Virus record (IMG/VR): IMGVR_UViG_3300034374_006337
Span: 1-37,354 of that record
Strand: one strand, 5' to 3'
Origin: a virus
DNA length: 37,354 nucleotides
Below the pieces are notes generated by a model, which saw only the letters and a list, made by a program, of their open reading frames with translations, ran no database searches and was not told where the DNA came from. Both the position numbers and the translations under genes were made by a program. Within the stretch, counting starts at the first letter, position 1; each line of letters begins with the position of its first letter. Shown piece by piece: positions 1 to 37,354 of the stretch.

Positions 1-660
1 CAACCTGAAGAAATTAATGTAGTAGATAAGTCTTTAAAATGTGATTTGACTTTGGGTAAAAAGAAAAATTATTTGTTTGATACTGGTGAGTTAGGATTTG
101 ATATGGAGACCAAGAAGGGTGGAAAGATTCATGGTCAATCCAGAAACTTCCAATACTCTAAAGAAAGAAATCTAGTACAAACTGATCTTACTCCAAAAGG
201 AAAAGATGCTGGAGCAAAACTTGGAAAAGTCTCTAGTGTTGCTTTAGATAAATTTCTTTCTAGTGTTGGATTAAGTCGTCCAACATCAGCAGCAAAGCAT
301 CCAAATATTCCTCCAGTGGGAAAATGGAATGATTCTGATAAGAAATATTGGATTGGATTATATAATAAATTGAAGAGTTATCCAATGGTAGATCTTGGTG
401 AAATTGCTGTATATGAAAATAATAAGAAGATTGCTGAAGGTATTGAAGCAGTCATAGACTATGCAATTCAATATGAAACCGATAAGGCAGACAGAAGTTC
501 TGGTGGTAGGTTTTCTTCTAAGTTGATTGCTTTGGAGTGGGCAAATATATGGATGCAAATTGATAAGAAGGGGAAAATGTCTGAGTGGTGTACTGCTCTC
601 TACTATGGAGCAAAGAAAGAATTTGGAGATTCTAACGGTCCTTTTCTCAAGATTTACTGA
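1..660 (+). CDS. conserved cyanophage protein, 5'-truncated by window edge
   Basis: The frame is open from the first base, so the start codon lies upstream and only the C-terminal part (about 219 residues) is visible. The first in-window ATG or TTG codons should not be taken as the start. The protein is basic in its first half. It ends in a hydrophobic, aromatic stretch with an SSGGRFSSK motif and a Trp/Tyr-rich tail (ALYYGAKKEFG). I see no signal peptide or membrane segment. I recognise it only as a type conserved in T4-like cyanophages and cannot assign a function. It is followed by 60 bp and then the ligase-like gene, on the same strand. Confidence 0.8.
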   Translation, partial: QPEEINVVDKSLKCDLTLGKKKNYLFDTGELGFDMETKKGGKIHGQSRNFQYSKERNLVQTDLTPKGKDAGAKLGKVSSVALDKFLSSVGLSRPTSAAKHPNIPPVGKWNDSDKKYWIGLYNKLKSYPMVDLGEIAVYENNKKIAEGIEAVIDYAIQYETDKADRSSGGRFSSKLIALEWANIWMQIDKKGKMSEWCTALYYGAKKEFGDSNGPFLKIY

Positions 661-671
661 CACTATATAAA

Positions 672-709
672 CTGTCCACTCTGCCCCCGACTCTGCCCCA
701 CTCTGCCCT
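672..709 (+). repeat. C-rich threefold repeat before the ligase-like gene
   Basis: The 60-bp gap holds three near-tandem copies of ACTCTGCCCY, strikingly C-rich in an AT-rich genome. A TATAAT at 709-714 abuts the repeat, but no -35 box stands 17 bp upstream. It may be a protein-binding site or a chance low-complexity tract. Confidence 0.4.
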
Positions 710-720
710 ATAATAAGATC

Positions 721-1941
721 ATGGCAAAAAACACTCACCTAGAACACCTAGAAGACGATATCCTGAACAATGGAGTAGAGGGTGGTAAGAATGCCATTAT
801 CTTTCTGAAAGAACTCGGAGAGATGCTTACCGAACCAACATCATCTATCCGAGTAACAACTAAGTGGGATGGTGCTCCTGCTGTAATTTGTGGTATAGAT
901 CCTGAGAATGGTGAGTTCTTTGTAGGAACTAAGTCTGTTTTTGCCAAGACTAATCCTAAAAAGATGTATAGTGTGGAGCAAGTTGACGAAAATTATTCTG
1001 GTCAACTTGCAGACAAACTAAAAGATTGTCTTAAGTATCTTCCTAAACTGGGAATCAAAGGTGTTCTTCAGGGTGATTTGCTATTTACAAACGACAAAAA
1101 GGTAGCATCTATTGGTGGAGAGAGAATGATTTCTTTCCAACCAAATACAATTGTCTATGCTGTTCCAGAAAAGTCTGAACTGGGAGAGCAAATTGCAAGA
1201 GCAAAACTCGGAATTGTATTCCACACCGAGTATAGTGGACCAACAACAGCAGAAATGAATGCAAGTTTTGGTGTAAATATTACAAACCTTAACAAAAGTT
1301 CTGATGTTTATGTAGCAACTGCTACTTTCTCGGATGCAAGTGGGGAGGCAGTTTTCACACAAGCAGAACTGCAAAAATATACTGCTGCTTTAAATAAGGC
1401 AGAAGGGTCGTTGAAGCAAGCATCAAAATTCCTAAATATTTTAGGAGAAACGGGGCAAGGAAAGTTTCTTCTGTCTACACTCTTTAAACAATTTTTCAAC
1501 ACATACATTCGGCAGGGTAAGAGTATCCCCAATGTAAACCGTGTCATACAAGAATTTTCAGGTTACTACAGGACTCTTCTGCAGAAAGAGATTGATTTGA
1601 AAAAGACAGTCACTGCAAAGAACAAGTATGTCAAAATCCAAGAAGACGGGCTCAAGTTTATTGAGTCAAATAAACGCGCTATTTACTTCACGATTGCATC
1701 GTATCTTAATTTACAGTCAGCTAAAAGTATCGTTATCAAGAAGTTGGAGAAGGTTAAAACGCTTGGAACATTCCTCCGCACGGATACTGGGTATAAAGTT
1801 ACTGCGCCAGAAGGGTTCGTTGCGATTAGGTCTGGTAAGGCACTCAAACTGGTTGATCGTCTTGAATTCTCCAGAGCAAACTTCACCGCAACAAAGGACT
1901 GGGACAAAACCCCTGCAGGGTACAAAGGCGTAGAGAAATAA
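721..1941 (+). CDS. ligase-type (KxDG) nucleotidyltransferase-like protein
   Basis: A 406-residue protein with the hallmark of covalent nucleotidyltransferases (ATP-dependent DNA/RNA ligases and capping enzymes): K48-W-D50-G51 in TTKWDGAPAV, where the Lys would carry AMP. Further motif-like segments follow: QGDLLF at 117-122 (motif III-like) and GIVFHTEYSG at 164-173 (motif IIIa/IV-like). The C-terminal half is helical and lacks a recognisable OB-fold signature. T4-like cyanophages carry this gene as a conserved protein of uncertain function. Nucleic-acid ligation or nucleotidyl transfer is inferred from the motif, not known. The ATG is preceded by ATAAGATC, with no strong Shine-Dalgarno. The next gene, 23 bp downstream, is another nucleotidyltransferase-fold protein. 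Confidence 0.8.
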   Translation: MAKNTHLEHLEDDILNNGVEGGKNAIIFLKELGEMLTEPTSSIRVTTKWDGAPAVICGIDPENGEFFVGTKSVFAKTNPKKMYSVEQVDENYSGQLADKLKDCLKYLPKLGIKGVLQGDLLFTNDKKVASIGGERMISFQPNTIVYAVPEKSELGEQIARAKLGIVFHTEYSGPTTAEMNASFGVNITNLNKSSDVYVATATFSDASGEAVFTQAELQKYTAALNKAEGSLKQASKFLNILGETGQGKFLLSTLFKQFFNTYIRQGKSIPNVNRVIQEFSGYYRTLLQKEIDLKKTVTAKNKYVKIQEDGLKFIESNKRAIYFTIASYLNLQSAKSIVIKKLEKVKTLGTFLRTDTGYKVTAPEGFVAIRSGKALKLVDRLEFSRANFTATKDWDKTPAGYKGVEK

Positions 1942-1964
1942 ATAATATATTATAAGTGCAAATA

Positions 1965-3227
1965 ATGAAAGGATTCAGTCAGTTTTTCTCGGAAGCAACA
2001 GAGTCGCAAGCAGTCATGCAAGCGAAGAGACTTGGTTTGACGACTGATGGTCATGGTGGATGGTATGATAAGGATGGAGAGTTTGTTGCAAAGACCGAGA
2101 AAGGAAGGCTGAAATTTTATAATCAAAATCAAAGACTGGGTAAGCAAGATCCTCCACAACAGAGGACTGCTAATAATCAACAACCTGTTGCTACTCAAAC
2201 AAAATCACAACCAGCACAGCAACAGGTTCAACCTCGGGGTGAGTTTGGAGAATTTGCTAATGGCACTCCACGAAGAATGCCTGCTCCTACCAATGCAGAT
2301 GGTTCAGAAAAAGAAGATCGCGGAGAAGTCACCTTAACATTTGGTAGATTTAATGTCCCTACAACTGGACATGAAAAACTTTTCCAACAGGCAAAGAAGG
2401 CAGCAGGAAAGGGGGACTTAAGAATCTATCCTTCTCGTTCAGTAGATCCTAAAAAGAATCCTTTAGATCCTGACGAAAAGATTGAAGTAATGCAAACAAT
2501 GTTTCCTGATTATTCTAATAATATTGTTAATGATCCAAATGTTAAAACTGTTTATGATGCTCTAAAGCAAGCATATCAAGACGGATATACTAAAGTTCGT
2601 ATCGTTGTTGGTGCAGATAGAGTCAAAGAGTTTTCAAAAACAGATTCTTATAATGGAAAAATATTTGATTTTTCAGATATGGAGACTGTTTCTGCTGGAG
2701 ATAGAGACCCTGATGCAGAAGGTATAGAAGGAATGTCTGCATCTAAAATGCGTAAGGCTGCAGTAGAAAATGATTTCAAAACATTTCGCACAGGTGTTCC
2801 AAAGCATGTAGATGATAAGACTGCTAAGATGATTATGGCAACAGTTCGTAAAAGAATGAAAGTTGAAGAAGGATGGAACTTATGGGAGATTGCTCCTAAG
2901 TTGGATTTGAATAATCTTCGCGAAAACTATTTTAAGAAAAACTTGTTTGGTATTGGTGAGTTAGTTGAAAATTTAAACACTGGTCTCGTCGGTAGAGTGA
3001 TTCGTCGTGGTGCAAATTATCTGATCTGTGTAACTGAAGATGACATCATGTTCAAGTCTTGGATTAAGGATGTGTCCGAAGCAGTTGTAAACAATAGTGC
3101 TCCATCGGGAGTGACTGCTGATAAGAGAGAAGTTGGAACTGATGAACATAGAGAATATGTAATGAATCTTATGGGTGTTAAGGAAATTAAGAATTTCATA
3201 AATAAGTATAGAAATAAGACAAAGTAG
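1965..3227 (+). CDS. HxGH-type nucleotidyltransferase superfamily protein
   Basis: About 420 residues. An in-frame GTG exists at 1956, but the ATG at 1965 (MKGFSQFFSEA) matches the typical start of cyanophage proteins. The first ~115 residues are Gln/Pro-rich and low complexity. From residue ~124 there is a cytidylyltransferase/adenylyltransferase Rossmann domain: GRFNVPTTGH (127-136, the HxGH-type motif with TTGH) and MSASKMR (257-263, the ISSTxxR counterpart). These are the two nucleotide-binding signatures of NMNAT/PPAT-like enzymes. The C-terminal ~110 residues form a separate region with no known match. The true substrate is unclear: the family includes NAD, CoA and CDP-alcohol enzymes. 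It follows the KxDG protein and precedes the large charged protein. Confidence 0.8.
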   Translation: MKGFSQFFSEATESQAVMQAKRLGLTTDGHGGWYDKDGEFVAKTEKGRLKFYNQNQRLGKQDPPQQRTANNQQPVATQTKSQPAQQQVQPRGEFGEFANGTPRRMPAPTNADGSEKEDRGEVTLTFGRFNVPTTGHEKLFQQAKKAAGKGDLRIYPSRSVDPKKNPLDPDEKIEVMQTMFPDYSNNIVNDPNVKTVYDALKQAYQDGYTKVRIVVGADRVKEFSKTDSYNGKIFDFSDMETVSAGDRDPDAEGIEGMSASKMRKAAVENDFKTFRTGVPKHVDDKTAKMIMATVRKRMKVEEGWNLWEIAPKLDLNNLRENYFKKNLFGIGELVENLNTGLVGRVIRRGANYLICVTEDDIMFKSWIKDVSEAVVNNSAPSGVTADKREVGTDEHREYVMNLMGVKEIKNFINKYRNKTK

Positions 3228-3234
3228 TTGAAAA

Positions 3235-5175
3235 ATGTCAAACAACATTTTAAATGATATCTCTTCTGTTTATGTTGCCGAGGTTCTTGAACCTAAACTT
3301 AAAGCAGGTGGTGAAGGTAAAAAGGTACAGAAGGGAGGGACATCCGAGGAAGACTCTGCTAAGAGAGTTAGTCAGGCAGTCTACGATATTAGATATAAAG
3401 CAAAGAAATCTGGTGTTGATGTAAAGCAGGCATTCTCCAAATACAGTGGAAAGAGTGGAATGTCTGGTGAAGAGATAAAAGCAGTCAGAGAAAAACTTGG
3501 GATTAGTGAAGAACTAGAACGAGTTGATGAAGAAGAAGAAAAGTATAAAGTTCGTGTAAGGGATAAGGAAACTGGAAAGACTTATGTAAGAAGTGCAAGC
3601 AGAGAAAAGATTGCTAGTTTACGTTCTAACCCAACTATTTCTTCTGTTGAGATGACCGGAGAGGGTAAAGTAAAGGATGATGATAAAAAGAAGAAAGGAA
3701 AATTAGATCCAGTAGGTCAGGAAGATAAAGATATTGATAATGATGGTGATGTAGATAAGACTGATAAGTATCTTCACAAGCGTCGTAAGGCAATTGGTTC
3801 TGCAATTGCTTCACGTAAAGAAGAAGTTGAAGTTCCCGATAAGGATCTGAAAAAAATGTCAGCAAAGGCAACAAAGAGAGTTGACTCTGATGTTGATGGT
3901 GATGTTGATGATGATGATGCAAAAGAAAAAGGATTTGGTGAATACTTACCATCTGCAGATGGTAAGAAAAAAATTAAAACAAAAGTAAAGATTGAGGGAT
4001 TTTATTCATGGAGAGATTCTCTTAGTGAAGTTGCAGATGAAATGGATAAGAAAGTCAAAGAAAAGAAAGTTAAAAACAAAATTAAAATTCATCCAAACTC
4101 AGGAATGAATGAGTCCATTCAAAATCTGGGTGGAGAACTTCTTGAGATGGAAGAATTCTCTGGAGTCTTTGATGATGTTCTTGACGTTGATTTCTACCAC
4201 ATCAGTGACGAACTGATTGAAAGTGTTGTTGTAGAATTTTACGAAGAGATTCTTGCTGAGGGTTATGACCTTCTGGAAGTAAGAAAGGCAATCATTGAGT
4301 TAATTGATATTGAGATGTCTATTCTTGATGAAGCAAAAGTTACGGTTGGTCATGATAGTAATGAGGTTAAGAGAAGCAAAATGGATAGAGTGAAGTCCTT
4401 TATGAAGAAAGCCTACAAGAAAGGAAAGGAAGCATACAATAGTAAGGAAGGAAAGAGAGTTAGAAAGGGTGTAAAGAAAGGTCTTTACAGAGTTGCTAAG
4501 AGAGTTTCCAATCTTGCTGATAAAGCAGCAGAAAGACTGACTGATGTTAGTGAAGGAAACGAAGAATCGGAAAAGAAGCAGTCGATTGCTGCAAGAGAAA
4601 AAATGATGAAGAAGCAACAAATGCTTGATCGTCAGAGACTCCAAATGCAAAAAGCAGGTAAACTTCCTGCTGGTCATGCATACGAAGAAGTTGAATCTGA
4701 GGATGAGGTGATTGAGGAGAAGGCAGTCAGTAAGGCACAGCAACGTTTCATGGGTATGGTTCATGCTGTTAAGAAGGGTGATATGTCTGCACCTTCATCA
4801 GAGGTTGCAAAAGCAGTATCCTCAATGAAGAATAAGGATGCTAAAGATTTTGCATCCACCAAGCATAAAGGTCTTCCAGATAAAAAGGAAGTTGATGAAG
4901 CAACTCGTTACGCACAAGAAACTGGTAAAAGTTTTAAGAGTGGTAAGGAAAGAGTTCCAGGCGGAAGCATGAAGAATAACAAGGCATTCCAAAATGTAAG
5001 TAAAACCTTGCGTAGTATGCAAGGTCGTCCAGAAGGACAAAAAGAAAAGGTAAAAGGTAAAAAACCACCTGCTGCTGGTGAATTGGGTGGACCTAAGTCG
5101 CCTGCTCAAAAAGTTGACATAAGACGTTCTGCTGCTAAAAGAGCAAAAGAACAACTAACTTCAAGATTTGATTGA
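3235..5175 (+). CDS. large charged cyanophage protein with Asp-rich calcium-loop-like repeats
   Basis: A 646-residue protein very rich in Lys, Glu and Asp. DKDIDNDGDVDKTDKYL (164-180) resembles EF-hand/dockerin calcium loops (DxDNDG), and a second Asp cluster DSDVDGDVDDDD lies at 217-228. The middle (about 290-360) is acidic and helical. From about 380 onwards it is strongly basic and probably coiled, and the tail is rich in Lys/Gly. It has no signal peptide or membrane span. I know it only as a conserved T4-like cyanophage protein. A virion or scaffold-like role is conceivable from the composition but unproven. It starts 7 bp after the preceding gene. Confidence 0.75.
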   Translation: MSNNILNDISSVYVAEVLEPKLKAGGEGKKVQKGGTSEEDSAKRVSQAVYDIRYKAKKSGVDVKQAFSKYSGKSGMSGEEIKAVREKLGISEELERVDEEEEKYKVRVRDKETGKTYVRSASREKIASLRSNPTISSVEMTGEGKVKDDDKKKKGKLDPVGQEDKDIDNDGDVDKTDKYLHKRRKAIGSAIASRKEEVEVPDKDLKKMSAKATKRVDSDVDGDVDDDDAKEKGFGEYLPSADGKKKIKTKVKIEGFYSWRDSLSEVADEMDKKVKEKKVKNKIKIHPNSGMNESIQNLGGELLEMEEFSGVFDDVLDVDFYHISDELIESVVVEFYEEILAEGYDLLEVRKAIIELIDIEMSILDEAKVTVGHDSNEVKRSKMDRVKSFMKKAYKKGKEAYNSKEGKRVRKGVKKGLYRVAKRVSNLADKAAERLTDVSEGNEESEKKQSIAAREKMMKKQQMLDRQRLQMQKAGKLPAGHAYEEVESEDEVIEEKAVSKAQQRFMGMVHAVKKGDMSAPSSEVAKAVSSMKNKDAKDFASTKHKGLPDKKEVDEATRYAQETGKSFKSGKERVPGGSMKNNKAFQNVSKTLRSMQGRPEGQKEKVKGKKPPAAGELGGPKSPAQKVDIRRSAAKRAKEQLTSRFD

Positions 5176-5214
5176 ATAAATCATATATAAAATATAACCA
5201 TATTGAGGTTTATC

Positions 5215-5418
5215 ATGTTAGCATTTCTACTTCCACTTGCATCAAAGGTAATTTCCGATGCTGTATCAAAGATTCCAGAAAATGAAGAACTCGGTGAGAA
5301 ACTCATTGAGATCTGTCTTGTTATTCTTTCTAAAGCGGTTAAGTTGACCAAGACTGATATGGATGATCAACTCTTAGAAGTTGTCTCCAAAGCAATCAGA
5401 TCTAGAGAAACTGTTTGA
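5215..5418 (+). CDS. small conserved cyanophage protein
   Basis: 67 residues. The ATG at 5215 is preferred over an upstream in-frame start at 5203 because TTGAGG sits 6 bp before it. A hydrophobic N-terminus (LAFLLPLASKV) is followed by amphipathic helices with PENEELGEKL. The hydrophobic stretch is too short and mixed to call a membrane helix with confidence. Small proteins of this kind are conserved in T4-like cyanophages. Function unknown. Confidence 0.7.
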   Translation: MLAFLLPLASKVISDAVSKIPENEELGEKLIEICLVILSKAVKLTKTDMDDQLLEVVSKAIRSRETV

Positions 5419-5448
5419 TTACTTAAAAATTTGTAGGTCTCCTATTTT

Positions 5449-5456
5449 TATAAATA
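5449..5456 (+). promoter_or_regulatory. T4-type late promoter TATAAATA
   Basis: An exact match to the T4 gp55-dependent late -10 element, with the ATG of the putative structural gene 32 bp downstream (5488). The spacing matches other TATAAATA sites in the window. Confidence 0.75.
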
Positions 5457-5487
5457 TTCTTAGCAATAAAATTAGGGACAGAAAAAA

Positions 5488-6021
5488 ATGGCACTTTGGG
5501 GAAATGACGACAATGTGGGGTCAACTGGTACAGTTGGACTTAATTATTCCACGAGAGTCGTGACGGGGACAGGAACCTCATTTGGTATTGCCGGTGGTTG
5601 TGCAGAGGGTGATGTAATTCGTTTTGGTATTCGTGGTGGAGTTTATTTTGGCGATGCTGTAATTGCAAGTATTGCTAATTCAGAATCACTCACCATTGCT
5701 TCTACCATGGGTCTGAGTGGTGCTGCCATTGCTGCAACCGATTTCACCGTATCACAACTTCCTAAGTCAAGTGTATTTGACTCAAAATATAGTGAGGCAT
5801 CTTACGGAACTGAAGATAGTCTTGTATATGGTATTAGTGAAGGAAGAACTGCTGCTTATGGATCGACCACATCTTCATATCGTTTAGATGGTGAAGGTTG
5901 GGTCGGCGTCACCACCTATGTTGATACTCATGGTAACCTGAGAGTTAAGAAGGAGATTCTTGTTGCGATGTCCGGCATCTCAACTGGCGATGGCAGCATC
6001 AATTATCCAACAGATGTTTGA
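5488..6021 (+). CDS. putative virion structural protein
   Basis: 177 residues, rich in Gly, Ser, Thr and Ala with alternating beta-type patterning and few charges. This composition is typical of phage capsid-decoration or tail proteins. The N-terminus MALWGNDDN and the strongly conserved-looking C-terminal part (GWVGVTTYVDTHGNLRVKKE) resemble proteins conserved among T4-like cyanophages. It has its own exact late promoter and an AGGGA ribosome-binding site upstream, consistent with a late virion gene. The structural role is inferred from composition and promoter class. Confidence 0.65.
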   Translation: MALWGNDDNVGSTGTVGLNYSTRVVTGTGTSFGIAGGCAEGDVIRFGIRGGVYFGDAVIASIANSESLTIASTMGLSGAAIAATDFTVSQLPKSSVFDSKYSEASYGTEDSLVYGISEGRTAAYGSTTSSYRLDGEGWVGVTTYVDTHGNLRVKKEILVAMSGISTGDGSINYPTDV

Positions 6022-6048
6022 TGATTCGAAATAATATTGATTGATGTA

Positions 6049-6435
6049 ATGAATTTTAACGTACTTAATGATAAAAACTTTTTATTATTTGCAATTCAAA
6101 ACTACGATAATCCACAGGCTGTATCGAAGGATGATTTTGATAAAGATTTAAATCACTTTAAGTACGTTAAGCGACACCTTAAAAAATATAAAAAGACTGG
6201 TGAATTAAAGACTCATCTTCTTTTGAATCACTTTATTATGATATACAATGTTTTTGGTGAGGCAGCAACGCCAATGCTTTTTTATAAGATTGAACCAGAA
6301 CTTTGGTCTTCATTGAAATCGTTTATAATATTTTTAAATAGATTGCCGGAATATCCTAAAACGGATATTCATGATATACAAGTTGATCTTGATTGTTTAA
6401 AGGAACTTCAAAAAATCTATCATGGAAAAGGATAA
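6049..6435 (+). CDS. conserved cyanophage protein
   Basis: 128 residues from the ATG at 6049. A TTG start at 6037 is possible but less likely. A helical, hydrophobic-aromatic protein with MNFNVLNDKNFLLFA at its start and a central HFKYVKRHLKKYKKTGELK basic helix. The central segment LLLNHFIMIYNVFG is hydrophobic but flanked by charges and not a clear membrane helix. The 3' end overlaps the next gene by 14 bp. Function unknown. Confidence 0.7.
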   Translation: MNFNVLNDKNFLLFAIQNYDNPQAVSKDDFDKDLNHFKYVKRHLKKYKKTGELKTHLLLNHFIMIYNVFGEAATPMLFYKIEPELWSSLKSFIIFLNRLPEYPKTDIHDIQVDLDCLKELQKIYHGKG

Positions 6436-6697
6436 AATCGATAAAATTATTGATGCATTTCGAAATGCGATGTATCATGAGTTTTCCGTATCAGAAGAAG
6501 TTCCAACGAATGCAGCATCCTCGGGGCAAATTGCTGGTCTTCCCCCAGATCAACCCCCCGTTAAAATTGATGGAAGAAGAAAATACGTCAGAAAATATCT
6601 GGATAAACTTACAAAGAAGAGAAAGAAAAGGGAAGAAAAAAAATCAATGCGTAAATTGATGGACTTTAACCCTTATTTCGGAAATGGAAACCAATAA
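6422..6697 (+). CDS. small conserved cyanophage protein, basic C-terminus
   Basis: 91 residues. An acidic, helical N-terminus leads to a Pro-rich segment (SGQIAGLPPDQPPV) and then a run of Lys/Arg (KKRKKREEKKS). It overlaps both neighbours (14 bp at each end), implying translational coupling. Function unknown. The basic tail could bind nucleic acid, but this is only a composition argument. Confidence 0.7.
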   Translation: MEKDKIDKIIDAFRNAMYHEFSVSEEVPTNAASSGQIAGLPPDQPPVKIDGRRKYVRKYLDKLTKKRKKREEKKSMRKLMDFNPYFGNGNQ

Positions 6698-7094
6698 CGA
6701 AGTAAAAATTGCTCTACTGGAACAAAAAGTAACAGATTTTTCTGTGGTTGTGGAGAAGATAGATACTGCCATAGAAAAGTTAAGTGAGGTAAATAATAAT
6801 GTTAGTAGGATGCTTGCCGTCCATGAAGAAAGAATCACGAAACAAGAAGACTCGGACGCTGTATTATTTGATAAAATTGACAAACTCCGTGATAAAATGG
6901 ACGGCGATCACAACCTCGTCACTTCAAGACTACAATCACTTGAACGAAAAATGTGGACTGCACTCGCAACACTTGGATTGATTGTAGTTACAACAAATCC
7001 AAATGCTATAAAAGTCTTAAAACCCTTGATGTCTTCGGGTTCTAGTGCTATAGTAACGCCAGTGGCATCTCTTTTTAATGGATCAAGTCGATAG
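6684..7094 (+). CDS. coiled-coil protein with C-terminal membrane helix (XhlA-like layout)
   Basis: 136 residues. Residues ~5-90 form a continuous heptad-patterned coiled coil. A hydrophobic segment (WTALATLGLIVVTT, about 91-104) could span the membrane, followed by a short hydrophobic tail. Coiled coil plus C-terminal helix is the layout of hemolysin XhlA-type phage lysis accessories, so a lysis-associated role is possible. I see no diagnostic motif. It overlaps the primase start by 17 bp. Confidence 0.65.
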   Translation: METNNEVKIALLEQKVTDFSVVVEKIDTAIEKLSEVNNNVSRMLAVHEERITKQEDSDAVLFDKIDKLRDKMDGDHNLVTSRLQSLERKMWTALATLGLIVVTTNPNAIKVLKPLMSSGSSAIVTPVASLFNGSSR

Positions 7095-8070
7095 TAAATA
7101 TATCGGTCTAGTATCGTCTCGACTACAGAAATTTAAAAGAGTAAAGTCTAATCTATATAACTTTCGTTGTCCAATTTGTGGAGATTCCCAAAGGAATAAG
7201 AACAAAGCAAGAGGATATTTTTACGTTGTAAAGAATAATACAAATTTTAAATGTCACAATTGTGGAGCATCTCTGTCCTTTAACAACTTTATAAAGAAAG
7301 TTGATGTGGAGTTGTATAAGCAATACACATTAGAAAAATTTAAAGCGGGATTTAGTGGAAAAGGTTTTACTGCAGATTCTCCAACAGTCATTTCAGAAAT
7401 CGTAGAGTCATCAAAACCAAGATTCGTAAAAGATCCTATCAAGAGTTCACTACCAAAAGCAAGTGAAGTCAGAAGAGCAAAAGAATATTTGGAGAGGAGA
7501 AATATTGATCCCACCAAGTTCTATTATGCTGAGAGGTTTAAAGAATTTACAAACTCTATAAAGCAAACATTTGATGATGTGAAATATGATGAAGATAGGA
7601 TTATCATTCCTCTGTATAAAGACAAAAGGTTGATTGGATTTCAGGGAAGATCTATTGATTACTCTCCCACTAAATACATAACCGTGATGCTTAAAGAAAA
7701 TGAACCGAAAATCTATGGTCTAGATAATATCAATAAAGAATCTAACGTTTACATTACAGAAGGACCATTCGATAGTACCTTCATTGATAACTCAATTGCC
7801 ATGTGTGGTGCTGATGTCGATGTTAATGAATGGAATATTGAAAATCCTGTTTATGTCTATGATAACGAACCAAGAAATAAAGAGATTGTAAATCGTATAT
7901 CAAAAGTTATCGACAAGGGATACAAGGTGGTTATCTGGCCTACATCAATCATGGAAAAGGACATCAATGATATGGTTCTGTCTGGACTGGATGTTCAGAG
8001 TGTAGTAGAATCAAATGTATACAGTAGTCTTCAGGCAAAAATTAAATTCAATTATTGGAAAAAGATATGA
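7078..8070 (+). CDS. 61: T4 gp61-like DNA primase
   Basis: 330 residues. An N-terminal zinc-binding motif C31-x2-C34 and C59-x2-C62 (CPIC and CHNC) is followed by a TOPRIM-type catalytic region with YITEGPFDSTF (Glu of the primase motif) and a later VYDNEPRNKE (acidic metal-binding pair). This is the arrangement of T4 gp61, which synthesises RNA primers for lagging-strand replication with the gp41 helicase. The length agrees with T4 gp61. The gene starts inside the previous gene and its stop overlaps the nrdA start (ATGA), so primase and reductase are translationally linked. Confidence 0.93.
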   Translation: MDQVDSKYIGLVSSRLQKFKRVKSNLYNFRCPICGDSQRNKNKARGYFYVVKNNTNFKCHNCGASLSFNNFIKKVDVELYKQYTLEKFKAGFSGKGFTADSPTVISEIVESSKPRFVKDPIKSSLPKASEVRRAKEYLERRNIDPTKFYYAERFKEFTNSIKQTFDDVKYDEDRIIIPLYKDKRLIGFQGRSIDYSPTKYITVMLKENEPKIYGLDNINKESNVYITEGPFDSTFIDNSIAMCGADVDVNEWNIENPVYVYDNEPRNKEIVNRISKVIDKGYKVVIWPTSIMEKDINDMVLSGLDVQSVVESNVYSSLQAKIKFNYWKKI

Positions 8071-10364
8071 GTAATGGTATCAAAGTAAAAAAGAGAGACG
8101 GTAGAATTGAATCTCTGGATCTTGAGAAGATGCATTTGATGGTGGACGTAGCATGTAAAGGACTCTCAGGAGTCTCTGCTTCTCAGGTTGAGATCAATTC
8201 TGGCATTCAATTTTATGATGGAATCACAACTGATGAGATTCAGGAGATTCTGATTCGTTCTGCAAGTGATTTGATTTCTTTGGAGAATCCAAATTACCAA
8301 TTTGTATCCGCACGTCTTCTGTTATTTGCTCTTCGTAAACAACTCTTTGGAAAGATCTGGGAGTTCCCACATCTCAAAGATCACATTCAAAGATGTGTTA
8401 CAATGCAAGTCTATGATGCAGAGATTTTCTCTAAGTATTCATTGGAGGAGATTGAAAAGGTAAATAACTGGATTGATCATGAACGTGATATGTTGTTCAC
8501 TTATGCTGGTTTAAGGCAGGTTGCGGATAAGTATCTCGTTCAAGATCGTTCAAGTGGAAAGGTCTATGAGACTCCCCAGTTTATGTACGTGATGATTGCT
8601 CTTACTATTTTCCAAGACTATTCAAAGGAAACGAGACTCAATTATGTCAGACGCTACTACGACGCAATCTCAAAGCACAAAATCAACATTCCCACACCTA
8701 TCATGGCAGGAGTGCGAACTCCACTTCGACAATTTGCTAGCTGTGTGCTTATTGATGTCGATGACACCCTCGATAGTATCTTTACTAGTGATATGGCTAT
8801 CGGCAGATATGTTGCACAAAGGGCGGGCATCGGCATCAACGCAAGTAGAATCCGTGGCATCAACAGTAAAATCAGAGGCGGAGAAGTTCAACACACAGGT
8901 GTTGTACCATTCCTCAAAAAGTTTGAGGCAACTGTCCGATGCTGCACTCAAAATGGCATTCGAGGTGGAAGCGCGACTGTCCACTTCCCAATCTGGCACC
9001 AAGAAATAGAGGACATTATTGTTCTTAAGAATAATAAAGGAACAGAAGATAATCGTGTTCGTAAATTGGACTACAGTATCCAACTTAGCAAATTGTTCTA
9101 TGAACGATTCATCAACAATGAACACATCACGTTATTCTCGCCACACGATGTTCCGGGATTGTATTCTGCTTTTGGTACTCCTGGATTTGATGATCTATAC
9201 AGAGCTTACGAGGGTGACCCAGACATTCCTCAAAAGGCAGTTGGTGCTCAGGAGCTTATTCTGGACCTTCTAAAGGAGAGAGCAGAGACTGGTCGTATCT
9301 ATATTATGAATATTGACCATTGCAATACACACTCATCATTCAAAGATAAAATTGAGATGAGTAATCTGTGCCAGGAAATTACTCTTCCAACATATCCTCT
9401 CAATCATATCGATGATGAGTTTGGTGAAATTGCACTTTGTATTCTTTCTGCTATTAACGTTGGTAAGATTAAGTCTGATGAAGAACTAGAAAATCTCTGT
9501 GACTTATCTGTCCGTGCTCTTGATGAATTGATTGATTATCAGAACTATCCCATCAAAGCAGCAGAGATTGCTACAAAGGCACGTAGATCGCTTGGAATTG
9601 GTTTCATTGGTCTTGCCCACTACCTTGCCAAACTTGGATGCAAATACGACTCTCAGGAGGCGTGGGATGCTGTTCACGGACTCTCTGAATCATTCCAATT
9701 CTATCTTCTGAAGGCATCAAATACTCTTGCAAAAGAGAAGGGACATTGTGAATACTTTGGACGCACTAAGTATTCTGATGGGATTCTTCCAATCGATACA
9801 TATAAGAAGGACGTTGACGAGATTACCAGTATTCAGTATGAGCATGATTGGGAGAATCTTAGACAGTCCATTTTGGAACACGGACTCCGACACAGCACAT
9901 TGTCCGCACAGATGCCTTCGGAGAGCAGTTCCGTTGTGTCAAACGCAACAAACGGAATCGAACCACCTAGAGACTACCTGTCCATTAAGAAGTCAAAGAA
10001 AGGTCCACTCAAACAAGTTGTTCCTTCATACACGACTCTTAAAAACAATTACACGCTTCTCTGGGACATGAAGAGTAATGATGGATACATCAAAGTTGTT
10101 TCGGTCCTTCAAAAGTTTTTTGACCAAGCAATTAGTGGAAATTGGAGTTACAATCCAGAGAACTATGCCGACAATGAGGTTCCAGTTTCAATCATGGCAA
10201 ATGACTTTTTGAACTGTTATCGCTATGGTTGGAAGACATCCTATTATCAAAATACATATGATATTAAAACGGATGAGGTAGTCGAACCAAAGAATAAAAT
10301 TGAAGATTTAATCGAAGAACTATCACAAGTAGAGGAGGGAGAGTGTGAATCCTGTGCAGTTTAA
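8067..10364 (+). CDS. nrdA: ribonucleotide reductase class Ia, large subunit NrdA
   Basis: 765 residues from the ATG that overlaps the primase stop, close to E. coli (761) and T4 (754) NrdA. It reduces ribonucleoside diphosphates to feed phage DNA synthesis. Visible landmarks are an N-terminal ATP-cone-like segment (VKKRDGRIESLDLEKM), active-site Cys at 226 (ASCVLI), the N433-L-C435-Q-E437 radical site, the partner Cys458 (ALCILSAIN), the Tyr-Tyr radical pair (SYYQNT) near the C-terminus, and the terminal redox pair CESCAV. All catalytic residues are present. The stretch from ~8640 to 9000 uses more C/G at third positions than its flanks. Confidence 0.97.
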   Translation: MSNGIKVKKRDGRIESLDLEKMHLMVDVACKGLSGVSASQVEINSGIQFYDGITTDEIQEILIRSASDLISLENPNYQFVSARLLLFALRKQLFGKIWEFPHLKDHIQRCVTMQVYDAEIFSKYSLEEIEKVNNWIDHERDMLFTYAGLRQVADKYLVQDRSSGKVYETPQFMYVMIALTIFQDYSKETRLNYVRRYYDAISKHKINIPTPIMAGVRTPLRQFASCVLIDVDDTLDSIFTSDMAIGRYVAQRAGIGINASRIRGINSKIRGGEVQHTGVVPFLKKFEATVRCCTQNGIRGGSATVHFPIWHQEIEDIIVLKNNKGTEDNRVRKLDYSIQLSKLFYERFINNEHITLFSPHDVPGLYSAFGTPGFDDLYRAYEGDPDIPQKAVGAQELILDLLKERAETGRIYIMNIDHCNTHSSFKDKIEMSNLCQEITLPTYPLNHIDDEFGEIALCILSAINVGKIKSDEELENLCDLSVRALDELIDYQNYPIKAAEIATKARRSLGIGFIGLAHYLAKLGCKYDSQEAWDAVHGLSESFQFYLLKASNTLAKEKGHCEYFGRTKYSDGILPIDTYKKDVDEITSIQYEHDWENLRQSILEHGLRHSTLSAQMPSESSSVVSNATNGIEPPRDYLSIKKSKKGPLKQVVPSYTTLKNNYTLLWDMKSNDGYIKVVSVLQKFFDQAISGNWSYNPENYADNEVPVSIMANDFLNCYRYGWKTSYYQNTYDIKTDEVVEPKNKIEDLIEELSQVEEGECESCAV

Positions 10365-11535
10365 AATTTCAATGAATGATAATGTTAATAGTGATGTCAA
10401 AGGAATGACAGTTTTCAACACGGAGGTTCATGATCACAAAAAACAACCAATGTTTCTTGGTAAACCCTTAGGTATTCAAAGATATGATTCTTTTAAATAT
10501 CCGGTTTTTGAAAAACTTACAACTCAACAATTAGGATACTTTTGGAGACCTGAGGAGGTCTCCTTACAAAAAGATCGAGGAGACTATCAAACACTTCGCC
10601 CAGAGCAAAAGCACATATATACTTCAAACCTGAAGTATCAGATCATGCTTGATTCTGTCCAGGGCAGAGGACCTAGTATGGCATTTATGCCGTATTGTTC
10701 TCTTCCTGAACTTGAGGCATGTATGGAAGTATGGGGATTTATGGAGATGATCCATAGTCGTTCATATACTCATATCATCAAGAACGTATATTCTGATCCG
10801 ACTGAAGTTTTGGATAAGATTATTTCGGACGAAAGGATTCTGGAACGCGCACGTAGTGTGACAGAATCATACGATGACTTCATTTCTTCTGCTCAACATT
10901 ATGGAAATAGTAGTGATTGGGTTCATGCACAAGAGGGTGCAGGAAACTTTAGAGAGCAGCGTTATGAACTGAAGCGTAAACTTTATAGAGCAGTTGCAAA
11001 TGTCAATATCCTTGAAGGCATTCGCTTTTATGTCAGTTTTGCTTGTTCTTTTGCATTTGGTGAACTTAAACTTATGGAGGGGTCGGCTAAGATCATCTCC
11101 CTTATTGCAAGAGACGAGAACCAGCACCTGGCAATAACACAAAACATTATGAACAAGTGGAAACAAGGTGATGATCCCGAGATGGCAAAGATTGCCAAGG
11201 AGGAGGAAGAGTGGACTTATGCGATGTTTGATCGTGCTGTAAACGAAGAAAAGAAATGGGCAGATTATCTTTTCAGAGACGGTAGTATGATTGGTCTGAA
11301 TGATAAGTTGCTCAAACAATATGTTGAATGGGTTGCAAATCGTAGACTTAAAGCGATTGGCATGAAACCTGTGTATGATGTTTCCGCGAAGAATAATCCT
11401 CTTCCCTGGACGCAACATTGGATCTCCTCAAAGGGACTACAAGTTGCTCCACAAGAGACGGAAAACGAGAGTTACATAGTTGGTGGAATCAAACAAGATG
11501 TTAAAAAAGACACGTTCAGCGGGTTTAAACTTTGA
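10345..11535 (+). CDS. nrdB: ribonucleotide reductase class Ia, small subunit NrdB
   Basis: The diiron-tyrosyl radical subunit partnering NrdA. Ligands and radical Tyr align with E. coli NrdB: D103, E134, H137, Y141 (EMIHSRSYTHI), E224, E258 and H261 (ARDENQH). Start choice is open. GTG 10345 has a perfect AGGAGG 6 bp upstream, but that sequence also codes for the NrdA tail. ATG 10372 and ATG 10405 are downstream alternatives, and family similarity only becomes clear from about MTVFN (10405). It overlaps nrdA by up to 20 bp, so the pair is co-translated. The C-terminus ends in FSGFKL, the usual NrdA-docking tail type. Confidence 0.96.
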   Translation: MNPVQFKISMNDNVNSDVKGMTVFNTEVHDHKKQPMFLGKPLGIQRYDSFKYPVFEKLTTQQLGYFWRPEEVSLQKDRGDYQTLRPEQKHIYTSNLKYQIMLDSVQGRGPSMAFMPYCSLPELEACMEVWGFMEMIHSRSYTHIIKNVYSDPTEVLDKIISDERILERARSVTESYDDFISSAQHYGNSSDWVHAQEGAGNFREQRYELKRKLYRAVANVNILEGIRFYVSFACSFAFGELKLMEGSAKIISLIARDENQHLAITQNIMNKWKQGDDPEMAKIAKEEEEWTYAMFDRAVNEEKKWADYLFRDGSMIGLNDKLLKQYVEWVANRRLKAIGMKPVYDVSAKNNPLPWTQHWISSKGLQVAPQETENESYIVGGIKQDVKKDTFSGFKL

Positions 11536-11872
11536 GATAGTCTTTGATAAAGAAAAAGAGACCTGGATTCAGAAGGTTAAGAGGTGGTGTGCGAAAATTG
11601 CACCGCCTTTTAACCTTATTTTTTTGCATCTATTTTCTCTCGTGGAAGAATCAAAGGTTGATAATGAGGCAATAGGGATATGGCAGCAGCAGGATGCCCC
11701 AGAAACGCCTGTAATCGTCGAGAGCAAGTCCGAGGTAGATGGACTGACGGATCTCTCTATAAGCAATCCTGTGGTCAATTCACGTCCTCTCCCTGACCTA
11801 TGGGGAGACGACTGGAATGATTCCCTTGCGAATATGAGACTCTGGCTTGACGAAGATGAGGATCATATGTAG
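11498..11872 (+). CDS. hypothetical acidic protein overlapping the nrdB end
   Basis: 124 residues from ATG 11498. The frame is also open to a non-ATG start at 11480. The first ~12 codons overlap nrdB in another frame. It has a basic N-terminal region, a hydrophobic stretch (APPFNLIFLHLFSL) and an acidic C-terminus with DLWGDDWNDSLANMRLWLDEDED. This is the only sizeable frame in the 400-bp interval between nrdB and the GIY-YIG gene, which argues that it is real. I do not recognise a family. There is no clear ribosome-binding site. Confidence 0.5.
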   Translation: MLKKTRSAGLNFEIVFDKEKETWIQKVKRWCAKIAPPFNLIFLHLFSLVEESKVDNEAIGIWQQQDAPETPVIVESKSEVDGLTDLSISNPVVNSRPLPDLWGDDWNDSLANMRLWLDEDEDHM

Positions 11873-11932
11873 AATATCTTTGTTAAGGTTGATAGGATAA
11901 ATATACAAAGTTATCTTAAAGACTACTTTGGA

Positions 11933-12367
11933 ATGGTTGATTATGAAAATCCATGGATCTACAACGGCAAAGAATTTACTTCTGATCACATTGGCAGTCA
12001 CTTCGGTTTCGTCTATCGCATTACTAACAAAGAAACTGGTAGAAAGTATATCGGTAGAAAGTATTTCTGGTCAAAACGAAAGCCTAGAAATAGTACTGGG
12101 AGGAGAAGAGTTACGACTGAAAGTAACTGGAAGAAATACTACGGAAGTTGTCCAGATCTTAAAGGGGATGTATTGCAATATGGGAGGGAGTCCTTTCTCC
12201 GGGAGATTCTTACTCTACACTCCACAGCAGGAAAATGTAACTTTGAGGAAACAAGACAGTTGTTTTTGAATAATGTTCTCACAGAGTCCTTGACAGATGG
12301 AACTCCTGCGTTTTATAATGCTAACATTCTCGGTAGATACTATCGTAAAGATTATTTTAACAAGTAA
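11933..12367 (+). CDS. GIY-YIG-like endonuclease
   Basis: 144 residues. GFVYRITNKETGRKYIG (25-41) matches the GIY…YIG core, with FVY replacing GIY. Then come basic residues, NWKKYYG (66-71) and a Glu in FLREIL (about 91), as in GIY-YIG nucleases. Cyanophages carry this short single-domain form. It could be a Seg-like homing nuclease or a resident repair/packaging nuclease, and no DNA-binding extension is visible to decide. A GATAAATA sequence ~35 bp before the start is a weak late-promoter match. A sigma70 promoter for the next gene lies inside its 3' end. Confidence 0.7.
   Translation: MVDYENPWIYNGKEFTSDHIGSHFGFVYRITNKETGRKYIGRKYFWSKRKPRNSTGRRRVTTESNWKKYYGSCPDLKGDVLQYGRESFLREILTLHSTAGKCNFEETRQLFLNNVLTESLTDGTPAFYNANILGRYYRKDYFNK
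12290..12319 (+). promoter_or_regulatory. sigma70-type promoter TTGACA-N18-TATAAT
   Basis: Both hexamers are perfect with an 18-bp spacer, inside the 3' end of the GIY-YIG gene. The lysozyme-like gene starts 55 bp downstream. Confidence 0.55.
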
Positions 12368-12373
12368 CCTGAA

Positions 12374-12982
12374 ATGATTAAAAAAATTATTATTGCAATT
12401 TTAGCATTTTCAATTCCATCTGCATGTGCTGTTCCAAGTACAATGAATGAACTTGAGGATGTTGTGAATGTAGATATTCTAGAAGACGAAGAGACTGCAA
12501 TTCAAATAGAAGTTGTAGAAAAACAATGGAAGTGTGAGGAGTGTACTCCTGAGGAAAAATACATTCTCTCTGAACTTCAAAAGGAAACCAGAATTACTGA
12601 CCGCAATGCCCTTGCTACAATTCTGGGAAACATTAAACAGGAAAGCAACTTCCGTGCTAACATATGTGAGGGAGGTGCTAGAGTTCCTTATGACCGTTGC
12701 TATAGTGGTGGTTATGGTCTTATTCAGTGGACCACTCTAGGAAGATATAATGGACTTGGATCTTTCTGTGCTGCATATGGTTGTGATCCATCTTCCCTTG
12801 AAGGTCAAACTCGTTATATGATTAACGAAGACATCTTTCAGAGGTATCTTCCTATGTTTGAGGGCAGTGGACAAACTGTCCAACAATATATGGTTCCTGC
12901 TTACTATTGGTTAGGATGGGGAATCAAGGGCAATAGAGAAATTTATGCCTATGATTACACTAAAAAACTCGTATGGACATGA
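12374..12982 (+). CDS. secreted lysozyme-like peptidoglycan hydrolase
   Basis: 202 residues. An N-terminal basic/hydrophobic signal peptide ends in ACA with likely cleavage after residue 19. An acidic linker follows, then a phage tail-lysozyme-type domain: ATILGNIKQESNF (catalytic Glu90 candidate) and GGYGLIQWTTLGRY, the typical 'GxGLxQWT' signature. It probably cleaves peptidoglycan. A signal peptide on a lone hydrolase suggests export by the host Sec machinery rather than holin-dependent release or baseplate assembly. A perfect sigma70 promoter lies ~55 bp upstream. It overlaps the next gene by 10 bp. Confidence 0.75.
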   Translation: MIKKIIIAILAFSIPSACAVPSTMNELEDVVNVDILEDEETAIQIEVVEKQWKCEECTPEEKYILSELQKETRITDRNALATILGNIKQESNFRANICEGGARVPYDRCYSGGYGLIQWTTLGRYNGLGSFCAAYGCDPSSLEGQTRYMINEDIFQRYLPMFEGSGQTVQQYMVPAYYWLGWGIKGNREIYAYDYTKKLVWT

Positions 12983-13326
12983 TTTTACAAACACTTAAAA
13001 AACTTACCAAACCTTTTACTGGTATTCCTGCACCAAAAGTTCTGAAAGATGATCCTTGGTTTGGACCTGCTCCACTTTCTGAAAAGCAGCAGATGAGTAT
13101 GAAAGCACAACTGCAAGAAGAGAATCAACTTCTTCCAGAAAAAGAAGAAGTCCCTCCCAAAAAAGAGGTGGACAATATCCACGAAGTCATCTATAATATT
13201 GCTACGAAAAGCGGTAAGACTACAACTCAACTGGATCCAATGCCAGAGTTGGGTGGTGGTTCCGAAAACTTTCAATCTGGTCCTGGTGGATGGATGTCTG
13301 GAACTGGTTTTCGTCAATTTGGTTAG
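12973..13326 (+). CDS. conserved cyanophage protein, Gly/Pro-rich tail
   Basis: 117 residues. The alternative start ATG 12979 is equally plausible. The N-terminal basic helix leads to KPFTGIPAPKVLKDDPWFGPAPLSE, which looks conserved. A Glu/Lys-rich helix follows, then a Gly-rich C-terminus (GGGSENFQSGPGGWMSG). It has no membrane span or known domain. It starts inside the lysozyme-like gene, so they are likely co-translated. Confidence 0.65.
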   Translation: MDMILQTLKKLTKPFTGIPAPKVLKDDPWFGPAPLSEKQQMSMKAQLQEENQLLPEKEEVPPKKEVDNIHEVIYNIATKSGKTTTQLDPMPELGGGSENFQSGPGGWMSGTGFRQFG

Positions 13327-13328
13327 TT

Positions 13329-13403
13329 ATGAGTACTGAAGAAATTGTTTTGAATGTCCGTGATTGGGTAATCCCCTTGGTAGTTCAGGATTATCGGCAA
13401 TAG
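13329..13403 (+). CDS. possible 24-residue micro-ORF
   Basis: The frame MSTEEIVLNVRDWVIPLVVQ… is 24 codons, starting 2 bp after the previous stop and ending 12 bp before tRNA-Arg. The amino-acid composition is plausible, but there is no strong ribosome-binding site. It may be leader sequence. Confidence 0.25.
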   Translation: MSTEEIVLNVRDWVIPLVVQDYRQ

Positions 13404-13415
13404 GAACTATCACTT

Positions 13416-13488
13416 GGGCAAGTAGCATAATGGAGAATGCCACGCTCTTCTAAAGCGTTGATTGGGGGTTCGAGTCCCTCCTTGCCTG
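13416..13488 (+). tRNA. tRNA-Arg(TCT)
   Basis: Acceptor GGGCAAG pairs with CTTGCCT. The anticodon stem ACGCT/AGCGT encloses CTTCTAA with TCT. The T-arm has GTTCGAGTC. 73 nt, and CCA is not encoded. Confidence 0.93.
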
Positions 13489-13516
13489 TACTCTATACTA
13501 CCAGAGTTGATAACAA

Positions 13517-13588
13517 TGCCCTGTAGCACAACGGCAGTGCAGGAAGCTGTTAACTTCAAGGTTACTGGTTCGAATCCAGTCGGGGCAG
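13517..13588 (+). tRNA. tRNA-Asn(GTT)
   Basis: Acceptor TGCCCTG pairs with CGGGGCA (one T-G wobble). The anticodon loop CTGTTAA carries GTT. The T-arm ACTGG/CCAGT encloses TTCGAAT. 72 nt, and CCA is not encoded. Confidence 0.93.
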
Positions 13589-13605
13589 TATCTCACTCTT
13601 TTATT

Positions 13606-13800
13606 ATGCCAAACAAAAAAGAACTCACTCAGGAAGAACTTTTTCCTTATGAACTTTTTCCATTCCGTCTGGAACATCCAGATGAAAAAGAAAAGAAAGT
13701 CTGTTGGTTTCAGTGCGAAGAACATCTGGAAAAATACATTGCTCGCTACAAAATTAAAAAACGTAGTAAGTATGTAAAAATCGATAAGAAAACTAAATAG
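13606..13800 (+). CDS. small conserved cyanophage protein
   Basis: 64 residues from ATG 13606 (MPNKKELTQEELFPYELFPF). The same frame runs back through tRNA-Asn, so upstream starts are rejected. Highly charged with aromatic residues, and a C-terminus rich in Lys. The repeated (E)LFPYELFPF pattern at residues 11-20 is notable. Function unknown. It begins the cluster of very small genes. Confidence 0.7.
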   Translation: MPNKKELTQEELFPYELFPFRLEHPDEKEKKVCWFQCEEHLEKYIARYKIKKRSKYVKIDKKTK

Positions 13801-13810
13801 TTCTTTAATT

Positions 13811-14005
13811 ATGAATTACAAACCTTATAGTGTGGAATGGCATCGGTATCGATACTTGAAGGAAGCAATCGATAAATACCTAGATGACTACGTTGACAAT
13901 GAGATAATTGTTAATGACATTCTGGACATCGTATGTGTCCGTCAGGAACGAGCACATATGGAGTATCATAAACTAGAAGACCTTGAGTTAAAACTGCGGG
14001 ATTAG
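13811..14005 (+). CDS. small conserved cyanophage protein
   Basis: 64 residues, aromatic and acidic (MNYKPYSVEWHRYRYLKEAI), helical throughout, with no known domain. The stop is 1 bp before the next ATG, implying coupled translation. Conserved-looking in T4-like cyanophages. Function unknown. Confidence 0.75.
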   Translation: MNYKPYSVEWHRYRYLKEAIDKYLDDYVDNEIIVNDILDIVCVRQERAHMEYHKLEDLELKLRD

Positions 14006-14006
14006 T

Positions 14007-14321
14007 ATGCTATCAACTCAATACAGACTAAGACTAGAGTCTATTTGTAGATGCATTGCAAATAAAGAACAGGTGCCTTTGGAAGATATGATCTGGGCAG
14101 AGAAACTTGCCAAGGCACATACTCTTGCTAGAGATTGGTTGAACAAAGCACGTCGTCAAGCTGCTCAGGATATTGAAGAAGGAACTATTGATGACTTTAT
14201 GAATCGTATGGGACTTGGAGATCCAGACCCATCTAATTATAAAACAGGATTTGATGGTGCTGATGACATTACTGACTGGTTCAAACAAGATAAACCTGAA
14301 GACTGGAGGCAACGTGACTAA
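14007..14321 (+). CDS. conserved cyanophage protein with GDPDP motif
   Basis: 104 residues. N-terminal helices (STQYRLRLESICRCIANKE) precede a basic helix (ARDWLNKARRQAAQD) and an acidic C-terminus with MGLGDPDPSNYKTGFDGADD and a final KPEDWRQRD. The pattern is well conserved among T4-like cyanophages to my knowledge. Function unknown. It overlaps the following GTG-start gene by 8 bp. Confidence 0.8.
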   Translation: MLSTQYRLRLESICRCIANKEQVPLEDMIWAEKLAKAHTLARDWLNKARRQAAQDIEEGTIDDFMNRMGLGDPDPSNYKTGFDGADDITDWFKQDKPEDWRQRD

Positions 14322-14499
14322 TCCCAGACAAGAAAATGAAAAAAAATGGAAAGAAGAAACCAATAAAGTAATTGCTAAAAATCTTATTAAAAGTGTTGAG
14401 TCTCTTCTGGGTGGAACTGCCACATATGTTACAGTTATAGATAAAAAAAGTTCTCATAAACGTATCGTAATCGATTATGACCACAGCAGTAATTTATAG
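14314..14499 (+). CDS. small conserved cyanophage protein, GTG start
   Basis: 61 residues. GTG 14314 is chosen because GGAGG lies 4 bp upstream (14305-14309) and upstream ATGs fall deep within the preceding gene. A Lys/Glu-rich N-terminal helix is followed by a short beta segment (GGTATYVTVIDKKSSHKRIVIDY). The 3' end overlaps the glutaredoxin-like gene by 23 bp. Function unknown. Confidence 0.65.
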   Translation: MTNPRQENEKKWKEETNKVIAKNLIKSVESLLGGTATYVTVIDKKSSHKRIVIDYDHSSNL

Positions 14500-14716
14500 T
14501 AATGGTAGTCAAGAGTGTGAACGTATAACAATGCTTCTTAGATCTCTTGGTGGAGAATTCCTAGAGTATAAACTTAATGTTCACTTCACTCAAAAATCGT
14601 TTGAACAAGAGTTTGGAACAGAAGCAACATATCCACAAGTGTCGATCGGTTATGATCACATTGGAAGTATGAAAGAAACTCTCCAATATTTGAATGCTAA
14701 AGGACTTATCAATTGA
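14477..14716 (+). CDS. glutaredoxin-like protein with a single active-site Cys
   Basis: 79 residues with thioredoxin-fold glutaredoxin layout: beta strand AVIYSN, an active-site turn with C14-E-R-I instead of CPYC, and a cis-Pro segment TYPQVSIG in place of TVPxI, followed by the GSMKETLQYL helix. Glutaredoxins donate electrons to ribonucleotide reductase, and phage nrdA/nrdB lie upstream. Only one Cys is present, so a dithiol mechanism is impossible. It would act, if at all, as a monothiol form. Overlaps its upstream neighbour by 23 bp. Confidence 0.75.
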   Translation: MTTAVIYSNGSQECERITMLLRSLGGEFLEYKLNVHFTQKSFEQEFGTEATYPQVSIGYDHIGSMKETLQYLNAKGLIN

Positions 14717-14741
14717 CATAAGACATGTATTGTGGTATACT
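14713..14741 (+). promoter_or_regulatory. sigma70-type promoter TTGACA-N17-TATACT
   Basis: The -35 is perfect, the -10 is one base off, and the spacer is exactly 17 bp. It begins at the stop codon of the glutaredoxin-like gene. The coding start is 14764. Confidence 0.75.
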
Positions 14742-14761
14742 CTTGATACTTGTAAGAGTAT
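14737..14761. repeat. 8-bp inverted repeat across the -10 and leader
   Basis: ATACTCTT and AAGAGTAT are perfect arms around a 9-nt spacer. The left arm covers the -10 box and the right arm ends 2 bp before the ATG, containing the AAGAG ribosome-binding sequence. It could be an operator or a leader hairpin. Confidence 0.5.
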
Positions 14762-14763
14762 AG

Positions 14764-14946
14764 ATGTCAAAAGAACTTGAAACGTTTACTATTATTATGA
14801 CTGAAAAATTCAAAGAAAAAGATCCCTTTAAAGTAGGAATGCATTCAATTAAATTGAAGCATAATGATACTCAGTTTGAATGGGAAGTGACTCCCGAAGC
14901 AAGAAGGGCCCTGCTAGAACTTAATGCCATTCAATCAGTGGCTTGA
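14764..14946 (+). CDS. small conserved cyanophage protein
   Basis: 60 residues (MSKELETFTIIMTEKF…VTPEARRALLELNAIQSVA). An antiparallel-beta plus helix pattern with no known domain. It has its own near-consensus sigma70 promoter and a leader hairpin at the ribosome-binding site, so it is probably an independently controlled early gene. Its stop codon overlaps the next promoter (14943). Function unknown. Confidence 0.7.
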   Translation: MSKELETFTIIMTEKFKEKDPFKVGMHSIKLKHNDTQFEWEVTPEARRALLELNAIQSVA

Positions 14947-14971
14947 CAGGACATTTAGTTTACTCTATAAT
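14943..14971 (+). promoter_or_regulatory. perfect sigma70 promoter TTGACA-N17-TATAAT
   Basis: Both hexamers and the spacer are the exact consensus. No coding gene starts for more than 300 bp. The transcript would hold a structured region and then tRNA-Gly and tRNA-Val. Confidence 0.85.
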
Positions 14972-14976
14972 TATTG

Positions 14977-15158
14977 CACTAGGAACTTGAGACGTTCCAA
15001 CCAAAGGTGCCCAGCGGTTCAGATATACTGAAACCCTGTAGTTGGGAATCAGCCCCCTTTGGATATTCGCGGTGGACCTGCGTCTTACTCCGGTGTAAAC
15101 TGTCAGAATGTTGGGTTTAAATGCCCCATAGCAAGCATTCGGATAAGTGCATCGTCAC
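14977..15158 (+). ncRNA. candidate structured RNA upstream of tRNA-Gly/Val
   Basis: A 180-bp stretch with no good coding frame follows a perfect promoter. Visible pairings: GGAAC/GTTCC (7-nt loop); CCAAAGG/CCTTTGG enclosing GCCCA/TGGG and an inner hairpin GGTTCAG-ATATA-CTGAAaCC; and GAATG/CATTC enclosing TGGG/CCCA further on. Base composition is closer to RNA genes than to neighbouring coding DNA. It is neither a tRNA nor recognisably tmRNA. It could be a free small RNA or a long leader processed off the tRNAs. Confidence 0.55.
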
Positions 15159-15230
15159 GCGGAATTAATTCAGCGGTAGAATGTCAGCCTTCCAAGCTGA
15201 ACGTCACCGGTTCGAATCCGGTATTCCGCT
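15159..15230 (+). tRNA. tRNA-Gly(TCC)
   Basis: Acceptor GCGGAAT/ATTCCGC. The anticodon stem TCAGC/GCTGA encloses CTTCCAA with TCC. The T-arm has ACCGG-TTCGAAT-CCGGT. 72 nt, no encoded CCA. Confidence 0.94.
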
Positions 15231-15233
15231 TCC

Positions 15234-15305
15234 GGGCAAATGGCGCAGCGGTAGCGCAGTAGATTTACATTCTATTGGTCGGGGGTTCGAATCCCTCTTT
15301 GCCCA
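15234..15305 (+). tRNA. tRNA-Val(TAC)
   Basis: Acceptor GGGCAAA/TTTGCCC. The anticodon stem GTAGA/TCTAT encloses TTTACAT with TAC. The T-loop is TTCGAAT. 72 nt, three bases after tRNA-Gly, no encoded CCA. Confidence 0.94.
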
Positions 15306-15323
15306 TATATATAAAGTAAAAAA

Positions 15324-15593
15324 ATGAAAGGTTATTATTCAGTATTTAATCCACGAGATGAAAAGATTGCTGATTGTGGAAGTGAAAGAGATGCTCTTAC
15401 TCTTATTGGTATGAGAAATCGTAGGTGGGATGGACATTATTATAAGTTCACTCCAGCATATGGTGATATTATTGATGTATCAGACAAGCGACTTCAACCA
15501 GCTTATCTTGAAATTGGTGGACAGCGGATACCAATTCAACAAAACTTACCTGTAAACTGTGCAGAACCATTTATACCAAATTTTCACGATTAG
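15324..15593 (+). CDS. conserved cyanophage protein
   Basis: 89 residues (MKGYYSVFNPRDEKIADCGSERDALTLIGMRNRRWDGHYYKF…). Aromatic and Arg-rich N-terminal half, then a Pro/Gln-containing beta-like tail (YLEIGGQRIPIQQNLPVNCAEPFIPN). No signal peptide or known domain. It follows tRNA-Val by 18 bp, so its mRNA may be a tRNA-processing product. Function unknown. Confidence 0.7.
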   Translation: MKGYYSVFNPRDEKIADCGSERDALTLIGMRNRRWDGHYYKFTPAYGDIIDVSDKRLQPAYLEIGGQRIPIQQNLPVNCAEPFIPNFHD

Positions 15594-15601
15594 AATTTAC
15601 C

Positions 15602-16285
15602 ATGAAAAAACTTTTTACAACGCTGGTTGCTGCGGTGGCGGTTGCCCTACCTGCCCTTTCCGTCCGAGCAGACGACTCTAAAATCACCAAGGGTTATAAC
15701 ACTATGGATTCCATGGGGTGTATGCTAACTCGCGAATGTACAGATGGAGTCCAAGAAGTCGTTAGTCTTTTGGATATTTCTAGTGAGTATCCCAACACTG
15801 ATGATTTTTATTTTGTTACTGATGAGTTTAACAACATCCTCTTCACTCTTCGTGAGATCGGAGTTGGGGTTTTTCTAGCACCATCAAAGTATTTTCCTCC
15901 AGGACATCGTGGTGTGTATCATACTGTAGGTAATAATCTTTTTCTGAATCGTGATTATATGGGAGAACCCGGTGTCTTAATGTCAGTTTTGAGACATGAA
16001 GGATGGCACGCTGCCCAAGATTGTATGGCAGGAACTATTAATAATAGTTTGGTTGCTATCATCAAACCCGAAGAAGAAGTTCCTGTATTGTGGCGTACAC
16101 TGGCAGAGAGAACCTATCTCAAGTCTGCAGTGCCCTGGGAAGCAGAAGCAGGATGGGCTGGCAGAACAGCAGGTATGACTCAAGATGCTCTTGATGCTTG
16201 TGCCACTGGTAAAATGTGGGAAGTATATGAACCAACACCTTTGACTAAGAAGTGGTTGGTTGAAAACAATTACATCAAAGAATGA
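15602..16285 (+). CDS. exported zinc metalloprotease-like protein (HEGWH)
   Basis: 227 residues. An N-terminal signal peptide (MKKLFTTLVAAVAVALPAL…) has a likely cleavage near residue 23 before ADDSK. The mature part holds H132-E133-G-W-H136, the HExxH zincin zinc-binding and catalytic motif. Candidate third ligands are E180/E182 in PWEAEAGW, as in gluzincins. Cys residues nearby (C40, C46, C141) may form disulfides outside the cytoplasm. The protein would act in the periplasm or on the host envelope. The substrate is unknown. The family of short HEGWH proteins is found in marine cyanobacteria and their phages as far as I recall. Confidence 0.65.
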   Translation: MKKLFTTLVAAVAVALPALSVRADDSKITKGYNTMDSMGCMLTRECTDGVQEVVSLLDISSEYPNTDDFYFVTDEFNNILFTLREIGVGVFLAPSKYFPPGHRGVYHTVGNNLFLNRDYMGEPGVLMSVLRHEGWHAAQDCMAGTINNSLVAIIKPEEEVPVLWRTLAERTYLKSAVPWEAEAGWAGRTAGMTQDALDACATGKMWEVYEPTPLTKKWLVENNYIKE

Positions 16286-16301
16286 GGTTAAATGAATAAA
16301 A

Positions 16302-16550
16302 ATGTTATCTGTACAATGCAAAGAATGTAATACGATTATAGTAAGCACAACAAAAACGCAGTGTTGTGGTTGTCCCAACATGATGAAAGTTACAAATGAC
16401 TCGATTAGTGCGGTGGATTTAAGTAAAATATTGTTACTCAATCATGAAAACAATATAAAATATCAGGGTGTTCTGACAAAACATGATTTAGAATATCAAG
16501 AGAACCGACGTAAAAGAAAGGTTCGTAGACTCGACTTTGAGGAACGTTAA
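16302..16550 (+). CDS. small zinc-ribbon protein
   Basis: 82 residues. C6-x2-C9 and C21/C22-x-C24 (CKEC … CCGC) suggest an N-terminal zinc ribbon. A central Leu/Asn-rich helix and a basic C-terminus (ENRRKRKVRRLDFEER) follow. This fits nucleic-acid or protein binding in transcription control, but no specific family is clear. The final codon shares its last base with the ATG of the next gene (TAATG), implying coupling. Confidence 0.65.
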   Translation: MLSVQCKECNTIIVSTTKTQCCGCPNMMKVTNDSISAVDLSKILLLNHENNIKYQGVLTKHDLEYQENRRKRKVRRLDFEER

Positions 16551-16777
16551 TGATTAATTTAGATGCCAAGTATGAAAGTTACTTGCATACTAACAAATGC
16601 TTTCAGATCAATCAGCAATGTGAAAAAGTTATAGGGTATGGGTGGACTGATGACGGAACCAAGATTGATGGATACTATGTCTTGACAAATAACTATAAGT
16701 TATTCTATAATCTTAAAGAAGAGTTCCAACGAATGGAGGAACTAATTACAATAGGGAAGAGTGGCCGAGTGGTTTAA
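16550..16777 (+). CDS. small conserved protein ending inside tRNA-Ser
   Basis: 75 residues, aromatic and beta-rich (VIGYGWTDDGTKIDGYYVLTNNYKLFYNLKEEFQRMEE). Its last seven codons and stop lie within the first 23 bases of tRNA-Ser, so translation and tRNA processing of the same RNA would conflict. A sigma70 promoter inside the gene can transcribe the tRNA separately. Function unknown. Confidence 0.65.
   Translation: MINLDAKYESYLHTNKCFQINQQCEKVIGYGWTDDGTKIDGYYVLTNNYKLFYNLKEEFQRMEELITIGKSGRVV
16682..16711 (+). promoter_or_regulatory. sigma70-type promoter TTGACA-N18-TATAAT
   Basis: Perfect hexamers at 18-bp spacing inside the preceding coding sequence, 43 bp before tRNA-Ser. It would drive tRNA-Ser, tRNA-Pro and probably talC. 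Confidence 0.6.
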
Positions 16778-16841
16778 GGCAGTTGTCTTGAAAACAACCG
16801 TGTTAATAGCACCGGAGGTTCGAATCCTCTCTCTTCCGCCA
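16755..16841 (+). tRNA. tRNA-Ser(TGA)
   Basis: Acceptor GGAAGAG/CTCTTCC. The anticodon stem GTTGT/ACAAC encloses CTTGAAA with TGA. A long variable arm (CGTGTTAATAGCACCG) is typical of Ser. The discriminator G is followed by an encoded CCA that directly abuts tRNA-Pro. It is the only tRNA here with encoded CCA. Confidence 0.94.
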
Positions 16842-16915
16842 CGGGCATTAGCGCAGTTTGGTAGCGCGTTCCGTTTGGGGCGGAAAGGTCATAAGTTCAA
16901 ATCTTATATGCCCGA
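16842..16915 (+). tRNA. tRNA-Pro(TGG)
   Basis: Acceptor CGGGCAT/ATGCCCG. The anticodon stem TTCCG/CGGAA encloses TTTGGGG with TGG. The T-arm is ATAAG-TTCAAAT-CTTAT. 74 nt, no encoded CCA. Confidence 0.94.
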
Positions 16916-16918
16916 CTA

Positions 16919-16933
16919 GGGATGTAACATCCC
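16919..16933. repeat. 6-bp hairpin after tRNA-Pro
   Basis: GGGATG-TAA-CATCCC, a compact perfect hairpin 3 bp after the tRNA with no T-tract. Possibly a processing or stability element rather than a terminator. Confidence 0.4.
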
Positions 16934-16962
16934 ATATATAAACTGAACCAGAAATTTGTTCA

Positions 16963-17616
16963 ATGAAAATTTTTCTAGATACGGCAGACGTTGAAGCAAT
17001 CAAAGAACGTCTTGATAGTGGTTTAATTGATGGAGTCACAACCAATCCAACACTAATCATGAAGAGTGGTGGAGATCCGGTTCAGACGATTAAAGAATTA
17101 GTAGACCTTGGAGTCCGTGATATTAGTGCGGAAATTGTAGCAGATACCCCAGATGAAATGGTAGAAGCTTCAAAAGAATACACTTCACTTGGTGATGCAG
17201 TTACAATTAAACTTCCTTGCACTCCAGAGGGTCTTAAAGCATGTAGAGAACTTGCATATAGAGGAGTTCGTGTTAATATTACTCTTGTTTTTTCAGTATC
17301 GCAAGCAATTCTTGCAGCAAAAGCAGGAGCAACCTATATCTCACCATTCGTTGGTAGAGTTGATGACCAAAGGTTTGGTGGATTAGAATTAATCGAGCGA
17401 ATATGTAAACTTTTTAAAGAACAAATGGTTACAACCCAAGTGTTGACAGCATCTACACGTTCAGTTTATGATGTTGAAAGATCATTTATGTATGGAACAG
17501 ATATTGTTACAATGCCAGTAGCAATTTTTGATAAGATGTATGACCACATGCTTACAAAAGCAGGAGTAGAGCAATTTAATAAGGACTGGGAGAAAGCATT
17601 GTCAAATGGAAATTGA
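16963..17616 (+). CDS. talC: transaldolase TalC
   Basis: 217 residues, the short (~215-220) TalC/fructose-6-phosphate-aldolase-type transaldolase. Key residues are D6 (FLDTAD), N28 (GVTTNPTL) and the Schiff-base Lys83 (VTIKLPCT). A FVGRVDD phosphate-binding region and a C-terminal RS/TMP segment (STRSVYD, VTMPVAIF) follow. This auxiliary metabolic gene of marine cyanophages redirects host carbon into the pentose phosphate pathway for NADPH and ribose for nucleotide synthesis, matching the phage nrdAB. It follows tRNA-Pro and overlaps a small antitoxin-like gene at its end. Confidence 0.95.
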   Translation: MKIFLDTADVEAIKERLDSGLIDGVTTNPTLIMKSGGDPVQTIKELVDLGVRDISAEIVADTPDEMVEASKEYTSLGDAVTIKLPCTPEGLKACRELAYRGVRVNITLVFSVSQAILAAKAGATYISPFVGRVDDQRFGGLELIERICKLFKEQMVTTQVLTASTRSVYDVERSFMYGTDIVTMPVAIFDKMYDHMLTKAGVEQFNKDWEKALSNGN

Positions 17617-17782
17617 GGTTTATACTGTAGAAGAATTTCAAGAACGATGGGATGAAATGATTGAAAGAGTTGAGGGTGGGGAGCATATAAAAATCGTGAA
17701 TGACAGTGGTGAAACTGCAGTTATGGTTCCTATAGATGATCCGTTGTATCGTTTATATACGGACCACGACGAGGCATCCTGA
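17606..17782 (+). CDS. orphan Phd/YefM-like antitoxin-type protein
   Basis: 58 residues starting 11 bp before the talC stop. MEIEVYTVEEFQERWDEMIERVEGGEHIKIVND… fits the Phd/YefM N-terminal dimerisation and DNA-binding fold: a beta strand, an 'EF…..E.V..GE' helix, then a beta hairpin IKIVNDSGETAVMVPI. No toxin gene is adjacent, so it could be a solitary anti-toxin or a DNA-binding autoregulator. Family assignment is by pattern only. Confidence 0.55.
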   Translation: MEIEVYTVEEFQERWDEMIERVEGGEHIKIVNDSGETAVMVPIDDPLYRLYTDHDEAS

Positions 17783-17814
17783 CCTCTTCTTTTGGGACTA
17801 TCGCATATTGGTTA

Positions 17815-17922
17815 ATGCCCTCTGCTTCCTGGAAGAAAATTGAAGAGGAAATTAAAAAGTGTGTTTTATTGTGTGCCAATTGTCATCGTAAAATACACAA
17901 CAACTTACAATCGCTGGTTTAG
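17815..17922 (+). pseudogene. HNH endonuclease C-terminal remnant
   Basis: The in-frame segment …SWKKIEEEIKKC-VLLCANCHRKIH is the typical C-terminal zinc/HNH end of short HNH nucleases (C-x2-LLCxNCHR-x2-H). The upstream D-H half is missing and only fragmentary similarity precedes it, so this is a decayed gene. The formal 35-codon frame from ATG 17815 ends inside tRNA-Met, overlapping its first 10 bases. Confidence 0.65.
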
Positions 17923-17985
17923 CACTTCGGTAATTGCACCCTGCTCATAACAGGACAGAAACTGGTTCGACTCCAGTAACCAGCA
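17913..17985 (+). tRNA. tRNA-Met(CAT) (or tRNA-Ile with modified CAT)
   Basis: Acceptor GCTGGTT/AACCAGC. The anticodon loop CTCATAA lies in a CCTG/CAGG stem. The T-arm is ACTGG-TTCGACT-CCAGT. 73 nt. Elongator Met and lysidine-Ile tRNAs both show CAT and cannot be told apart by eye. Confidence 0.88.
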
Positions 17986-17999
17986 CTAGGACAGAAACT
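17952..17999 (+). repeat. 12-bp direct repeat, inside and just after tRNA-Met
   Basis: AGGACAGAAACT occurs in the tRNA (17952-17963) and again 2 bp after it (17988-17999), as if part of the tRNA was duplicated downstream. Confidence 0.7.
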
Positions 18000-18008
18000 C
18001 TTCTGTCC
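17989..18008 (+). terminator. 8-bp perfect hairpin after tRNA-Met
   Basis: GGACAGAA-ACTC-TTCTGTCC is perfect over 8 bp but lacks a T-tract, so it may be a processing signal or a weak terminator. It directly precedes the promoter at 18012. Confidence 0.45.
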
Positions 18009-18011
18009 ATC

Positions 18012-18040
18012 TTGACTCATCAGAGTCAAACCTCTATAAT
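18012..18040 (+). promoter_or_regulatory. sigma70-type promoter TTGACT-N17-TATAAT with embedded inverted repeat
   Basis: One mismatch in the -35, perfect -10, 17-bp spacer. TTGACTC-ATCA-GAGTCAA (18012-18029) makes a perfect 7-bp inverted repeat covering the -35. This is a plausible operator for the downstream gene at 18063. Confidence 0.75.
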
Positions 18041-18062
18041 AGACAAGTCAACACACAGAACA

Positions 18063-18278
18063 ATGTCGATCACAGCAAAATTCAAGAAAGATGTTCAAAC
18101 CCTTCGTGGTGCTGCAAATGGTGATTTTTATCTTGATGTAAAGAATCCGAAACTTTACAAAAAGGTACGTCGATATTATGAAACTAATGGTGTAGTATTC
18201 TCTGGAGATCCTCTGGATGATTATGATATTTTGATCGAGCAAATTTTTGCCGACCTTGAATCTGTTGAGGTTGCATGA
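18063..18278 (+). CDS. small conserved cyanophage protein
   Basis: 71 residues from ATG 18063. The frame extends back into tRNA-Met, but the promoter and leader put the start here. It has a basic N-terminus (MSITAKFKKDVQTLRGAANGDFYLDVKNPKLYKKVRRYY) and an acidic C-terminus (DDYDILIEQIFADLESVEVA). It may be an early protein given its own near-consensus promoter. The stop overlaps the next ATG (ATGA). Function unknown. Confidence 0.75.
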   Translation: MSITAKFKKDVQTLRGAANGDFYLDVKNPKLYKKVRRYYETNGVVFSGDPLDDYDILIEQIFADLESVEVA

Positions 18279-18526
18279 AAATTCTTCTAGAACGTTTTCC
18301 ATATCGTTATGTTGAAATGGGAATCCTAGACAATGGGTTCCCAGACTATCGTATTCAAAAAGCAGATAGTTATACTAAACGTTATCGTGACATGTATCTT
18401 CTTGACAATCAGATGCAACTTCTGACATGTATAGAAGACTATGATTACACTCGTTGGCTTGACCCGGCCAGAGTCCCTTGTTATAGAAAGGATAGTGTCA
18501 AAAGTAGTCAGGATCTAAATACATAA
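18275..18526 (+). CDS. small conserved cyanophage protein
   Basis: 83 residues, Tyr- and Asp-rich (YRYVEMGILDNGFPDYRIQKADSYTKRYRDMYLLDNQ), without a known domain. Starts within the stop of the previous gene, so both are probably made from the 18012 promoter. The C-terminus WLDPARVPCYRKDSVKSS is Arg/Lys-rich. Function unknown. Confidence 0.7.
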   Translation: MKILLERFPYRYVEMGILDNGFPDYRIQKADSYTKRYRDMYLLDNQMQLLTCIEDYDYTRWLDPARVPCYRKDSVKSSQDLNT

Positions 18527-18541
18527 AAGACCCCGACTACT

Positions 18542-18898
18542 ATGCCTTATAAGAGTGATCGTGACAAGAAGTATTATCACGAAAATCGTGACCGCTTCTT
18601 AAACAAACAGACAAAACAGCGACAGGAGAGGAAAGAGTTTCTTCTTGAAAATCTTGGTCACTCCTGTTCTGTCTGTGGTTCAACCGAGAAACTTGAGTTT
18701 GATCATATCAATCCATCCTTGAAAGAATCAAGACAATCTTTTCTCTCTATGGGTATTGAAACTATTAGATCTCAACTTGATAACATACAGGTTCTGTGTA
18801 AAGAGTGTCACAATAAGAAGAGTAACGCACAAAGAAAAGCAGCCTGGAAGTTATTTGTTGAACTCCCCCTTGAAGAGCAGGAAAGACTTATATCGTAA
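18542..18898 (+). CDS. free-standing HNH endonuclease
   Basis: 118 residues. A basic N-terminal helical region (KYYHENRDRFLNKQTKQRQERK) precedes the nuclease domain: C42-x2-C45, D54-H55 (FDHIN) and C86-x2-C89-H90 followed by NKKS. This zinc-stabilised HNH layout is common in phage homing nucleases. It is intact, unlike the HNH remnant ~700 bp upstream, and is not flanked by an intron. Probably a mobile free-standing nuclease or a resident nicking enzyme. Confidence 0.88.
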   Translation: MPYKSDRDKKYYHENRDRFLNKQTKQRQERKEFLLENLGHSCSVCGSTEKLEFDHINPSLKESRQSFLSMGIETIRSQLDNIQVLCKECHNKKSNAQRKAAWKLFVELPLEEQERLIS

Positions 18899-18910
18899 GC
18901 AGTTGTTGAT

Positions 18911-18918
18911 TATAAATA
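18911..18918 (+). promoter_or_regulatory. T4-type late promoter TATAAATA
   Basis: An exact match, 24 bp before ATG 18942. It lies inside GATTAT-AA-ATAATC (18908-18921), a perfect palindrome. Confidence 0.7.
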
Positions 18919-18941
18919 ATCGATAGTCAACAAGTGTAATT

Positions 18942-19190
18942 ATGGCAACCAGAAGAACATCAACAGGTGCATCATCTACATCATCTACATCATCTACATC
19001 ATCTACATACAAATCTGCCTTTGATAAAGAATGTGAGAAAAAGTTTGAAGAGATTGATGGTAGACTCGATGCATTAGAGTCAAAGTCACATACACCTTGT
19101 GGTGGTGGCAATAAGTCCGATTCTAAAGTAGAAGAAAGATTGGAAGCACTGATTTCTTTTCTTAAGAAAGAGCAGAATATTCCTCTCTGA
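18942..19190 (+). CDS. Ser/Thr-repeat and coiled-coil protein, late
   Basis: 82 residues. The N-terminus MATRRTSTGASS carries an SST repeat coded by four 9-bp tandem units (18971-19006). A helical coiled-coil region (FDKECEKKFEEIDGRLDALESK) and a second helix at the C-terminus follow. It has an exact late promoter, so it may be a virion or assembly protein. Similar short proteins with Thr/Ser-rich starts occur in cyanophages. Function unknown. Confidence 0.7.
   Translation: MATRRTSTGASSTSSTSSTSSTYKSAFDKECEKKFEEIDGRLDALESKSHTPCGGGNKSDSKVEERLEALISFLKKEQNIPL
18971..19006 (+). repeat. four tandem copies of ATCATCTAC
   Basis: An in-frame 9-bp repeat coding for SST in the N-terminus of the gene at 18942. 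Copy number could vary by replication slippage without shifting the frame. Confidence 0.9.
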
Positions 19191-19204
19191 GTCTTGGATA
19201 GACT

Positions 19205-19395
19205 AAAAAATATCCTGGTGGAGTCACCCCCCTAAAATGCCCGTGATGGAGACACGATAAAAACCCTGGTCGGTGAAGGATCCCCTTCAATCCCGAGAGT
19301 TTACAATTTCTCTTAAAAAATTGTTGGTGCGGATGGAGGAAACTCCCGCCCTGTTTCTTGCTTCAGGACAAAGAGCAAGTGGTGCGGCATGTATA
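19205..19395 (+). ncRNA. structured leader or small RNA before the sugar cluster
   Basis: No coding frame. A series of hairpins is visible: GGTG-GAGT-CACC (19217-19228); CGTG/CACG (19242-19256); GAAGG-ATCC-CCTTC within TCGG/CCGA (19270-19296); ACAATTT/AAATTGT (19303-19324); a GAAA-capped GGAG/CTCC within GCG/CGC (19329-19349); and CTTGCT/AGCAAG (19357-19379). GGTGCGG occurs twice (19326, 19381). The position upstream of a WcaG-type epimerase gene recalls the cyanophage wcaG RNA motif. I cannot confirm identity by eye. Confidence 0.6.
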
Positions 19396-19434
19396 GACCC
19401 TTATAAGGACCCTTGACAATAAGGGTCTTTTTTT
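19396..19434 (+). terminator. rho-independent terminator with two alternative left arms
   Basis: GACCCTTA (19396-19403) or GACCCTT (19408-19414) can each pair with TAAGGGTC (19420-19427), followed by seven Ts (19428-19434). CCTTATAAGG (19399-19408) is itself palindromic and competes, giving attenuator-like mutually exclusive folds. Confidence 0.75.
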
Positions 19435-19441
19435 GTATGAT
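19413..19441 (+). promoter_or_regulatory. sigma70-type promoter TTGACA-N17-TATGAT inside the terminator
   Basis: The -35 lies in the terminator loop, the T-tract is the spacer, and the -10 follows directly. It would start transcription of the sugar cluster right after the upstream RNA ends. Confidence 0.75.
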
Positions 19442-19466
19442 ATATAGGAAGCAAATAATTTTTTTT

Positions 19467-20513
19467 ATGTCTGAATATAAGAAGACAGCACTGGTATTGG
19501 GAGCTGGTGGATTTATTGGAAGTCATATGGTAAAACGTCTCAGGTCTGAGGGTTACTGGGTACGTGGTGTTGACCTGAAGCGTCCAGAATTTTCTTCTAC
19601 AGAGGCAAATGAATTTGTTCAAGGTGATCTGAGAAATCGTAATTTTGTTGATAGAGCAATTCGATTTAAGGGTTATCAAGGTAACTTTTATAATTCTGTT
19701 CCTCAGCAATATGATCAAACTTTTGATGAGATCTATCAGTTCGCTGCTGATATGGGTGGTGCAGGTTTTGTTTTCACAGGTGAGAACGATGCAGACATTA
19801 TGCACAACTCCTGTAGTATTAATTTGAATGTTCTTGAATCTCAAAAAGAACTGAATAAATATACCGTCAAAAATACCACCAAGATTTTCTATTCTGGATC
19901 TGCATGTATGTATCCAGAGTACAATCAAATGGACCCTAACAACCCAGATTGCCGTGAAGAATCAGCATATCCAGCAGACCCAGATTCGGAATATGGATGG
20001 GAGAAACTCTTTAGTGAGAGACTCTACCTCGCTTACAATCGCAATCATGGTATCCCTGTTCGTATTGCTCGGTATCATAACATTTTTGGTCCCGAAGGAA
20101 CTTGGGACGGAGGAAGAGAGAAAGCTCCAGCTGCAATCTGCCGTAAAGTCGCTCGACTCCCGGAGGTCGGTGGAGGAATCGAAGTGTGGGGAGATGGTTT
20201 ACAAACTCGTTCCTTCCTGTACATTGACGAATGCATTCAAGCAACTCGAAGATTGATGGACAGTGACTTCATGGGACCTGTGAATATTGGTTCGGAGGAG
20301 ATGGTGACTATCAATCAACTGGTAGATATTACTGCAAAAGTTTCTGGTAAAGTAGTTCAGAAAATTCATAAAATGAATGCCCCAACTGGTGTTCGTGGTC
20401 GTAATTCAAATAACGATCTTATTCGTGAGAAACTTTGGTTCGATTATAGTCAAACTCTAGAAGAGGGTATCGCTAAAACTTATGATTGGATTAAGGGGCA
20501 AATTGTCAAATGA
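19467..20513 (+). CDS. GDP-mannose 3,5-epimerase-like NDP-sugar epimerase
   Basis: 348 residues from ATG 19467. Extended SDR fold: glycine motif GAGGFIG (12-18), SGSAC (143-147), Y176-x3-K180 catalytic pair (YGWEK), RYHNIFGPEGTW, GGREKAPAA and WGDGLQTRSFLYIDEC. These segments match the plant GDP-mannose 3,5-epimerase family closely, which converts GDP-D-mannose to GDP-L-galactose/gulose. A related WcaG-type role is possible. It probably supplies an activated sugar to the glycosyltransferases that follow. First gene of the cluster, 26 bp after the -10, with a weak ribosome-binding site. Confidence 0.88.
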   Translation: MSEYKKTALVLGAGGFIGSHMVKRLRSEGYWVRGVDLKRPEFSSTEANEFVQGDLRNRNFVDRAIRFKGYQGNFYNSVPQQYDQTFDEIYQFAADMGGAGFVFTGENDADIMHNSCSINLNVLESQKELNKYTVKNTTKIFYSGSACMYPEYNQMDPNNPDCREESAYPADPDSEYGWEKLFSERLYLAYNRNHGIPVRIARYHNIFGPEGTWDGGREKAPAAICRKVARLPEVGGGIEVWGDGLQTRSFLYIDECIQATRRLMDSDFMGPVNIGSEEMVTINQLVDITAKVSGKVVQKIHKMNAPTGVRGRNSNNDLIREKLWFDYSQTLEEGIAKTYDWIKGQIVK

Positions 20514-21214
20514 AGATATCAATTGCAATTCCAACTTGGGAGTGTTATGGTAGAGGTGCAGAGTATCTTAATGATCTTCTTAGAACTATTCAAATACAAT
20601 CCCATAAAGATTTTGAGGTTTGTATTTCTGATCACAGTATAGATGATGAAGTTCTAAAAGAAGTCAAACAATTTGAAGACAAATTTGAGATTGTTTATGC
20701 TAAGAATGAAAATGATAGAGGTAATGGACCTGCAAACACAAACAAAGCAATTGAGATGTGTTCGGGAGATATTATCAAAGTTATGTTTCAAGACGACTTC
20801 TTTTATGACACTGAGTCATTAGAAAAAATTCACTCTGAATTTGAGAAGAATGATGACATGTGGTTAGTTAATGGTTGCAATCATACCAATGACGACGGAT
20901 ATAATTTTTATTGGGAAATGTATCCCAAATGGAATGATAATTTACTCAATGGTGTGAATACTATTAGTTCACCATCTGTTTTATCTTTTAGAAAAGAAGT
21001 TGATAGTAGGTTTGATGAAAATCTTGTTTACTTTATGGATTGTGAATTTTACTATGGAATGAATGAAAAGTATGGTAGACCAATATTTTTGAATGATGTC
21101 TTAATATCGAATAGAGTTGGAGATTATTCTGTAACGACAAATGTTTCACATAAGAATAGAGATTACTATGTAAATAAAGAAACAAAATACTGCAAGGAAA
21201 AGTATGGATTGTAA
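20510..21214 (+). CDS. family 2 glycosyltransferase
   Basis: 234 residues starting ISIAIPTWECYGRGAEYLNDLLRTIQIQSHKDFEVCISDHS, the GT2 nucleotide-sugar-binding Rossmann half, with an Asp-rich FQDDFFYDTE metal/donor motif at about 98-106. Short for GT2 and lacking a clear C-terminal acceptor domain. The last ~45 residues (RPIFLNDVLISNRV…) are mirrored by a remnant downstream of the oxygenase gene. Overlaps its upstream neighbour (ATGA) and is overlapped by the oxygenase. Confidence 0.85.
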   Translation: MKISIAIPTWECYGRGAEYLNDLLRTIQIQSHKDFEVCISDHSIDDEVLKEVKQFEDKFEIVYAKNENDRGNGPANTNKAIEMCSGDIIKVMFQDDFFYDTESLEKIHSEFEKNDDMWLVNGCNHTNDDGYNFYWEMYPKWNDNLLNGVNTISSPSVLSFRKEVDSRFDENLVYFMDCEFYYGMNEKYGRPIFLNDVLISNRVGDYSVTTNVSHKNRDYYVNKETKYCKEKYGL

Positions 21215-21950
21215 AGTTGAAGAATATAAAGATCCTTTTGATCATTGGATCATAGATCAGTTTTTCGATACCGATACTGCTAAGACACTATCAAATAGTT
21301 TTTTGGAATATAATAGTGATGAATGGTGGAACTATAATAATCCAATCGAAAACAAAAAAACAATTCAAGATTGGAGAAAGTTTCCTTTAGAAATCTATCA
21401 AACTTTTCAACATCTTTGTTCACAAGATTTTATTGGATTTCTTAAAGAGGTGACAGGTATTAAAAATCTATATCCCGACTATGGTTTACATGGTGGAGGA
21501 CTTCATATTCATAATAGAGGTGGTAATCTTAATATCCATAAAGACTATTCCATACATCCAAAGTTAAAATTACAGAGAAAACTTAATCTTATAATTTACC
21601 TATCTGAAAATTGGAGTCCTGAGTGGGGAGGTGGATTACAATTCTGGTCTCATAACGATCAGAAAAACAAACCTGATCAATTAGTTAAAAATATTGACTG
21701 TTTGTTTAACAAGGCTGTATTGTTTGACACTACTCAAAATTCTTGGCATGGATTACCAAATCCTTTACAATGCCCAGAAGATAAGTACAGAAAAAGTATC
21801 GCAATCTATTACTTAACTGACGTTGATTATAATTGTGAGGAGAGATATCGAGCACAATTTGTACCTAGAAAGGATCAAGAAAATAATTCGGATATAATTG
21901 ATTTGTGCAGAGAGAGATCTAAATTATGGAGATCCCATTTACTTGAATGA
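21204..21950 (+). CDS. 2-oxoglutarate/Fe(II)-dependent oxygenase (prolyl-hydroxylase-like)
   Basis: 248 residues with a double-stranded beta-helix core: H112-x-D114 (NIHKDYS) and distal H182 (SWHGLP) as Fe(II) ligands, and R196 (YRKSIAIYY) for 2-oxoglutarate. A GGGLHIHNRGG segment precedes the iron site. It hydroxylates an unknown target, perhaps a sugar, a protein or a tail component. Sits between GT2 and a GT2 remnant. Its last ~10 codons (KLWRSHLLE) run into the remnant, consistent with insertion or recombination here. Confidence 0.82.
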   Translation: MDCKVEEYKDPFDHWIIDQFFDTDTAKTLSNSFLEYNSDEWWNYNNPIENKKTIQDWRKFPLEIYQTFQHLCSQDFIGFLKEVTGIKNLYPDYGLHGGGLHIHNRGGNLNIHKDYSIHPKLKLQRKLNLIIYLSENWSPEWGGGLQFWSHNDQKNKPDQLVKNIDCLFNKAVLFDTTQNSWHGLPNPLQCPEDKYRKSIAIYYLTDVDYNCEERYRAQFVPRKDQENNSDIIDLCRERSKLWRSHLLE

Positions 21951-22065
21951 TGTTTTGATTACAAACAGAGTACATCCAAATCAAATTTCAAGTACATATA
22001 ATAAAAACATTCAAGACGAAATTGATTATTGTCTTGATAAGTATGCTACTATTATTGAGAGTTGA
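21916..22065 (+). pseudogene. C-terminal remnant of a second GT2 glycosyltransferase
   Basis: A 49-codon frame, DLNYGDPIYLNDVLITNRV… then YC-x2-KYATIIES and stop, aligns with the end of the GT2 at 20510 (KYGRPIFLNDVLISNRV… YCKEKYGL). It overlaps the oxygenase's last 35 bases in another frame and has no start or N-terminal half. It is best read as a leftover after the oxygenase gene replaced most of a duplicated GT2. Confidence 0.7.
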
Positions 22066-22070
22066 AAAAA

Positions 22071-22598
22071 ATGCCTAGAAGTGACTACGAAGGAAAGGAT
22101 CAGATTCGCAAATGGATTTCTGATGTAACACCAAAACATAATAAGATTTTAGATATTGCTGTTGGTGAAGGAACCTATCTCAACCTATTCAAGGGTCTTG
22201 AGAACCTTCAGGGATGTGAGTGGTATGGTATTGAAATCTGGGAACCTTGGGTTCCGAAGTATAAACTGAACGAAATCTACGATCAGTTTTATCTACAAGA
22301 TGTAAGGACATTTGATTACAGTAAAGTTGGTCAAACTGATATTACCTTTGCTGGTGATGTTATCGAGCACATGAAAAAAGAAGAAGCACTTAAACTTGTT
22401 AATAATCTTTTAGAAATCTCAGATAATCTATACCTAAGTATTCCCATTATCTACATGCCTCAAGGTGCAGATGAAGGTAATCCTTATGAAGTTCATGTCA
22501 AACCCGATTGGTCACATGAAGAAGTAATGGAATCTTTTCCAAAAATTCAGGGATACTGGGGTGGACCTAAGATTGGAGTTTATCATTTGAAGCGATGA
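22071..22598 (+). CDS. class I SAM-dependent methyltransferase
   Basis: 175 residues from ATG 22071, 5 bp after the remnant's stop. ILDIAVGEG (26-34) is the SAM-binding motif I. VEWYGIEIWEP-like EWYGIEIWEP (motif II acidic residue) and FAGDVIEHM follow, typical of small sugar or lipid methyltransferases. It may O-methylate a glycan residue given the cluster. The ATGA overlap with the GT8 gene suggests coupling. Confidence 0.8.
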   Translation: MPRSDYEGKDQIRKWISDVTPKHNKILDIAVGEGTYLNLFKGLENLQGCEWYGIEIWEPWVPKYKLNEIYDQFYLQDVRTFDYSKVGQTDITFAGDVIEHMKKEEALKLVNNLLEISDNLYLSIPIIYMPQGADEGNPYEVHVKPDWSHEEVMESFPKIQGYWGGPKIGVYHLKR

Positions 22599-23380
22599 AT
22601 ATAGTTACTTGTTCTGATAAGAATTATATTCCTGGTGTTATTGCTCTTTATAACTCCTTGAAAAAAGTTCATGGGTCTGATTATGATTTTTATCTCTTAG
22701 CAGATGGAAAACCAGAAGACTTTAAAGTCTTTGAGGGTACTGATGTAAATGTATTATTCAACCAATCTTTAGACAAAAATCCAAAGGGTGGAGAGTGGAA
22801 AGAAGAATTGCCTTGCATGTATTCAAGAGTTCTTATTCCTAATATATTTGAAGAGAAGTATGAAAGAAGTTTATACTTGGACGCAGATACATTAGTGATT
22901 GGTGATATCTCTGAATTGGATAAAATTAAATTGAAGCATGAGATTGCTGCTTTACCTAACTCTGCATGTTTTAATACAAGCAAAGCAAAGAATAGTTATC
23001 AATTTGAGAAGTGGGATAGACCTGATAGAGAACTATTAAATTATGATAGTATAAATTCCGGTGTTATTCTCTTTAATAATAAAAGATGGGTTGAGAATGA
23101 AATGACTTCTAAGTTTATAGAAGTCATTAACGATACTAGAATCTCTGCTAAGTTTGTCGTTCAAGGTTATATGTCTATAATCTTAAAAGGTAATTTTGAT
23201 TTTCTGGGTAAAAAATATAACAAATCATTATCCAGTGATGTATCATTCTTGAAAGATGACAATAGAATTGTCCATTATATTGGTGGTAGGAGATTAAAGA
23301 AACCCTGGGAATACGGGGAAACAAAACTTGGATATATAAACTATTGGAAACAAAATTATCTTGACGGAAAAATTTTATGA
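22595..23380 (+). CDS. family 8 glycosyltransferase
   Basis: 261 residues. The GT-A fold is marked by VTCSDKNYIPGVIALYNSL at the N-terminus, the DxD metal site in YLDADTLV (D96, D98), DSINSGVILFNNKRW and HYIGGRRLKKPW near residue 226, which is the GT8 His-Gly signature. It transfers a hexose from a UDP- or ADP-sugar. It sits in overlapping frames with both neighbours (4 bp each). Confidence 0.85.
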   Translation: MNIVTCSDKNYIPGVIALYNSLKKVHGSDYDFYLLADGKPEDFKVFEGTDVNVLFNQSLDKNPKGGEWKEELPCMYSRVLIPNIFEEKYERSLYLDADTLVIGDISELDKIKLKHEIAALPNSACFNTSKAKNSYQFEKWDRPDRELLNYDSINSGVILFNNKRWVENEMTSKFIEVINDTRISAKFVVQGYMSIILKGNFDFLGKKYNKSLSSDVSFLKDDNRIVHYIGGRRLKKPWEYGETKLGYINYWKQNYLDGKIL

Positions 23381-24300
23381 AAGTCTTAGTTACAGGTGGA
23401 ATGGGATTCATCGGTCGTTATGTTGTTGAAGAACTTCTTACGAATGGACATACTCCTATCATATTTGATCACCACAGAAGATTAGCAAAAGAATATCCTG
23501 AAGGTGTGGAAGTTTTTCATGGGGACATTATGGATGACGTTGCTGTTACTGAAGCAATGGCACACTGTGAGTCTTGGATTCATTTAGCAGCTGTTCTTGG
23601 AACACAAGAAACAATTAAGAATCCAAGACCTGCTGCAAAATCAAATCTTGTAGGTGGTCTCAATATTCTAGAGGCAGCAGCACAATACAATCTTCCTGGA
23701 ACGTATATTGCTGTTGGAAATCACTGGATGAACAATACTTATTCTATTACAAAGACAATGATTGAAAGATTCATTGACATGTATAACAGGAATAGGGGGA
23801 CGAAGATTAATATTGTCCGTGTTGTTAATGCATATGGTCCAAGGCAACTTGCAGCAGAACCATATGGTTGTGGTAAGGTAAGAAAGATTACCCCTGCATT
23901 TGCTTGTAGGGCAATTTTGGGTCACCCCATTGAAGTTTATGGTGATGGCAAACAAGTCAGTGATATGGTTTATGTTGGTGATGTTGCCAAAGCACTTGTT
24001 AGAGCAACGGAGAAGGCAAAGGAAGGCGTGGTATTCCCCCGTGTTGTAGAGGTTGGCCCCACAGAAAATAAAACTGTCGGTGAGATTGCTGAACTTATCA
24101 ATGAGATTGCTGGTGGTAAATCTGAGATTGTGAATTTACCAATGAGACCAGGTGAGAATGTTGGTGATAGAGTTACTGCAGATAACTCAACTCTTAGTCT
24201 TGTTGAAATGGATCCACTAGATCTAGTTCCTTTGAGAGAAGGTATGGAAAAAACAGTTGCTTATTTTGATCAATACTTAACGGAAACAAATCAAAAATGA
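23377..24300 (+). CDS. SDR NAD-dependent epimerase/dehydratase
   Basis: 307 residues. N-terminal GGMGFIG (7-13) NAD-binding motif and Y122-x3-K126 (YSITK). The usual catalytic Ser/Thr segment before it is replaced by VGNHWMNN, so the active site is unusual, and no obvious Ser stands in its place. AYGPRQ, VYGDGKQVSDMVYVGDVAKAL and the C-terminal half fit the UDP-glucose 4-epimerase/dTDP-glucose 4,6-dehydratase superfamily. It would interconvert a nucleotide sugar for the cluster. Overlaps neighbours by 4 bp on each side. Confidence 0.85.
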   Translation: MKVLVTGGMGFIGRYVVEELLTNGHTPIIFDHHRRLAKEYPEGVEVFHGDIMDDVAVTEAMAHCESWIHLAAVLGTQETIKNPRPAAKSNLVGGLNILEAAAQYNLPGTYIAVGNHWMNNTYSITKTMIERFIDMYNRNRGTKINIVRVVNAYGPRQLAAEPYGCGKVRKITPAFACRAILGHPIEVYGDGKQVSDMVYVGDVAKALVRATEKAKEGVVFPRVVEVGPTENKTVGEIAELINEIAGGKSEIVNLPMRPGENVGDRVTADNSTLSLVEMDPLDLVPLREGMEKTVAYFDQYLTETNQK

Positions 24301-25019
24301 ACATTGAGTTGAAGGATATATCTGGAACTTTTCCCTCAGAACCATGTGTATTTGCTGCTTGTGATAGCAAATACTTTTTGGATCATGCATCTCCCTTTTG
24401 CAATTCTGCACACAAGGCAAATATGCCTTGCCATGTTCATATTGTAAATCCAAGTGAAGAAGTACTTAAGCAGTGTGAGATCTATAAGCAAAAGATCTCA
24501 ACTCCACTGACCTTCACTTATAATTATATGGATATTCCAGAAGATTCTGATGCAATGAAGTGTACTTATGCATCCTTAAGGTTCTTTGTTCTTCCACATC
24601 TTCTGGAAAAAATTGAAAAGATCATGGTCCTTGACATTGATTGTATGGTCATGAAGAGTTTTATCTTTCCAGAAAAACCCTGTGGTCTTTTTGTGAGACA
24701 ACCAGTAACTTATCTTACTGATTGGATTCGAGAGGGCACTAAGATTGCTGCTGGTATTGTTTACTTTGATAAGTCATACATTGATAAGACTAAGAAGTTG
24801 ATTGAGATTATTAACTCTCTACCAAAGACTTGGTATGCAGATCAGGTAGCATTGAATAAACTTCTCACTGAGCATATCAATCACGAAGATGTATTTGTAT
24901 TTAATGGTAACTTTATGGATTGGAACTTCATAGAAGGAACAGTTATCTGGACAGGAAAAGGTAAGAGTAAGTATGATAATCCAAAGTATGTTGCTATGAA
25001 ACAAGCAATGTCATTATGA
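24297..25019 (+). CDS. GT-A-fold glycosyltransferase, family 8-like
   Basis: 240 residues with CVFAACDSKYFLDHASPFCNSAHKA (sugar-nucleotide half), a DxD site in VLDIDCMVM (D113, D115), and WYADQVALNKLL (donor-side acid) near residue 180. Short relative to GT8 but with the same elements. Specificity unknown. Overlaps the epimerase (ATGA) and the next small gene by 4 bp. Confidence 0.78.
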   Translation: MNIELKDISGTFPSEPCVFAACDSKYFLDHASPFCNSAHKANMPCHVHIVNPSEEVLKQCEIYKQKISTPLTFTYNYMDIPEDSDAMKCTYASLRFFVLPHLLEKIEKIMVLDIDCMVMKSFIFPEKPCGLFVRQPVTYLTDWIREGTKIAAGIVYFDKSYIDKTKKLIEIINSLPKTWYADQVALNKLLTEHINHEDVFVFNGNFMDWNFIEGTVIWTGKGKSKYDNPKYVAMKQAMSL

Positions 25020-25270
25020 TAAGAAATATCCATATTTGGTTGTGGGGTGTAGTTGCCGAGATAGAGTATGTTCTATACCCGTGGAAGAAAAAGAATCCCC
25101 CTCAGTGGGCAGTTGACAGATACAAACTTGATAATGGTATGGTGGAAAATATAGATAATGAGTACCTGTATTTTGATTGGTTAAAATCACAAGAACAAAA
25201 AATTCAAAAGATTGAAGAAAACATTATTTTTATTACAAAAGAACTGGGGGAATTGAAAAATGGCAAATGA
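25016..25270 (+). CDS. small membrane-associated protein with coiled coil
   Basis: 84 residues: short hydrophobic N-terminus (IHIWLWGVVAEIEYVLYPW), then a basic/Pro segment (KKKNPPQW) and a C-terminal coiled coil (SQEQKIQKIEENIIFITKELGELK). It could anchor glycosyltransferases at the membrane, but this is only a layout argument. Overlaps the methyltransferase gene by 11 bp. Confidence 0.6.
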   Translation: MIRNIHIWLWGVVAEIEYVLYPWKKKNPPQWAVDRYKLDNGMVENIDNEYLYFDWLKSQEQKIQKIEENIIFITKELGELKNGK

Positions 25271-25904
25271 ACTGGTAGAAATCATTGAAAAATATAACAT
25301 GAATGGTTTCCAAGGGAGCTACAGTTCTTCTGGAAAACATCTTGGTGGATGGGGAACTGATAAGAATGATTGGCATGGGTACTGTGATTATTATGTAGAA
25401 GCACTTACAAGATTTAAAGATAGTGAAGTTTCTGTATTGGAAATTGGAACTAACTATGGATGTTCTGCTATTTTATGGCACGACTTTCTCCCAAAATCTA
25501 AAATGCTTCTTCTTGATATTCAAGAGACTATGAATGCAAAGTGTTGGGAGATCATGGATAATGATCGATTTACATATGCCAACTGTGATGCCTATGATGA
25601 AGACACTCCCGAAGAAGTACGTGGGGTTGTTCCTGGTGGATTCGATATCATCTTCGATGATGGTCCACATACTGTAAAGTCTCAACAGGAATGTATTGAA
25701 TACTATCTTCCAATGTTGAATAACAATGGAACTATGTTCATTGAAGATATCCAAAGTGTTGATGACTTTGATGAGTTGCAGAATACTTTTGATGAAGTAA
25801 AAGGAACTCTTCCTGGAAATTATTCATGTGAAAGAGTTGATCTGAGATATGTTAAAGATAGGTACGATGATTTAATTTTTGTTATTAATCGAGTTGATGA
25901 ATGA
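25260..25904 (+). CDS. class I SAM-dependent methyltransferase (sugar O-methyltransferase-like)
   Basis: 214 residues. VLEIGTNYG (59-67) is the SAM motif, preceded by HYxDYY-type aromatic residues (HGYCDYYVEAL). DIIFDDGPHTVKSQQ and MFIEDIQSVDD carry acidic residues typical of metal-dependent sugar O-methyltransferases or cephalosporin-hydroxylase-like proteins. Overlaps its neighbours by 4-11 bp. Confidence 0.78.
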   Translation: MANELVEIIEKYNMNGFQGSYSSSGKHLGGWGTDKNDWHGYCDYYVEALTRFKDSEVSVLEIGTNYGCSAILWHDFLPKSKMLLLDIQETMNAKCWEIMDNDRFTYANCDAYDEDTPEEVRGVVPGGFDIIFDDGPHTVKSQQECIEYYLPMLNNNGTMFIEDIQSVDDFDELQNTFDEVKGTLPGNYSCERVDLRYVKDRYDDLIFVINRVDE

Positions 25905-26872
25905 AAAGTATAATTTTATGTACAATGACTAGGAATCATCTTAGGTTTTTGATTCCTATGATTGAAACTATATGTGATATGGGTCATGAAGTTTTATTGT
26001 ATACAAATTTTGGTGAGATTGGAAATGATACCCTTTCATATAAAGTCAATGAGTTTTCTGAAAAGTATAAAAGGTTTTATGTTTTAGATTTACGTGATGA
26101 AGAAAGAGTAATAGATTATTCTAAAGGTGCTAACTCAATGTTAGTTACTTCAGGAACCAGTAACGTTTATCATAGTATTGATTATAATCTTTGCAAAAAA
26201 GTTAAGTGTAAGACCTTTGCAATACAACATGGAATATCTCAAGAGGGGATAACTCGACTACCAAAATATCATTTCAGTGCAGATAAAGTAATTGCATGGA
26301 TTAAAGAAGAAAATCTTCATCCAGATGTTTCTACACCAAAAGAAAAATTTATTTTTGTAGGTGTTCCAGATCATTATTATGACAGTGATATGACTCCAAT
26401 CGAGGATTCAAAAGTATTTTTCTTTACCAATGGATTTGATAAACCTAATGATCAGGACATTAAATTAGATACCAGTAAAGGTGAATGGAAGGGTATATAT
26501 ACTACAAAATGGAAAGAAGAAACCTGGGATAAGATTCTTACTTTGTCTCATGGTTCTTGTTATTTTGTGAGACATCCAACATGCAGTGGGGGAAAAATAC
26601 ATCCAAAACTTTCATATCTTCTCAAGAAGAAAAATATGCATCTGGTTGATAACACATGGTTATCAGAGAATAACATTAATAGATCTCAATTATATTCAAT
26701 TGCATCAAAATATTATGTAACCTATCCATCAAGTTGTTGGGTTGATTGTATGCTAAATGATGTTGACTATGAAGTCTTTGTAGATTATAATTCTAACGTT
26801 GATATCTTATTTGAAGAGTCCCTATGTGGAATCAATAAGACAAATGAAATCTGTAATCTATTATTAGAATGA
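25901..26872 (+). CDS. putative GT-B-fold glycosyl/phosphosugar transferase
   Basis: 323 residues with a Rossmann-like N-terminus (KSIILCTMTRNHLRFLIPMIETICDMGHEVLLYTN), FAIQHGISQEG (a motif seen in GT-B and CDP-glycerol-type transferases), IFVGVPDHYY, and a C-terminal half with WVDCMLNDVDYEVFVDYN that could be the donor-binding domain. Placement in the cluster supports glycan assembly. The exact family is not clear. Confidence 0.6.
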   Translation: MKSIILCTMTRNHLRFLIPMIETICDMGHEVLLYTNFGEIGNDTLSYKVNEFSEKYKRFYVLDLRDEERVIDYSKGANSMLVTSGTSNVYHSIDYNLCKKVKCKTFAIQHGISQEGITRLPKYHFSADKVIAWIKEENLHPDVSTPKEKFIFVGVPDHYYDSDMTPIEDSKVFFFTNGFDKPNDQDIKLDTSKGEWKGIYTTKWKEETWDKILTLSHGSCYFVRHPTCSGGKIHPKLSYLLKKKNMHLVDNTWLSENNINRSQLYSIASKYYVTYPSSCWVDCMLNDVDYEVFVDYNSNVDILFEESLCGINKTNEICNLLLE

Positions 26873-27246
26873 AGCAAGGAAAAGTGTGGGGTATGACGGA
26901 ACTTATCTGTGCAAATCATGCATTGGAATTCCATCGTATCGATTTTAAAAAGGGTGGTGTTTGCTCAAAACACAAGCATAAGTTTAAATGGAATGGTTTT
27001 TATGTTGTTTCTGGTAAATTATTGATTCGTAACTGGAGGCACTGTCAGGATCTTCTTGATGAAACTATTCTTGGTCCTGGAGAATTCAATGCTGTTGAAC
27101 CGGGATATTATCATCAGTTTGAAGCACTTGAAGATGGTCTTGCCTTTGAGATATACTGGGCAGAGTTTGACCATAATGATATTGAAAGAGAACATTTCGG
27201 ATTTAATAGAAATCTAAAACCAGAAGGACGTGTAGAAGAGACATGA
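26869..27246 (+). CDS. cupin-domain protein
   Basis: 125 residues with cupin motif 1-like H-x-H (SKHKHKFKWNGFYVVSGKLLI) and motif 2-like VEPGYYHQFEA. Cupins bind metals and act as sugar isomerases or epimerases. It may process a nucleotide sugar for the cluster. No catalytic specificity can be read. Overlaps the flanking genes by 4 bp each. Confidence 0.75.
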   Translation: MKQGKVWGMTELICANHALEFHRIDFKKGGVCSKHKHKFKWNGFYVVSGKLLIRNWRHCQDLLDETILGPGEFNAVEPGYYHQFEALEDGLAFEIYWAEFDHNDIEREHFGFNRNLKPEGRVEET

Positions 27247-28055
27247 TAGGTTTTAATCATCTTGGAAGACTGGGACAACTCGGTAATCAGATGTTCCAGT
27301 ATGCGGCAACCAAAGGTATTGCTAGAAAATTAGGTGTTCCATATACCATACCAGATCATACTGAATCTATAAGGGATGCTCTCGGTAATAATTTGCACAT
27401 CGAATTGTTTAAATGTTTTAATTTCAAACCAGAGAATACTGGATTGATTCCCTCTGATAAATTCTTATCGGAGGAAGGATTTCACTATCAGAATAAATTT
27501 TTTAATGCTGATAGGAGGAATGATTTTTCACTCTATGGTTTCTTTCAGACGGAGAAATACTTCAAACATATTGAGGATGAGATTCGTCAGGACTTCAAGT
27601 TCAACTCAACTATTCAAGGAGAGTGTGAACCTATTGTTGATGAAATATTTGATCAAGGTCCTATTGCTTTACACATTCGTAGGGGAGACTTTCTGATCAA
27701 TAGTGGAAATCACCATAACCTTTCATTGGATTATTATGAGGAAGCACTAAGTAAGTTTGCTCCAGATCGGGAAGTGATTTTATTTTCTGATGATATATTC
27801 TGGGCTTGCTCTCAAGAACTATTCAAACCTGATAGATTCATTATGTCCGAGGGTAACAGTTCTTATCACGATCTTTATATGATGACTCAGTGTAGTGACT
27901 TTATTATTGCTAACTCTACTTTCTCATGGTGGGGTGCATGGTTAGGAAACACTGGTAGAGTGATTGCTCCCTATAAATGGTTTGGTCCTAATAATGCACA
28001 CTTAAATACTCAAGACTTGTATCCTAAACACTGGGAGATTATTGATAATGGATAG
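27243..28055 (+). CDS. family 11 alpha-1,2-fucosyltransferase-like protein
   Basis: 270 residues. GRLGQLGNQMFQYAA (8-22) and HIRRGDF (144-150) are the GT11 donor-binding signatures, with IANSTFSWWGAWLG near the C-terminus. It would transfer L-fucose (or L-galactose) from GDP-sugar, which agrees with the GDP-mannose 3,5-epimerase at the head of the cluster. All three conserved blocks are intact. Starts within the cupin stop. Confidence 0.9.
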   Translation: MIGFNHLGRLGQLGNQMFQYAATKGIARKLGVPYTIPDHTESIRDALGNNLHIELFKCFNFKPENTGLIPSDKFLSEEGFHYQNKFFNADRRNDFSLYGFFQTEKYFKHIEDEIRQDFKFNSTIQGECEPIVDEIFDQGPIALHIRRGDFLINSGNHHNLSLDYYEEALSKFAPDREVILFSDDIFWACSQELFKPDRFIMSEGNSSYHDLYMMTQCSDFIIANSTFSWWGAWLGNTGRVIAPYKWFGPNNAHLNTQDLYPKHWEIIDNG

Positions 28056-28845
28056 AAATAAGGCTGTCTATAAGTTAAAAAACTTTGGTCCTGTTTATTG
28101 TATCAATTTGGATGATGCAGAGGATAGGTGGAATTGGATGGAAGACCAGTTTAAATACTGGGAAGTCGATAACTACACACGTATTGCAGCATACGATGGA
28201 CGTGAGGATGATCTTGGATCTATCCTAAAAGGAAAGTATCCTGACATGATGTCATCACGAGAGATTGGATGTACAACCTCACACCTAAAAGCACTGAAGC
28301 ATTACTTAGACACATCTGATTCTCCATATGCAATTATTATGGAAGATGATTGTGATCTTTCTGTTGCTAAGTATTGGAACTTCACATGGTCTGAAATCTA
28401 TGGGCATTTCCCATATGACTGGGATGTAGTACAACTTGCAATTATTTGTACGGGTGATCTTCACGTTAAACTTCACAAGAGATTTGTGAATGACTTTTCA
28501 ACTGCTTGTTATGCAATTTCTAGGTATCATGCAGAGAAACTCGTAAGGTTGCATTGTAGAGGAAACTATTATAAGATTGATCAGGGTGTCAAACCAAGAC
28601 CAGTAGCAGATGATTTGGTTTACAACTCTGGTAATACCTTTGCGATTCCTCTTCTCCTTTACAAAGTTGAGTTTCCTTCTGCAATTCACCAAGATCATGT
28701 TCACATTTTCCACAAACAAAGTCATGATGGACTCTGGCATTTCTGGGAACAGAATGGAGCACGATTATCTGCTTCAGATATTATGAATTATGATCCATAT
28801 CTTGGTCGCGTGACAGAAGGATCAAAACCAGTTGACAAAACTTAA
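28048..28845 (+). CDS. family 25 (LPS biosynthesis) glycosyltransferase
   Basis: 265 residues from ATG 28048, with GGGAG 28033 upstream. An in-frame TTG at 28042 is less likely. YCINLDDAEDRWNWM (17-31) and EIGCTTSHLKAL are GT25 signatures, with an acidic EDD triad (99-101) and a long C-terminal half. It likely extends the glycan outside the core. Overlaps the fucosyltransferase by 8 bp. The hli promoter begins inside its 3' end. Confidence 0.83.
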   Translation: MDRNKAVYKLKNFGPVYCINLDDAEDRWNWMEDQFKYWEVDNYTRIAAYDGREDDLGSILKGKYPDMMSSREIGCTTSHLKALKHYLDTSDSPYAIIMEDDCDLSVAKYWNFTWSEIYGHFPYDWDVVQLAIICTGDLHVKLHKRFVNDFSTACYAISRYHAEKLVRLHCRGNYYKIDQGVKPRPVADDLVYNSGNTFAIPLLLYKVEFPSAIHQDHVHIFHKQSHDGLWHFWEQNGARLSASDIMNYDPYLGRVTEGSKPVDKT

Positions 28846-28860
28846 TGTTTACTATATAAT
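28832..28860 (+). promoter_or_regulatory. perfect sigma70 promoter TTGACA-N17-TATAAT
   Basis: Exact consensus with 17-bp spacing, overlapping the end of the GT25 gene and 26 bp before the hli ATG. It separates the light/electron-transport block from the sugar cluster. Confidence 0.88.
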
Positions 28861-28886
28861 TATGTTGTAATTCTTTACAAGAGTAA

Positions 28887-29096
28887 ATGACTGTTACTAC
28901 TGAAGACGGTGGACGCCAAAACATGTTTGCCAGTGAACCACAAATGTATATCTCTAAGACCGACGCAGAGCGTTACGGTTATGAGACATATGCAGAACGT
29001 GCAGAAAAAATGAATGGTCGCTTCGCAATGATGGGAATTATTGCTGGGTTTCTTTCATATGCAATCACAGGCAAATTCTTTTTTGGACTTGTATGA
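28887..29096 (+). CDS. hli: high-light-inducible protein
   Basis: 69 residues. ERAEKMNGRFAMMG (37-50) is the chlorophyll-binding-protein motif (ExxxRxNGRxAM), followed by one membrane helix ([19 protein letters not shown]). Hlips bind pigments and protect photosystem II during infection under high light. Behind a perfect sigma70 promoter. The stop overlaps the next ATG (ATGA). Confidence 0.95.
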   Translation: MTVTTEDGGRQNMFASEPQMYISKTDAERYGYETYAERAEKMNGRFAMMGIIAGFLSYAITGKFFFGLV

Positions 29097-29197
29097 CTAG
29101 TTACTTGACAATTGGACATTTTATCTTTACAATAACGAGCATTGCCTTCCTTGTATTGTTGGCATACTCTGTAGAAAATTTATCTGAAACTTACTAA
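29093..29197 (+). CDS. 34-residue single-membrane-helix micro-protein
   Basis: [20 protein letters not shown]… with one hydrophobic helix ([18 protein letters not shown]) and an acidic tail. It begins at ATGA within the hli stop and ends at TAATG with the ferredoxin start, so translation could run continuously from hli to petF. It contains a sigma70-type promoter, which could instead mean the DNA is regulatory and the frame incidental. It recalls small photosystem subunits in size but has no specific match. Confidence 0.5.
29105..29133 (+). promoter_or_regulatory. sigma70-type promoter TTGACA-N17-TACAAT
   Basis: Perfect -35, one mismatch at -10, 17-bp spacer. Lies within the micro-ORF and 64 bp before the ferredoxin ATG. 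Confidence 0.5.
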
Positions 29198-29490
29198 TGG
29201 AATTTAATGTTACTTTTCGTGCTCCTGACGGCACAGAAACAAATGTAACCTGTCAAGATGATCAGTATCTTCTTGATGCTGCTGAAGAGGGTGGTCTGGA
29301 TCTAAATTATTCTTGTCGTGCAGGTGCTTGTTCATCTTGTGCAAGCAAGATCGTATCCGGCACAGTTGATCAAAGCGATCAATCTTTCTTGGATGATGAT
29401 CAGATTGAAGAGGGGTTTGTTCTTACATGTGTAGCATATCCAACTTCTGATATTGTAATTGAAACCGAACAAGAGGAAAATCTTTACTGA
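29197..29490 (+). CDS. petF: plant-type [2Fe-2S] ferredoxin
   Basis: 97 residues with C40, C45, C48 (CRAGACSSC) and C78, the four ligands of a plant/cyanobacterial-type [2Fe-2S] cluster. Acidic overall, as needed for docking to redox partners. Phage ferredoxins may feed phage or host reductive enzymes during infection. Same strand as and coupled with hli. Overlaps the next gene by 1 bp (TGATG). Confidence 0.95.
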
Positions 29491-29831
29491 TGCACGGAAA
29501 TCTTGAACCTGAAGATCGAGTATTGAGCACTTCATCTGTTTATGAAATGATCTCTTCTCTTATCCAAAAATATGAGTGGGAAGATGGTGATGATATCGTG
29601 GTTGAATCAGCAGGTGTTTCAATCTCTGGCATTGATGTTGGTGAGAACTACAATAAAAAGTGGCAATCACCAATTGGAACTCGTAAGTATAATAAGGATG
29701 CTTTCATTGTTATTAAAAACCTTTCGAAAAATCCATTTGAACCTTCTAAACCTATGGGTGACGAATTCAATCCTAAGCATACCTACGAACCAGTTAGCAA
29801 ACGCAATGCCGAATCCCAATCAACTTTATGA
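29490..29831 (+). CDS. conserved cyanophage protein
   Basis: 113 residues, acidic (DGDDIVVESAGVSISGID) with a basic middle and a Pro-containing tail (SKNPFEPSKPMGDEFNPKHTY). No membrane span or known domain. Coupled to ferredoxin by TGATG and overlapping the next gene by 26 bp. Function unknown. Confidence 0.7.
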   Translation: MHGNLEPEDRVLSTSSVYEMISSLIQKYEWEDGDDIVVESAGVSISGIDVGENYNKKWQSPIGTRKYNKDAFIVIKNLSKNPFEPSKPMGDEFNPKHTYEPVSKRNAESQSTL

Positions 29832-29976
29832 AGATATGAAAAGACTTAATTCATTATATGAGGAACTCTGTTGGGACCATGATGATGAATTAGTCTTTAC
29901 TCACGAAAACAACAAAGTCATTATTTACAATAAAACACAGGAGAAAAACAATGAACGAAAACGCAGAACGTATTAA
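29806..29976 (+). CDS. small conserved cyanophage protein
   Basis: 56 residues from ATG 29806. The frame is open far upstream, but that part is antiphase to the preceding gene. Sequence MPNPNQLYEDMKRLNSLYEELCWDHDDELVFTHENNKVIIYN forms a helix plus beta hairpin, with a basic tail (KNNERKRRTY). It overlaps the short hli gene by 26 bp. Function unknown. Confidence 0.65.
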   Translation: MPNPNQLYEDMKRLNSLYEELCWDHDDELVFTHENNKVIIYNKTQEKNNERKRRTY

Positions 29977-30058
29977 TGGTTGGGCAGCAATGCTCGGAAT
30001 CGTAGCAGCAATGGGTGCATATGCCCTTACTGGCGACCTGATCCCTGGAATTTGGTAG
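29951..30058 (+). CDS. hli: short high-light-inducible protein
   Basis: 35 residues: ENAERINGWAAMLGIVAAMG carries the ExxxRxNGxxAMLG chlorophyll-binding helix, and the protein ends LIPGIW. AGGAG lies 7 bp before the ATG. Typical short cyanophage Hlip. A second copy of the C-terminus (IIPGIW) is found 490 bp downstream after an HNH gene, evidence that the gene's 3' end was rebuilt when the HNH element inserted. Confidence 0.92.
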   Translation: MNENAERINGWAAMLGIVAAMGAYALTGDLIPGIW

Positions 30059-30062
30059 ATTT

Positions 30063-30110
30063 ATTACGCAACTACTTATTTTTATAAATAATTAAAAGTA
30101 GTTGCGTAAT
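30063..30110. repeat. 15-bp perfect inverted repeat around a late promoter
   Basis: ATTACGCAACTACTT (30063-30077) pairs with AAGTAGTTGCGTAAT (30096-30110) across 18 nt. The right arm ends 3 bp before the HNH start codon, so read-through RNA would fold over the ribosome-binding region. RNA started at the internal late promoter would lack the left arm. Confidence 0.85.
30083..30090 (+). promoter_or_regulatory. T4-type late promoter TATAAATA
   Basis: Exact match in the loop of the 15-bp inverted repeat, 24 bp before the HNH ATG at 30114. Confidence 0.75.
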
Positions 30111-30113
30111 ACT

Positions 30114-30533
30114 ATGTCTGGTAAAGGAAATCCAAAAGGAAATATTCCTTGGAATGCTGGAAGAAAAGGAACATACAAAAATGCTGAATATCATATTAAA
30201 CCTAATGGTGAAGTATGGTCAATCAGGAAAAAGAGATGTTCTTTACTTGAAGGATGGATAACACAAAAAGGTTATCGTTCTTACAGCATAAATGGAAAGA
30301 CAATTGAAGGACATAGATTAGTTGCTAAAAAGTATCTGCCAAATCCTGACAATAAAGAACAAGTAGATCACATCAATAGGGTTAGACACGATAATAGAGT
30401 GGAAAATCTTAGATGGGCTACAAGACAACAAAATTGTGAGAATAGAATATTTGGTGGAACTGAGCAACAAGCAATAGAATATTTACAAAGTTTAGGTTAC
30501 ACAATTACAAAGGAGAAACAAAATGAAAAATAA
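30114..30533 (+). CDS. HNH homing endonuclease inserted at the hli 3' end
   Basis: 139 residues. Upstream in-frame starts at 30102 overlap the inverted repeat and are rejected. A NUMOD-like segment (YHIKPNGEVWSIRKKR…GYRSYSINGKTIEGHRLVAKKYLPNP) precedes the HNH core: D85-H86 (VDHINR), N94 (DNRVENLRW). This fits HNH_3-type free-standing homing nucleases. It lies between the short hli and a duplicated hli tail, the placement expected for a nuclease that cut near the hli 3' end. Late expression is implied by the promoter. Confidence 0.88.
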   Translation: MSGKGNPKGNIPWNAGRKGTYKNAEYHIKPNGEVWSIRKKRCSLLEGWITQKGYRSYSINGKTIEGHRLVAKKYLPNPDNKEQVDHINRVRHDNRVENLRWATRQQNCENRIFGGTEQQAIEYLQSLGYTITKEKQNEK

Positions 30534-30555
30534 AATAATTCCCGGCATCTGGTGA
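30523..30555 (+). pseudogene. displaced second copy of the Hli C-terminus
   Basis: ATG AAA AAT AAA then IIPGIW and stop, matching LIPGIW at the end of the short hli, with different synonymous codons. AAGGAG lies upstream. Its stop overlaps the next ATG (TGATG), which suggests the original hli ended here before HNH insertion. Confidence 0.6.
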
Positions 30556-30695
30556 TGACAACCGAAACAATCCTACAGATTTTTTCGGTTATCGTAGTGG
30601 TGGGAGTTGTCTTTTGGTTATTGGATGACCCCCACGATGATGACGATACGCCAGACAAAGGCATGATGATTCCAGCATATCAGAGGGGCAATTAG
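30555..30695 (+). CDS. 46-residue single-membrane protein
   Basis: MTTETILQIFSVIVVVGVVF followed by an Asp-rich stretch (DDPHDDDDTPD) and MIPAYQRGN. A single N-terminal membrane helix with an acidic cytoplasmic or periplasmic tail. Similar small proteins are conserved in T4-like cyanophages near hli. Coupled to the preceding frame by TGATG. Function unknown. Confidence 0.7.
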   Translation: MTTETILQIFSVIVVVGVVFWLLDDPHDDDDTPDKGMMIPAYQRGN

Positions 30696-30707
30696 TCTCT
30701 CTTTTTT

Positions 30708-30715
30708 TATAAATA
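30708..30715 (+). promoter_or_regulatory. T4-type late promoter TATAAATA
   Basis: Exact match after a T-run, 28 bp before the GTG start at 30743. Confidence 0.75.
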
Positions 30716-30742
30716 CTCAGGTATCAAATATTTCTAAAACCA

Positions 30743-31069
30743 GTGCTTGGAGATAAACCCAAAGCAAAGGTAGACGAGAAAGAAGACCACAGTGAAGATA
30801 AGAGTGAAGTTCTTGCTAATTTAGTGAAAGTAGTTGTACTCATATGGTCAGCATCTCTTCTCACTTTCAGTTACGTCAGACTTCCAAACGGTCAAAAGAT
30901 TCTTGACTTTGACCCTACCTTTATTGCATCAGTCTTCTCTGGATCACTTGCTGCATTTGGATTATCTCCTGCCAAAAATGGCGGTTCTGTTTCTTTCAAA
31001 CCAGTAGCAAAAAAAGAACCAGAAGTTGTTTCCGCAGTTGAACCTAAAAACCATGCAAAAACTGATTAA
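30743..31069 (+). CDS. two-helix membrane protein, late
   Basis: 108 residues from GTG 30743. The GTG is chosen because no in-frame ATG precedes the conserved part. Acidic/basic N-terminus (DEKEDHSEDKSEVL), then hydrophobic segments (VKVVVLIWSASLLTFSY and FIASVFSGSLAAFGL) separated by a short charged loop (PNGQKILDFDPT), and a polar tail. Two short helices plus a late promoter recall class II-type holins or virion membrane proteins. A holin role is not proven. Confidence 0.7.
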   Translation: MLGDKPKAKVDEKEDHSEDKSEVLANLVKVVVLIWSASLLTFSYVRLPNGQKILDFDPTFIASVFSGSLAAFGLSPAKNGGSVSFKPVAKKEPEVVSAVEPKNHAKTD

Positions 31070-31286
31070 CATCGTTGCCCTACTATCAGGACTGGTATCA
31101 CTATCAGTCGTTGGTGGTGGGGTTTATCTGTATAAGAATGCAGATGTCCTCATCGAGGATGCTAGAGAAAAGGCTACTCAAGCAGCAGTAGAAGCAGTAT
31201 CTGCCGCACTACCTAAGTTAGTTGAAGCTGCTATTCCAGATGTTCCAGAATTACCTAAAACAACTGGTCCTGCCATCCCATTCTGA
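31053..31286 (+). CDS. small membrane-anchored cyanophage protein
   Basis: 77 residues from ATG 31053: an N-terminal membrane helix (LINIVALLSGLVSLSVVGGGVYLY) and an Ala-rich helical stretch with DAREKATQAAVEAVSAALPKLVEAAIPDV, then a Pro-rich tail. Overlaps the preceding gene by 17 bp. With its neighbours it forms a late membrane/virion-associated run. Function unknown. Confidence 0.7.
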   Translation: MQKLINIVALLSGLVSLSVVGGGVYLYKNADVLIEDAREKATQAAVEAVSAALPKLVEAAIPDVPELPKTTGPAIPF

Positions 31287-31288
31287 TC

Positions 31289-31921
31289 GTGTTTAAATCC
31301 AAGAAACCGACCGAGCAAGTTACCGAGCAAGTACCGAGCAAGTCAAAATTTCTAATCAAAGGAATTGCAATCGGTATAGGTGTCTTGGTAGGAATTTCTC
31401 ATATTGGATTGTTGGGATATGTTTTAAGACCACAAGAATCAATTCAACAACCCCCTGCATTTAATCTGCCTCAGGGTCCATATTCTTCTTACAAAATAAA
31501 AGTTGGTAAGGAAGGATATGAGATTGAGTATAAAGCAGATGACCCTAAAGTATTAACATCTGAAAGGTCTTCTGGTTTAGATAAAACTAAAAAAGGATTT
31601 CTTGGTGGAGGTTCTGAAAAGAGAACTGAATATCGTCGTGATGAATTTACCAGAGAAGGTGCCCGTAATACCGGTGCAGGAGGTGCTGTTGAAGACAGCA
31701 AGGGAAAGTCTGCAAAAGAGATAGAGTGTATCGTGGCGGACGCTGGCGCACGATCACAAGGTGCGACGGTGGGTAGTGCTCTTGCTACTGGTCTTGCCGT
31801 TCCTGCTCTTTCTAGTATCCCTTATGTTGGATTCTTAGCAGGTGGTTGGGCATTACTATTGGGAAATAAAGCAGGATCAGAACTCGGTTCGCAAGTTGGA
31901 TCTGTATTTAACGATTGTTGA
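31289..31921 (+). CDS. membrane protein with glycine-zipper C-terminus
   Basis: 210 residues from a GTG at 31289. N-terminal repeats of TEQV come from three near-copies of ACCGAGCAAGT. A membrane helix (IKGIAIGIGVLVGISHIGLLGYVL) follows, then a basic, Gly-rich middle, and a C-terminal pair of Gly/Ala-rich helices (GSALATGLAVPALSSIPYVGFLAGGWALLLGNKAGSELGSQVG) ending in C. Glycine-zipper patterns suggest oligomeric membrane association. Conserved type in T4-like cyanophages. Function unknown. Confidence 0.7.
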   Translation: MFKSKKPTEQVTEQVPSKSKFLIKGIAIGIGVLVGISHIGLLGYVLRPQESIQQPPAFNLPQGPYSSYKIKVGKEGYEIEYKADDPKVLTSERSSGLDKTKKGFLGGGSEKRTEYRRDEFTREGARNTGAGGAVEDSKGKSAKEIECIVADAGARSQGATVGSALATGLAVPALSSIPYVGFLAGGWALLLGNKAGSELGSQVGSVFNDC

Positions 31922-31995
31922 CTTTCTTTTAATAAGGTAATACTTAATTAAAAGTTGGTCAGAGATGTTAAATAATATAAACCTTGGAGGTTATT

Positions 31996-32109
31996 ATGTC
32001 TCAATCTGCTTATCGTAAGAAAATGAAGAAAGATGCTTCCGATCAATTCTTTCTTTATGTTGCTTTTCATTCTGCTTTGACTGCTGTTATGAGTTTCTTT
32101 AAAGAATAA
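31996..32109 (+). CDS. 37-residue basic micro-protein
   Basis: MSQSAYRKKMKKDASDQFFL… with a short hydrophobic C-terminus (YVAFHSALTAVMSFF). TTGGAGG 5 bp before the ATG is one of the strongest ribosome-binding sites here, and the TAATG overlap to the next gene indicates coupling. Too short for family recognition. Confidence 0.6.
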   Translation: MSQSAYRKKMKKDASDQFFLYVAFHSALTAVMSFFKE

Positions 32110-32930
32110 TGGAAATAAAACCAATTGGTATTGCTGATATTAATATCAATGTTCGTAGATTGAATATTCCAGATGCGAATGTTTTTGATGTAGGCACACC
32201 TTCAACTGCGATACCAGTTGCACCTCCTGTTGTATTAAATCTTGGCACTCCGGTTGTTGATCTTCCGGGGTGTGTGGAATCTAATAAAGAAAGAAACCCA
32301 AAAAACACATCCTTACTCGAAGATGACCAAAGAGGAACTCTTACGCTGTGCGATTCTGGCGTCCCTAGTTTTAATCCTATTCAGTTTGAACCACTTCAGG
32401 TAATTCCTACGGTTCCTTCTGGGGTTAAGACAGAGCAACCTAAAAAACCCGAACCCCCAGTTACACCTCCGACTCCTTCAATACCTAGAGTTCCATCACC
32501 TGAACCAGAGGTTGCTTGTCCCACACCAGCACAACTGATACAAGAACCTGTGGGAACTTTTATTGATGGATTTAGAAAGGAAGTTACGGGATATCAACTC
32601 ATAGGAAATCAGTGTGTTCAAATTACAGAATCCGTTCCTATTCCAAAACAAATTGTTGCGGGACTTCCAAGTGCTGGTGCAGTAGTGACTACTGGGGGCA
32701 TTGCTGCTGTAGCAACAACATCAGCACTTGCAGCAAAACCGCTGGCTGACTTACTTTTGAAAGCAGTCAAACCAGCGGTGAAGAAAGTATTGAAAAAGGT
32801 TGCAGCAATCCGAGGAAAGAAACCTCCTATTTTATCTTCAGGGGAGCGCCGAGTAGAGCAGCGTCAGATGAATCACGCTGTGAAGGAATTGCGCTCGGTT
32901 TTCCCGAGACGGAAGAAGAAGAAGGAATAG
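32109..32930 (+). CDS. Pro-rich structural-type protein with hydrophobic hairpin
   Basis: 273 residues. N-terminal beta-like repeats of GxP/VxxLG (VGTPSTAIPVAPPVVLNLGTPVV), a Pro-rich linker (PKKPEPPVTPPTPSIPRVPSPEPE), a short Cys-containing domain (YQLIGNQCVQITESVP), and a C-terminal hydrophobic Gly/Ala stretch (GAVVTTGGIAAVATTSALAAKPLADLLL) before a strongly basic tail. This looks like a virion or envelope-contact protein of cyanophages. The last 104 bp overlap the opposite-strand gene. Confidence 0.65.
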   Translation: MEIKPIGIADININVRRLNIPDANVFDVGTPSTAIPVAPPVVLNLGTPVVDLPGCVESNKERNPKNTSLLEDDQRGTLTLCDSGVPSFNPIQFEPLQVIPTVPSGVKTEQPKKPEPPVTPPTPSIPRVPSPEPEVACPTPAQLIQEPVGTFIDGFRKEVTGYQLIGNQCVQITESVPIPKQIVAGLPSAGAVVTTGGIAAVATTSALAAKPLADLLLKAVKPAVKKVLKKVAAIRGKKPPILSSGERRVEQRQMNHAVKELRSVFPRRKKKKE

Positions 32931-33738
32931 AATGAACGTGTGGTGCAATAAGGTTTTTGTTTACAACAAGTACGTCCGCACATACAGAATAATATGGTGA
33001 TTTGGGACTAAACATAATCCCTTTTTGCATTAGTTCACCACAGTTCTTCAGTCTAGCAATCTCAAAGTCTAATCTTTTATTAGCATTAGTCTGTTGTAGT
33101 AATGCAATGTTAGCAGCAGCTGCTTCTTTACATTGGTCTTGTAGTTTTTTATCTAGTGGTTGAGACCAAGTAACAGAGAAACCAGCACTGATACTATAGT
33201 TATCTTTTTGTCCAGTTCTTGATTTTTTTGTGAAAAGAACTTTACCTGGATTGTCTATGATACCATCTCCAGTTGGATTTCCATCCGAATCAAAAGCACC
33301 AAAGTTATCACTTACATCAAATACAGGATCATCAAAGAATGGTTCAAATGGTTTTGATGCTGATGCACTACCAGTTACAAAGGGGGTAAAGTTGCGAGTT
33401 GGTCCTTGACATTGTATTCCTGCTCCGTATGTATTTGTGATGTACGGACCCTGGAGGACCTGGATTGCCTGGTTTGTGACGCTACCAGAACTATTAGCAA
33501 CAGGAGAAGCAGTAGCGGAGACGCCACCAACAGTTTCTGCCAAAGATTGTGCCGGGAATAATCCACTTAAGATTACTGGGAGAAGATAGATGTGCTGTCT
33601 GTTACGCTTGTTACTTCTGTTGTTCTGTTTATGATTGTTTGATTTTGTAAACCAGGACCTGAATATGTTTCTGTGAACTGAAACGCTCCTCCAGGTGTTG
33701 CTTGTCTGAATGTTGGTCTCTCTGTAATTCCCGTCCAT
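32827..33738 (-). CDS. exported beta-rich cyanophage protein, start unclear
   Basis: The frame gives a signal peptide (IYLLPVILSGLFPAQSLA | ETVGG) and a Ser/Gly/Ala-rich, beta-type mature part with NNxxGIQCQG, FFDDPVFDVSDNFGAFDSDGNPTGDGI and AAANIALLQQTNANKRLDFEIARL. No ATG, GTG or TTG stands near the signal peptide. The only canonical start (33738) adds 49 unlikely Asn/Arg-rich residues overlapping the upstream gene's coding region. A non-canonical ATC start (33591) or a frameshift from the upstream gene is possible. Third of a minus-strand series of exported proteins. Convergent with the gene at 32109. Confidence 0.6.
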   Translation of the reverse strand: MDGNYRETNIQTSNTWRSVSVHRNIFRSWFTKSNNHKQNNRSNKRNRQHIYLLPVILSGLFPAQSLAETVGGVSATASPVANSSGSVTNQAIQVLQGPYITNTYGAGIQCQGPTRNFTPFVTGSASASKPFEPFFDDPVFDVSDNFGAFDSDGNPTGDGIIDNPGKVLFTKKSRTGQKDNYSISAGFSVTWSQPLDKKLQDQCKEAAAANIALLQQTNANKRLDFEIARLKNCGELMQKGIMFSPKSPYYSVCADVLVVNKNLIAPHVHSIPSSSSVSGKPSAIPSQRDSSDAALLGAPLKIK

Positions 33739-34007
33739 TGCGAAGTCACTCCATCTATAGTTACGTTATTAGTGCCAGTACCTGGCGACAAGTCTCCGTC
33801 AGCTGTAATTCCACTACCTGTTACTGAATATTGATATCCAGTATTAAAGTCTACTGAGTTGATGGTTTCTGTAATCTTTTGAGTTGTCTCTGTACGACTG
33901 GTCAGAGATCCTTGGGTAAAGTTAGGAACAACAGGGACCGATTGAGCAGTCCCATGAAATGCTCCTAAAATTAAACCAAGAAAGATTGATTTTTTCAAAC
34001 GATCCAT
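33573..34007 (-). CDS. exported Ser/Thr-rich beta protein
   Basis: 144 residues from the ATG at 34007. A TTG at 34019 is an alternative. The signal peptide is MDRLKKSIFLGLILGAFHGTAQS, with likely cleavage after AQS. The mature domain is rich in Thr, Ser and Gly with alternating beta patterns (GYQYSVTGSGITADGDLSPGTGTNNVTIDG), similar in type to its upstream neighbour. Probably a periplasmic or surface protein. Function unknown. Confidence 0.7.
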   Translation of the reverse strand: MDRLKKSIFLGLILGAFHGTAQSVPVVPNFTQGSLTSRTETTQKITETINSVDFNTGYQYSVTGSGITADGDLSPGTGTNNVTIDGVTSQWTGITERPTFRQATPGGAFQFTETYSGPGLQNQTIINRTTEVTSVTDSTSIFSQ

Positions 34008-34015
34008 GATGTATC

Positions 34016-34507
34016 TCAACGAACAGTGATTTCTACAACGAACTGTCCTGTTGCATTGGTTCCTGCACCACCAGCAGTGACGCTTAGATTTCCTGCAGTA
34101 TCAATAGTACCGGCAAGATTTCCTGCAGTACCACCAAGGAAACTAGTAGAGTTACCTTGAAGAACTGGTTGGTCAATTTGACCACTAGTGAGAGCAGTTT
34201 GTTGTGCAGTTACGTTATCACCTTCAATAAATGTTTCGGTGAAAGAAAAGGCATCTCCGTCAGTAGCCAAAGTATATGTAGTTGGAGTATATGATACTGC
34301 TGTTCCAGAGGTTAGTGAACCAAGACCACCATTAGCACTAGGACTAATGTTGTTACCACTTACACTATATGCAGATGCAATTCTGTTGGTTGTAACAGAG
34401 GGAGAATCTACTGTAAGCTGAACACTTGAAGATAATCTTGTAGTAATATCGGCATATGCAGGTGCCGCCATCAAGAGCATACTAAAAGCAATGAATGCTT
34501 TTTTCAT
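34016..34507 (-). CDS. exported beta-rich protein, first of the minus-strand set
   Basis: 163 residues from ATG 34507: signal peptide MKKAFIAFSMLLMAAPAYA with AYA cleavage, then a Thr/Ser/Gly-rich mature domain with repeats of SxxSGxxxS and a C-terminal NATGQFVVEITVR. Preceded 32 bp upstream by an exact late promoter on this strand. The next gene starts 9 bp beyond its stop. An extracellular or virion-surface role is inferred. Confidence 0.72.
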   Translation of the reverse strand: MKKAFIAFSMLLMAAPAYADITTRLSSSVQLTVDSPSVTTNRIASAYSVSGNNISPSANGGLGSLTSGTAVSYTPTTYTLATDGDAFSFTETFIEGDNVTAQQTALTSGQIDQPVLQGNSTSFLGGTAGNLAGTIDTAGNLSVTAGGAGTNATGQFVVEITVR

Positions 34508-34538
34508 TTTGATGCTGTTTGTGAGAAGAACTCTGATG

Positions 34539-34546
34539 TATTTATA
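34539..34546 (-). promoter_or_regulatory. T4-type late promoter TATAAATA on the minus strand
   Basis: TATTTATA on the plus strand, i.e. TATAAATA reading leftward, 31 bp before ATG 34507. It drives the exported-protein trio. Confidence 0.75.
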
Positions 34547-34576
34547 AGTATGCAATTAAAAACCCGAGCACTCTTA

Positions 34577-34605
34577 TTGACAGTGCTTTTGAAAAGTATT
34601 ATAAT
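34577..34605 (+). promoter_or_regulatory. perfect sigma70 promoter TTGACA-N17-TATAAT
   Basis: Exact consensus; ATG of the coiled-coil gene is 25 bp downstream of the -10. Divergent from the late promoter 30 bp away. Confidence 0.88.
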
Positions 34606-34629
34606 TAGTATGCGTTAACATGATTACGA

Positions 34630-34848
34630 ATGGACCAAGCACAACACTTGAAAACTCTTTTGGAAAGAAGAAGCAAACTAAATGTCGAAATTAGTAACCT
34701 TAATCAAGACCTTGCCGTAAAGAGAGAACTCTTTCTAAAAATGCAAGGAGCAATTGAATACCTTAACGAGATTGGAGTGAAATTGGAAGAAACCCAATCA
34801 CCTGAAGAAACTCCACAATCAGTAGAAACCGAAGTAGTAGGGGAATAA
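34630..34848 (+). CDS. small coiled-coil cyanophage protein
   Basis: 72 residues. Almost the whole length (QHLKTLLERRSKLNVEISNLNQDLAVKRELFLKMQGAIEYL) is a strong coiled coil, with an acidic tail (ETQSPEETPQSVETEVVGE). Behind an exact sigma70 promoter, so it is expected to be made early or constitutively. Conserved in T4-like cyanophages upstream of photosynthesis genes, in my recollection. Function unknown. Confidence 0.75.
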   Translation: MDQAQHLKTLLERRSKLNVEISNLNQDLAVKRELFLKMQGAIEYLNEIGVKLEETQSPEETPQSVETEVVGE

Positions 34849-34854
34849 TTAACC

Positions 34855-35121
34855 ATGTCTATTTCTACTTATCAAGTTGCAGAGTATCAAGCAGAAGATA
34901 CATCTGTTCAAGTAACATATACGAATGATGCTGGACTTGTTCATATCAGAACTGTCAATATTCCACATCTAGAAGACGGATCTGTCGATACCGATGGTTT
35001 CAATGAGATTCTTGAGGGACAACTTCGCGGTGTTAATAACAAAGTTTCCCTGGGAGTGATTCAATTCGTTGATCCAGTGGGTGTAGCAAGCACCAATCCA
35101 GTGGGTGTAGCAAGCACCTAA
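34855..35121 (+). CDS. small protein with tandem C-terminal repeat
   Basis: 88 residues. A beta-hairpin-rich N-terminus (STYQVAEYQAEDTSVQVTYTNDAGLVHIRTVNIPH) and two copies of the 8-residue (D/N)PVGVAST at the C-terminus coded by a 24-bp tandem duplication (35072-35119). Without the repeat the protein would be 80 residues. Six bases after the coiled-coil gene's stop. Function unknown. Confidence 0.7.
   Translation: MSISTYQVAEYQAEDTSVQVTYTNDAGLVHIRTVNIPHLEDGSVDTDGFNEILEGQLRGVNNKVSLGVIQFVDPVGVASTNPVGVAST
35072..35119 (+). repeat. 24-bp tandem duplication at the gene end
   Basis: Unit ATCCAGTGGGTGTAGCAAGC(+4) occurs twice back-to-back, in frame, just before the stop codon. Confidence 0.92.
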
Positions 35122-35150
35122 AAGACCAGTATGTATAGTGGCACACTCCT

Positions 35151-35179
35151 TTGACTTTATTTGGAATGTGCCCTATAAT
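35151..35179 (+). promoter_or_regulatory. sigma70-type promoter TTGACT-N17-TATAAT (psbA P1)
   Basis: One mismatch in the -35, perfect -10, 17-bp spacer. It lies ~245 bp before the psbA start. It would place the full leader, including the second promoter region, on the transcript. Confidence 0.78.
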
Positions 35180-35225
35180 ACATGAGTCTTCGGGACACCA
35201 ATCAAAACTTTCTCTTCTAGAGGGG

Positions 35226-35259
35226 TTGACAGATACGGAAAACCGAAGTATTATAAATA
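35226..35259 (+). promoter_or_regulatory. overlapping sigma70 and late promoters (psbA P2)
   Basis: TTGACA-N17-TATTAT (35226-35254) overlaps an exact TATAAATA (35252-35259). The same site can serve both an early host-like sigma and the late phage sigma. Transcripts carry a ~160-nt leader before psbA. Confidence 0.75.
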
Positions 35260-35302
35260 CATCAACTGATTAAGAAATGTAAACTTTTTTAATCTTTTGC
35301 AA

Positions 35303-35346
35303 ACACGCCTTACCGAGACTAAACAGCGTGTGAAAATAAGAGTCTC
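35303..35346 (+). promoter_or_regulatory. H-type pseudoknot in the psbA leader
   Basis: ACACGC (35303-35308) pairs with GCGTGT (35326-35331). GAGACT (35315-35320), inside that loop, pairs with AGTCTC (35341-35346). Position in a psbA 5' UTR recalls the PhotoRC RNA motifs, but identity is not confirmed. Confidence 0.6.
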
Positions 35347-35351
35347 TCATA

Positions 35352-35379
35352 CCCTACCCGACAGGGCGGTAGGGCATAT
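35352..35379 (+). terminator. GC-rich hairpin plus T-tract before psbA
   Basis: CCCTACC (35352-35358) pairs with GGTAGGG (35368-35374), followed by CATATTTTT. It may be a weak terminator or attenuator, or part of the leader fold with the pseudoknot. CCC-GACA-GGG is a shorter alternative. Confidence 0.5.
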
Positions 35380-35424
35380 TTTTCTCGCACATCCCTGTGG
35401 TGCTCTACTTACAAAGCATCTAAA

Positions 35425-35980
35425 ATGACTACAACAATTTCAAAAGGGTATCAATCCTCCCAATGGCAAAACTTTTGTGAATGGGTAACGTCTACAAACA
35501 ACCGTCTTTATGTTGGTTGGTTCGGAACACTGATGATTCCAACTCTGTTGGCAGCAACCATGTGTTTCCTCGTAGCATTCGTCGCTGCTCCCCCAGTGGA
35601 CATCGACGGCATCCGTGAACCAGTTGCTGGTTCACTCATGTATGGTAACAACATCATCTCTGGTGCAGTTGTTCCTTCTTCTAACGCAATTGGACTCCAC
35701 TTCTATCCCATCTGGGAAGCAGCATCACTCGACGAGTGGCTGTACAATGGTGGTCCTTACCAACTCGTTGTCTTTCACTTCCTCATTGGCGTCTTCTGCT
35801 ACATGGGTCGTGAATGGGAACTTTCCTACCGCCTGGGCATGAGACCTTGGATCTGTGTTGCATATTCTGCACCTGTTGCAGCAGCATCCGCAGTCTTCCT
35901 CGTCTATCCTTTCGGTCAGGGTTCTTTCTCTGACGGTATGCCCCTGGGTATCTCTGGTACATTCAACTTCATGCTTGTGT
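35425..35980 (+). CDS. psbA: psbA exon 1 (photosystem II D1, residues 1-185 and base 1 of codon 186)
   Basis: D1, the photosystem II reaction-centre core. Exon 1 covers five-helix-type D1 sequence up to [10 protein letters not shown], with the redox Tyr ([11 protein letters not shown]) and Asp in SDGMPLG. Length is 185 codons plus one base, so splicing joins codon 186 (Phe) across intron 1. Reading through instead gives a false stop after LVSN. The splice site follows a T, as expected for group I introns. GC content and third-base bias exceed neighbours, as usual for phage psbA. Maintains photosynthesis during infection. Confidence 0.96.

Positions 35981-37354
<1,374 letters not shown>

Follow-up and report, generated by a model that had tools for sequence, protein, structure and literature searches.

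The window (the whole stretch of DNA that was analysed, 37,354 nucleotides) belongs to a marine cyanophage that carries a mobile nuclease gene behind hli. The surroundings of this gene contain the following features, all on the plus strand:

28832..28860, +, sigma-70 (early-type) promoter TTGACA-17-TATAAT of the hli-petF-hli operon, with 12 of 12 consensus matches
28887..29096, +, hli gene 1 (high light inducible protein), heading the operon (PHROG 178, E 4.5e-32)
29197..29490, +, petF-like 2Fe-2S ferredoxin gene (PHROG 844, E 1.4e-47)
29490..29831, +, gene of unknown function (phrog_475, E 1.8e-34)
29951..30058, +, hli gene 2, ending in ...LIPGIW-stop, with the HNH cassette directly behind it (PHROG 178, E 2.4e-18)
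30114..30533, +, gene for an HNH_3 homing-type endonuclease of 139 amino acids (PF13392, E 4.6e-12; phrog_59, E 7e-24)
30510..30516, +, Shine-Dalgarno-like AAGGAGA within the HNH gene, at its 3' end, in a position suited to the gene that follows the insertion, and found at the same position in the homologous locus L006
30523..30555, +, leftover hli 3' end, MKNKIIPGIW-stop, behind the HNH gene
30682..30702, +, first intrinsic-terminator-like site downstream

The HNH domain scores 45.8 bits against PF13392, for which the cut-off is 24.8, and the nearest solved structure is that of an HNH homing endonuclease, 1u3e chain M (E 1.7e-10; profile 24-118 matched). We take this protein to be I-HmuI, which differs from the window protein in being intron-encoded, in a Bacillus phage. 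A scan from the early promoter at 28832 to the HNH gene found no terminator-like site, the first one being that at 30682, and in combination with the perfect sigma-70 promoter this leads us to expect early read-through into the HNH gene. A sigma-70 promoter with 12 of 12 matches likewise lies upstream of the cassette in the loci L006, L009 and L044. The second hli 3' end at 30523-30555 is, from its sequence, likely a trace of insertion by recombination in hli. An open reading frame of a group I intron was considered and rejected, since the Rfam scan of the window detected no intron family and hli is intact. The arms of the repeat described below were also rejected as terminal inverted repeats of a transposon, because both lie at one end of the cassette. 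A search for the 26-nt sequence formed by left arm and promoter box gave no further copy with two mismatches or fewer. Elsewhere in the window, Rfam matches were obtained for PhotoRC-II (35290-35387, 50.9 bits) and wcaG RNA (19295-19393, 81.9 bits).

The inverted repeat and the initiation region

Between the second hli gene and the nuclease gene lies an inverted repeat of 16 perfect pairs, with 18 nt in its loop:

30062..30077, +, left arm TATTACGCAACTACTT, predicted only in read-through RNA, covarying with the right arm in L006, L009 and L010
30083..30090, +, T4-type late promoter box TATAAATA, located in the loop and invariant in L006, L009 and L010
30096..30111, +, right arm AAGTAGTTGCGTAATA, of which the first base is the predicted late start (box start +13)

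The stretch 30062-30111 reads TATTACGCAACTACTT-ATTTTTATAAATAATTAA-AAGTAGTTGCGTAATA with CT and then the ATG (30114) behind it; extension of the repeat into the loop lengthens the arm to 24 nt, at 88% match. The preliminary description had given a 15-bp repeat around a late promoter, with its right arm close to the ATG. The repeat is real, with 16 perfect pairs instead of 15, the box indeed sits in its loop, and the right arm adjoins the start codon with two bases in between. No perfect inverted repeat of the window with a loop of 60 nt or less is longer, the runner-up measuring 11 bp, and in ten Markov-resampled windows the longest was 12 bp at most. The repeat RNA folds at -20.6 kcal/mol (z = -6.7), a value that none of 200 shuffles equalled, so that read-through RNA is predicted to form a stable hairpin. 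None of 2000 controls, in which the flanks were resampled around an unchanged box, came up to the helix of the window. The Rfam scan gave no known RNA family at the repeat.

In T4, the late promoter box is spaced at -13 to -6 from the start. By this rule late transcription in the window would begin with the first base of the right arm (30096), and the late RNA would lose the entire left arm by the placement of its promoter. The existence of a T4-type late promoter is suggested by the agreement of TATAAATA, upstream of the gene, with the cyanophage late promoter consensus NATAAATA (PMC2984593), and by the annotation of gp55, gp33 and gp45 in the relative S-SKS1.

As a measure of accessibility we used the energy required to open positions -20 to +13 in read-through and in late RNA. 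The calculated cost is 23.4 kcal/mol for the read-through RNA of the window versus 3.9 kcal/mol for the late RNA. It decreases from 21.6 to 4.0 kcal/mol in L006, from 23.3 to 3.9 in L009, from 23.3 to 4.9 in L010, from 17.4 to 3.1 in L051 and from 20.7 to 6.9 in L044; a drop is found in every family, the smallest being that of L046 (8.8 to 3.9 kcal/mol). The earlier proposal of a hidden ribosome-binding region thus agrees with the calculation as far as closure of the landing region is concerned, but the late leader AAGTAGTTGCGTAATACT of the window contains no Shine-Dalgarno sequence (duplex -0.7 kcal/mol) and the AUG is left unpaired, two bases outside the stem, which makes the strength of repression uncertain. 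In L044 and L051, AGG is present within the right arm.

We consider it likely that the repeat is a timing switch of the mobile HNH cassette behind hli, by which the gene is silent on early RNA and translated late. Early RNA from the sigma-70 promoter at 28832 would read through the hli-petF operon and hold both arms, which would close into a 16-bp hairpin spanning -52 to -3 relative to the HNH start and keep the ribosome away. Late in infection, the phage late sigma factor would use TATAAATA at 30083, and the RNA starting at about 30096, carrying the right arm only, would stay open and be translated, so that the nuclease would be made only late. The structural effect in this scheme is a calculated one, and the late start site, the read-through and the difference in translation are what we infer from the arrangement of promoters and arms.

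Homologous cassettes and alternative explanations

Close homologues of the cassette were found at 11 IMG/VR loci, each directly behind an hli stop codon. In L006-L008, L009 and L010, where HNH proteins that are 72-87% identical are preceded by altered arm sequences, pairing is exact and the changes in one arm are matched on the opposite arm (CG to UA; CG to UA or AU; GC to CG). The alignment of the window with L006, L009 and L010 consists of four distinct rows and hence records few events, but each event is compensated: 64 of 64 pair cells are kept, changes on both sides occur at three pairs (four cells), and one-sided changes are absent. When the partner is slid by 1-3 columns, pairing falls to 23-55%.

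Altogether, 13 distinct HNH_3 cassettes lie directly behind an hli stop codon, all with a late-type box. The predicted start cuts a stem in 11 of them, whereas random flanks gave an equal cut helix in at most 2% of trials. The two exceptions, L052 and S-CAM7, have compact hairpins starting at the box, of which the cut part is no better than random. Stems of other families are as follows:

L051 and L055, AAGACCTGTTATTA/TAATAACAGGTCTT-ATG, 14-15 bp
L046-L049, TTACCAAATA/TATTTGGTAA, 10 bp (L046/L048)
L011, ATTTACCAAATATTTG/TAGGTATTTGGTAAAT, 15 cut pairs
L044, TACTAAATACCTGTA/TACAGGTGTTTGGTA(TG), 14 cut pairs, two of them G-U
L235, ATACCTGTAT/ATACAGGTAT

In all of these the predicted late start removes all or most of the left arm. 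The stem sequences are unrelated between the families, while the nucleases are related, and of the ten cassettes that have a strict NATAAATA box, nine place it 30-31 nt from the ATG.

The hairpin of S-CAM7 (L033, 1458-1497) is terminator-like, with a T run abutting the nuclease ATG and a late-type box overlapping its left side. A similar hairpin with a U run is located by the ATG of an EndoVII gene of RB11-B (record position 28690, minus strand), where the late start also cuts the left arm. The sequence of the S-CAM7 hairpin with its T run suggests a terminator version, and both hairpins are possibly a transcriptional form of the switch. By analogy, the window hairpin could be a terminator or attenuator that halts early read-through before the nuclease gene and from which late RNA, without the left arm, escapes. 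Behind the right arm in the window, however, comes CTATGTC, which is not a T run, and no site was reported at the repeat by the terminator scan. An intrinsic terminator at this position was rejected, as the U run after the stem is absent, and we regard the explanation by termination as highly improbable.

Cassettes of this type are also gained and lost. In S-SKS1 the site is empty: hli ends with GGAGTATGGTAA and the next gene begins one base later. In L006 the cassette occupies exactly this point, and AAAGGAG, close to the stop codon of the HNH gene, now stands before the next gene. With the cassette present in L002-L012 and the site empty in S-SKS1, there is an insertion polymorphism, and the nuclease of the window presumably homes. 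In the L013 group, consisting of seven contigs that are identical in this region, all that is left of the HNH gene is ATG GAG AAA TAA. These contigs have kept the right arm and the late box, and only the left arm is mutated, with two substitutions that leave 10 contiguous pairs. Although it concerns a single lineage, this decay is the behaviour that would be expected of a stem needed only for the nuclease.

It was also observed that TTATTACGCAAC, at the left arm (window 30061-30073), resembles GTTATTAGCAACC, the start of the gene beside the empty hli site of S-SKS1 (L028); this likeness may be due to chance or to an operator resembling a homing site. The possibility of an operator deserves attention since I-TevI is known to repress its own synthesis through an operator that overlaps its late promoter (PMC2988022). 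The palindrome in the window, with the late box between its arms and with the resemblance just mentioned, could similarly be a DNA site to which the nuclease or another dimeric protein binds, thereby repressing transcription. Yet the arms vary among the close homologues with pairing kept exact, and related nucleases are preceded by unrelated stems, which favours pairing over a fixed site. An operator as the explanation of the repeat is thus unlikely, even though an operator and an RNA hairpin could act together.

Palindromes can self-correct during replication, by which paired changes arise as well. The compensated changes are in that respect also compatible with a functionless repeat, due to chance or to mutation, of which the symmetry is kept by template switching. 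We consider such a by-product extremely improbable, because it does not account for the fixed geometry around box and ATG, which in most families lie 30-31 nt apart, for the reappearance of the plan with unrelated stems or for the decay after loss of the reading frame.

A second, shorter case is present in the window itself:

18503..18541, +, AGTAGTC/GACTACT around TCTAAATA, directly before the ATG of an HNH-like ORF (18542-18898)

This hairpin has a fold of -12.8 kcal/mol (z -3.5). Just past the HNH-like ORF, TATAAATA occurs at 18911 within another inverted repeat, TTGTTGA...TCAACAA (18900-18942), before an ORF at 18942.

Comparison with known systems

The T4 genes for I-TevI, I-TevII and I-TevIII have a late or middle promoter placed such that a hairpin forms only on the longer RNA. 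They differ from the window gene in being intron-encoded and in having a consensus Shine-Dalgarno sequence at about 8 nt from the AUG, within the stem; the delay of translation in T4 also serves to protect splicing, a role without equivalent in the window, where there is no intron. A switch of this T4 intron type had been proposed in the preliminary description, and it is supported by the compensating changes, by the unrelated stems with the same plan and by the decay of the stem upon loss of the HNH gene, as well as by the early promoter without a terminator and by the calculated loss of structure in RNA from 30096. Its occurrence on a free-standing nuclease, which had been put forward as the new element, is not new: it was shown earlier for mobE of Aeromonas phage Aeh1, and T4 segB had been implicated (PMC2988022, PMC3014915).

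The case of mobE (Gibb and Edgell, as cited in PMC2988022 and PMC3014915) is, according to these two reviews, that of a free-standing HNH homing endonuclease gene with a late promoter held in a hairpin, of which the ribosome binding site region is sequestered only in RNA initiated upstream. As described there, mobE lies within a ribonucleotide reductase gene of its Aeromonas phage, with its ribosome binding site in the stem, whereas the window gene, of the HNH_3 type, is a cyanophage gene located behind hli and lacks a Shine-Dalgarno sequence. The same promoter-in-hairpin logic is found with T4 segB and with the T4 genes e, soc and 49, which are not intron genes either, but these are GIY-YIG or non-homing genes with unrelated sequences (PMC2988022, PMC3014915). 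The mechanism was thus already known, as was its use on a free-standing HNH gene (mobE), and the window case, with no Shine-Dalgarno sequence and with its AUG just outside the stem, is a variant that would act like the T4 cases and not a strict member of that group.

Among cyanophages, F-CphI of S-PM2 is also a free-standing homing endonuclease adjoining a photosynthesis gene, but it is of the Endo VII type and targets a psbA intron site; a hairpin-buried promoter was not found in the accessible text of the sources (PMC6083498, PMC5931967). No report of hairpin-timed cyanophage nucleases was found in the open-access collection searched, in which most subscription papers are missing. The window case would extend a regulatory trick of T4 to marine cyanophages, on cassettes that insert behind a photosynthesis-related gene. 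The stems share a plan but not a sequence, which suggests that what is required is that the nuclease be expressed late, and not that intron splicing be protected.

Late nuclease genes of cultured cyanophages

The genomes of ten cultured cyanophages were scanned for every NATAAATA box with an ORF of at least 60 codons within 50 nt, which yielded 264 ORFs. These were scored by the helix that is destroyed by the late start, and the top class comprised 16 ORFs. Nuclease-like genes made up 12 of these 16 as compared to 13 of the other 248 (Fisher p = 4e-11), a result to which S-SRM01 contributes nine of the 12 cases, several with related leaders, and which is biased toward enrichment in that some nucleases were identified with seeds from the top hits. 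The nuclease-like genes of the top class are:

Endo VII-like: S-SRM01 126172, 142306 and 48536; S-SKS1 23326
GIY-YIG-like (sequence motif plus PHROG 314 or 15526): S-SRM01 77663, 18053, 51348, 56059 and 62515
HNH-like: S-SRM01 192520; S-SKS1 58148; RB11-B 171744

Leaving out S-SRM01 gives three of seven versus six of 203 (p = 0.002), and if 25 nucleases are assumed among the other 248 ORFs the enrichment has p = 1e-8. If only Pfam-defined nucleases are counted, the Fisher p is between 0.002 and 0.04, according to the upstream span and the box pattern chosen. There is no general shift of late nuclease genes toward hairpins, as the medians equal those of other genes and only the tail is enriched; most nucleases with a late box have no long hairpin. 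Late boxes as such are common in front of nucleases, NATAAATA or a near variant lying within 50 nt upstream of 19 of 22, though the variant pattern also precedes many other ORFs.

The enrichment on late nuclease genes bears on yet another explanation, by which the stem is an RNA stabiliser or a site of processing by RNase and does not serve to cover the start region. A 16-bp stem could be a substrate of RNase III or protect a 5' end, and a role of this kind was proposed for a 36-bp inverted repeat in the 5' UTR of psbA of S-PM2d (PMC5931967). Neither this enrichment nor the presence of the late box within the stem, by which late RNA would lose one arm, is explained in this way, and we find a role in stability or processing very unlikely.

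On balance we lean slightly towards the view that promoter-in-hairpin timing is a general and repeatedly evolved trait of cyanophage homing-type nucleases (HNH_3, HNH/NUMOD3, Endo VII-like and GIY-YIG), a regulatory module that each cassette takes along; other forms of it would be terminators that lose their 5' arm to the late start, and leaders with an interleaved, pseudoknot-like structure. In the leader of the RB11-B HNH_3 gene at 169042 (minus strand), a 14-pair stem of GTGTGTCTTGGCGG with TCGCCAAGACACAC ends at the ATG, has TCTAAATA in its loop and is interleaved with ATAATGTGGG/CCCACATTAT. In L184, upstream of this gene, the inverted repeats of 10 and 13-14 bp have the order A-B-A'-B', like a pseudoknot. 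A motif TGGGC..GTAAG.CCCA, resembling that of the 169042 leader, precedes RB11-B 171744 and S-SRM01 77663. At least six nuclease-like genes of S-SRM01 (L186, L188, L189, L195) have a common leader plan with differing stem sequences, in which a long-range stem surrounds an inner hairpin, followed by TATAAATA and then by the right arm; Rfam searches of the S-SRM01 leaders, including that of 77663, gave only chance matches and no family.

As the strongest late-promoter hairpins in a blind scan mostly marked nuclease-like genes, the arrangement may also be used as a sequence signature for unannotated mobile nucleases. Some of the nuclease-like genes with strong hairpins are annotated as hypothetical proteins only.
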